Shown: positions 1 to 64,000 of the stretch, piece by piece
Position numbering within the stretch: the first letter of the stretch is position 1
How the letters are laid out: each line of letters starts with the position of its first letter
NCBI GenBank assembly: GCA_964019135.1
Contig: OZ025253.1
Location: forward strand, 1,954,233 to 2,018,232
Length of the DNA: 64,000 nucleotides
Source of the DNA: Arenicola marina
Lineage: Eukaryota > Annelida > Polychaeta > Arenicolidae
Direction of reading: 5' to 3'
Notes under the pieces: generated by a model
What the model was told of the DNA's origin: nothing
What the model saw: only the letters and a program-made list of their open reading frames with translations
The model's database searches: none
Translations under genes and position numbers: made by a program

Positions 1-716
1 CCCTTGCATATGATTGGTCCGTGTTTTACGATTATTGTTGAGATTATTATTATTATTATTTTGGTTAACATTAATATTACCATTATTATTGTTATTATTA
101 TTTCGATTAACATTAATATTACCATTAGTATTTTTAATAATATTTTTATTAACATTAATATAATCATTATTATTTTTAATAACATTAACATTTTCTTTAA
201 TATTATTTTTGCTTTCAATAATTTTATTAGAAGCAGAAGTACTGATGCCATTAATGGTATTCTTATTATTATTATATTGCTTGAAACAAATTTGTTTGGG
301 TTGCCTGGTTGGTGGTTGCGAGACACTGATTTGAAACACCGATATGTTTTATGTATGTTTATTGTATTAGGCTTTTCTCAGTTTACATTGTGCGAGATAT
401 TATTGGCTTATAATTACGGGAGATTAGCATGAAAATGCTCGATATTACTAGTATGGAAATTTATATGAACATATTTACGACACATGGTGGATCCATAATT
501 CGAAGAACTTAAATAAAGCATTAATATTCATAAACAAATATAAAATATAAAATAATATTCAAATTCACAATCGGCCATTTTGTCTCACGTAAGACAACAA
601 ACTACGTGCCGGGTTACTACAACCGGGTCTCAATCGACGTGAGATCTTAAGTAAAATGTGTCTCCGTGTGTCATATATGTCTAATCCCCGCGGGCGTTGC
701 ATTTCCATGGCGACAG
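1..716. other. AT-rich intronic or intergenic DNA upstream of the protease exon
   Basis: No gene is supported here. About 45-240 is a degenerate ATT/TTAATATT-rich tract (separate entry). The rest is AT-rich with no recognisable domain. A 142-codon open frame at 4-432 is almost all Ile, Asn and Phe, which is what low-complexity AAT/ATT DNA gives when translated, so I do not call it. Because the exon starting near 717 lacks the N-terminal half of an S1 domain, this stretch is most likely the 3' part of the preceding intron. Confidence 0.6.
45..240. repeat. Degenerate AT-rich microsatellite/minisatellite
   Basis: Runs of ATT/TTA triplets are interleaved with a recurring phrase, TTAACATTAATATTACCATT, seen near 65 and 109 and in weaker form near 153, a spacing of about 44 bp. 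It is a diverged simple repeat with no coding signature beyond biased Ile/Asn translation. Confidence 0.7.
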
Positions 717-877
717 AGGGCCCCCCGTCAAGCACTCTCCTGTACGCATCGCTAAGCATTACGTCTGACACCGAGTGCTCGACTCGCTACGCGTCCTCCC
801 CGGGACGAACAGACATCACGGACAACATGATATGTGCTACAGATAACCAGGGTGATATCACCAGGGACTCCTGCCAG
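717..877 (+). CDS. S1 (trypsin-like) serine protease, penultimate coding exon
   Basis: This exon encodes the stretch between the GWG region and the catalytic serine of a chymotrypsin-fold protease. Translated in the frame of codon 842-844 it reads EGPPSSTLLYASLSITSD, then TEC (Cys168 in chymotrypsin numbering), ITDNMICA (Cys182), and ends TRDSCQ (Asp189, Ser190, Cys191, Gln192). The Asp at 189 predicts cleavage after Arg or Lys. The exon ends CAG|GTACGTGA at 877/878 in phase 0, exactly where S1 genes of the trypsin/kallikrein type carry their last intron. An acceptor CGACAG at 711-716 gives a phase-1 start, which matches the known I-II-I-0 intron phase series of that group; 719 is the alternative start. 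Cys182 to Cys191 is two residues longer than in trypsin. His57 and Asp102 would lie in exons upstream of the window. The last 36 nt are the seed of array 1. The fold is certain; the subfamily is not. Confidence 0.88.
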
Positions 878-2885
878 GTACGTGACTCACTGACCGCCAG
901 GGCCACACCACCAGGGACTCTTGCCAGGTACGTGACTCACTGACCGCCAGGGCCACACCACCAGGGACTCCTGCCAGGTACGTGACTCACTGACCGCCAG
1001 GGCCACACCACCAGGGATTCCTGTCAGGTACGTGACTCACTGACCGCCAGGGCCACACCACCAGAGACTCCTGCCAGGTACGTGACTCACTGACCGCCAG
1101 GGCCACACCACCAGGGACTCCTGCCAGGTACGTGACTCACTGACCGCCAGGGCCACACCACCAGGGACTCCTGCCAGGTACGTGACTCACTGACCGCCAG
1201 GGCCACACCACCAGGGACTCCTGCCAGGTACGTGACTCACTGACCGCCAGGGCCACACCACCAGGGACTTCTGCCAGGTACGTGACTCACTGACCGCCAG
1301 GGCCACACCACCAGGGACTCCTGTCAGGTACGTGACTCACCGACCGCCAGGGCCACACCACCAGGGACTCCTGCCAGGTACGTGACTCACTGACCGCCAG
1401 GGCCACACCACCAGGGACTTCTGCCAGGTACGTGACTCACTGACCGCCAGGGCCACACCACCAGGGACTCCTGTCAGGTACGTAACTCACTGACCGCCAG
1501 GGCCACACCACCAGGGACTCCTGCCAGGTACGTGACTCACTGACCGCCAGGGCCACACCACCAGGGACTCCTGCCAGGTACGTGACTCACTGACCGCCAG
1601 GGCCACACCACCAGGGACTCCTGCCAGGTACGTGACTCACTGACCGCCAGGGCCACACCACCAGGGACTCCTGCCAGGTACGTGACTCACTGACCGCCAG
1701 GGCCACACCACCAGGGGCTCCTGCCAGGTACGTGACTCACTGACCGCCAGGGCCACACCACCAGGGACTTCTGCCAGGTACGTGACTCACTGACCGCCAG
1801 GGCCACACCACCAGGGACTCCTGCCAGGTACGTGACTCACTGACCGCCAGGGCCACACCACCAGGGACTCCTGTCAGGTACGTGACTCACTGACCGCCAG
1901 GGCCACACCACCAGAGACTCCTGCCAGGTACGTGACTCACTGACCGCCAGGGCCACACCACCAGGGACTCCTGCCAGGTACGTGACTCACTGACCGCCAG
2001 GGCCACACCACCAGAGACTCCTGCCAGGTACGTGACTCACTGACCGCCAGGGCCACACCACCAGGGACTCCTGCCAGGTACGTGACTCACTGACCGCCAG
2101 GGCCACACCACCAGGGATTCCTGTCAGGTACGTGACTCACTGACCGCCAGGGCCACACCACCAGGGACTCCTGCCAGGTACGTGACTCACTGACCGCCAG
2201 GGCCACACCACCAGGGACTCCTGCCAGGTACGTGACTCACTGACCGCCAGGGCCACACCACCAGGGACTTCTGCCAGGTACGTGACTCACTGACCGCCAG
2301 GGCCACACCACCAGGGACTCCTGCCAGGTACGTGACTCACTGACCGCCAGGGCCACACCACCAGGGACTCCTGTCAGGTACGTGACTCACTGACCGCCAG
2401 GGCCACACCACCAGGGACTCCTGTCAGGTACGTGACTCACTGACCGCCAGGGCCACACCACCAGGGACTCCTGCCAGGTACGTGACTCACTGACCGCCAG
2501 GGCCACACCACCAGGGACTCCTGCCAGGTACGTGACTCACTGACCGCCAGGGCCACACCACCAGGGACTTCTGCCAGGTACGTGACTCACTGACCGCCAG
2601 GGCCACACCACCAGGGACTCCTGCCAGGTACGTGACTCACTGACCGCCAGGGCCACACCACCAGGGACTCCTGCCAGGTACGTGACTCACTGACCGCCAG
2701 GGCCACACCACCAGGGACTCCTGCCAGGTACGTGACTCACTGACCGCCAGGGCCACACCACCAGGGACTTCTGCCAGGTACGTGACTCACTGACCGCCAG
2801 GGCCACACCACCAGGGACTCCTGCCAGGTACGTGACTCACTGACCGCCAGGGCCACACCACCAGGGACTCCTGTCAGGTACGTGA
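842..2885 (+). repeat. Array 1: 50-bp minisatellite spanning an exon end and its splice donor
   Basis: There are about 41 tandem copies. Splice-donor GTs fall at 878, 928 and so on to 2878, exactly 40 x 50 bp apart, so there is no net length change. Each unit is 36 nt resembling the protease exon end (842-877) followed by 14 intronic nt, gtacgtgactcact. In the exon's own frame the repeat version reads DRQGHTTRDSCQ against the native DNQGDITRDSCQ. Copies differ by scattered substitutions (for example CTGCC/CTGTC, GGGACTC/GGGACTT, GGGACTC/AGAGACTC), but in my reading AGGTACGT is kept in every one. The array ends when the last donor copy runs into unrelated DNA at about 2886. Each unit also holds a TGACTCA (AP-1 type) heptamer. 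Confidence 0.95.
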
Positions 2886-3733
2886 TACAGTAGTTTGTGA
2901 TGCTATTGTACAGTGTAAATTGTCACGCCCTCCATTCCTGTAACGTTGCGGGTTTGCACGTGTCTATGTGGTAATCCATACAGACGAATTCACAGCTTAC
3001 AGCCCTCTAAACGACGCTTCGATTTCGAGAATGGAAAGAACTATTACCCTGGACACAGTCTACTGCAAGACCCAGAATTTGATTTAGAGTCTACCCAGAT
3101 TGGAAATATAGGTCAGAGCCTGACCTGACCTAATTAGGAAAAACATTTCTTGCGCGTGTGGGTCATTGATCACGCGTGATTTACATACAACATATGCATC
3201 CCAGTCACAAATGCTCCGTATCTTTTGTGATATTTACATATTGTAGCCAAAAATATGTCAACTGAGATATATTTGGGAGGGTATACTCTATTTGCTTCAA
3301 CTTGAAATCACATGCTATGTTATAGAAACAGCCGGTAGGTTCCTCCTCTCCCCCAAATGTCGTTTCTCTCCACGAAATTATAGAGACGTACTTTCAGAAA
3401 GTCGGTGCGGAACTATGCTATCGCATTTGAATTGCATTTTAATCGCATTTGACATGCAGGAAAATCCCATGACACGCATCTGTAACCTGAGGTTACATGT
3501 CACGTGAATACTGTTCTGAGGCCAGTTTCACAATACCTTCGTAAGAGTAGTGTGACCCATAAATCCCGGTTCATCAAATCATCGCCACTCATTAACGTAA
3601 GATATATCGTAGGTTCCTTCGTACACCTATGAGTGCCTCGACCCTTCGTACCCGCAAAGATATATAATTTATTTCTACGGTATCCGTAAAAGTTGTTATC
3701 GCTGCCATGTAACGTATTATTACCATAAGTGTA
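2886..3733. other. Unannotated intronic DNA
   Basis: Apparently unique sequence between array 1 and the transposon remnant. Short open frames at 2946-3128 and 3292-3507 have no motif, no plausible splice structure and ordinary composition. I see no RNA gene or repeat beyond a small CCTGACCTGACCTAAT duplication near 3118-3133. Confidence 0.5.
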
Positions 3734-4569
3734 GTGCACTCCGCTTAATTGCAACTTCCGTTTGTCAGCAAAAAAGTTGCAATTAACCGAAGTTGCGATT
3801 ATCCGAAGTTTTTTTGACGGTTCAGAATGGACTACATCCACATACATGTACGTGTACATTTTATATACGACTCAGATGCACGTGTCTTCGCTAAACTGTC
3901 CTTATAAAGCGCTGCTGTTCGGACTCGTTTGTCCATGATCGTATAGTGAAGCCGTATTTGGTGCCGAAGACTTTATAGGCCACAACAGCATTATATATGT
4001 TATTACGTCTCACATCACAGCGAGGAACAAACACCCAAGGATAAAGGGATTAGACACATTTCATTACACATGAAGCTAACTTTTTCATGCATGTTGCAAT
4101 GAATTTCACATATACACAACATCTCCAGTCTTATCGTCTCCATAATGAGAGGGAGGACCAGAACAGGTTACAGGTTGCAGGGCAACGAGATGACTTCTTT
4201 GATGATGAACATGATGGCACCCATCACTTTTCTGATTTAAACATGACACACGTTGCTCAATGTTATTCACCCAAACGCAAAGAGACTGAAAGGATAGCAA
4301 AGCATGTGGTTTGTGTTTGTTGGTGAAGTCTGTTAATCCGGCGATAACAACACAGCTTTTAAGGTGTTAAGTGTCAGCTGATAGCGCATTATGTCTACAT
4401 GCCCGCTAACAACACCTGGTTTTGACCTCGAATATCGCAATTATCCGAATTTGTGATTAACCGAAGTTGTTAACATGTGAATGTGTAAGAAATGGCGTTG
4501 GGATTTGAGAATTGTTGCGATTAAGCGGAAGTGGCGATTAACCGAAGTGCGATTAATTGGCGCGAACTG
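3734..4569. mobile_element. Probable non-autonomous pogo/Tigger-like DNA transposon (MITE)
   Basis: Both ends carry diverged inverted copies of the same theme. The left end has CCGCTTAATTGCAACTTCCG (3741-3760). The reverse complement of the right end reads CCAATTAATCGCACTTCGG. Each is set just inside a TA dinucleotide (3732-3733 and 4570-4571), and the right end begins CAGT when read inward. Extra copies of GATTAACCGAAGT or ATTATCCGAA lie just inside both ends (3780-3807, 4436-4470, 4515-4550). TA target sites, CAGT ends and repeated terminal motifs of this kind are typical of pogo/Tigger elements. The roughly 600-bp interior has no transposase-like frame. It could instead be two separate terminal fragments. 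Confidence 0.5.
3747..3786. repeat. Small inverted repeat within the left transposon end
   Basis: TTAATTGCAACTT near 3746-3758 is followed about 16 bases later by its exact reverse complement AAGTTGCAATTAA (about 3774-3786), so the left end can fold as a hairpin. This agrees with a terminal region built from repeated inverted motifs. Confidence 0.65.
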
Positions 4570-5101
4570 TATATGCAAAATGACGCGAATTAACATTGCG
4601 GGGCACTAGTTTGTTGCAATTGCAAATGCGATTGAAAATGTATAGCATTTAAAACATACCCTTTGGTATTTCTTTCACTTCCGGCGTTAAAACATGTGGT
4701 ACGCAGGTTCGTAGGATGGGCTTTAGCCATACAAAATACAAAGGAGTACGATGGTTTTGTGAATCGTACGTACAATTCTCGTCCGAACCTTCGTATATAG
4801 ACTACGTGTAACGTACGGTAAGATGGTGACGTGGAACTGGCCCCTGGGCCCTCTCAGGATATCGGGTAGCCAGCCATAGGGCACAGGGCGTCACCGTGTA
4901 AAGGTGGAGGGACAAATGGAGCCGGCGCATAAGGCCACTCCATGTCTCTGTGTGGTTATGGCCTAGATTCTCGCAGACGCGGACAACCGGCTCGCCATCT
5001 GATTGGCTAACCATGCGTGTGTCCCAAGCTCTGTTGCTTAACATAGATATTTGTGTTCGCTGTACGTGTACTAAACGCCATGTTTGTTCCTCGCGGTCCA
5101 G
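4570..5101. other. Unannotated 3' part of the protease intron
   Basis: No repeat or RNA gene is recognised here. The 116-codon minus-strand frame at 4802-5152 overlaps the last exon in antisense and shows no domain, so it is not called. The final bases before 5102 supply a moderate pyrimidine-containing acceptor. Confidence 0.5.
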
Positions 5102-5272
5102 GGTGATTCCGGAGGTCCCTTGGTGACCCGGGAGGTGGACGGACGGTTCCATCTGCCTGGAATCGTGTCCTGGGGCCAGAAGTGCGCAGGAGGCTTCCCG
5201 GGAGTCTACGTCAAGGTCAACAACTACTTCTCCTGGATCGATAGCGTCATACCAGACGTCGACCGCCTCTGA
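5102..5272 (+). CDS. S1 (trypsin-like) serine protease, last coding exon with stop
   Basis: The exon encodes 56 residues and a stop. It opens with GDSGGPLV, which contains the nucleophile Ser195 and its oxyanion-hole glycine. It continues with GIVSWGQKC (Ser214-Trp215-Gly216 of the S1 wall, Cys220), GFPGVYVKV (Gly226) and the C-terminal helix [11 protein letters not shown], ending DVDRL. The start at 5102 follows the AG acceptor and is in phase with the upstream exon; it is the usual last-intron position in trypsin/kallikrein genes. Glycines at 216 and 226 together with Asp189 in the upstream exon indicate an open, basic-residue-cleaving pocket. The position after GDSGGPLV, normally Cys201, is Thr here, so the conserved 136-201 disulfide should be missing. 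The last 51 nt are the seed of array 2. No transmembrane or extra domain follows the protease domain. Confidence 0.93.
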
Positions 5273-5773
5273 GCGATGACGTCACTACCTGAATCAATGG
5301 CTTGGTACCTGACACCAACCGTCTCTGAGTGATGACGTCACTTCTTGTTCTGGATCACTGGCTTGGTACACGCCGCCGACCGCCTCTGAGTGATGACGTC
5401 ACTACTTGTTATGGATCAGTGGCTTGGTACCCGCCGCCGACCGTCTCTGAGTTATGACGTCACTACTTGTTCTGGATCAGTGGCTTGGTACCCACCACCG
5501 ACCGTCTGTGAGTGATGACGTCACTACTTGTTCTGGATCAGTTGCCTGGTAGCAGCCGCCGACCGCATCTGAGCGATGACGTCATTACTTGTTCTGGATC
5601 AGTGGCCTGGTACCAGCCGCCGACCGTCTCTGAGTTATGACGTCACTACGTGTTTTGGATCATTGGTTTGGTACCGGACACCAACCGCCTCTAAGTGATG
5701 ACGTCACTACTTGTTCTGGATCAGTGGCTCGGTACCGGCCACCGACCGACTGAGAGTGATGACGTCATTACTT
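5222..5773 (+). repeat. Array 2: 61-bp repeat made from the last 17 codons, the stop and flank
   Basis: Unit starts fall at 5222 (native), 5283, 5339, 5400, 5461, 5522, 5583, 5644 and 5705, with a partial copy at 5766. The period is 61 bp except for one 56-bp copy. Read in phase, the copies give HYLFWISGLVPAADRL-stop or close variants, against [16 protein letters not shown]-stop at the native exon end. Units are 51 nt derived from coding sequence plus 10 nt of flank. All carry the palindrome TGACGTCA just after the stop. Copies are visibly more diverged than those of array 1, suggesting an older or less homogenised array. The stop is lost in the final full copy. Confidence 0.93.
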
Positions 5774-5815
5774 TGCTTCCAATAGGAAAAATAAATAAAA
5801 CCACTTTCAGATCGT
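5273..5815 (+). other. Predicted 3' UTR of the protease gene
   Basis: This runs from the stop codon to just past the AATAAA pair. Nearly all of it is array 2, so the mature mRNA would carry about eight pseudo-copies of its own C-terminal coding end. The extent is inferred only from the position of the polyadenylation signals. Confidence 0.55.
5790..5799 (+). promoter_or_regulatory. Overlapping polyadenylation signals (AATAAATAAA)
   Basis: Two overlapping AATAAA hexamers (5790-5795 and 5794-5799) are the first canonical signals after the stop codon, about 520 bp downstream. A T/GT-rich stretch, including TTGTTGGTTTGCC, follows at about 5824-5840, as expected for a cleavage-site downstream element. 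Confidence 0.6.
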
Positions 5816-6248
5816 TTACCAAATTGTTGGTTTGCCTTTTTGAAGCGATTTTTTCTGTAACCAAAGCGACTGACAATTAGAATAGAGCTGTTCCTGTTTG
5901 TATTTATTGTATGTGCTGGCTGTGAAACAACGGACCCACGAGAAACCTTCCAAGTTCACTTTTTAATTAATCGGTCTTGTAGGCGGCAGTAATCGTGGGG
6001 GATTTTAATGACGCGTTACGGTGTTATTTATATTATTAGGCTGGACCAATACAGAATACGGGGCTCCGAAAAGGATATGGATAACTTTCATTCGACCAAA
6101 CACTAACGTTTGCATTCGACAACACACTACGGCCTTCCATAGCCCGGAGACCAGACGCAAGAACTAAACAAAGATACATGTGTGATTTATTAAACATTTA
6201 TACACCACACGTATATATACACACAACCCAGAATCCGCCTCCAGAATC
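5816..6248. other. Unannotated spacer between the protease gene and array 3
   Basis: Unique-looking, moderately AT-rich sequence. I see no gene, RNA gene or repeat. It ends in a short ATATATACACACAA tract at about 6210-6230, directly before the first recognisable 58-bp unit. Confidence 0.5.
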
Positions 6249-9200
6249 CTAAACCAACAGACGTCACCTACGCGGCACTGGGCCAACGTGTATCACCAAC
6301 ACGGCACTAAACCAACAGACGTCACCTACGCGGCACTGGGCCAACGTGTATCACCAACAGGGCACTAAACCAACAGACGTCACCTACGCGGCACTGGGCC
6401 AACGTGTATCACCAACAGGGCACTAAACCAACAGACGTCACCTAGGCGGCACTGGGCCAACGTGTATCACCAACAGGGCACTAAACCAACAGACGTCACC
6501 TACGCGGCACTGGGCCAACGTGTATCACCAACAGGGCACTAAACCAACAGACGTCACCTACGCGGCACTTGGCCAACGTGTATCACCAACAGGGCACTAA
6601 ACCAACAGACGTCACCTACGCGGCACTGGGCCAACGTGTATCACCAACAGGGCACTAAACCAACAGACGTCACCTACGCGGCACTGGGCCAACGTGTATC
6701 ACCAACAGGGCACTAAACCAACAGACGTCACCTACGCGGCACTGGGCCAACGTGTATCACCAACAGGGCACTAAACCAACAGACGTCACCTACGCGGCAC
6801 TGGGCCAACGTGTATCACCAACAGGGCACTAAACCAACAGACGTCACCTACGCGGCACTGGGCCAACGTGTATCACCAACAGGGCACTAAACCAACAGAC
6901 GTCACCTACGCGGCACTGGGCCAACGTGTATCACCAACAGGGCACTAAACCAACAGACGTCACCTACGCGGCACTGGGCCAACGTGTATCACCAACAGGG
7001 CACTAAACCAACAGACGTCACCTACGCGGCACTGGGCCAACGTGTATCACCAACAGGGCACTAAACCAACAGACGTCACCTACGCGGCACTGGGCCAACG
7101 TGTATCACCAACAGGGCACTAAACCAACAGACGTCACCTACGCGGCACTGGGCCAACGTGTATCACCAACACGGCACTAAACCAACAGACGTTACCTACG
7201 CGGCACTGGGCCAACGTGTATCACCAACAGGGCACTAAACCAACAGACGTTACCTACGCGGCACTGGGCCAACGTGTATCACCAACAGGGCACTAAACCA
7301 ACAGACGTTACCTACGCGGCACTGGGCCAACGTGTATCACCAACAGGGCACTAAACCAACAGACGTCACCTACGCGGCACTGGGCCAACGTGTATCACCA
7401 ACAGGGCACTAAACCAACAGACGTCACCTACGCGGCACTGGGCCAACGTGTATCACCAACAGGGCACTAAACCAACAGACGTCACCTACGCGGCACTGGG
7501 CCAACGTGTATCACCAACAGGGCACTAAACCAACAGACGTCACCTACGCGGCACTGGGCCAACGTGTATCACCAACAGGGCACTAAACCAACAGACGTCA
7601 CCTACGCGGCACTGGGCCAACGTGTATCACCAACAGGGCACTAAACCAACAGACGTCACCTACGCGGCACTGGGCCAACGTGTATCACCAACAGGGCACT
7701 AAACCAACAGACGTCACCTACGCGGCACTGGGCCAACGTGTATCACCAACAGGGCACTAAACCAACAGACGTCACCTACGCGGCACTGGGCCAACGTGTA
7801 TCACCAACAGGGCACTAAACCAACAGACGTCACCTACGCGGCACTGGGCCAACGTGTATCACCAACAGGGCACTAAACCAACAGACATCACCTACGCGGC
7901 ACTGGGCCAACGTGTATCACCAACACGGCACTAAACCAACAGACGTCACCTACGCGGCACTGGGCCAACGTGTATCACCAACACGGCACTAAACCAACAA
8001 ACGTCACCTACGCGGCACTGGGCCAACGTGTATCACCAACAGGGCACTAAACCAACAGACGTCACCTACGCGGCACTGGGCCAACGTGTATCACCAACAG
8101 GGCACTAAACCAACAGACGTCACCTAGGCGGCACTGGGCCAACGTGTATCACCAACAGGGCACTAAACCAACAGACGTCACCTACGCGGCACTGGGCCAA
8201 CGTGTATCACCAACATGGCACTAAACCAACAGACGTCACCTACGCGGCACTGGGCCAACGTGTATCACCAACACGGCACTAAACCAACAGACGTCACCTA
8301 CGCGGCACTGGGCCAACGTGTATCACCAACAGGGCACTAAACCAACAGACGTCACCTACGCGGCACTGGGCCAACGTGTATCACCAACAGGGCACTAAAC
8401 CAACAGACGTCACCTACGCGGCACTAGGCCAACGTGTATCACCAACACGGCACTAAACCAACAGACGTCACCTACGCGGCACTGGGCCAACGTGTATCAC
8501 CAACAGGGCACTAAACCAACAGACGTCACCTACGCGGCACTAGGCCAACGTGTATCACCAACACGGCACTAAACCAACAGACGTCACCTACGCGGCACTG
8601 GGCCAACGTGTATCACCAACAGGGCACTAAACCAACAGACGTCACCTACGCGGCACTGGGCCAACGTGTATCACCAACAGGGCACTAAACCAACAGACGT
8701 CACCTACGCGGCACTGGGCCAACGTGTATCACCAACAGGGCACTAAACCAACAGACGTCACCTACGCGGCACTGGGCCAACGTGTATCACCAACAGGGCA
8801 CTAAACCAACAGACGTCACCTACGCGGCACTGGGCCAACGTGTATCACCAACAGGGCACTAAACCAACAGACGTCACCTACGCGGCACTGGGCCAACGTG
8901 TATCACCAACAGGGCACTAAACCAACAGACGTCACCTACGCGGCACTGGGCCAACGTGTATCACCAACAGGGCACTAAACCAACAGACGTCACCTACGCG
9001 GCACTAGGCCAACGTGTATCACCAACAGGGCACTAAACCAACAGACGTCACCTACGCGGCACTGGGCCAACGTGTATCACCAACAGGGCACTAAACCAAC
9101 AGACGTCACCTACGCGGCACTGGGCCAACGTGTATCACCAACAGGGCACTAAACCAACAGACGTCACCTACGCGGCACTGGGCCAACGTGTATCACCAAC

Positions 9201-12200
9201 AGGGCACTAAACCAACAGACGTCACCTACGCGGCACTGGGCCAACGTGTATCACCAACAGGGCACTAAACCAACAGACGTCACCTACGCGGCACTGGGCC
9301 AACGTGTATCACCAACAGGGCACTAAACCAACAGACATCACCTACGCGGCACTGGGCCAACGTGTATCACCAACAGGGCACTAAACCAACAGACGTCACC
9401 TACGCGGCACTGGGCCAACGTGTATCACCAACAGGGCACTAAACCAACAGACGTCACCTACGCGGCACTGGGCCAACGTGTATCACCAACAGGGCACTAA
9501 ACCAACAGACGTCACCTACGCGGCACTGGGCCAACGTGTATCACCAACAGGGCACTAAACCAACAGACATCACCTACGCGGCACTGGGCCAACGTGTATC
9601 ACCAACAGGGCACTAAACCAACAGACGTCACCTACGCGGCACTGGGCCAACGTGTATCACCAACAGGGCACTAAACCAACAGACGTCACCTACGCGGCAC
9701 TGGGCCAACGTGTATCACCAACAGGGCACTAAACCAACAGACGTCACCTACGCGGCACTGGGCCAACGTGTATCACCAACAGGGCACTAAACCAGCAGAC
9801 GTCACCTACGCGGCACTGGGCCAACGTGTATCACCAACAGGGCACTAAACCAACAGACGTCACCTACGCGGCACTGGGCCAACGTGTATCACCAACAGGG
9901 CACTAAACCAACAGACGTCACCTACGCGGCACTGGGCCAACGTGTATCACCAACAGGGCACTAAACCAACAGACGTCACCTACGCGGCACTGGGCCAACG
10001 TGTATCACCAACAGGGCACTAAACCAACAGACGTCACCTACGCGGCACTGGGCCAACGTGTATCACCAACAGGGCACTAAACCAACAGACGTCACCTACG
10101 CGGCACTGGGCCAACGTGTATCACCAACAGGGCACTAAACCAACAGACGTCACCTACGCGGCACTGGGCCAACGTGTATCACCAACAGGGCACTAAACCA
10201 ACAGACGTCACCTACGCGGCACTGGGCCAACGTGTATCACCAACAGGGCACTAAACCAACAGACGTCACCTACGCGGCACTGGGCCAACGTGTATCACCA
10301 ACAGGGCACTAAGCCAACAGACGTCACCTACGCGGCACTGGGCCAACGTGTATCACCAACAGGGCACTAAACCAACAGACGTCACCTACGCGGCACTGGG
10401 CCAACGTGTATCACCAACAGGGCACTAAACCAACAGACGTCACCTACGCGGCACTGGGCCAACGTGTATCACCAACAGGGCACTAAACCAACAGACGTCA
10501 CCTACGCGGCACTGGGCCAACGTGTATCACCAACAGGGCACTAAACCAACAGACGTCACCTACGCGGCACTGGGCCAACGTGTATCACCAACAGGGCACT
10601 AAACCAACAGACGTCACCTACGCGGCACTGGGCCAACGTGTATCACCAACAGGGCACTAAACCAACAGACGTCACCTACGCGGCACTGGGCCAACGTGTA
10701 TCACCAACAGGGCACTAAACCAACAGACGTCACCTACGCGGCACTGGGCCAACGCGTATCACCAACAGGGCACTAAACCAACAGACGTCACCTACGCGGC
10801 ACTGGGCCAACGTGTATCACCAACAGGGCACTAAACCAACAGACGTCACCTACGCGGCACTGGGCCAACGTGTATCACCAACACGGCACTAAACCAACAG
10901 ACGTCACCTACGCGGCACTGGGCCAACGTGTATCACCAACAGGGCACTAAACCAACAGACGTCACCTACGCGGCACTGGGCCAACGTGTATCACCAACAG
11001 GGCACTAAACCAACAGACGTCACCTACGCGGCACTGGGCCAACGTGTATCACCAACAGGGCACTAAACCAACAGACGTCACCTACGCGGCACTAGGCCAA
11101 CGTGTATCACCAACAGGGCACTAAACCAACAGACGTCACCCACGCGGCACTGGGCCAACGTGTATCACCAACAGGGCACTAAACCAACAGACGTCACCTA
11201 CGCGGCACTGGGCCAACGTGTATCACCAACAGGGCACTAAACCAACAGACGTCACCTACGCGGCACTGGGCCAACGTGTATCACCAACAGGGCACTAAAC
11301 CAACAGACGTCACCTACGCGGCACTGGGCCAACGTGTATCACCAACAGGGCACTAAACCAACAGACGTCACCTACGCGGCACTGGGCCAACGTGTATCAC
11401 CAACAGGGCACTAAACCAACAGACGTCACCTACGCGGCACTAGGCCAACGTGTATCACCAACAGGGCACTAAACCAACAGACGTCACCTACGCGGCACTG
11501 GGCCAACGTGTATCACCAACAGGGCACTAAACCAACAGACGTCACCTACGCGGCACTGGGCCAACGTGTATCACCAACAGGGCACTAAACCAACAGACGT
11601 CACCTACGCGGCACTAGGCCAACGTGTATCACCAACAGGGCACTAAACCAACAGACGTCACCTACGCGGCACTGGGCCAACGTGTATCACCAACAGGGCA
11701 CTAAACCAACAGACATCACCTACGCGGCACTAGGCCAACGTGTATCACCAACAGGGCACTAAACCAACAGACATCACCTACGCGGCACTAGGCCAACGTG
11801 TATCACCAACAGGGCACTAAACCAACAGACGTCACCTACGCGGCACTAGGCCAACGTGTATCACCAACAGGGCACTAAACCAACAGACGTCACCTACGCG
11901 GCACTGGGCCAACGTGTATCACCAACAGGGCACTAAACCAACAGACGTCACCTACGCGGCACTGGGCCAACGTGTATCACCAACAGGGCACTAAACCAAC
12001 AGACGTCACCTACGCGGCACTGGGCCAACGTGTATCACCAACAGGGCACTAAACCAACAGACGTCACCTACGCGGCACTGGGCCAACGTGTATCACCAAC
12101 AGGGCACTAAACCAACAGACGTCACCTACGCGGCACTGGGCCAACGTGTATCACCAACAGGGCACTAAACCAACAGACGTCACCTACGCGGCACTGGGCC

Positions 12201-13900
12201 AACGTGTATCACCAACAGGGCACTAAACCAACAGACGTCACCTACGCGGCACTAGGCCAACGTGTATCACCAACAGGGCACTAAACCAACAGACGTCACC
12301 TACGCGGCACTGGGCCAACGTGTATCACCAACAGGGCACTAAACCAACAGACGTCACCTACGCGGCACTAGGCCAACGTGTATCACCAACAGGGCACTAA
12401 ACCAACAGACGTCACCTACGCGGCACTGGGCCAACGTGTATCACCAACAGGGCACTAAACCAACAGACGTCACCTACGCGGCACTGGGCCAACGTGTATC
12501 ACCAACAGGGCACTAAACCAACAGACGTCACCTACGCGGCACTGGGCCAACGTGTATCACCAACAGGGCACTAAACCAACAGACGTCACCTACGCGGCAC
12601 TGGGCCAACGTGTATCACCAACAGGGCACTAAACCAACAGACGTTACCTACGCGGCACTGGGCCAACGTGTATCACCAACAGGGCACTAAACCAACAGAC
12701 GTTACCTACGCGGCACTGGGCCAACGTGTATCACCAACAGGGCACTAAACCAACAGACGTCACCTACGCGGCACTGGGCCAACGTGTATCACCAACAGGG
12801 CACTAAACCAACAGACGTCACCTACGCGGCACTGGGCCAACGTGTATCACCAACAGGGCACTAAACCAACAGACGTCACCTACGCGGCACTGGGCCAACG
12901 TGTATCACCAACAGGGCACTAAACCAACAGACGTCACCTACGCGGCACTGGGCCAACGTGTATCACCAACAGGGCACTAAACCAACAGACGTCACCTACG
13001 CGGCACTGGGCCAACGTGTATCACCAACAGGGCACTAAACCAACAGACGTCACCTACGCGGCACTGGGCCAACGTGTATCACCAACAGGGCACTAAACCA
13101 ACAGACGTTACCTACGCGGCACTGGGCCAACGTGTATCACCAACAGGGCACTAAACCAACAGACGTCACCTACGCGGCACTGGGCCAACGTGTATCACCA
13201 ACAGGGCACTAAACCAACAGACGTTACCTACGCGGCACTGGGCCAACGTGTATCACCAACAGGGCACTAAACCAACAGACGTCACCTACGCGGCACTGGG
13301 CCAACGTGTATCACCAACAGGGCACTAAACCAACAGACGTCACCTACGCGGCACTGGGCCAACGTGTATCACCAACAGGGCACTAAACCAACAGACGTCA
13401 CCTACGCGGCACTGGGCCAACGTGTATCACCAACAGGGCACTAAACCAACAGACGTCACCTACGCGGCACTGGGCCAACGTGTATCACCAACAGGGCACT
13501 AAGCCAACAGACATCACCTACGCGGCACTGGGCCAACGTGTATCACCAACAGGGCACTAAACCAACAGACGTCACCTACGCGGCACTGGGCCAACGTGTA
13601 TCACCAACAGGGCACTAAACCAACAGACATCACCTACGCGGCACTGGGCCAACGTGTATCACCAACAGGGCACTAAACCAACAGACATCACCTACGCGGC
13701 ACTGGGCCAACGTGTATCACCAACAGGGCACTAAACCAACAGACGTCACCTACGCGGCACTGGGCCAACGTGTATCACCAACAGGGCACTAAACCAACAG
13801 ACGTCACCTACGCGGCACTGGGCCAACGTGTATCACCAACAGGGCACTAAACCAACAGACGTCACCTACGCGGCACTGGGCCAACGTGTATCACCAACAG

Positions 13901-14480
13901 GGCACTAAACCAACAGACGTCACCTACGCGGCACTAGGCCAACGTGTATCACCAACAGGGCACTAAGCCAACAGACATCACCTACGCGGCACTGGGCCAA
14001 CGTGTATCACCAACAGGGCACTAAACCAACAGACATCACCTACGCGGCACTGGGCCAACGTGTATCACCAACAGGGCACTAAACCAACAGACGTCACCTA
14101 CGCGGCACTAGGCCAACGTGTATCACCAACAGGGCACTAAACCAACAGACGTCACCTACGCGGCACTGGGCCAACGTGTATCACCAACAGGGCACTAAAC
14201 CAACAGACGTCACCTACGCGGCACTGGGCCAACGTGTATCACCAACAGGGCACTAAACCAACAGACGTCACCTACGCGGCACTGGGCCAACGTGTATCAC
14301 CAACAGGGCACTAAACCAACAGACGTCACCTACGCGGCACTAGGCCAACGTGTATCACCAACAGGGCACTAAGCCAACAGACATCACCTACGCGGCACTG
14401 GGCCAACGTGTATCACCAACAGGGCACTAAACCAACAGACATCACCTACGCGGCACTGGGCCAACGTGTATCACCAACAC
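13901..14480. repeat. Seven-unit higher-order repeat inside array 3
   Basis: A diagnostic run of three units (CACTAGG variant, then AAGCC+GACATC, then GACATC) at 13901-14074 recurs at 14307-14480, exactly 406 bp (7 x 58) later. A related AAGCC+GACATC unit lies at 13495, eight units before the first. This is the footprint of local block duplication by unequal exchange. Confidence 0.75.
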
Positions 14481-16569
14481 GGCACTAAACCAACAGACGT
14501 TACCTACGCGGCACTGGGCCAACGTGTATCACCAACACGGCACTAAACCAACAGACGTCACCTACGCGGCACTGGGCCAACGTGTATCACCAACACGGCA
14601 CTAAACCAACAGACATCACCTACGCGGCACTGGGCCAACGTGTATCACCAACACGGCACTAAACCAACAGACGTTACCTACGCGGCACTGGGCCAACGTG
14701 TATCACCAACAGGGCACTAAACCAACAGACGTCACCTACGCGGCACTGGGCCAACGTGTATCACCAACAGGGCACTAAACCAACAGACGTCACCTACGCG
14801 GCACTGGGCCAACGTGTATCACCAACACGGCACTAAACCAACAGACGTCACCTACGCGGCACTGGGCCAACGTGTATCACCAACAGGGCACTAAACCAAC
14901 AGACGTCACCTACGCGGCACTAGGCCAACGCGTATCACCAACAGGGCACTAAACCAACAGACGTTACCTACGCGGCACTGGGCCAACGTGTATCACCAAC
15001 AGGGCACTAAACCAACAGACGTTACCTACGCGGCACTGGGCCAACGTGTATCACCAACACGGCACTAAACCAACAGACGTTACCTACGCGGCACTGGGCC
15101 AACGTGTATCACCAACAGGGCACTAAACCAACAGACGTTACCTACGCGGCACTGGGCCAACGTGTATCACCAACAGGGCACTAAACCAACAGACGTTACC
15201 TACGCGGCACTGGGCCAACGTGTATCACCAACAGGGCACTAAACCAACAGACGTCACCTACGCGGCACTGGGCCAACGTGTATCACCAACAGGGCACTAA
15301 ACCAACAGACGTTACCTACGCGGCACTGGGCCAACGTGTATCACCAACAGGGCACTAAACCAACAGACGTTACCTACGCGGCACTGGGCCAACGTGTATC
15401 ACCAACAGGGCACTAAACCAACAGACGTTACCTACGCGGCACTGGGCCAACGTGTATCACCAACAGGGCACTAAACCAACAGACGTCACCTACGCGGCAC
15501 TGGGCCAACGTGTATCACCAACAGGGCACTAAACCAACAGACGTCACCTACGCGGCACTGGGCCAACGTGTATCACCAACAGGGCACTAAACCAACAGAC
15601 GTCACCTACGCGGCACTGGGCCAACGTGTATCACCAACAGGGCACTAAACCAACAGACGTTACCTACGCGGCACTGGGCCAACGTGTATCACCAACAGGG
15701 CACTAAACCAACAGACGTTACCTACGCGGCACTGGGCCAACGTGTATCACCAACAGGGCACTAAACCAACAGACGTCACCTACGCGGCACTGGGCCAACG
15801 TGTATCACCAACAGGGCACTAAACCAACAGACGTTACCTACGCGGCACTGGGCCAACGTGTATCACCAACAGGGCACTAAACCAACAGACGTTACCTACG
15901 CGGCACTGGGCCAACGTGTATCACCAACAGGGCACTAAACCAACAGACGTTACCTACGCGGCACTGGGCCAACGTGTATCACCAACAGGGCACTAAACCA
16001 ACAGACGTCACCTACGCGGCACTGGGCCAACGTGTATCACCAACAGGGCACTAAACCAACAGACGTCACCTACGCGGCACTGGGCCAACGTGTATCACCA
16101 ACAGGGCACTAAACCAACAGACGTCACCTACGCGGCACTGGGCCAACGTGTATCACCAACAGGGCACTAAACCAACAGACGTCACCTACGCGGCACTGGG
16201 CCAACGTGTATCACCAACAGGGCACTAAACCAACAGACGTCACCTACGCGGCACTGGGCCAACGTGTATCACCAACAGGGCACTAAACCAACAGACGTCA
16301 CCTACGCGGCACTGGGCCAACGTGTATCACCAACAGGGCACTAAACCAACAGACGTCACCTACGCGGCACTGGGCCAACGTGTATCACCAACAGGGCACT
16401 AAACCAACAGACGTCACCTACGCGGCACTGGGCCAACGTGTATCACCAACAGGGCACTAAACCAACAGACGTCACCTACGCGGCACTGGGCCAACGTGTA
16501 TCACCAACAGGGCACTAAACCAACAGACGTCACCTACGCGGCACTGGGCCAACGTGTATCACCAACAGG

Positions 16570-17095
16570 GCACTAAACCAACAGACGTCACCTAGGCGGC
16601 ACTGGGCCAACGTGTATCACCAACAGGGCACTAAACCAACAGACGTCACCTACGCGGCACTAGGCCAACGTGTATCACCAACAGGGCACTAAACCAACAG
16701 ACGTCACCTAGGCGGCACTGGGCCAACGCGTATCACCAACAGGGCACTAAACCAACAGACGTCACCTACGCGGCACTAGGCCAACGTGTATCACCAACAG
16801 GGCACTAAACCAACAGACGTCACCTAGGCGGCACTGGGCCAACGTGTATCACCAACAGGGCACTAAACCAACAGACGTCACCTACGCGGCACTAGGCCAA
16901 CGTGTATCACCAACAGGGCACTAAACCAACAGACGTCACCTAGGCGGCACTGGGCCAACGTGTATCACCAACAGGGCACTAAACCAACAGACGTCACCTA
17001 CGCGGCACTAGGCCAACGCGTATCACCAACAGGGCACTAAACCAACAGACGTCACCTACGCGGCACTAGGCCAACGCGTATCACCAACAGGGCAC
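16570..17095. repeat. Dimeric (116-bp) higher-order repeat at the 3' end of array 3
   Basis: Unit types alternate strictly: CTAGGCGG...CACTGGG, then CTACGCGG...CACTAGG, four times over from about 16590 to 17000, ending with a further CTACGCGG/CACTAGG copy. The amplified module here is a pair of units, unlike the monomer-by-monomer pattern of most of the array. Confidence 0.8.
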
Positions 17096-17100
17096 TAAAC

Positions 17101-17345
17101 CCACGAGCATCACCCGCGCGGCATTGAACTTACAAGCCAGACCACTAAGGCAGTTGACACCACGCCTACCGTGCACTCCTCCGATACCATTTGCCCTGGA
17201 ACATGAGATAACACCAAATCAGTAACTGGACAATGATCGTTTACGCCAATCCTGACATACAGATGCTTCGCATATTACACCATACCACTTGGGTTTACAG
17301 ACACTGAATAGACAGTATTATATGGCGGTGGCCATTGCATATCTT
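17101..17345. other. Unannotated sequence after array 3
   Basis: The first ~40 bases still resemble a heavily diverged 58-bp unit (CCACGAGCATCACCCGCGCG). Beyond that I see no gene or repeat. Confidence 0.45.
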
Positions 17346-17510
17346 ATATCACTCGGAGATGATACACTAGGGACACCCAATAAGCATTCCTACTTTTATC
17401 ACTCGGAGATGATACACTAGGGACACCCAATAAGCATTCCTACTTATAATACTCGGAGACGATACGCTAGGGACACCCAATAAACATTCCTACTTATCAC
17501 ACTCAGAGAT
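17346..17510. repeat. Short 50-bp tandem repeat, about 3.2 copies
   Basis: ACTCGGAGATGATACACTAG recurs at 17351 and 17401, then with changes at 17451 and, truncated, at 17501. The period is exactly 50 bp and the first two copies are nearly identical. The sequence is unrelated to array 1 despite the shared period. Confidence 0.9.
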
Positions 17511-17898
17511 GCGTGCTGAGATAAACCCATCTCGCACGAGAAGCAATGCCATATGTACTTTCTCGCTCGAATAGAACTTCAAACGTCGCCATTAAGTCAA
17601 CGCGGAGATCTAACAATGACAATAATACTCACGACTACACGTAAATATTTCGTAAAAATCATAACAGTGGCGCTCAATAGCACCTGTAACTACGTGTTGC
17701 ACGTGATGTGTTTCCTGGGAGATATGACGTCGCCAAAGTGGTTACTGAGCTGGTATACCTAACAAACATATTGTTTTAGGCAAAATGGTATTTATTTCTT
17801 AACATAAACCTTTTGTTTCGTAAATTGTAGCTATTAGGTCTGTAGTTTGAGTTCATATGATTCAGGTCTATAGCTAATTAGTTCAGTTGGTTTGTTGA
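17511..17898. other. Unannotated sequence
   Basis: A 69-codon open frame at 17553-17762 shows no motif or composition that supports a gene. No repeats or RNA genes are recognised. Confidence 0.45.
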
Positions 17899-17924
17899 AA
17901 CTATATATGTAAATATTTCGCGCA

Positions 17925-18004
17925 TTGACACCGCGGTAGCCACAAGAGGACACGTATACCGGGAGCGTTTTTGTAATTCACACCCGGTTGGCGCTTGCGG
18001 TTCC
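17925..18004 (+). repeat. Left arm of the inverted-repeat pair
   Basis: Pairs with 19553-19628 in reverse complement. The best-matching part is 17965-18004. Confidence 0.75.
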
Positions 18005-18239
18005 GTGATTATGCAGTTGATGATGATTCAAACAGATAGCTGCATGCGGGCGGAAACAGTAAACGTAAACTGTTTTTGAGTCATAGTATGTGTCAAAACG
18101 CCACTAACTGAGTGAGTGTGTGTGGTCAATGACTGTGAAGTGTGATTGCCGAGACTGGCAGGGCTTACTTGCTTACTGCGCTGTCAGTGAATCGTGGGGT
18201 GGGCAGCATTCACATGCAGGATCAGATATATACAATATA

Positions 18240-18780
18240 AACTCTAATCAGTGGCGTGTGCAGGAATCTTAGGGGGGTGGGGGGGGGGGGGGGTTGACGG
18301 GCACGGTAATAAAAAAAATGGCAACTGAGGTGGGGGGGGGGGGAAGCTCTCTTTTTGAGGAAGAATACCATTTTTCAAGGGCCGGCGCGACAGCTCATTG
18401 GGCTAGAGCGCTCGCATTGAGTGCTCTGGTTACCTGAGAGCCTAACGGTACGTGGGTCGGTGGTTCGAGCCCTGCTGTGGCCATGTCTGCGTAGTCGCAG
18501 GATAAAGATCCCATGTCTTTCTTCGTAAAGAGTAGGGGGTTACCCCCGGGGACATGGCTCCACTCTCCCTTCCTTCTCCCATTGACGCGATATGACCAAA
18601 AGTGGTTAAAGCGTCCTGAATAACCAACCAACCAACCATTTTTCAATGCAAAATATAGGCCATCTCAGGCGTGTGCTGCCGCCCCTGTTGAGGAAGAACG
18701 ATATCTGAGGCGGCATGGGCAATGGAAGTTTTCAGTGGACCGCCTCCCCCCGATCATCAAAAAATTGGCGGATCCTAAGT
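18240..18780. repeat. Poly-G-rich interspersed sequence of unknown family, split by the SINE
   Basis: It begins with CAGTGGCGTGTGCAGGAATC and contains uninterrupted G runs of 15 (18279-18293) and 12 (18332-18343). TGAGGAAGAA occurs on both sides of the SINE (about 18356 and 18688), as does an ACTGAGG/TCTGAGG phrase, suggesting an old internally repeated element into which the SINE landed. No coding frame is seen. Confidence 0.4.
18379..18634 (+). mobile_element. tRNA-derived SINE with perfect 12-bp target-site duplication
   Basis: The element is about 256 bp and is flanked by exact ACCATTTTTCAA copies (18367-18378 and 18635-18646). Its head is tRNA-like: a box-A region CAGCTCATTGGGCTAGAGCG (18391-18410) and a box B GGTTCGAGCCC (18462-18472), with a tail-end match TGCTGTGGCC to the 5' GGCCGGCG. 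This is the internal RNA polymerase III promoter of tRNA SINEs. A tRNA-unrelated body follows, and the 3' end is (AACC)n: TAACCAACCAACCAACC. The perfect duplication argues for a fairly recent insertion. It depends on a LINE for movement; none is present here. Minus-strand open frames across it are by-products. Confidence 0.88.
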
Positions 18781-19552
18781 GGGGCCAAGAAACAACTGTT
18801 CGAATAGCTTTGATTTAAATTGTTCTCAAGATTAATATTAAATTAATTGATTCATATAATTTGGGTGAGATAAGATAAGATAACATTTTAGTGGCTAAAT
18901 AAAGTTGCTAATAAACATTGATTTCTTTGTTATAATGTGTCCCAAAACTGGCATTCGCCTCTTTCCCAAACAAGACCGGCCTAATGAAAGCACGTATCGA
19001 TATGTGCTGATAGTATGACGGCACATCACCACACCCCCCACCACTGATTGAATATCCCTGCATGTAGAGCGATGTCACATTGTGCATGTTGTTGACTAAG
19101 CCAATTAATAAAGTTAGGTTGTCAGCTGGGTAACTTGCTTTGAGCAAGTTTGATCGAGGGTCAAGTCGAAAAGCAACTTAATTGAAGAATGAAGGCAAGT
19201 GTAAAGTGTCGTTTGCAAGCCACGCAGTCCTGGCTCGAGCCCAGGCCCGGCTCTCGCTAGGCCTACTTCCTTACTGTGATTCGCAGCCAACTCCGTTACT
19301 GCCCGCCTGCATGGCTTTCTCGCTTAGTCAGTCTCCGCTTCGCCCCTGTCATGGTCTCTAAAAGCACATCAACTTTCTTGACAGTTTCAGCCTCACTGTC
19401 TGTATCACTTTCCTTTTCGGCCAGTGCCCAGTGGCCAGTTTACACTGTCACTGACAGTTTCCGGTGTAGAGAAGTTGGCCTAACTTTCATGCCGGAGGCG
19501 GGGTACTGAATATTCATCAATGTTCATGATTAATTAAAATATGCAAAATTGA

Positions 19553-19628
19553 GGAACCGGAAGCGCCAACCGGGTGCTAATTACAAAAACGCATACCGGG
19601 ATGGGTTTTTCCCGGGAACTGGTGTCAA
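19553..19628 (-). repeat. Right arm of the inverted-repeat pair
   Basis: Reverse complement of 17925-18004, with the best match at 19553-19592. Confidence 0.75.
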
Positions 19629-19672
19629 CATTGGCCACTGACAATAGAGTGCGAGAAGTATATATAATGTAT

Positions 19673-20771
19673 CAATATGATGTTAGGGGACAGGAACACA
19701 TGCGGTGGATTCCCTAACATCATTACCGATGGACGAGTTCTAAAGGTGTTGTTAAAATCTCTTAGGTAATAAATACCATTATAATACGTCTAGCGCGGGG
19801 TGCACACAACTTGATGTATCTCACCCATAAATTCTAGGATAGCGTGTCCTGTCTTCCTCGTGTTTGTCATCTGGGTCTGTGTCCGTCGTCAGGGCGACTG
19901 TACAACGATTAACACGTGATAGGTTTTTCCCGGGTGTACATCGTAAAGATAACGTCCTGTATATCTTCCAATTGTCAACAAAATGCACTGGATATGACAG
20001 ATAATTGTACTTCAAGGTGTCATGTGACTGAATAATGAGGATGTGCCTGGAAACACGCATAAGCTATTGAATCACGTTGTAAATGTTCGACCACAACAGT
20101 GTCAAATACCCGTATGCTCTGCATGCTAAAGAGGAATACACACCTTTCTTGTCTTTCTTGTTTCTCTTATCTCGTTCTCTAGTTGCGACGTTGCCACACT
20201 GCTCACGGGCGCTGAAAGACAGAGCTACATGCTACAGAATCACACTCTAAGAATTCTGTTCAACACCACCGAATTGCCTCAATAATGACTCCCTTTCTGT
20301 GTTATGCGTGTCCAGCATTTTAAATGTTCAAATGAGACTTTCCACACACTACCTTGGTTCTAACTGTACTCAGGTAAAACTGAATGAAAATAATACCATT
20401 CTCAGCGCAAACCGACAATAGCATAAAACGCGTATACATGATCACTACAGCAAACAAGCAAAGAAAAATGAAAAGTGCAAGGAAAACTGAACATCGAACG
20501 AAAAAGAATAGGGAACAACCCTGTAAATGATTCATGTACAACCTAAGAAAAATCCGGGGGTGTTCCACTACAGATACTGCGCAATAACCTATATTCTTAT
20601 AGTGGCCGCTATTTGAGGTGAACACACCCATATAACATCCCCACCCCCGGGTGGACTGTGTGGGGGTGAAGGAGAAGGGCAGCCAGCTTTTTCCTCGCGA
20701 CAGGCTTCGGTGACTCTAGTCATGGTAGCCTCTCAAGTGGAGGCATTTTGAGCCTCGCGTATGGGTGGTGA
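19673..20771. other. Unannotated sequence before array 4
   Basis: I find no supported gene. A 103-codon minus-strand frame at 20320-20631 has a hydrophobic stretch near its middle but no recognisable family, no context and no splice or homology support. About 20640-20771 becomes G-rich and grades into array 4. Confidence 0.45.
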
Positions 20772-20782
20772 GGGGTGGGAGG

Positions 20783-20930
20783 TGCATCAGTCACTCATAG
20801 GTGGGGGGGGGGCAGGAGGGGAGGGAGGTACGTCAGTCACTCATGGGTCGGGGTAAGGAGGGGTGGGAGGTACGTCAGTCACTCATGGGTGGGGGCAAGG
20901 AGAGGTGGCATGAAATGAGGGGTGGGAGGT
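20783..20930. repeat. Irregular short units at the 5' edge of array 4
   Basis: Marker spacings at the very start are 46 bp (20783 to 20829), then 42 bp (20829 to 20871), then the regular 59 bp. The short units lack the GGCATGAAATGAG segment and carry GGGTAAGGAGGGG. The first copy is the most diverged (TGCATC for TACGTC). Confidence 0.85.
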
Positions 20931-23900
20931 ACGTCAGTCACTCATGGGTGGGGGCAAGGAGAGGTGGCATGAAATGAGGGGAGGGAGGTACGTCAGTCAC
21001 TCATGGGTGGGGGCAAGGAGAGGTGGCATGAAATGAGGGGAGGGAGGTACGTCCGTCACTCATGGGTGAGGGCAAGGAGAGGTGGCATGAAATGAGGGGA
21101 GGGAGGTACGTCAGTCACTCATGGGTGAGGGCAAGGAGAGGTGGCATGAAATGAGGGGTGGGAGGTACGTCAGTCACTCATGGGTGGGGGCAAGGAGAGG
21201 TGGCATGAAATGAGGGGAGGGAGGTACGTCAGTCACTCATGGGTGGGGGCAAGGAGAGGTGGCATGAAATGAGGGGAGGGAGGTACGTCAGTCACTCATG
21301 GGTGGGGGCAAGGAGAGGTGGCATGAAATGAGGGGAGGGAGGTACGTCAGTCACTCATGGGTGGGGGCAAGGAGAGGTGGCATGAAATGAGGGGAGGGAG
21401 GTACGTCAGTCACTCATGGGTGGGGGCAAGGAGAGGTGGCATGAAATGAGGGGTGGGAGGTACGTCAGTCACTCATGGGTGGGGGCAAGGAGAGGTGGCA
21501 TGAAATGAGGGGAGGGAGGTACGTCAGTCACTCATGGGTGAGGGCAAGGAGAGGTGGCATGAAATGAGGGGAGGGAGGTACGTCCGTCACTCATGGGTGG
21601 GGGCAAGGAGAGGTGGCATGAAATGAGGGGTGGGAGGTACGTCAGTCACTCATGGGTGGGGGCAAGGAGAGGTGGCATGAAATGAGGGGAGGGAGGTACG
21701 TCAGTCACTCATGGGTGGGGGCAAGGAGAGGTGGCATGAAATGAGGGGAGGGAGGTACGTCAGTCACTCATGGGTGGGGGCAAGGAGAGGTGGCATGAAA
21801 TGAGGGGTGGGAGGTACGTCAGTCACTCATGGGTGGGGGCAAGGAGAGGTGGCATGAAATGAGGGGAGGGAGGTACGTCAGTCACTCATGGGTGGGGGCA
21901 AGGAGAGGTGGCATGAAATGAGGGGAGGGAGGTACGTCAGTCACTCATGGGTGGGGGCAAGGAGAGGTGGCATGAAATGAGGGGAGGGAGGTACGTCAGT
22001 CACTCATGGGTGAGGGCAAGGAGAGGTGGCATGAAATGAGGGGTGGGAGGTACGTCAGCCACTCATGGGTGGGGGCAAGGAGAGGTGGCATGAAATGAGG
22101 GGTGGGAGGTACGTCAGTCACTCATGGGTGGGGGCAAGGAGAGGTGGCATGAAATGAGGGGAGGGAGGTACGTCAGTCACTCATGGGTGGGGGCAAGGAG
22201 AGGTGGCATGAAATGAGGGGAGGGAGGTACGTCAGTCACTCATGGGTGGGGGCAAGGAGAGGTGGCATGAAATGAGGGGTGGGAGGTACGTCAGTCACTC
22301 ATGGGTGAGGGCAAGGAGAGGTGGCATGAAATGAGGGGAGGGAGGTACGTCAGTCACTCATGGGTGAGGGCAAGGAGAGGTGGCATGAAATGAGGGGTGG
22401 GAGGTACGTCAGTCACTCATGGGTGGGGGCAAGGAGAGGTGGCATGAAATGAGGGGAGGGAGGTACGTCAGTCACTCATGGGTGGGGGCAAGGAGAGGTG
22501 GCATGAAATGAGGGGAGGGAGGTACGTCAGTCACTCATGGGTGAGGGCAAGGAGAGGTGGCATGAAATGAGGGGAGGGAGGTACGTCAGTCACTCATGGG
22601 TGGGGGCAAGGAGAGGTGGCATGAAATGAGGGGTGGGAGGTACGTCAGTCACTCATGGGTGGGGGCAAGGAGAGGTGGCATGAAATGAGGGGAGGGAGGT
22701 ACGTCAGTCACTCATGGGTGAGGGCAAGGAGAGGTGGCATGAAATGAGGGGAGGGAGGTACGTCAGTCACTCATGGGTGAGGGCAAGGAGAGGTGGCATG
22801 AAATGAGGGGAGGGAGGTACGTCAGTCACTCATGGGTGGGGGCAAGGAGAGGTGGCATGAAATGAGGGGAGGGAGGTACGTCAGTCACTCATGGGTGGGG
22901 GCAAGGAGAGGTGGCATGAAATGAGGGGAGGGAGGTACGTCAGTCACTCATGGGTGGGGGCAAGGAGAGGTGGCATGAAATGAGGGGTGGGAGGTACGTC
23001 AGTCACTCATGGGTGAGGGCAAGGAGAGGTGGCATGAAATGAGGGGAGGGAGGTACGTCAGTCACTCATGGGTGAGGGCAAGGAGAGGTGGCATGAAATG
23101 AGGGGAGGGAGGTACGTCAGTCACTCATGGGTGAGGGCAAGGAGAGGTGGCATGAAATGAGGGGAGGGAGGTACGTCAGTCACTCATGGGTGAGGGCAAG
23201 GAGAGGTGGCATGAAATGAGGGGAGGGAGGTACGTCAGTCACTCATGGGTGAGGGCAAGGAGAGGTGGCATGAAATGAGGGGAGGGAGGTACGTCAGTCA
23301 CTCATGGGTGGGGGCAAGGAGAGGTGGCATGAAATGAGGGGAGGGAGGTACGTCAGTCACTCATGGGTGGGGGCAAGGAGAGGTGGCATGAAATGAGGGG
23401 TGGGAGGTACGTCAGTCACTCATGGGTGGGGGCAAGGAGAGGTGGCATGAAATGAGGGGAGGGAGGTACGTCAGTCACTCATGGGTGGGGGCAAGGAGAG
23501 GTGGCATGAAATGAGGGGAGGGAGGTACGTCAGCCACTCATGGGTGGGGGCAAGGAGAGGTGGCATGAAATGAGGGGAGGGAGGTACGTCAGTCACTCAT
23601 GGGTGGGGGCAAGGAGAGGTGGCATGAAATGAGGGGAGGGAGGTACGTCAGTCACTCATGGGTGGGGGCAAGGAGAGGTGGCATGAAATGAGGGGAGGGA
23701 GGTACGTCAGTCACTCATGGGTGAGGGCAAGGAGAGGTGGCATGAAATGAGGGGTGGGAGGTACGTCAGCCACTCATGGGTGGGGGCAAGGAGAGGTGGC
23801 ATGAAATGAGGGGTGGGAGGTACGTCAGTCACTCATGGGTGAGGGCAAGGAGAGGTGGCATGAAATGAGGGGTGGGAGGTACGTCAGTCACTCATGGGTG

Positions 23901-26819
23901 GGGGCAAGGAGAGGTGGCATGAAATGAGGGGTGGGGGGTACGTCAGTCACTCATGGGTGGGGGCAAGGAGAGGTGGCATGAAATGAGGGGAGGGAGGTAC
24001 GTCAGTCACTCATGGGTGAGGGCAAGGAGAGGTGGCATGAAATGAGGGGTGGGAGGTACGTCAGCCACTCATGGGTGGGGGCAAGGAGAGGTGGCATGAA
24101 ATGAGGGGTGGGAGGTACGTCAGTCACTCATGGGTGAGGGCAAGGAGAGGTGGCATGAAATGAGGGGTGGGAGGTACGTCAGTCACTCATGGGTGGGGGC
24201 AAGGAGAGGTGGCATGAAATGAGGGGAGGGAGGTACGTCCGTCACTCATGGGTGAGGGCAAGGAGAGGTGGCATGAAATGAGGGGTGGGAGGTACGTCAG
24301 TCACTCATGGGTGAGGGCAAGGAGAGGTGGCATGAAATGAGGGGTGGGAGGTACGTCAGTCACTCATGGGTGGGGGCAAGGAGAGGTGGCATGAAATGAG
24401 GGGAGGGAGATACGTCAGTCACTCATGGGTAGTGGCAAGGAGAGGTGGCATGAAATGAGGGGAGGGAGGTACGTCAGTCACTCATGGGTGGGGGCAAGGA
24501 GAGGTGGCATGAAATGAGGGGAGGGAGGTACGTCAGTCACTCATGAGTGAGGGCAAGGAGAGGTGGCATGAAATGAGGGGTGGGAGGTACGTCAGTCACT
24601 CATGGGTGGGGGCAAGGAGAGGTGGCATGAAATGAGGGGAGGGAGGTACGTCAGCCACTCATGAGTGGGGGCAAGGAGAGGTGGCATGAAATGAGGGGAG
24701 GGAGGTACGTCCGTCACTCATGGGTGGGGGCAAGGAGAGGTGGCATGAAATGAGGGGAGGGAGGTACGTCAGTCACTCATGGGTGGGGGCAAGGAGAGGT
24801 GGCATGAAATGAGGGGAGGGAGGTACGTCAGCCACTCATGAGTGGGGGCAAGGAGAGGTGGCATGAAATGAGGGGAGGGAGGTACGTCCGTCACTCATGG
24901 GTGGGGGCAAGGAGAGGTGGCATGAAATGAGGGGAGGGAGGTACGTCAGCCACTCATGAGTGGGGGCAAGGAGAGGTGGCATGAAATGAGGGGAGGGAGG
25001 TACGTCAGTCACTCATGGGTGAGGGCAAGGAGAGGTGGCATGAAATGAGGGGAGGGAGGTACGTCCGTCACTCATGGGTCGGGGCAAGGAGAGGTGGCAT
25101 GAAATGAGGGGAGGGAGGTACGTCAGTCACTCATAGGTGGGGGCAAGGAGAGGTGGCATGAAATGAGGGGAGGGAGGTACGTCAGTCACTCATGGGTGGG
25201 GCAAGGAGAGGTGGCATGAAATGAGGGGTGGGAGAGGTACGTCAGTCACTCATAGGTGGGGGCAAGGAGAGGTGGCATGAAATGAGGGGAGGGAGGTACG
25301 TCAGTCACTCATGGGTGAGGGCAAGGAGAGGTGGCATGAAATGAGGGGAGGGAGGTACGTCAGTCACTCATGGGTGGGGGCAAGGAGAGGTGGCATGAAA
25401 TGAGGGGTGGGAGGTACGTCAGTCACTCATAGGTGGGGGCAAGGAGAGGTGGCATGAAATGAGGGGAGGGAGGTACGTCAGTCACTCATGGGTGGGCAAG
25501 GAGAGGTGGCATGAAATGAGGGGAGGGAGGTACGTCAGTCACTCATGGGTGAGGGGCAAGGAGAGGTGGCATGAAATGAGGGGAGGGAGGTACGTCAGTC
25601 ACTCATGGGTGAGGGCAAGGAGAGGTGGCATGAAATGAGGGGAGGGAGGTACGTCAGTCACTCATGGGTGAGGGCAAGGAGAGGTGGCATGAAATGAGGG
25701 GAGGGAGGTACGTCAGTCACTCATGGGTGGGGGCAAGGAGAGGTGGCATGAAATGAGGGGAGGGAGGTACGTCAGTCACTCATGGGTGAGGGGCAAGGAG
25801 AGGTGGCATGAAATGAGGGGAGGGAGGTACGTCAGTCACTCATGGGTGAGGGCAAGGAGAGGTGGCATGAAATGAGGGGAGGGAGGTACGTCAGTCACTC
25901 ATGGGTGAGGGGCAAGGAGAGGTGGCATGAAATGAGGGGAGGGAGGTACGTCAGTCACTCATGGGTGGGGGCAAGGAGAGGTGGCATGAAATGAGGGGAG
26001 GGAGGTACGTCAGTCACTCATGGGTAGGGGGCAAGGAGAGGTGGCATGAAATGAGGGGTGGGAGGTACGTCAGTCACTCATGGGTGAGGGCAAGGAGAGG
26101 TGGCATGAAATGAGGGGAGGGAGGTACGTCAGTCACTCATGGGTGGGGGCAAGGAGAGGTGGCATGAAATGAGGGGTGGGAGGTACGTCAGTCACTCATG
26201 GGTGGGGGCAAGGAGAGGTGGCATGAAATGAGGGGAGGGAGGTACGTCAGTCACTCATGGGTGGGGGCAAGGAGAGGTGGCATGAAATGAGGGGAGGGAG
26301 GTACGTCAGTCACTCATGGGTGGGGGCAAGGAGAGGTGGCATGAAATGAGGGGTGGGAGGTACGTCAGTCACTCATGGGTGAGGGCAAGGAGAGGTGGCA
26401 TGAAATGAGGGGTGGGAGGTACGTCAGTCACTCATGGGTGGGGGCAAGGAGAGGTGGCATGAAATGAGGGGAGGGAGGTACGTCAGTCACTCATGGGTGG
26501 GGGCAAGGAGAGGTGGCATGAAATGAGGGGAGGGAGGTACGTCAGTCACTCATGGGTGGGGGCAAGGAGAGGTGGCATGAAATGAGGGGAGGGAGGTACG
26601 TCAGTCACTCATGGGTGGGGGCAAGGAGAGGTGGCATGAAATGAGGGGTGGGAGGTACGTCAGTCACTCATGGGTGGGGGCAAGGAGAGGTGGCATGAAA
26701 TGAGGGGAGGGAGGTACGTCAGTCACTCATGGGTGGGGGCAAGGAGAGGTGGCATGAAATGAGGGGAGGGAGGTACGTCAGTCACTCATGGGTGGGGGCA
26801 AGGAGAGGTGGCATGAAAT

Positions 26820-27980
26820 GAGGGGAGGGAGGTACGTCAGTCACTCATGGGTCGGGGGCAAGGAGAGGTGGCATGAAATGAGGGGTGGGAGGTACGTCAG
26901 TCACTCATGGGTGGGGGCAAGGAGAGGTGGCATGAAATGAGGGGAGGGAGGTACGTCAGTCACTCATAGGTGAGGGCAAGGAGAGGCGGCATGAAATGAG
27001 GGGATGGAGGTACGTCAGTCACTCATGGGTGGGGGCAAGGAGAGGTGGCATGAAATGAGGGGAGGGAGGTACGTCAGTCACTCATGGGTGAGGGCAAGGA
27101 GAGGTGGCATGAAATGAGGGGAGGGAGGTACGTCAGTCACTCATGGGTGGGGGCAAGGAGAGGTGGCATGAAATGAGGGGAGGGAGGTACGTCAGTCACT
27201 CATGGGTGAGGGCAAGGAGAGGTGGCATGAAATGAGGGGAGGGAGGTACGTCAGTCACTCATGGGTGAGGGCAAGGAGAGGTGGCATGAAATGAGGGGAG
27301 GGAGGTACGTCAGTCACTCATGGGTGGGGGCAAGGAGAGGTGGCATGAAATGAGGGGAGGGAGGTACGTCAGTCACTCATGGGTGAGGGCAAGGAGAGGT
27401 GGCATGAAATGAGGGGAGGGAGGTACGTCAGTCACTCATGGGTGGGGGCAAGGAGAGGTGGCATGAAATGAGGGGAGGGAGGTACGTCAGTCACTCATGG
27501 GTGGGGGCAAGGAGAGGTGGCATGAAATGAGGGGAGGGAGGTACGTCAGTCACTCATGGGTCGGGGGCAAGGAGAGGTGGCATGAAATGAGGGGTGGGAG
27601 GTACGTCAGTCACTCATGGGTGGGGGCAAGGAGAGGTGGCATGAAATGAGGGGAGGGAGGTACGTCAGTCACTCATAGGTGAGGGCAAGGAGAGGCGGCA
27701 TGAAATGAGGGGATGGAGGTACGTCAGTCACTCATGGGTGGGGGCAAGGAGAGGTGGCATGAAATGAGGGGAGGGAGGTACGTCAGTCACTCATGGGTGA
27801 GGGCAAGGAGAGGTGGCATGAAATGAGGGGAGGGAGGTACGTCAGTCACTCATGGGTGGGGGCAAGGAGAGGTGGCATGAAATGAGGGGAGGGAGGTACG
27901 TCAGTCACTCATGGGTGAGGGCAAGGAGAGGTGGCATGAAATGAGGGGAGGGAGGTACGTCAGTCACTCATGGGTGGGGG
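26820..27980. repeat. 709-bp higher-order duplication inside array 4
   Basis: Two rare marks, GGGTCGGGGGC (26850 and 27559) and ATAGGTGAGGGC followed by GAGGCGGC and GGGATGGAGG (about 26966-27007 and 27675-27716), recur in the same order exactly 709 bp apart (12 units plus one inserted base). Flanking unit types agree for about five more units, then differ. Confidence 0.8.
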
Positions 27981-30900
27981 CAAGGAGAGGTGGCATGAAA
28001 TGAGGGGTGGGAGGTACGTCAGTCACTCATGGGTGGGGGCAAGGAGAGGTGGCATGAAATGAGGGGAGGGAGGTACGTCCGTCACTCATGGGTGGGGGCA
28101 AGGAGAGGTGGCATGAAATGAGGGGTGGGAGGTACATCAGTCACTCATGGGTGGGGGCAAGGAGAGGTGGCATGAAATGAGGGGAGGGAGGTACGTCAGT
28201 CACTCATGGGTGGGGGCAAGGAGAGGTGGCATGAAATGAGGGGTGGGAGGTACGTCCGTCACTCATGGGTGGGGGCAAGGAGAGGTGGCATGAAATGAGG
28301 GGAGGGAGGTACGTCCGTCACTCATGGGTGGGGGCAAGGAGAGGTGGCATGAAATGAGGGGAGGGAGGTACGTCAGTCACTCATGGGTGAGGGCAAGGAG
28401 AGGTGGCATGAAATGAGGGGAGGGAGGTACGTCAGTCACTCATGGGTGGGGGCAAGGAGAGGTGGCATGAAATGAGGGGTGGGAGGTACGTCAGTCACTC
28501 ATGGGTGGGGGCAAGGAGAGGTGGCATGAAATGAGGGGTGGGAGGTACGTCAGTCACTCATGGGTGGGGGCAAGGAGAGGTGGCATGAAATGAGGGGAGG
28601 GAGGTACGTCAGTCACTCATGGGTGGGGGCAAGGAGAGGTGGCATGAAATGAGGGGAGGGAGGTACGTCAGTCACTCATGGGTGGGGGCAAGGAGAGGTG
28701 GCATGAAATGAGGGGTGGGAGGTACGTCCGTCACTCATGGGTGGGGGCAAGGAGAGGTGGCATGAAATGAGGGGAGGGAGGTACGTCAGTCACTCATGGG
28801 TGGGGGCAAGGAGAGGTGGCATGAAATGAGGGGAGGGAGGTACGTCAGTCACTCATGGGTGAGGGCAAGGAGAGGTGGCATGAAATGAGGGGAGGGAGGT
28901 ACGTCAGTCACTCATGGGTGAGGGCAAGGAGAGGTGGCATGAAATGAGGGGAGGGAGGTACGTCAGTCACTCATGGGTGAGGGCAAGGAGAGGTGGCATG
29001 AAATGAGGGGAGGGAGGTACGTCAGTCACTCATGGGTGGGGGCACGGAGAGGTGGCATGAAATGAGGGGAGGGAGGTACGTCAGTCACTCATGGGTGAGG
29101 GCAAGGAGAGGCGGCATGAAATGAGGGGTGGGAGGTACGTCAGTCACTCATGGGTGGGGGCAAGGAGAGGTGGCATGAAATGAGGGGAGGGAGGTACGTC
29201 AGTCACTCATGGGTGGGGGCAAGGAGAGGTGGCATGAAATGAGGGGAGGGAGGTACGTCAGTCACTCATGGGTGAGGGCAAGGAGAGGTGGCATGAAATG
29301 AGGGGTGGGAGGTACGTCAGTCACTCATGGGTGGGGGCAAGGAGAGGTGGCATGAAATGAGGGGTGGGAGGTACGTCAGTCACTCATGGGTGGGGGCAAG
29401 GAGAGGTGGCATGAAATGAGGGGAGGGAGGTACGTCAGTCACTCATGGGTGGGGGCAAGGAGAGGTGGCATGAAATGAGGGGAGGGAGGTACGTCAGTCA
29501 CTCATGGGTGGGGGCAAGGAGAGGTTGCATGAAATGAGGGGTGGGAGGTACGTCAGTCACTCATGGGTGGGGGCAAGGAGAGGTGGCATGAAATGAGGGG
29601 AGGGAGGTACGTCAGTCACTCATGGGTGGGGGCAAGGAGAGGTGGCATGAAATGAGGGGTGGGAGGTACGTCAGTCACTCATGGGTGGGGGCAAGGAGAG
29701 GTGGCATGAAATGAGGGGAGGGAGGTACGTCAGTCACTCATGGGTGGGGGCAAGGAGAGGTGGCATGAAATGAGGGGAGGGAGGTACGTCAGTCACTCAT
29801 GGGTGGGGGCAAGGAGAGGTGGCATGAAATGAGGGGAGGGAGGTACGTCAGTCACTCATGGGTGGGGGCAAGGAGAGGTGGCATGAAATGAGGGGAGGGA
29901 GGTACGTCAGTCACTCATGGGTGGGGGCAAGGAGAGGTGGCATGAAATGAGGGGAGGGAGGTACGTCAGTCACTCATGGGTGGGGGCAAGGAGAGGTGGC
30001 ATGAAATGAGGGGAGGGAGGTACGTCAGTCACTCATGGGTGGGGGCAAGGAGAGGTGGCATGAAATGAGGGGTGGGAGGTACGTCAGTCACTCATGGGTG
30101 GGGGCAAGGAGAGGTGGCATGAAATGAGGGGAGGGAGGTACGTCAGTCACTCATGGGTGGGGGCAAGGAGAGGTGGCATGAAATGAGGGGAGGGAGGTAC
30201 GTCAGTCACTCATGGGTGGGGGCAAGGAGAGGTGGCATGAAATGAGGGGAGGGAGGTACGTCAGTCACTCATGGGTGAGGGCAAGGAGAGGTGGCATGAA
30301 ATGAGGGGAGGGAGGTACGTCAGTCACTCATGGGTGAGGGCAAGGAGAGGTGGCATGAAATGAGGGGTGGGAGGTACGTCAGTCACTCATGGGTGGGGGC
30401 AAGGAGAGGTGGCATGAAATGAGGGGTGGGAGGTACGTCAGTCACTCATGGGTGGGGGCAAGGAGAGGTGGCATGAAATGAGGGGAGGGAGGTACGTCAG
30501 TCACTCATGGGTGGGGGCAAGGAGAGGTGGCATGAAATGAGGGGAGGGAGGTACGTCAGTCACTCATGGGTGGGGGCAAGGAGAGGTGGCATGAAATGAG
30601 GGGAGGGAGGTACGTCAGTCACTCATGGGTGGGGGCAAGGAGAGGTGGCATGAAATGAGGGGAGGGAGGTACGTCAGTCACTCATGGGTGAGGGCAAGGA
30701 GAGGTGGCATGAAATGAGGGGAGGGAGGTACGTCAGTCACTCATGGGTGGGGGCAAGGAGAGGTGGCATGAAATGAGGGGAGGGAGGTACGTCAGTCACT
30801 CATGGGTGGGGGCAAGGAGAGGTGGCATGAAATGAGGGGTGGGAGGTACGTCAGTCACTCATGGGTGGGGGCAAGGAGAGGTGGCATGAAATGAGGGGAG

Positions 30901-33900
30901 GGAGGTACGTCAGTCACTCATGGGTGAGGGCAAGGAGAGGTGGCATGAAATGAGGGGTGGGAGGTACGTCAGTCACTCATAGGTGGGGGCAAGGAGAGGT
31001 GGCATGAAATGAGGGGTGGGAGGTACGTCAGTCACTCATGGGTGAGGGCAAGGAGAGGTGGCATGAAATGAGGGGAGGGAGGTACGTCAGTCACTCATGG
31101 GTGAGGGCAAGGAGAGGTGGCATGAAATGAGGGGAGGGAGGTACGTCAGTCACTCATGGGTGGGGGCAAGGAGAGGTGGCATGAAATGAGGGGTGGGAGG
31201 TACGTCAGTCACTCATAGGTGGGGGCAAGGAGAGGTGGCATGAAATGAGGGGAGGGAGGTACGTCAGTCACTCATGGGTGAGGGCAAGGAGAGGTGGCAT
31301 GAAATGAGGGGTGGGAGGTACGTCAGTCACTCATAGGTGGGGGCAAGGAGAGGTGGCATGAAATGAGGGGAGGGAGGTACGTCAGTCACTCATGGGTGGG
31401 GGCAAGGAGAGGTGGCATGAAATGAGGGGAGGGAGGTACGTCAGTCACTCATGGGTGGGGGCAAGGAGAGGTGGCATGAAATGAGGGGAGGGAGGTACGT
31501 CAGTCACTCATGGGTGGGGGCAAGGAGAGGTGGCATGAAATGAGGGGAGGGAGGTACGTCAGTCACTCATGGGTGGGGGCAAGGAGAGGTGGCATGAAAT
31601 GAGGGGAGGGAGGTACGTCAGTCACTCATGGGTGAGGGCAAGGAGAGGTGGCATGAAATGAGGGGAGGGAGGTACGTCAGTCACTCATGGGTGGGGGCAA
31701 GGAGAGGTGGCATGAAATGAGGGGTGGGAGGTACGTCAGTCACTCATGGGTGGGGGCAAGGAGAGGTGGCATGAAATGAGGGGAGGGAGGTACGTCAGTC
31801 ACTCATGGGTGGGGGCAAGGAGAGGTGGCATGAAATGAGGGGAGGGAGGTACGTCAGTCACTCATGGGTGGGGGCAAGGAGAGGTGGCATGAAATGAGGG
31901 GAGGGAGGTACGTCAGTCACTCATGGGTGGGGGCAAGGAGAGGTGGCATGAAATGAGGGGTGGGAGGTACGTCAGTCACTCATGGGTGGGGGCAAGGAGA
32001 GGTGGCATGAAATGAGGGGAGGGAGGTACGTCAGTCACTCATGGGTGAGGGCAAGGAGAGGTGGCATGAAATGAGGGGAGGGAGGTACGTCAGTCACTCA
32101 TGGGTGAGGGCAAGGAGAGGTGGCATGAAATGAGGGGAGGGAGGTACGTCAGTCACTCATGGGTGAGGGCAAGGAGAGGTGGCATGAAATGAGGGGAGGG
32201 AGGTACGTCAGTCACTCATGGGTGAGGGCAAGGAGAGGTGGCATGAAGTGAGGGGAGGGAGGTACGTATGTCACTCATGGGTGGGGGCAAGGAGAGGTGG
32301 CATGAAATGAGGGGAGGGAGGTACGTCCGTCACTCATGGGTGAGGGCAAGGAGAGGTGGCATGAAATGAGGGGAGGGAGGTACGTCAGTCACTCATGGGT
32401 GGGGGCAAGGAGAGGTGGCATGAAATGAGGGGTGGGAGGTACGTCAGTCACTCATGGGTGGGGGCAAGGAGAGGTGGCATGAAATGAGGGGTGGGAGGTA
32501 CGTCAGTCACTCATGGGTGGGGGCAAGGAGAGGTGGCATGAAATGAGGGGAGGGAGGTACGTCAGTCACTCATGGGTGGGGGCAAGGAGAGGTGGCATGA
32601 AATGAGGGGAGGGAGGTACGTCAGTCACTCATGGGTGGGGGCAAGGAGAGGTGGCATGAAATGAGGGGTGGGAGGTACGTCAGTCACTCATGGGTGGGGG
32701 CAAGGAGAGGTGGCATGAAATGAGGGGAGGGAGGTACGTCAGTCACTCATGGGTGAGGGCAAGGAGAGGTGGCATGAAATGAGGGGAGGGAGGTACGTCA
32801 GTCACTCATGGGTGGGGGCAAGGAGAGGTGGCATGAAATGAGGGGAGGGAGGTACGTCAGTCACTCATGGGTGAGGGCAAGGAGAGGTGGCATGAAATGA
32901 GGGGAGGGAGGTACGTCCGTCACTCATGGGTGGGGGCAAGGAGAGGTGGCATGAAATGAGGGGTGGGAGGTACGTCAGTCACTCATGGGTGGGGGCAAGG
33001 AGAGGTGGCATGAAATGAGGGGAGGGAGGTACGTCAGTCACTCATGGGTGAGGGCAAGGAGAGGTGGCATGAAATGAGGGGAGGGAGGTACGTCAGTCAC
33101 TCATGGGTGGGGGCAAGGAGAGGTGGCATGAAATGAGGGGAGGGAGGTACGTCAGTCACTCATGGGTGAGGGCAAGGAGAGGTGGCATGAAATGAGGGGA
33201 GGGAGGTACGTCCGTCACTCATGGGTGGGGGCAAGGAGAGGTGGCATGAAATGAGGGGTGGGAGGTACGTCAGTCACTCATGGGTGGGGGCAAGGAGAGG
33301 TGGCATGAAATGAGGGGAGGGAGGTACGTCAGTCACTCATGGGTGGGGGCAAGGAGAGGTGGCATGAAATGAGGGGAGGGAGGTACGTCAGTCACTCATG
33401 GGTGGGGGCAAGGAGAGGTGGCATGAAATGAGGGGAGGGAGGTACGTCAGTCACTCATGGGTGGGGGCAAGGAGAGGTGGCATGAAATGAGGGGTGGGAG
33501 GTACGTCAGTCACTCATGGGTGGGGGCAAGGAGAGGTGGCATGAAATGAGGGGAGGGAGGTACGTCAGTCACTCATGGGTGGGGGCAAGGAGAGGTGGCA
33601 TGAAATGAGGGGAGGGAGGTACGTCAGTCACTCATGGGTGGGGGCAAGGAGAGGTGGCATGAAATGAGGGGAGGGAGGTACGTCAGTCACTCATGGGTGG
33701 GGGCAAGGAGAGGTGGCATGAAATGAGGGGAGGGAGGTACGTCAGTCACTCATGGGTGGGGGCAAGGAGAGGTGGCATGAAATGAGGGGTGGGAGGTACG
33801 TCAGTCACTCATAGGTGGGGGCAAGGAGAGGTGGCATGAAATGAGGGGAGGGAGGTACGTCAGTCACTCATGGGTGAGGGCATGGAGAGGTGGCATGAAA

Positions 33901-36900
33901 TGAGGGGTGGGAGGTACGTCAGTCACTCATAGGTGGGGGCAAGGAGAGGTGGCATGAAATGAGGGGAGGGAGGTACGTCAGTCACTCATGGGTGGGGGCA
34001 AGGAGAGGTGGCATGAAATGAGGGGTGGGAGGTACGTCAGTCACTCATGGGTGGGGGCAAGGAGAGGTGGCATGAAATGAGGGGAGGGAGGTACGTCAGT
34101 CACTCATGGGTGGGGGCAAGGAGAGGTGGCATGAAATGAGGGGAGGGAGGTACGTCAGTCACTCATGGGTGGGGGCAAGGAGAGGTGGCATGAAATGAGG
34201 GGAGGGAGGTACGTCAGTCACTCATGGGTGAGGGCAAGGAGAGGTGGCATGAAATGAGGGGAGGGAGGTACGTCAGTCACTCATGGGTGAGGGCAAGGAG
34301 AGGTGGCATGAAATGAGGGGAGGGAGGTACGTCAGTCACTCATGGGTGAGGGCAAGGAGAGGTGGCATGAAATGAGGGGAGGGAGGTACGTCAGTCACTC
34401 ATGGGTGAGGGCAAGGAGAGGTGGCATGAAATGAGGGGAGGGAGGTACGTCAGTCACTCATGGGTGAGGGCAAGGAGAGGTGGCATGAAATGAGGGGAGG
34501 GAGGTACGTCAGTCACTCATGGGTGAGGGCAAGGAGAGGTGGCATGAAATGAGGGGAGGGAGGTACGTCAGTCACTCATGGGTGAGGGCAAGGAGAGGTG
34601 GCATGAAATGAGGGGAGGGAGGTACGTCAGTCACTCATGGGTCGGGGGCAAGGAGAGGTGGCATGAAATGAGGGGTGGGAGGTACGTCAGTCACTCATGG
34701 GTGAGGGCAAGGAGAGGTGGCATGAAATGAGGGGAGGGAGGTACGTCAGTCACTCATGGGTGGGGGCAAGGAGAGGTGGCATGAAATGAGGGGAGGGAGG
34801 TACGTCAGTCACTCATGGGTGGGGGCAAGGAGAGGTGGCATGAAATGAGGGGAGGGAGGTACGTCAGTCACTCATGGGTCGGGGCAAGGAGAGGTGGCAT
34901 GAAATGAGGGGAGGGAGGTACGTCAGTCACTCATGGGTGGGGGCAAGGAGAGGTGGCATGAAATGAGGGGTGGGAGATACGTCAGTCACTCATGGGTGGG
35001 GGCAAGGAGAGGTGGCATGAAATGAGGGAAGGGAGGTACGTCAGTCACTCATGGGTGGGGGCAAGGAGAGGTGGCATGAAATGAGGGGAGGGAGGTACGT
35101 CAGTCACTCATGGGTGAGGGCAAGGAGAGGTGGCATGAAATGAGGGGAGGGAGGTACGTCAGTCACTCATGGGTGAGGGCAAGGAGAGGTGGCATGAAAT
35201 GAGGGGTGGGAGGTACGTCAGTCACTCATGGGTCGGGGCAAGGAGAGGTGGCATGAAATGAGGGGTGGGAGGTACGTCAGTCACTCATGGGTGAGGGCAA
35301 GGAGAGGTGGCATGAAATGAGGGGAGGGAGGTACGTCAGTCACTCATGGGTGAGGGCAAGGAGAGGTGGCATGAAATGAGGGAAGGGAGGTACGTCAGTC
35401 ACTCATGGGTCGGGGCAAGGAGAGGTGGCATGAAATGAGGGGAGGGAGGTACGTCCGTCACTCATGGGTGGGGGCAAGGAGAGGTGGCATGAAATGAGGG
35501 GTGGGAGGTACGTCAGTCACTCATGGGTGGGGGCAAGGAGAGGTGGCATGAAATGAGGGGTGGGAGGTACGTCAGTCACTCATGGGTGGGGGCAAGGAGA
35601 GGTGGCATGAAATGAGGGGTGGGAGGTACGTCAGTCACTCATGGGTGGGGGCAAGGAGAGGTGGCATGAAATGAGGGGAGGGAGGTACGTCAGTCACTCA
35701 TGGGTGGGGGCAAGGAGAGGTGGCATGAAATGAGGGGAGGGAGGTACGTCCGTCACTCATGGGTGGGTGCAAGGAGAGGTGGCATGAAATGAGGGGTGGG
35801 AGGTACGTCCGTCACTCATGGGTGGGGGCAAGGAGAGGTGGCATGAAATGAGGGGAGGGAGGTACGTCCGTCACTCATGGGTGGGTGCAAGGAGAGGTGG
35901 CATGAAATGAGGGGAGGGAGGTACGTCCGTCACTCATGGGTGGGGGCAAGGAGAGGTGGCATGAAATGAGGGGAGGGAGGTACGGCCGTCACTCATGGGT
36001 AGGGGCAAGGAGAGGTGGCATGAAATGAGGGGTGGGAGGTACGTCAGTCACTCATGGGTGAGGGCAAGGAGAGGTGGCATGAAATTAGGGGAGGGAGGTA
36101 CGTCAGTCACTCATGGGTGGGGGCAAGGAGAGGTGGCATGAAATGAGGGGAGGGAGGTACGTCAGTCACTCATGGGTGAGGGCAAGGAGAGGTGGCATGA
36201 AATGAGGGGAGGGAGGTACGTCCGTCACTCATGGGTGGGTGCAAGGAGAGGTGGCATGAAATGAGGGGTGGGAGGTACGTCAGTCACTCATGGGTGGGGG
36301 CAAGGAGAGGTGGCATGAAATGAGGGGAGGGAGGTACGTCAGTCACTCATGGGTGGGGGCAAGGAGAGGTGGCATGAAATGAGGGGTGGGAGGTACATCA
36401 GTCACTCATGGGTGGGTGCAAGGAGAGGTGGCATGAAATGAGGGGAGGGAGGTACGTCCGTCACTCATGGGTGGGGGCAAGGAGAGGTGGCATGAAATGA
36501 GGGGAGGGAGGTACGTCCGTCACTCATGGGTGGGGGCAAGGAGAGGTGGCATGAAATGAGGGGAGGGAGGTACGTCCGTCACTCATGGGTGGGGGCAAGG
36601 AGAGGTGGCATGAAATGAGGGGAGGGAGGTACGTCAGTCACTCATGGGTGGGGGCAAGGAGAGGTGGCATGAAATGAGGGGAGGGAGGTACGTCAGTCAC
36701 TCATGGGTGGGGGCAAGGAGAGGTGGCATGAAATGAGGGGAGGGAGGTACGTCAGTCACTCATGAGTGTGGGCAAGGAGAGGTGGCATGAAATGAGGGGA
36801 GGGAGGTACGTCAGTCACTCATGGGTGGGGGCAAGGAGAGGTGGCATGAAATGAGGGGAGGGAGGTACGTCAGTCACTCATGGGTGGGGGCAAGGAGAGG

Positions 36901-39900
36901 TGGCATGAAATGAGGGGTGGGAGGTACGTCAGTCACTCATGGGTGGGGGCAAGGAGAGGTGGCATGAAATGAGGGGAGGGAGGTACGTCAGTCACTCATG
37001 GGTGGGGGCAAGGAGAGGTGGCATGAAATGAGGGGAGGGAGGTACGTCAGTCACTCATGGGTGGGGGCAAGGAGAGGTGGCATGAAATGAGGGGAGGGAG
37101 GTACGTCAGTCACTCATGGGTGGGGGCAAGGAGAGGTGGCATGAAATGAGGGGAGGGAGGTACGTCAGTCACTCATGGGTGAGGGCAAGGAGAGGTGGCA
37201 TGAAATGAGGGGTGGGAGGTACGTCAGTCACTCATGGGTCGGGGGCAAGGAGAGGTGGCATGAAATGAGGGGTGGGAGGTACGTCAGTCACTCATGGGTG
37301 AGGGCAAGGAGAGGTGGCATGAAATGAGGGGTGGGAGGTACGTCAGTCACTCATGGGTCGGGGGCAAGGAGAGGTGGCATGAAATGAGGGGTGGGAGGTA
37401 CGTCAGTCACTCATGGGTCGGGGGCAAGGAGAGGTGGCATGAAATGAGAGGTGGGAGGTACGTCAGTCACTCATGGGTGGGGGCAAGGAGAGGTGGCATG
37501 AAATGAGGGGAGGGAGATACGTCCGTCACTCATGGGTGGGGGCAAGGAGAGGTGGCATGAGATGAGGGGTGGGAGGTACGTCAGTCACTCATGGGTGGGG
37601 GCAAGGAGAGGTGGCATGAAATGAGGGGAGGGAGGTACGTCAGTCACTCATGGGTGAGGGCAAGGAGAGGTGGCATGAAATGAGGGGAGGGAGTTACGTC
37701 AGTCACTCATGGGTGAGGGCAAGGAGAGGTGGCATGAAATGAGGGGAGGGAGGTACGTCAGTCACTCATGGGTGAGGGCAAGGAGAGGTGGCATGAAATG
37801 AGGGGTGGGAGGTACGTCAGTCACTCATGGGTGGGGGCAAGGAGAGGTGGCATGAAATGAGGGGAGGGAGGTACGTCAGTCACTCATGGGTAGTGGCAAG
37901 GAGAGGTGGCATGAAATGAGGGGAGGGAGGTACGTCAGTCACTCATGGGTGGGGGCAAGGAGAGGTGGCATGAAATGAGGGGAGGGAGGTACGTCAGTCA
38001 CTCATGGGTGGGGGCAAGGAGAGGTGGCATGAAATGAGGGGAGGGAGGTACGTCAGTCACTCATGGGTGAGGGCAAGGAGAGGTGGCATGAAATGAGGGC
38101 AGGGAGGTACGTCAGTCACTCATGGGTGGGGGCAAGGAGAGCTGGCATGAAATGAGGGGAGGGAGATACGTCCGTCACTCATGGGTGAGGGCAAGGAGAG
38201 GTGGCATGAAATGAGGGGAGGGAGGTACGTCAGTCACTCATGGGTGGGGGCAAGGAGAGGTGGCATGAAATGAGGGGAGGGAGGTACGTCAGTCACTCAT
38301 GGGTGAGGGCAAGGAGAGGTGGCATGAAATGAGGGGAGGGAGGTACGTCAGTCACTCATGGGTGGGGGCAAGGAGAGGTGGCATGAAATGAGGGGAGGGA
38401 GGTACGTCAGTCACTCATGGGTGGGGGCAAGGAGAGGTGGCATGAAATGAGGGGAGGGAGGTACGTCAGTCACTCATGGGTGGGGGCAAGGAGAGGTGGC
38501 ATGAAATGAGGGGAGGGAGGTACGTCAGTCACTCATGGGTGGGGGCAAGGAGAGGTGGCATGAAATGAGGAGTGGGAGGTACGTCAGTCACTCATGGGTG
38601 GGGGCAAGGAGAGGTGGCATGAAATGAGGGGAGGGAGGTACGTCAGTCACTCATGGGTCGGGGCAAGGAGAGGTGGCATGAAATGAGGGGAGGGAGGTAC
38701 GTCAGTCACTCATGGGTGGGGGCAAGGATAGGTGGCATGAAATGAGGGGTGGGAGGTACGTCAGTCACTCATGGGTGAGGGCAAGGAGAGGTGGCATGAA
38801 ATGAGGGGAGGGAGGTACGTCAGTCACTCATGGGTGAGGGCAAGGAGAGGTGGCATGAAATGAGGGAAGGGAGGTACGTCAGTCACTCATGGGTGGGGGC
38901 AAGGAGAGGTGGCATGAAATGAGGGGAGGGAGGTACGTCAGTCACTCATGGGTGGGGGCAAGGAGAGGTGGCATGAAATGAGGGGAGGGAGGTACGTCAG
39001 TCACTCATGGGTGGGGGCAAGGAGAGGTGGCATGAAATGAGGGGAGGGAGGTACGTCAGTCACTCATGGGTGGGGGCAAGGAGAGGTGGCATGAAATGAG
39101 GGGAGGGAGGTACGTCAGTCACTCATGGGTGGGGGCAAGGAGAGGTGGCATGAAATGAGGGGAGGGAGGTACGTCAGTCACTCATGGGTGGGGGCAAGGA
39201 GAGGTGGCATGAAATGAGGGGAGGGAGGTACGTCAGTCACTCATGGGTGAGGGCAAGGAGAGGTGGCATGAAATGAGGGGAGGGAGGTACGTCAGTCACT
39301 CATGGGTCGGGGCAAGGAGAGGTGGCATGAAATGAGGGGAGGGAGGTACGTCAGTCACTCATGGGTGGGGGCAAGGAGAGGTGGCATGAAATGAGGGGAG
39401 GGAGGTACGTCAGTCACTCATGGGTGGGGGCAAGGAGAGGTGGCATGAAATGAGGGGAGGGAGGTACGTCCGTCACTCATGGGTGGGGGCAAGGAGAGGT
39501 GGCATGAAATGAGGGGAGGGAGGTACGTCAGTCACTCATGGGTGGGGGCAAGGAGAGGTGGCATGAAATGAGGGGAGGGAGGTACGTCAGTCACTCATGG
39601 GTGGGGGCAAGGAGAGGTGGCATGAAATGAGGGGTGGGAGGTACGTCAGTCACTCATGGGTGGGGGCAAGGAGAGGTGGCATGAAATGAGGGGAGGGAGG
39701 TACGTCAGTCACTCATGGGTCGGGGCAAGGAGAGGTGGCATGAAATGAGGGGTGGGAGGTACGTCAGTCACTCATGGGTGAGGGCAAGGAGAGGTGGCAT
39801 GAAATGAGGGGAGGGAGGTACGTCAGTCACTCATGGGTGGGGGCAAGGAGAGGTGGCATGAAATGAGGGGTGGGAGGTACGTCAGTCACTCATGGGTGGG

Positions 39901-42900
39901 GGCAAGGAGAGGTGGCATGAAATGAGGGGAGGGAGATACGTCAGTCACTCATGGGTGGGGGCAAGAAGAGGTGGCATGAAATGAGGGGAGGGAGGTACGT
40001 CAGTCACTCATGGGTGGGGGCAAGGAGAGGTGGCATGAAATGAGGGGAGGGAGATACGTCAGTCACTCATGGGTGGGGGCAAGGAGAGGTGGCATGAAAT
40101 GAGGGGAGGGAGGTACGTCAGTCACTCATGGGTGGGGGCAAGGAGAGGTGGCATGAAATGAGGGGAGGGAGGTACGTCAGTCACTCATGGGTGGGGGCAA
40201 GGAGAGGTGGCATGAAATGAGGGGTGGGAGATACGTCAGTCACTCATGGGTGGGGGCAAGGAGAGGTGGCATGAAATGAGGGGAGGGAGATACGTCAGTC
40301 ACTCATGGGTGCGGGCAAGGAGAGGTGGCATGAAATGAGGGGAGGGAGATACGTCAGTCACTCATGGGTGAGGGCAAGGAGAGTTGGCATGAAATGAGGG
40401 GTGGGAGGTACGTCAGTCACTCATGGGTGGGGGCAAGGAGAGGTGGCATGAAATGAGGGGAGGGAGGTACGTCAGTCACTCATGGGTGGGGGCAAGGAGA
40501 GGTGGCATGAAATGAGGGGAGGGAGGTACGTCAGTCACTCATGGGTGGGGGCAAGGAGAGGTGGCATGAAATGAGGGGAGGGAGGTACGTCAGTCACTCA
40601 TGGGTGAGGGCAAGGAGAGGTGGCATGAAATGAGGGGAGGGAGGTACGTCAGTCACTCATGGGTGGTGGGGAGGAGAGGTGGCATGAAATGAGGGGTGGG
40701 AGGTACGTCAGTCACTCATGGGTGGGGGCAAGGAGAGGTGGCATGAAATGAGGGGAGGGAGGTACGTCAGTCACTCATGGGTGAGGGCAAGGAGAGGTGG
40801 CATGAAATGAGGGGTGGGAGGTACGTCAGTCACTCATGGGTCGGGGGCAAGGAGAGGTGGCATGAAATGAGGGGTGGGAGGTACGTCAGTCACTCATGGG
40901 TGGGGGCAAGGAGAGGTGGCAGGAAATGAGGGGAGGGAGGTACGTCAGTCACTCATGGGTGGGGGCAAGGAGAGGTGGCATGAAATGAGGGGAGGGAGGT
41001 ACGTCAGTCACTCATGGGTGGGGGCAAGGAGAGGTGGCATGAAATGAGGGGAGGGAGGTACGTCAGTCACTCATGGGTGGGGGCAAGGAGAGGTGGCATG
41101 AAATGAGGGGTGGGAGGTACGTCAGTCACTCATGGGTGGTGGGGAGGAGAGGTGGCATGAAATGAGGGGTGGGAGGTACGTCAGTCACTCATGGGTGGGG
41201 GCAAGGAGAGGTGGCATGAAATGAGGGGAGGGAGGTACGTCAGTCACTCATGGGTGGGGGCAAGGAGAGGTGGCATGAAATGAGGGGTGGGAGGTACGTC
41301 CGTCACTCATGGGTGGGGGCAAGGAGAGGTGGCATGAAATGAGGGGAGGGAGATACGTCAGTCACTCATGGGTGGGGGCAAGGAGAGGTGGCATGAAATG
41401 AGGGGTGGGAGGTACGTCAGTCACTCATGGGTGGGGGCAAGGAGAGGTGGCATGAAATGAGGGGAGGGAGGTACGTCAGTCACTCATGGGTGGGGGCAAG
41501 GAGAGGTGGCATGAAATGAGGGGTGGGAGGTACGTCAGTCACTCATGGGTGGGGGCAAGGAGAGGTGGCATGAAATGAGGGGAGGGAGGTACGTCCGTCA
41601 CTCATGGGTGGGGGCAAGGAGAGGTGGCATGAAATGAGGGGAGGGAGATACGTCAGTCACTCATGGGTGGGGGCAAGGAGAGGTGGCAGGAAATGAGGGG
41701 AGGGAGGTACGTCAGTCACTCATGGGTAGTGGCAAGGAGAGGTGGCATGAAATGAGGGCAGGGAGGTACGTCAGTCACTCATGGGTGGGGGCAAGGAGAG
41801 GTGGCATGAAATGAGGGGTGGGAGGTACGTCAGTCACTCATGGGTGGGGGCAAGGAGAGGTGGCATGAAATGAGGGGAGGGAGGTACGTCAGTCACTCAT
41901 GGGTGGGGGCAAGGAGAGGTGGCATGAAATGAGGGGAGGGAGGTACGTCAGTCACTCATGGGTGGGGGCAAGGAGAGGTGGCATGAAATGAGGGGTGGGA
42001 GGTACGTCAGTCACTCATGGGTGGTGGGGAGGAGAGGTGGCATGAAATGAGGAGTGGGAGGTACGTCAGTCACTCATGGGTGGGGGCAAGGAGAGGTGGC
42101 ATGAAATGAGGGGTGGGAGGTACGTCAGTCACTCATGGGTGGGGGCAAGGAGAGGTGGCATGAAATGAGGGGAGGAAGGTACGTCAGTCACTCATGGGTG
42201 GGGGCAAGGAGAGGTGGCATGAAATGAGGGGAGGGAGGTACGTCAGTCACTCATGGGTGGGGGCAAGGAGAGGTGGCATGAAATGAGGGGTGGGAGATAC
42301 GTCAGTCACTCATGGGTGGGGGCAAGGAGAGGTGGCATGAAATGAGGGGAGGGAGGTACGTCAGTCACTCATGGGTGGGGGCAAGGAGAGGTGGCATGAA
42401 ATGAGGGGAGGGAGGTACGTCAGTCACTCATGGGTGGGGGCAAGGAGAGGTGGCATGAAATGAGGGGAGGGAGGTACTTCAGTCACTCATGGGTGGGGGC
42501 AAGGAGAGGTGGCATGAAATGAGGGGAGGGAGGTACGTCAGTCACTCATGGGTGGGGGCAAGGAGAGGTGGCATGAAATGAGGGGTGGGAGGTACGTCAG
42601 TCACTCATGGGTGGGGGCAAGGAGAGGTGGCATGAAATGAGGGGAGGGAGGTACGTCAGTCACTCATGGGTGGGGGCAAGGAGAGGTGGCATGAAATGAG
42701 GGGTGGGAGGTACGTCAGTCACTCATGGGTGGGGGCAAGGAGAGGTGGCATGAAATGAGGGGAGGGAGGTACGTCAGTCACTCATGGGTGGGGGCAAGGA
42801 GAGGTGGCATGAAATGAGGGGAGGGAGGTACGTCAGTCACTCATGGGTGGGGGCAAGGAGAGGTGGCATGAAATGAGGGGAGGGAGGTACGTCAGTCACT

Positions 42901-44185
42901 CATGGGTGGGGGCAAGGAGAGGTGGCATGAAATGAGGGGAGGGAGGTACGTCAGTCACTCATGGGTGGGGGCAAGGAGAGGTGGCATGAAATGAGGGGAG
43001 GGAGGTACGTCAGTCACTCATGGGTGGGGGCAAGGAGAGGTGGCATGAAATGAGGGGTGGGAGGTACGTCAGTCACTCATGGGTGGGGGCAAGGAGAGGT
43101 GGCATGAAATGAGGGGAGGGAGGTACGTCAGTCACTCATGGGTGGGGGCAAGGAGAGGTGGCATGAAATGAGGGGAGGGAGGTACGTCAGTCACTCATGG
43201 GTGGGGGCAAGGAGAGGTGGCATGAAATGAGGGGAGGGAGGTACGTCAGTCACTCATGGGTGGGGGCAAGGAGAGGTGGCATGAAATGAGGGGAGGGAGG
43301 TACGTCAGTCACTCATGGGTCGGGGCAAGGAGAGGTGGCATGAAATGAGGGGAGGGAGGTACGTCAGTCACTCATGGGTGAGGGCAAGGAGAGGTGGCAT
43401 GAAATGAGGGGTGGGAGGTACGTCAGTCACTCATGGGTGGGGGCAAGGAGAGGTGGCATGAAATGAGGGGAGGGAGGTACGTCAGTCACTCATGGGTGGG
43501 GGCAAGGAGAGGTGGCATGAAATGAGGGGAGGGAGGTACGTCAGTCACTCATGGGTGAGGGCAAGGAGAGGTGGCATGAAATGAGGGGAGGGAGGTACGT
43601 CCGTCACTCATGGGTGGGGGCAAGGAGAGGTGGCATGAAATGAGGGGAGGGAGGTACGTCAGTCACTCATGGGTGGGGGCAAGGAGAGGTGGCATGAAAT
43701 GAGGGGTGGGAGGTACGTCAGTCACTCATGGGTGAGGGCAAGGAGAGGTGGCATGAAATGAGGGGAGGGAGGTACGTCAGTCACTCATGGGTGGGGGCAA
43801 GGAGAGGTGGCATGAAATGAGGGGAGGGAGGTACGTCAGTCACTCATGGGTGAGGGCAAGGAGAGGTGGCATGAAATGAGGGGAGGGAGGTACGTCCGTC
43901 ACTCATGGGTGGGGGCAAGGAGAGGTGGCATGAAATGAGGGGAGGGAGGTACGTCAGTCACTCATGGGTGGGGGCAAGGAGAGGTGGCATGAAATGAGGG
44001 GTGGGAGGTACGTCAGTCACTCATGGGTGAGGGCAAGGAGAGGTGGCATGAAATGAGGGGAGGGAGGTACGTCAGTCACTCATGGGTGGGGGCAAGGAGA
44101 GGTGGCATGAAATGAGGGGAGGGAGATACGTCAGTCACTCATGGGTGAGGGCAAGGAGAGGTGGCATGAAATGAGGGGAGGGAGA

Positions 44186-44556
44186 TACGTCAGTCACTCA
44201 TGGGTGGGGGCAAGGAGAGGTGGGAGGTACGTCAGTCACTCATGGGTCGGGGTAAGGAGGGGTGGGAGGTACGTCAGTCACTCATGGGTGGGGGCAAGGA
44301 GGCGTGGGAGGTACGTCAGTCACTCATGGGTCGGGGTAAGGAGGGGTGGGAGGTACGTCAGTCACTCATGGGTCGGGGTAAGGAGGGGTGGGAGGTACGT
44401 CAGTCACTCATGGGTGGGGGCAAGGAGAGGTGGCATGAAATGAGGGGTGGGAGGTACGTCAGTCACTCATGGGTGGGGGCAAGGAGAGGTGGCATGAAAT
44501 GAGGGGAGGGAGGTACGTCAGTCACTCATGGGTGGGGGTAAGGAGGGGTGGGAGGT
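44186..44556. repeat. Internal block of 42-bp short units in array 4
   Basis: Phase markers at 44186, 44228, 44270, 44312, 44354 and 44396 are each 42 bp apart, and a further 42-bp step joins 44514 to 44556. Because 42 is a multiple of three, this block opens overlapping long frames (about 44141-44502) with a 14-residue repeat such as GRYVSHSWVGVRRG; I regard them as chance. Most of these units share the GGGTCGGGGTAAGGAGGGG form seen at the array's 5' edge. Confidence 0.9.
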
Positions 44557-47500
44557 ACGTCAGTCACTCATGGGTGGGGGCAAGGAGAGGTGGCATGAAA
44601 TGAGGGGTGGGAGGTACGTCAGTCACTCATGGGTGGGGGCAAGGAGAGGTGGCATGAAATGAGGGGAGGGAGGTACGTCAGTCACTCATGGGTGAGGGCA
44701 AGGAGAGGTGGCATGAAATGAGGGGTGGGAGATACGTCCGTCACTCATGGGTGGGGGCAAGGAGAGGTGGCATGAAATGAGGGGAGGGAGATACGTCAGT
44801 CACTCATGGGTGAGGGCAAGGAGAGGTGGCATGAAATGAGGGGAGGGAGGTACGTCAGTCACGCATGGGTGGGGGCAAGGAGAGGTGGCATGAAATGAAG
44901 GGTGGGAGATACGTCAGTCACTCATGGGTGGGGGCAAGGAGAGGTGGCACGAAATGAGGGGAGGGAGATACGTCAGTCACTCATGGGTGGGGGCAAGGAG
45001 AGGTGGCATGAAATGAGGGGAGGGAGGTACGTCAGTCACTCATGGGTGGGGGCAAGGAGAGGTGGCATGAAATGAGGGGTGGGAGGTACGTCAGTCACTC
45101 ATGGGTGAGGGCAAGGAGAGGTGGCATGAAATGAGGGGAGGGAGGTACGTCAGTCACTCATGGGTGGGGGCAAGGAGAGGTGGCATAAAATGAGGGGAGG
45201 GAGGTACGTCCGTCACTCATGGGTGGGGGCAAGGAGAGGTGGCATGAAATGAGGGGAGGGAGGTACGTCAGTCACTCATGGGTGGGGGCAAGGAGAGGTG
45301 GCATGAAATGAGGGGAGGGAGATACGTCAGTCACTCATGGGTGGGGGCAAGGAGAGGTGGCATGAAATGAGGGGAGGGAGGTACGTCAGTCACTCATGGG
45401 TGAGGGCAAGGAGAGGTGGCATGAAATGAGGGGAGGGAGGTACGTCCGTCACTCATGGGTGGGGGCAAGGAGAGGTGGCATGAAATGAGGGGTGGGAGGT
45501 ACGTCAGTCACTCATGGGTGGGGGCAAGGAGAGGTGGCATGAAATGAGGGGTGGGAGGTACGTCAGTCACTCATGGGTGGGGGCAAGGAGAGGTGGCATG
45601 AAATGAGGGGAGGGAGGTACATCAGTCACTCATGGGTGGGGGCAAGGAGAGGTGGCATGAAATGAGGGGAGTGAGGTACGTCAGTCACTCATGGGTGAGG
45701 GCAAGGAGAGGTGGCATGAAATGAGGGGAGGGAGGTACGTCAGTCACTCATGGGTGGGGGCAAGGAGAGGTGGCATGAAATGAGGGGAGGGAGGTACGTC
45801 AGTCACTCATGGGTGGGGGCAAGGAGAGGTGGCATGAAATGAGGGGAGGGAGGTACGTCAGTCACTCATGGGTGAGGGCAAGGAGAGGTGGCATGAAATG
45901 AGGGGAGGGAGGTACGTCCGTCACTCATGGGTGGGGGCAAGGAGAGGTGGCATGAAATGAGGGGAGGGAGGTACGTCAGTCACTCATGGGTGGGGGCAAG
46001 GAGAGGTGGCATGAAATGAGGGGTGGGAGGTACGTCAGTCACTCATGGGTGAGGGCAAGGAGAGGTGGCATGAAATGAGGGGAGGGAGGTACGTCAGTCA
46101 CTCATGGGTGGGGGCAAGGAGAGGTGGCATGAAATGAGGGGAGGGAGGTACGTCAGTCACTCATGGGTGAGGGCAAGGAGAGGTGGCATGAAATGAGGGG
46201 AGGAAGGTACGTCAGTCACTCATGGGTGGGGGCAAGGAGAGGTGGCATGAAATGAGGGGAGGGAGGTACGTCAGTCACTCATGGGTGGGGGCAAGGAGAG
46301 GTGGCATGAAATGAGGGGTGGGAGGTACGTCAGTCACTCATGGGTGGGGGCAAGGAGAGGTGGCATGAAATGAGGGGAGGGAGGTACGTCAGTCACTCAT
46401 GGGTGGGGGCAAGGAGAGGTGGCATGAAATGAGGGGAGGGAGGTACGTCAGTCACTCATAGGTGGGGGCAAGGAGAGGTGGCATGAAATGAGGGGAGGGA
46501 GGTACGTCAGTCACTCATGGGTGGGGGCAAGGAGAGGTGGCATGAAATGAGGGGAGGGAGGTACGTCAGTCACTCATGGGTGGGGGCAAGGAGAGGTGGC
46601 ATGAAATGAGGGGAGGGAGGTACGTCAGTCACTCATGGGTGGGGGCAAGGAGAGGTGGCATGAAATGAGGGGAGGGAGGTACGTCAGTCACTCATGGGTG
46701 GGGGCAAGGAGAGGTGGCATGAAATGAGGGGAGGGAGGTACGTCAGTCACTCATGGGTGGGGGCAAGGAGAGGTGGCATGAAATGAGGGGTGGGAGGTAC
46801 GTCAGTCACTCATGGGTGAGGGCAAGGAGAGGTGGCAGGAAATGAGGGGTGGGAGGTACGTCAGTCACTCATGGGTGGGGGCAAGGAGAGGTGGCATGAA
46901 ATGAGGGGTGGGAGGTACGTCAGTCACTCATGGGTGGGGGCAAGGAGAGGTGGCATGAAATGAGGGGAGGGAGGTACGTCAGTCACTCATGGGTGGGGGC
47001 AAGGAGAGGTGGCATGAAATGAGGGGAGGGAGGTACGTCAGTCACTCATGGGTGGGGGCAAGGAGAGGTGGCATGAAATGAGGGGAGTGAGGTACGTCAG
47101 TCACTCATGGGTGGGGGCAAGGAGAGGTGGCATGAAATGAGGGGAGGGAGGTACGTCAGTCACTCATGGGTAGTGGCAAGGAGAGGTGGCATGAAATGAG
47201 GGGAGGGAGGTACGTCCGTCACTCATGGGTGGTGGGGAGGAGAGGTGGCATGAAATGAGGGGAGGGAGGTACGTCAGTCACTCATGGGTGGGGGCAAGGA
47301 GAGGTGGCATGAAATGAGGGGAGGGAGGTACGTCAGTCACTCATGGGTGGGGGCAAGGAGAGGTGGCATGAAATGAGGGGAGGGAGGTACGTCAGTCACT
47401 CATGGGTGGGGGCAAGGAGAGGTGGCATAAAATGAGGGGTGGGAGGCACGTCAGTCACTCATGAGTGGGGGCAAGGAGAGGTGGCATGAAATGAGGGGAG

Positions 47501-50500
47501 GGAGGTACGTCAGTCACTCATGGGTGGGGGCAAGGAGAGGTGGCATGAAATGAGGGGAGGGAGGTACGTCAGTCACTCATGGGTGAGGGCAAGGAGAGGT
47601 GGCATGAAATGAGGGGAGGGAGATACGTCCGTCACTCATGGGTGGGGGCAAGGAGAAATGGCATGAAATGAGGGGAGGGAGGTACGTCAGTCACTCATGG
47701 GTGAGGGCAAGGAGAGGTGGCATGAAATGAGGGGAGGGAGGTACGTCAGTCACTCATGGGTGGGGGCAAGGAGAGGTGGCATGAAATGAGGGGAGGGAGG
47801 TACGTCAGTCACTCATGGGTGGGGGCAAGGAGAGGTGGCATGAAATGAGGGGAGGGAGGTACGTCCGTCACTCATGGGTGGGGGCAAGGAGAGGTGGCAT
47901 GAAATGAGGGGAGGGAGATACGTCAGTCACTCATGGGTGAGGGCAAGGAGAGGTGGCATGAAATGAGGGGAGGGAGGTACGTCAGTCACTCATGGGTGAG
48001 GGCAAGGAGAGGTGGCATGAAATGAGGGGAGGGAGGTACGTCCGTCACTCATGGGTGGGGGCAAGGAGAGGTGGCATGAAATGAGGGGAGGGAGGTACGT
48101 CAGTCACTCATGGGTGGGGGCAAGGAGAGGTGGCATGAAATGAGGGGAGGGAGGTACGTCAGTCACTCATGGGTGAGGGCAAGGAGAGGTGGCATGAAAT
48201 GAGGGGAGGGAGGTACGTCCGTCACTCATGGGTGGGGGCAAGGAGAGGTGGCATGAAATGAGGGGAGGGAGATACGTCAGTCACTCATGGGTGGGGGCAA
48301 GGAGAGGTGGCATGAAATGAGGGGTGGGAGGTACGTCAGTCACTCATGGGTGAGGGCAAGGAGAGGTGGCATGAAATGAGGGGAGGGAGGTACGTCAGTC
48401 ACTCATGGGTGGGGGCAAGGAGAGGTGGCATGAAATGAGGGGAGGGAGGTACGTCAGTCACTCATGGGTGGGGGCAAGGAGAGGTGGCATGAAATGAGGG
48501 GAGGGAGGTACGTCAGTCACTCATGGGTGGGGGCAAGGAGAGGTGGCATGAAATGAGGGGAGGGAGGTACGTCAGTCACTCATGGGTCGGGGCAAGGAGA
48601 GGTGGCATGAAATGAGGGGAGGGAGGTACGTCAGTCACTCATGGGTGAGGGCAAGGAGAGGTGGCATGAAATGAGGGGAGGGAGGTACGTCAGTCACTCA
48701 TGGGTGGGGGCAAGGAGAGGTGGCATGAAATGAGGGGAGGGAGGTACGTCAGTCACTCATGGGTGAGGGCAAGGAGAGGTGGCATGAAATGAGGGGAGGG
48801 AGGTACGTCCGTCACTCATGGGTGGGGGCAAGGAGAGGTGGCATGAAATGAGGGGTGGGAGGTACGTCAGTCACTCATGGGTGGGGGCAAGGAGAGGTGG
48901 CATGAAATGAGGGGTGGGAGGTACGTCAGTCACTCATGGGTGGGGGCAAGGAGAGGTGGCATGAAATGAGGGGTGGGAGGTACGTCAGTCACTCATGGGT
49001 GGGGGCAAGGAGAGGTGGCATGAAATGAGGGGAGGGAGGTACGTCAGTCACTCATGGGTGAGGGCAAGGAGAGGTGGCATGAAATGAGGGGTGGGAGGTA
49101 CGTCAGTCACTCATGGGTGGGGGCAAGGAGAGGTGGCATGAAATGAGGGGAGGGAGGTACGTCAGTCACTCATGGGTGGGGGCAAGGAGAGGTGGCATGA
49201 AATGAGGGGTGGGAGGTACGTCAGTCACTCATGGGTGGGGGCAAGGAGAGGTGGCATGAAATGAGGGGAGGGAGGTACGTCAGTCACTCATGGGTGAGGG
49301 CAAGGAGAGGTGGCATGAAATGAGGGGTGGGAGGTACGTCAGTCACTCATGGGTGGGGGCAAGGAGAGGTGGCATGAAATGAGGGGTGGGAGGTACGTCA
49401 GTCACTCATGGGTGGGGGCAAGGAGAGGTGGCATGAAATGAGGGGTGGGAGGTACGTCAGTCACTCATGGGTGGGGGCAAGGAGAGGTGGCATGAAATGA
49501 GGGGAGGGAGGTACGTCAGTCACTCATGGGTGAGGGCAAGGAGAGGTGGCATGAAATGAGGGGTGGGAGGTACGTCAGTCACTCATGGGTGGGGGCAAGG
49601 AGAGGTGGCATGAAATGAGGGGAGGGAGGTACGTCAGTCACTCATGGGTGAGGGCAAGGAGAGGTGGCATGAAATGAGGGGTGGGAGGTACGTCAGTCAC
49701 TCATGGGTGGGGGCAAGGAGAGGTGGCATGAAATGAGGGGAGGGAGGTACGTCAGTCACTCATGGGTGAGGGCAAGGAGAGGTGGCATGAAATGAGGGGT
49801 GGGAGGTACGTCAGTCACTCATGGGTGGGGGCAAGGAGAGGTGGCATGAAATGAGGGGTGGGAGGTACGTCAGTCACTCATGGGTGGGGGCAAGGAGAGG
49901 TGGCATGAAATGAGGGGAGGGAGGTACGTCAGTCACTCATGGGTGAGGGCAAGGAGAGGTGGCATGAAATGAGGGGTGGGAGGTACGTCCGTCACTCATG
50001 GGTGGGGGCAAGGAGAGGTGGCATGAAATGAGGGGTGGGAGGTACGTCAGTCACTCATGGGTGGGGGCAAGGAGAGGTGGCATGAAATGAGGGGAGGGAG
50101 GTACGTCAGTCACTCATGGGTGAGGGCAAGGAGAGGTGGCATGAAATGAGGGGAGGGAGGTACGTCCGTCACTCATGGGTGGGGGCAAGGAGAGGTGGCA
50201 TGAAATGAGGGGTGGGAGGTACGTCAGTCACTCATGGGTGGGGGCAAGGAGAGGTGGCATGAAATGAGGGGAGGGAGGTACGTCAGTCACTCATGGGTGA
50301 GGGCAAGGAGAGGTGGCATGAAATGAGGGGTGGGAGGTACGTCAGTCACTCATGGGTGGGGGGCAAGGAGAGGTGGCATGAAATGAGGGGTGGGAGGTAC
50401 TTCAGTCACTCATGGGTGGGGGCAAGGAGAGGTGGCATGAAATGAGGGGAGGGAGGTACGTCAGTCACTCATGGGTAGTGGCAAGGAGAGGTGGCATGAA

Positions 50501-53500
50501 ATGAGGGGTGGGAGGTACGTCAGTCACTCATGGGTGGGGGCAAGGAGAGGTGGCATGAAATGAGGGGAGGGAGGTACGTCAGTCACTCATGGGTGGGGGC
50601 AAGGAGAGGTGGCATGAAATGAGGGGAGGGAGGTACGTCAGTCACTCATGGGTGAGGGCAAGGAGAGGTGGCATGAAATGAGGGGTGGGAGGTACGTCAG
50701 TCACTCATGGGTAGTGGCAAGGAGAGGTGGCATGAAATGAGGGGTGGGAGGTACGTCAGTCACTCATGGGTGGGGGCAAGGAGAGGTGGCATGAAATGAG
50801 GGGAGGGAGGTACGTCAGTCACTCATGGGTGGGGGCAAGGAGAGGTGGCATGAAATGAGGGGTGGGAGGTACGTCAGTCACTCATGGGTGGGGGCAAGGA
50901 GAGGTGGCATGAAATGAGGGGTGGGAGGTACGTCAGTCACTCATGGGTGGGGGCAAGGAGAGGTGGCATGAAATGAGGGGAGGGAGGTACGTCAGTCACT
51001 CATGGGTGGGGGGGAGGAGAGGTGGCATGAAATGAGGGGTGGGAGGTACGTCAGTCACTCATGGGTCGGGGCAAGGAGAGGTGGCATGAAATGAGGGGAG
51101 GGAGGTACGTCAGTCACTCATGGGTGAGGGCAAGGAGAGGTGGCATGAAATGAGGGGAGGGAGATACGTCAGTCACTCATGGGTGGGGGCAAGGAGAGGT
51201 GGCATGAAATGAGGGGTGGGAGGTACGTCAGTCACTCATGGGTGGGGGCAAGGAGAGGTGGCATGAAATGAGGGGTGGGAGGTACGTCAGTCACTCATGG
51301 GTGGGGGCAAGGAGAGGTGGCATGAAATGAGGGGTGGGAGGTACGTCAGCCACTCATGGGTGGGGGCAAGGAGAGGTGGCATGAAATGAGGGGTGGGAGG
51401 TACGTCAGTCACTCATGGGTCGGGGCAAGGAGAGGTGGCATGAAATGAGGGGTGGGAGGTACGTCAGTCACTCATGGGTGAGGGCAAGGAGAGGTGGCAT
51501 GAAATGAGGGGAGGGAGATACGTCAGTCACTCATGGGTGGGGGCAAGGAGAGGTGGCATGAAATGAGGGGTGGGAGGTACGTCAGTCACTCATGGGTGGG
51601 GGCAAGGAGAGGTGGCATGAAATGAGGGGAGGGAGATACGTCAGTCACTCATGGGTGGGGGCAAGGAGAGGTGGCATGAAATGAGGGGTGGGAGGTACGT
51701 CAGTCACTCATGGGTGGGGGCAAGGAGAGGTGGCATGAAATGAGGGGTGGGAGGTACGTCAGTCACTCATGGGTGGGGGCAAGGAGAGGTGGCATGAAAT
51801 GAGGGGTGGGAGGTACGTCAGCCACTCATGGGTGGGGGCAAGGAGAGGTGGCATGAAATGAGGGGTGGGAGGTACGTCAGTCACTCATGGGTGAGGGCAA
51901 GGAGAGGTGGCAGGAAATGAGGGGTGGGAGGTACGTCAGTCACTCATGGGTGGGGGCAAGGAGAGGTGGCATGAAATGAGGGGTGGGAGGTACGTCAGCC
52001 ACTCATGGGTGGGGGCAAGGAGAGGTGGCATGAAATGAGGGGTGGGAGGTACGTCAGTCACTCATGGGTGGGGGCAAGGAGAGGTGGCATGAAATGAGGG
52101 GTGGGAGGTACGTCAGTCACTCATGGGTGGGGGCAAGGAGAGGTGGCATGAAATGAGGGGTGGGAGGTACGTCAGTCACTCATGGGTGGGGGCAAGGAGA
52201 GGTGGCATGAAATGAGGGGAGGGAGGTACGTCAGTCACTCATGGGTGAGGGCAAGGAGAGGTGGCATGAAATGAGGGGAGGGAGGTACGTCAGTCACTCA
52301 TGGGTGGGGGCAAGGAGAGGTGGCATGAAATGAGGGGAGGGAGGTACGTCAGTCACTCATGGGTGAGGGCAAGGAGAGGTGGCATGAAATGAGGGGAGGG
52401 AGGTACGTCAGTCACTCATGGGTGGGGGCAAGGAGAGGTGGCATGAAATGAGGGGTGGGAGGTACGTCAGTCACTCATGGGTGGGGGCAAGGAGAGGTGG
52501 CATGAAATGAGGGGTGGGAGGTACGTCAGTCACTCATGGGTGGGGGCAAGGAGAGGTGGCATGAAATGAGGGGAGGGAGGTACGTCAGTCACTCATGGGT
52601 GGGGGCAAGGAGAGGTGGCATGAAATGAGGGGAGGGAGGTACGTCAGTCACTCATGGGTGGGGGCAAGGAGAGGTGGCATGAAATGAGGGGTGGGAGATA
52701 CGTCAGTCACTCATGGGTGGGGGCAAGGAGAGGTGGCATGAAATGAGGGGAGGGAGGTACGTCAGTCACTCATGGGTGAGGGCAAGGAGAGGTGGCATGA
52801 AATGAGAGGAGGGAGGTACGTCAGTCACTCATGGGTGGGGGCAAGGAGAGGTGGCATGAAATGAGGGGAGGGAGGTACGTCAGTCACTCATGGGTGGGGG
52901 CAAGGAGAGGTGGCATGAAATGAGGGGAGGGAGGTACGTCAGTCACTCATGGGTGGGGGCAAGGAGAGGTGGCATGAAATGAGGGGAGGGAGGTACGTCA
53001 GTCACTCATGGGTGAGGGCAAGGAGAGGTGGCATGAAATGAGGGGAGGGAGGTACGTCAGTCACTCATGGGTGGGGGCAAGGAGAGGTGGCATGAAATGA
53101 GGGGAGGGAGGTACGTCAGTCACTCATGGGTGAGGGCAAGGAGAGGTGGCATGAAATGAGGGGAGGGAGGTACGTCAGTCACTCATGGGTGGGGGCAAGG
53201 AGAGGTGGCATGAAATGAGGGGAGGGAGGTACGTCCGTCACTCATGGGTGAGGGCAAGGAGAGGTGGCATGAAATGAGGGGAGGGAGGTACGTCAGTCAC
53301 TCATGGGTGGGGGCAAGGAGAGGTGGCATGAAATGAGGGGAGGGAGGTACGTCAGTCACTCATGGGTGAGGGCAAGGAGAGGTGGCATGAAATGAGGGGA
53401 GGGAGGTACGTCAGTCACTCATGGGTGGGGGCAAGGAGAGGTGGCATGAAATGAGGGGAGGGAGGTACGTCAGTCACTCATGGGTGAGGGCAAGGAGAGG

Positions 53501-56500
53501 TGGCATGAAATGAGGGGAGGGAGGTACGTCAGTCACTCATGGGTGGGGGCAAGGAGAGGTGGCATGAAATGAGGGGAGGGAGGTACGTCCGTCACTCATG
53601 GGTGAGGGCAAGGAGAGGTGGCATGAAATGAGGGGAGGGAGGTACGTCAGTCACTCATGGGTGGGGGCAAGGAGAGGTGGCATGAAATGAGGGGAGGGAG
53701 GTACGTCAGTCACTCATGGGTGGTGGCAAGGAGAGGTGGCATGAAATGAGGGGAGGGAGGTACGTCAGTCACTCATGGGTGAGGGCAAGGAGAGGTGGCA
53801 TGAAATGAGGGGAGGGAGGTACGTCAGTCACTCATGAGTGAGGGCAAGGAGAGGTGGCATGAAATGAGGGGAGGGAGGTACGTCAGTCACTCATGGGTGA
53901 GGGCAAGGAGAGGTGGCATGAAATGAGGGGAGGGAGGTACGTCAGTCACTCATGGGTGAGGGCAAGGAGAGGTGGCATGAAATGAGGGGAGGGAGGTACG
54001 TCAGTCACTCATGGGTGAGGGCAAGGAGAGGTGGCATGAAATGAGGGGAGGGAGGTACGTCAGTCACTCATGGGTGAGGGCAAGGAGAGGTGGCATGAAA
54101 TGAGGGGAGGGAGGTACGTCAGTCACTCATGGGTGGTGGGGAGGAGAGGTGGCATGAAATGAGGGGAGGGAGGTACGTCAGTCACTCATGGGTGAGGGCA
54201 AGGAGAGGTGGCATGAAATGAGGGGAGGGAGGTACGTCAGTCACTCATGGGTGAGGGCAAGGAGAGGTGGCATGAAATGAGGGGAGGGAGGTACGTCAGT
54301 CACTCATGGGTAAGGGCAAGGAGAGGTTGCATGAAATGAGGGGAGGGAGGTACGTCAGTCACTCATGGGTGAGGGCAAGGAGAGGTGGCATGAAATGAGG
54401 GGAGGGAGGTACGTCAGTCACTCATGGGTGAGGGCAAGGAGAGGTGGCATGAAATGAGGGGAGGGAGGTACGTCAGTCACTCATGGGTGGTGGGGAGGAG
54501 AGGTGGCATGAAATGAGGGGAGGGAGGTACGTCAGTCACTCATGGGTGAGGGCAAGGAGAGGTGGCATGAAATGAGGGGAGGGAGGTACGTCAGTCACTC
54601 ATGGGTGAGGGCAAGGAGAGGTGGCATGAAATGAGGGGAGGGAGGTACGTCAGTCACTCATGGGTGAGGGCAAGGAGAGGTGGCATGAAATGAGGGGAGG
54701 GAGGTACGTCAGTCACTCATGGGTGAGGGCAAGGAGAGGTGGCATGAAATGAGGGGAGGGAGGTACGTCAGTCACTCATGGGTGAGGGCAAGGAGAGGTG
54801 GCATGAAATGAGGGGAGGGAGGTACGTCAGTCACTCATGGGTGAGGGCAAGGAGAGGTGGCATGAAATGAGGGGAGGGAGGTACGTCAGTCACTCATGGG
54901 TGGTGGGGAGGAGAGGTGGCATGAAATGAGGGGAGGGAGGTACGTCAGTCACTCATGGGTGAGGGCAAGGAGAGGTGGCATGAAATGAGGGGAGGGAGGT
55001 ACGTCAGTCACTCATGGGTGGTGGGGAGGAGAGGTGGCATGAAATGAGGGGAGGGATGTACGTCAGTCACTCATGGGTGGGGGCAAGGAGAGGTGGCATG
55101 AAATGAGTGGAGGGAGGTACGTCAGTCACTCATGGGTGAGGGGGAGGAGAGGTGGCATGAAATGAGGGGAGGGAGGTACGTCAGTCACTCATGGGTGGGG
55201 GCAAGGAGAGGTGGCATGAAATGAGGGGAGGGAGGTACGTCAGTCACTCATGGGTATGGGCAAGGAGAGGTGGCATGAAATGAGGGGAGGGAGGTACGTC
55301 AGTCACTCATGGGTGAGGGCAAGGAGAGGTGGCATGAAATGAGGGGAGGGAGGTACGTCAGTCACTCATGGGTGGGGGCAAGGAGAGGTGGCATGAAATG
55401 AGGGGAGGGATGTACGTCAGTCACTCATGGGTGAGGGCAAGGAGAGGTGGCATGAAATGAGGGGAGTGAGGTACGTCAGTCACTCATGGGTGGGGGCAAG
55501 GAGAGGTGGCATGAAATGAGGGGAGGGAGGTACGTCAGTCACTCATGGGTGGTGGGGAGGAGAGGTGGCATGAAATGAGAGGGAGGGAGGTACGTCAGCC
55601 ACTCATGGGTGGGGGCAAGGAGAGGTGGCATGAAATGAGGGGAGGGAGGTACGTCAGTCACTCATGGGTGGGGGCAAGGAGAGGTGGCATGAAATGAGGG
55701 GAGGGAGGTACGTCAGTCACTCATGGGTGGGGGCAAGGAGAGGTGGCATGAAATGAGGGGAGGGAGGTACGTCAGTCACTCATGGGTGGGGGCAAGGAGA
55801 GGTGGCATGAAATGAGGGGAGGGAGGTACGTCAGTCACTCATGGGTGGGGGCAAGGAGAGGTGGCATGAAATGAGGGGAGGGAGGTACGTCAGTCACTCA
55901 TGGGTGAGGGCAAGGAGAGGTGGCATGAAATGAGGGGAGGGAGGTACGTCAGTCACTCATGGGTGAGGGCAAGGAGAGGTGGCATGAAATGAGGGGAGGG
56001 AGGTACGTCAGTCACTCATGGGTGGGGGCAAGGAGAGGTGGCATGAAATGAGGGGAGGGAGGTACGTCAGTCACTCATGGGTGGGGGCAAGGAGAGGTGG
56101 CATGAAATGAGTGGAGGGAGGTACGTCAGTCACTCATGGGTGGGGGCAAGGAGAGGTGGCATGAAATGAGGGGAGGGAGGTACGTCAGTCACTCATGGGT
56201 GGGGGCAAGGAGAGGTGGCATGAAATGAGGGGAGGGAGGTACGTCAGTCACTCATGGGTGGGGGCAAGGAGAGGTGGCATGAAATGAGGGGAGGGAGGTA
56301 CGTCAGTCACTCATGGGTGAGGGCAAGGAGAGGTGGCATGAAATGAGGGGAGGGAGGTACGTCAGTCACTCATGGGTGGGGGCAAGGAGAGGTGGCATGA
56401 AATGAGGGGAGGGAGGTACGTCAGTCACTCATGGGTGGGGGCAAGGAGAGGTGGCATGAAATGAGTGGAGGGAGGTACGTCAGTCACTCATGGGTGGGGG

Positions 56501-56888
56501 CAAGGAGAGGTGGCATGAAATGAGGGGAGGGAGGTACGTCAGTCACTCATGGGTGGTGGGGAGGAGAGGTGGCATGAAATGAGGGGTGGGAGGTACGTCA
56601 GTCACTCATGGGTGGGGGCAAGGAGAGGTGGCATGAAATGAGGGGTGGGAGGTACGTCAGTCACTCATGGGTGGGGGCAAGGAGAGGTGGCATGAAATGA
56701 GGGGAGGGAGGTACGTCAGTCACTCATGGGTGGGGGCAAGGAGAGGTGGCATGAAATGAGGGGAGGGAGGTACGTCAGTCACTCATGGGTGGGGGCAAGG
56801 AGAGGTGGCATGAAATGAGGGGAGGGAGGTACGTCAGTCACTCATGGGTAGTGGCAAGGAGAGGTGGCATGAAATGAGGGGTGGGAGG

Positions 56889-56931
56889 TACGTCAGTCAC
56901 TCATGGGTGGGGGCAAGGAGAGGTGGGAGGT
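56889..56931. repeat. Single 42-bp short unit in array 4
   Basis: TACGTC markers at 56889 and 56931 are 42 bp apart in otherwise 59/60-bp surroundings. The sequence reads GAGAGGTGGGAGG, as expected if 17 bp were lost between two GGTGG direct repeats of the normal unit. Confidence 0.85.
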
Positions 56932-59900
56932 ACGTCAGTCACTCATGGGTCGGGGGCAAGGAGAGGTGGCATGAAATGAGGGGTGGGAGGTACGTCAGTC
57001 ACTCATGGGTGGGGGCAAGGAGAGGTGGCATGAAATGAGGGGAGGGAGGTACGTCAGTCACTCATGGGTAGTGGCAAGGAGAGGTGGCATGAAATGAGGG
57101 GAGGGAGGTACGTCAGTCACTCATGGGTGAGGGCAAGGAGAGGTGGCATGAAATGAGGGGAGGGATGTACGTCAGTCACTCATGGGTCGGGGGCAAGGAG
57201 AGGTGGCATGAAATGAGGGGTGGGAGGTACGTCAGTCACTCATGGGTGGGGGCAAGGAGAGGTGGCATGAAATGAGGGGAGGGAGGTACGTCAGTCACTC
57301 ATAGGTGAGGGCAAGGAGAGGTGGCATGAAATGAGGGGTGGGAGGTACGTCAGTCACTCATGGGTGGGGGCAAGGAGAGGTGGCATGAAATGAGGGGAGG
57401 GAGGTACGTCAGTCACTCATGGGTGGTGGGGAGGAGAGGTGGCATGAAATGAGGGGAGGGAGGTACGTCAGTCACTCATGGGTGGGGGCAAGGAGAGGTG
57501 GCATGAAATGAGTGGAGGGAGGTACGTCAGTCACTCATGGGTGGTGGGGAGGAGAGGTGGCATGAAATGAGGGGTGGGAGGTACGTCAGTCACTCATGGG
57601 TGGGGGCAAGGAGAGGTGGCATGAAATGAGGGGAGGGAGGTACGTCAGTCACTCATGGGTAGTGGCAAGGAGAGGTGGCATGAAATGAGGGGAGGGAGGT
57701 ACGTCAGTCACTCATGGGTGGGGGCAAGGAGAGGTGGCATGAAATGAGGGGAGGGAGGTACGTCAGTCACTCATGGGTGGGTGCAAGGAGAGGTGGCATG
57801 AAATGAGGGGAGGGAGGTACGTCAGTCACTCATGGGTGAGGGCAAGGAGAGGTGGCATGAAATGAGGGGAGGGAGGTACGTCAGTCACTCATGGGTGGGG
57901 GCAAGGAGAGGTGGCATGAAATGAGGGGAGGGAGGTACGTCAGTCAATCATGGGTGGGGGCAAGGAGAGGTGGCATGAAATGAGGGGAGGGAGGTACGTC
58001 AGTCACTCATGGGTGGGGGCAAGGAGAGGTGGCATGAAATGAGGGGAGGGAGGTACGTCAGTCACTCATGGGTGGGGGCAAGGAGAGGTGGCATGAAATG
58101 AGGGGAGGGAGGTACGTCAGTCACTCATGGGTGGGTGCAAGGAGAGGTGGCATGAAATGAGGGGTGGGAGGTACGTCAGTCACTCATGGGTGAGGGCAAG
58201 GAGAGGTGGCATGAAATGAGGGGAGTGAGGTACGTCAGTCACTCATGGGTGGGTGCAAGGAGAGGTGGCATGAAATGAGGGGTGGGAGGTACGTCAGTCA
58301 CTCATGGGTGGGGGCAAGGAGAGGTGGCATGAAATGAGGGGAGGGAGGTACGTCAGTCACTCATGGGTGGGGGCAAGGAGAGGTGGCATGAAATGAGGGG
58401 AGGGAGGTACGTCAGTCACTCATGGGTGAGGGCAAGGAGAGGTGGCATGAAATGAGGGGAGGGAGGTACGTCAGTCACTCATGGGTGAGGGCAAGGAGAG
58501 GTGGCATGAAATGAGGGGAGGGAGGTACGTCAGTCACTCATGGGTGGGGGCAAGGAGAGGTGGCATGAAATGAGGGGTGGGAGGTACGTCAGTCACTCAT
58601 GGGTGGGGGCAAGGAGAGGTGGCATGAAATGAGGGGAGGGAGGTACGTCAGTCACTCATGGGTGGGGGCAAGGAGAGGTGGCATGAAATGAGGGGAGGGA
58701 GGTACGTCAGTCACTCATGGGTGGGGGCAAGGAGAGGTGGCATGAAATGAGGGGTGGGAGGTACGTCAGTCACTCATGGGTGAGGGCAAGGAGAGGTGGC
58801 ATGAAATGAGGGGAGGGAGGTACGTCAGTCACTCATGGGTGGGGGCAAGGAGAGGTGGCATGAAATGAGGGGAGGGAGGTACGTCAGTCACTCATGGGTG
58901 AGGGCAAGGAGAGGTGGCATGAAATGAGGGGAGGGAGGTACGTCAGTCACTCATGGGTGGGGGCAAGGAGAGGTGGCATGAAATGAGGGGAGGGAGGTAC
59001 GTCAGTCACTCATGGGTGGGGGCAAGGAGAGGTGGCATGAAATGAGGGGAGGGAGGTACGTCAGTCACTCATGGGTGAGGGCAAGGAGAGGTGGCATGAA
59101 ATGAGGGGAGGGAGGTACGTCAGTCAATCATGGGTGGGGGCAAGGAGAGGTGGCATGAAATGAGGGGAGGGAGGTACGTCAGTCACGCATGGGTGGGGGC
59201 AAGGAGAGGTGGCATGAAATGAGGGGAGGGAGGTACGTCAGTCACGCATGGGTGGGGGCAAGGAGAGGTGGCATGAAATGAGGGGAGGGAGGTACGTCAG
59301 TCACTCATGGGTGAGGGCAAGGAGAGGTGGCATGAAATGAGGGGAGGGAGGTACGTCAGCCACTCATGGGTCGGGGCAAGGAGAGGTGGCATGAAATGAG
59401 TGGAGGGAGGTACGTCAGTCACTCATGGGTGGGGGCAAGGAGAGGTGGCATGAAATGAGGGGTGGGAGGTACGTCAGTCACTCATGGGTGGGGGCAAGGA
59501 GAGGTGGCATGAAATGAGGGGAGGGAGGTACGTCAGTCACTCATGGGTGGGGGCAAGGAGAGGTGGCATGAAATGAGGGGTGGGAGGTACGTCAGTCACT
59601 CATGGGTGGTGGGGAGGAGAGGTGGCATGAAATGAGGGGAGGGAGGTACGTCAGTCACTCATGGGTGGGGGCAAGGAGAGGTGGCATGAAATGAGGGGTG
59701 GGAGGTACGTCAGTCACTCATGGGTGGGGGCAAGGAGAGGTGGCATGAAATGAGGGGAGGGAGGTACGTCAGTCACTCATGGGTGGGGGCAAAGAGAGGT
59801 GGCATGAAATGAGGGGAGGGAGGTACGTCAGTCACTCATGGGTGGGGGCAAGGAGAGGTGGCATGAAATGAGGGGAGGGAGGTACGTCAGTCACTCATGG

Positions 59901-62900
59901 GTGGGTGCAAGGAGAGGTGGCATGAAATGAGGGGTGGGAGGTACGTCAGTCACTGATGGGTGGGTGCAAGGAGAGGTGGCATGAAATGAGGGGAGGGAGG
60001 TACGTCAGTCACTCATGGGTCGGGGCAAGGAGAGGTGGCATGAAATGAGGGGAGGGAGGTACGTCAGTCACTCATGGGTGGGGGCAAGGAGAGGTGGCAT
60101 GAAATGAGGGGTGGGAGGTACGTCAGTCACTCATGGGTGAGGGCAAGGAGAGGTGGCATGAAATGAGGGGAGGGAGGTACGTCAGTCACTCATGGGTGGG
60201 GGCAAGGAGAGGTGGCATGAAATGAGGGGAGGGAGGTACGTCAGTCACTCATGGGTGGGGGCAAGGAGAGGTGGCATGAAATGAGGGGAGGGAGGTACGT
60301 CAGTCACTCATGGGTGGGGGCAAGGAGAGGTGGCATGAAATGAGGGGAGGGAGGTACGTCAGTCACCCATGGGTGGGGGCAAGGAGAGGTGGCATGAAAT
60401 GAGGGGAGGGAGGTACGTCCGTCACTCATGGGTGGGGGCAAGGAGAGGTGGCATGAAATGAGGGGAGGGAGGTACGTCAGTCACTCATGTGTGGGGGCAA
60501 GGAGAGGTGGCATGAAATGAGGGGAGGGAGGTACGTCAGTCACTCATGGGTGAGGGCAAGGAGAGGTGGCATGAAATGAGGGGTGGGAGGTACGTCAGTC
60601 ACTCATGGGTGGGGGCAAGGAGAGGTGGCATGAAATGAGGGGAGGGAGGTACGTCAGTCACTCATGGGTGGGGGCAAGGAGAGGTGGCATGAAATGAGGG
60701 GTGGGAGGTACATCAGTCACTCATGGGTGGGGGCAAGGAGAGGTGGCATGAAATGAGGGGTGGGAGGTACGTCAGTCACTCATGGGTGGGGGCAAGGAGA
60801 GGTGGCATGAAATGAGGGGAGGGAGGTACGTCAGTCACTCATGGGTGGTGGGGAGGAGAGGTGGCATGAAATGAGGGGTGGGAGGTACGTCAGTCACTCA
60901 TGGGTGGGGGCAAGGAGAGGTGGCATGAAATGAGGGGAGGGAGGTACGTCAGTCACTCATGGGTGGTGGGGAGGAGAGGTGGCATGAAATGAGGGGAGGG
61001 AGGTACGTCAGTCACTCATGGGTGGGGGCAAGGAGAGGTGGCATGAAATGAGGGGAGTGAGGTACGTCAGTCACTCATGGGTGGGGGCAAGGAGAGGTGG
61101 CATGAAATGAGGGGAGGGAGGTACGTCAGTCACTCATGGGTGGGGGCAAGGAGAGGTGGCATGAAATGAGGGGAGGGAGGTACGTCAGTCACTCATGGGT
61201 GGGGGCAAGGAGAGGTGGCATGAAATGAGGGGAGTGAGGTACGTCAGTCACTCATGGGTGGGGGCAAGGAGAGGTGGCATGAAATGAGGGGAGGGAGGTA
61301 CGTCAGTCACTCATGGGTGAGGGCAAGGAGAGGTGGCATGAAATGAGGGGTGGGAGGTACATCAGTCACTCATGGGTGGGGGCAAGGAGAGGTGGCATGA
61401 AATGAGGGGAGGGAGGTACGTCAGTCACTCATGGGTGGGGGCAAGGAGAGGTGGCATGAAATGAGGGGAGGGAGGTACGTCAGTCACTCATGGGTGGGGG
61501 CAAGGAGAGGTGGCATGAAATGAGGGGAGGGAGGTACGTCAGTCACTCATGGGTGGGGGCAAGGAGAGGTGGCATGAAATGAGGGGAGGGAGGTACGTCA
61601 GTCACTCATGGGTGGGGGCAAGGAGAGGTGGCATGAAATGAGGGGTGGGAGGTACATCAGTCACTCATGGGTGGGGGCAAGGAGAGGTGGCATGAAATGA
61701 GGGGTGGGAGGTACGTCAGTCACTCATGGGTGGGGGCAAGGAAAGGTGGCATGAAATGAGGGGAGGGAGGTACGTCAGTCACTCATGGGTGGGGGCAAGG
61801 AGAGGTGGCATGAAATGAGGGGAGTGAGGTACGTCAGTCACTCATGGGTGGGGGCAAGGAGAGGTGGCATGAAATGAGGGGAGGGAGGTACGTCAGTCAC
61901 TCATGGGTGAGGGCAAGGAGAGGTGGCATGAAATGAGGGGTGGGAGGTACGTCAGTCACTCATGGGTGAGGGCAAGGAGAGGTGGCATGAAATGAGGGGA
62001 GGGAGGTACGTCAGTCACTCATGGGTGGGGGCAAGGAGAGGTGGCATGAAATGAGGGGTGGGAGGTACGTCAGTCACTCATGGGTGAGGGCAAGGAGAGG
62101 TGGCATGAAATGAGGGGTGGGAGGTACGTCAGTCACTCATGTGTGGGGGCAAGGAGAGGTGGCATGAAATGAGGGGAGGGAGGTACGTCAGTCACTCATG
62201 GGTGAGGGCAAGGAGAGGTGGCATGAAATGAGGGGTGGGAGGTACGTCAGTCACTCATGGGTGGGGGCAAGGAGAGGTGGCATGAAATGAGGGGAGGGAG
62301 GTACGTCAGTCACTCATGGGTCGGGGCAAGGAGAGGTGGCATGAAATGAGGGGAGGGAGGTACGTCAGTCACTCATGGGTGGGGGCAAGGAGAGGTGGCA
62401 TGAAATGAGGGGAGGGAGGTACGTCAGTCACTCATGGGTGGGGGCAAGGAGAGGTGGCATGAAATGAGGGGAGGGAGGTACATCAGTCACTCATGGGTGG
62501 GGGCAAGGAGAGGTGGCATGAAATGAGGGGTGGGAGGTACGTCAGTCACTCATGGGTGAGGGCAAGGAGAGGTGGCATGAAATGAGGGGAGGGAGGTACG
62601 TCAGTCACTCATGGGTGAGGGCAAGGAGAGGTGGTATGAAATGAGGGAAGGGAGGTACGTCAGTCACTCATGGGTCGGGGCAAGGAGAGGTGGCATGAAA
62701 TGAGGGGTGGGAGGTACATCAGTCACTCATGGGTGGGGGCAAGGAGAGGTGGCATGAAATGAGGGGTGGGAGGTACGTCAGTCACTCATGGGTGAGGGCA
62801 AGGAGAGGTGGCATGAAATGAGGGGAGGGAGGTACGTCAGTCACTCATGGGTGAGGGCAAGGAGAGGTGGCATGAAATGAGGGAAGGGAGGTACGTCAGT

Positions 62901-64000
62901 CACTCATGGGTCGGGGCAAGGAGAGGTGGCATGAAATGAGGGGAGGGAGGTACGTCAGTCACTCATGGGTGGGGGCAAGGAGAGGTGGCATGAAATGAGG
63001 GGAGGGAGGTACGTCAGTCACTCATGGGTGGGGGCAAGGAGAGGTGGCATGAAATGAGGGGAGGGAGGTACGTCCGTCACTCATGGGTGGGTGCAAGGAG
63101 AGGTGGCATGAAATGAGGGGTGGGAGGTACGTCCGTCACTCATGGGTGGGGGCAAGGAGAGGTGGCATGAAATGAGGGGAGGGAGGTACGTCCGTCACTC
63201 ATGGGTGGGTGCAAGGAGAGGTGGCATGAAATGAGGGGAGGGAGGTACGTCCGTCACTCATGGGTGGGGGCAAGGAGAGGTGGCATGAAATGAGGGGAGG
63301 GAGGTACGTCCGTCACTCATGGGTGGGGGCAAGGAGAGGTGGCATGAAATGAGGGGAGGGAGGTACGTCCGTCACTCATGGGTGGGTGCAAGGAGAGGTG
63401 GCATGAAATGAGGGGTGGGAGGTACGTCCGTCACTCATGGGTAGGGGCAAGGAGAGGTGGCATGAAATGAGGGGTGGGAGGTACGTCAGTCACTCATGGG
63501 TGAGGGCAAGGAGAGGTGGCATGAAATTAGGGGAGGGAGGTACGTCAGTCACTCATGGGTGGGGGCAAGGAGAGGTGGCATGAAATGAGGGGAGGGAGGT
63601 ACGTCAGTCACTCATGGGTGAGGGCAAGGAGAGGTGGCATGAAATGAGGGGAGGGAGGTACGTCCGTCACTCATGGGTGGGTGCAAGGAGAGGTGGCATG
63701 AAATGAGGGGTGGGAGGTACGTCAGTCACTCATGGGTGGGGGCAAGGAGAGGTGGCATGAAATGAGGGGAGGGAGGTACGTCAGTCACTCATGGGTGGGG
63801 GGGAGGAGAGGTGGCATGAAATGAGGGGTGGGAGGTACGTCAGTCACTCATGGGTCGGGGCAAGGAGAGGTGGCCTGAAATGAGGGGTGGGAGGTACGTC
63901 AGTCACTCATGGGTGGGGGCAAGGAGAGGTGGCATGAAATGAGGGGAGGGAGGTACGTCAGTCACTCATGGGTGGGGGGGAGGAGAGGTGGCATGAAATG

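What the first reader, a model, noticed from the sequence alone, without database searches (positions are those of the whole stretch)
842..2885. A minisatellite grew out of an exon end and copied its splice donor about 40 times
Seen: the 50-bp unit is exon (36 nt, homologous to 842-877) plus intron (14 nt from 878). Each copy encodes DRQGHTTRDSCQ in the exon's frame, against the native DNQGDITRDSCQ, and each ends with AG|GTACGT. The first, native copy differs most; the 3' 15 exon nt are unchanged. So the real 5' splice site competes with 40 near-identical sites immediately downstream. Only the first donor keeps the protease in frame: use of 928 adds 50 nt and shifts frame, and any later donor includes the in-frame TGA at 941-943.
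Basis: seen in the sequence. Interest (0 to 1): 0.8.

Follow-up and report, generated by a model that had tools for sequence, protein, structure and literature searches.

The report
Repeat array copies a splice donor
In a trypsin-like protease gene of an annelid worm, a short stretch spanning the end of an exon and its splice signal has been copied head to tail about forty times; this kind of repeat has been described in amphioxus, and this worm carries it in sister genes as well.

Summary
From 842 to 2885 a 50-bp unit made of an exon end, the splice donor AG|GTACGT and the first intron bases is repeated; 41 donors lie exactly 50 bp apart. The exon belongs to a trypsin-like (S1) protease; the catalytic-serine exon is at 5102. 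The genome is an annelid's. The structure has a name: 'mirages', minisatellite-like duplications of exon-intron boundaries reported from amphioxus (PMC3087553, PMC3902484, passages seen). New here: an annelid; 12 of 12 complete related protease exons on the same chromosome carry tandem copies of this exon end (unit 50 bp here, 82 bp in the others), while 7 of 7 more distant protease exons examined (of 15 listed) have none; and arrays starting at the end of open exon-like frames turned up in 2 of 18 arbitrary 10-kb samples. Exon pieces inside two arrays drift about neutrally; the real exons are constrained. Most likely the array is a neutral intronic minisatellite, silent because splicing takes the first donor. 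Donor use could not be tested: no transcripts. A functional donor array is not excluded (all 41 donors intact; donor also conserved in one other array), but five further arrays show no special donor constraint.

The parts
717..877 (+). Penultimate coding exon (161 nt) of a trypsin-like (S1) protease, ending ...ITRDSCQ; 5' edge inferred from the AG at 715-716
878..5101 (+). Intron between the two exons; starts GTACGT, ends CCAG; holds all copies but the native exon end
   Evidence: sequence; frame continuity
842..2885 (+). 50-bp minisatellite: native exon end + donor and 40 further copies, 41 AG|GTACGT donors at 876+50k
941..943 (+). In-frame TGA met if the donor at 978 or any later one is used
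5102..5272 (+). Last coding exon with GDSGGP (catalytic serine) and the TGA stop at 5270-5272
5260..5773 (+). Second boundary array of the same gene: 61-bp unit, 8.5 copies, starts in the last codons and copies the stop codon region (GACCGCCTCTGA...)
   Evidence: sequence

Best explanation
It is a mirage: a minisatellite that began as a tandem duplication across the exon-donor boundary of an S1 protease gene and then grew by slippage or unequal exchange. The spliceosome takes the first donor (878), which pairs with the upstream acceptor over a normal 161-nt exon; everything after it, 40 further donors included, is removed as intron and evolves neutrally. The array arose in the ancestor of the chromosome-C6 protease subfamily and has stayed at this donor through gene duplication while its unit was replaced (50, 82, 28 bp). 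Shown: array, boundary, family distribution, near-neutral pseudo-exons in two genes, constrained native exons. Inferred: use of the first donor, duplication mechanism, single origin.
For: Array and frame. Exon-end copies 82 bp downstream (50 bp in the window) in 12 of 12 complete related exons on C6; in the five cluster genes fetched (L009, L011-L014, 8-9 kb each) 2.5 (four genes) or 9.5 copies of the 82-bp unit are followed by 27 to 38 copies of a 28-bp unit that also holds CAGGTACGTG. 7 of 7 more distant S1 exons examined (of 15 listed) have GT at the same place and no exon/donor array in the ~170 bp read. Five of five cluster genes keep TACGTGACTCACTGA downstream of the 82-bp units; in L009 this is a decayed 50-bp-type unit (alignment score 51; best of 500 shuffles 21), so the array is probably older than the split of genes whose exons differ by pS 0.57-0.63. 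Native exons constrained (pN 0.26 against pS 0.57-0.63) while distinct variants among 82-bp pseudo-exons are near the neutral split: 5 silent and 12 changing in L009 (nine units, native included), 3 and 13 in L010 (five units), sites 12.3:50.7. Amphioxus mirages reported not to disturb splicing (PMC3087553, PMC3902484, passages).
Against: No transcript was seen, so first-donor use is inferred. The array donors are identical to the first, so strength cannot explain the choice, and predicted folding does not single out the first; all 41 are predicted less accessible than the average 9-base stretch. All 41 window donors are intact and the donor is the least variable 9-base stretch of the unit (rank 1 of 50); likewise rank 2 of 53 in L033, which pure neutrality does not predict. 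The 18-base intron start is identical in the window and L010 although exons are strongly diverged; this points to constraint or exchange between genes. Pairwise pN/pS among the L009 units is 0.50, not 1 (L010: 0.97). One of the seven array-free exons (L040) has a poor donor, GTCCGG.
Confidence: 0.75

Rival explanations
1. The array donors work: repeated U1-binding sites act as decoys, as protection of a long intron against premature polyadenylation (telescripting, recalled), or as a regulated switch that makes truncated protease without the catalytic serine.
For: 41 of 41 donors intact, least variable stretch of the unit; L033 array 42 of 45 intact, rank 2 of 53. Arrays at this donor in 12 of 12 complete C6 exons.
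Against: Donor not specially conserved in the five other arrays examined: rank 26 of 59, 43 of 68, 59 of 68, 11 of 28 and 10 of 28; in the 28-bp array of L011 8 of 37 copies have lost the donor consensus. Pseudo-exons near neutral.
Confidence: 0.15
2. Recursive-splicing ladder: every unit junction is CAG|GTACGT, an acceptor fused to a donor, and each unit holds CTGAC, a branch-point-like word (recalled consensus), so the intron could be removed stepwise in multiples of 50 nt with no trace in the mRNA.
For: Sequence of the unit.
Against: Follows automatically from any copied CAG|GT exon end; pyrimidine tract looks weak; single 50-nt steps are near or below usual intron size (recalled). No data.
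Confidence: 0.05
3. Independent repeated origin: this donor is a hot spot and different paralogues grew their own arrays.
For: Different units (50, 82, 28 bp); the 50-bp unit matches its own gene's exon in 27 of 32 bases; unrelated genes also have arrays at donors.
Against: Shared 18-base intron start with L010 and the 50-bp-type relic in the L009 gene.
Confidence: 0.2
4. Assembly artefact or chance repeat.
For: Long arrays are hard to assemble.
Against: Units carry individual variants; chromosome-scale contigs; the same boundary is duplicated at eleven other complete exons.
Confidence: 0.02

Closest known systems
Amphioxus 'mirages' (globin genes BflGb6 and BflGb9; Adh3, TnC, PGBD5)
   Same: [quoted passage not shown] homogenised inside, divergent at the edges; copy number varies (PMC3087553 and PMC3902484, passages).
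   Different: Annelid rather than cephalochordate; 41 copies here against 3 and 6 in the two BflGb6 haplotypes; the same exon end bears arrays in 12 of 12 complete exons of a gene subfamily.
Intron gain by tandem duplication of AG/GT sites (Rogers model as cited in PMC3087553; potato RdRp, PMC4974935, search listing only)
   Same: Tandem duplication across an AG|GT site.
   Different: Here the intron probably existed before the array: the exon end is followed by GT in 7 of 7 distant relatives examined; no new intron is shown.
Intronic minisatellites of earthworm metallothionein genes (PMC12783039, passages)
   Same: Annelid, minisatellite in an intron.
   Different: The passages seen do not describe units copying a splice donor.

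Membership tests
[quoted passage not shown]
   also L009-L014, L017 and L033
mirage (amphioxus type) | homogenised inside, divergent copies at the edges | tested here: met
   first copy 7 and last copy 4 differences, 39 inner copies 0-2
mirage (amphioxus type) | unstable copy number | tested here: met
   between paralogues only: 82-bp unit 2.5 or 9.5 copies, 28-bp unit 27 to 38 copies; alleles of one gene not seen
mirage (amphioxus type) | normal splicing from the native donor | not testable with these tools
   no transcripts held
S1 trypsin-like protease (host gene) | Pfam Trypsin over cut-off, GDSGGP present | tested here: met
   83.3 bits, cut-off 20.6; only the last two exons were examined
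introner / mobile intron element | same sequence scattered through unrelated genes | tested here: not met
   CAGGTACGTGACTCA occurs 248 times; the 100 places listed all lie on C6, in the window array and between 4.92 and 5.11 Mb; the 41 forward hits equal the 39 in the window plus 2 in L010; 148 places were not listed
tandem-duplication intron gain | intron absent from relatives without the duplication | tested here: not met
   exon end followed by GT at the same place in 7 of 7 array-free relatives examined; splicing there not verified

The most novel reading that the evidence does not exclude
Splice donors are favoured birthplaces of minisatellites throughout this annelid genome, giving thousands of introns with tens to hundreds of copied donors behind the real one; splicing here must follow a strict first-donor rule, and the arrays are a standing source of new exons and introns.
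Probability: 0.3. Interest if true: 0.8.

Novelty: new member of a known kind. Interest (0 to 1): 0.55.

Why it matters
Such arrays are natural experiments on how a spliceosome chooses among dozens of identical donors, where strength is held constant and only position differs. In the searches made here the word mirages for such repeats turned up only in amphioxus papers (two among the 20 listed of 213; the single paper). Finding them in an annelid, across a gene subfamily and at two further exon-like frames, suggests a wider animal phenomenon and makes the proposed route from tandem repeats to new exons or introns testable. A second array in the same gene copies the stop codon region, which hints at a common rule: repeats can grow downstream of any signal whose first copy wins.

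Tried and rejected
Amphioxus as the host: rejected. Mitochondrial order nad3-nad2-cox1-cox2-atp8-cox3 (my reading of the frames; only cox1 was confirmed by a model) fits the annelid blocks nad3-S1-nad2 and cox1-N-cox2 (PMC2667193, passages); the protease's best solved relative is 1ym0 (that it is an earthworm enzyme is recalled); a globin exon matches extracellular giant-haemoglobin chains (their annelid origin is recalled). A GFP search found nothing, but its controls did not ring either. Species not identified.

Donor hidden or exposed by RNA structure: all 41 donors come out paired (unpaired probability at most 0.003, average 9-base stretch 0.02), the first not differently; six short donor stretches fold no better than shuffles (z -1.61 to 0.85).

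General donor constraint inside arrays: mixed (2 of 7 arrays with the donor as least or second least variable stretch).

Genome-wide enrichment: 39 arrays (period at least 20, at least 4 copies) in 18 stretches at arbitrary fixed positions; donor score 10 or more (recalled weight matrix) in 3 of 39, against 0.5 on average for equal-length non-array segments (3 or more in 0.6% of 3000 draws) and 0.9 for shuffles; at 9 it is 3 against 2.0 for shuffles, at 7 and 8 there is no excess over shuffles, so the claim rests on the strictest of four thresholds. Triple-donor patterns: 7592 hits against 1834 for the reversed word (same control), 1894 against 447, 2875 against 913; but a scrambled word gave 5065 against 2866 and an acceptor word 1479 against 729, and hits probably come from a limited number of big arrays. 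The lists of places are not reliably complete: an array at C1 1.564 Mb shown fits the pattern but is missing from its list. Enrichment is therefore suggestive only. The donor word MAGGTRAGT is no commoner than the two control words outside arrays in the samples (2, 3 and 3 hits in 116 kb).

The 59-bp array (20858-64000) resembles the 50-bp unit (p 0.007), the 28-bp unit (0.017) and the 61-bp unit (0.020) of 15 pairs tested; the first two share AGGTACGT. I saw no exon beside it and do not claim it as a mirage.

Full report
What is there. The window is bases 1954233-2018232 of contig C6 of an 867-Mb genome. Exon 717-877 (5' edge inferred) and exon 5102-5272 encode the end of a trypsin-like protease. 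At the exon end a 50-bp unit is repeated to 2885: 41 donors AG|GTACGT exactly 50 bp apart. The first copy, the real exon end, differs from the consensus at 7 positions, all 5' of the last 19 exon bases; the last copy differs at 4; the 39 between differ at 0-2. None of the 40 later donors leaves GDSGGP readable: 928 shifts the frame (VIPEVPW, then stop, in the last exon) and all later ones include the TGA at 941-943.

Whose genome. Mitochondrial gene order, globins and the protease's nearest solved relative all point to an annelid (some steps recalled, see Tried and rejected); the species was not identified. Of contigs C1-C21, 18 are of 33 Mb or more.

The family. A search with the exon's 58 residues found 12 complete related exons on C6; 11 have a further partial copy exactly 82 bp downstream, and the window has its own at 50 bp. 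In five cluster genes fetched as 8-9 kb stretches (L009, L011-L014), after the exon come 2.5 (four genes) or 9.5 (L009) copies of an 82-bp unit (63 exon + 19 intron bases), then a decayed stretch, then 27-38 copies of a 28-bp unit, again with CAGGTACGTG. L010, where no complete exon matched and which reads DYGGP for DSGGP, has six 82-bp units. L047, at another of the 12 exons, shows the 82-bp unit with donor GTATGT. By contrast 7 more distant S1 exons on C2, C11, C13 and C18, of 15 such places listed, were examined: 7 of 7 have GT at the same place and no exon/donor repeat in about 170 bp; three have repeated 12-mers that involve neither exon nor donor (a C-run in L042, short intronic repeats in L043 and L045), and one (L040) has a poor donor. 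So the intron is probably old and the array derived in the C6 subfamily. The decayed stretch in L009 aligns over about 1.3 units with the window's 50-bp unit (score 51, 500 shuffles at most 21), so a 50-bp-type unit was probably present before these genes split; their exons differ at 57-63% of silent sites.

Do the copies work. Distinct variants in the exon parts of the 82-bp units are 12 changing and 5 silent in L009 and 13 and 3 in L010, for 50.7 and 12.3 sites; pairwise pN/pS is 0.50 in L009 and 0.97 in L010; the real exons, window against L009, have pN 0.26 against pS 0.57-0.63. That fits silent copies next to a working gene, and a working gene needs the first donor to be used. Donor conservation inside units is mixed: least variable stretch in the window array, second least in L033, middling or high in five others. 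A function for the donors is open but not needed.

How common. In 18 stretches of 10 kb at arbitrary fixed positions (L017-L034), 35% of bases lie in tandem repeats; 3 of 39 arrays carry a strong donor. Two of these, L017:3715-4395 (68 bp x 10) and L033:1557-4046 (53 bp x 47), begin at the end of an open exon-like frame followed by the donor; the L033 frame resembles the end of an isochorismatase domain, below the family cut-off (13.5 and 13.1 against 27 bits); the L017 frame matches no family. L019 is filled by a 68-bp unit, 147 copies, with AAG|GTAAGC, and its start was not seen. Genome-wide pattern counts go the same way but their controls are uneven (see Tried and rejected). If the samples are typical there would be thousands of such arrays; the sample is far too small to fix the number.

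Known or new. Tandem repeats spanning exon-intron boundaries, many with AG/GT, are described in amphioxus as mirages, with data said to suggest that they do not disturb splicing, and a model in which they yield new introns (PMC3087553 and PMC3902484, passages). The full-text search for mirages with minisatellites and exon returned that one globin paper. Other searches (15 listed of 191; 3, 5 and 4 papers) showed no other case by title and start of abstract; only PMC12783039 was looked into (passages). The original Adh3 report was not seen. I file this as a new member of a known kind, in a new phylum and with more copies.

Mechanism. Most likely: a chance tandem duplication across the boundary is tolerated because the first donor, paired with the upstream acceptor, is the one used (exon definition, recalled); the copies are then free intronic sequence and expand. 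The same gene's 61-bp array, which begins in the last codons and repeats the stop codon region (5260-5773), fits the same logic at another first-copy-wins signal. Steps shown: anatomy, distribution, near-neutral pseudo-exons in two genes. Steps inferred: donor choice, duplication mechanism, single origin.

Noticed in passing
window 5260-5773: 61-bp array, 8.5 copies, whose unit begins in the protease's last codons and copies the stop codon region: a boundary array at the end of the coding sequence.
   Followed up: partly
window 20858-64000: 59-bp array of about 730 units running to the window's end, unit contains GAGGTACGT; 669 of 713 units read keep it. No exon seen beside it.
   Followed up: partly
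window 6249-17123: 58-bp array, 187.5 copies, 98% matches, just downstream of the protease gene.
   Followed up: no
L015 1-9538 (just upstream of the window): 50-bp array of 190.6 copies with an unrelated unit, perhaps in the preceding intron.
   Followed up: no
L010 4308-4325 and window 878-895: The 18-base intron start GTACGTGACTCACTGACC is identical in two strongly diverged paralogues 12.7 Mb apart; constraint or exchange between arrays would explain it better than drift.
   Followed up: partly
L010 5347-5499: Paralogue with DYGGP instead of DSGGP at the catalytic serine and no complete upstream exon found: probably a pseudogene or dead enzyme that still carries the 82-bp donor array.
   Followed up: no
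L017-L034: 35% of sampled bases lie in tandem repeats: a repeat-rich genome.
   Followed up: partly
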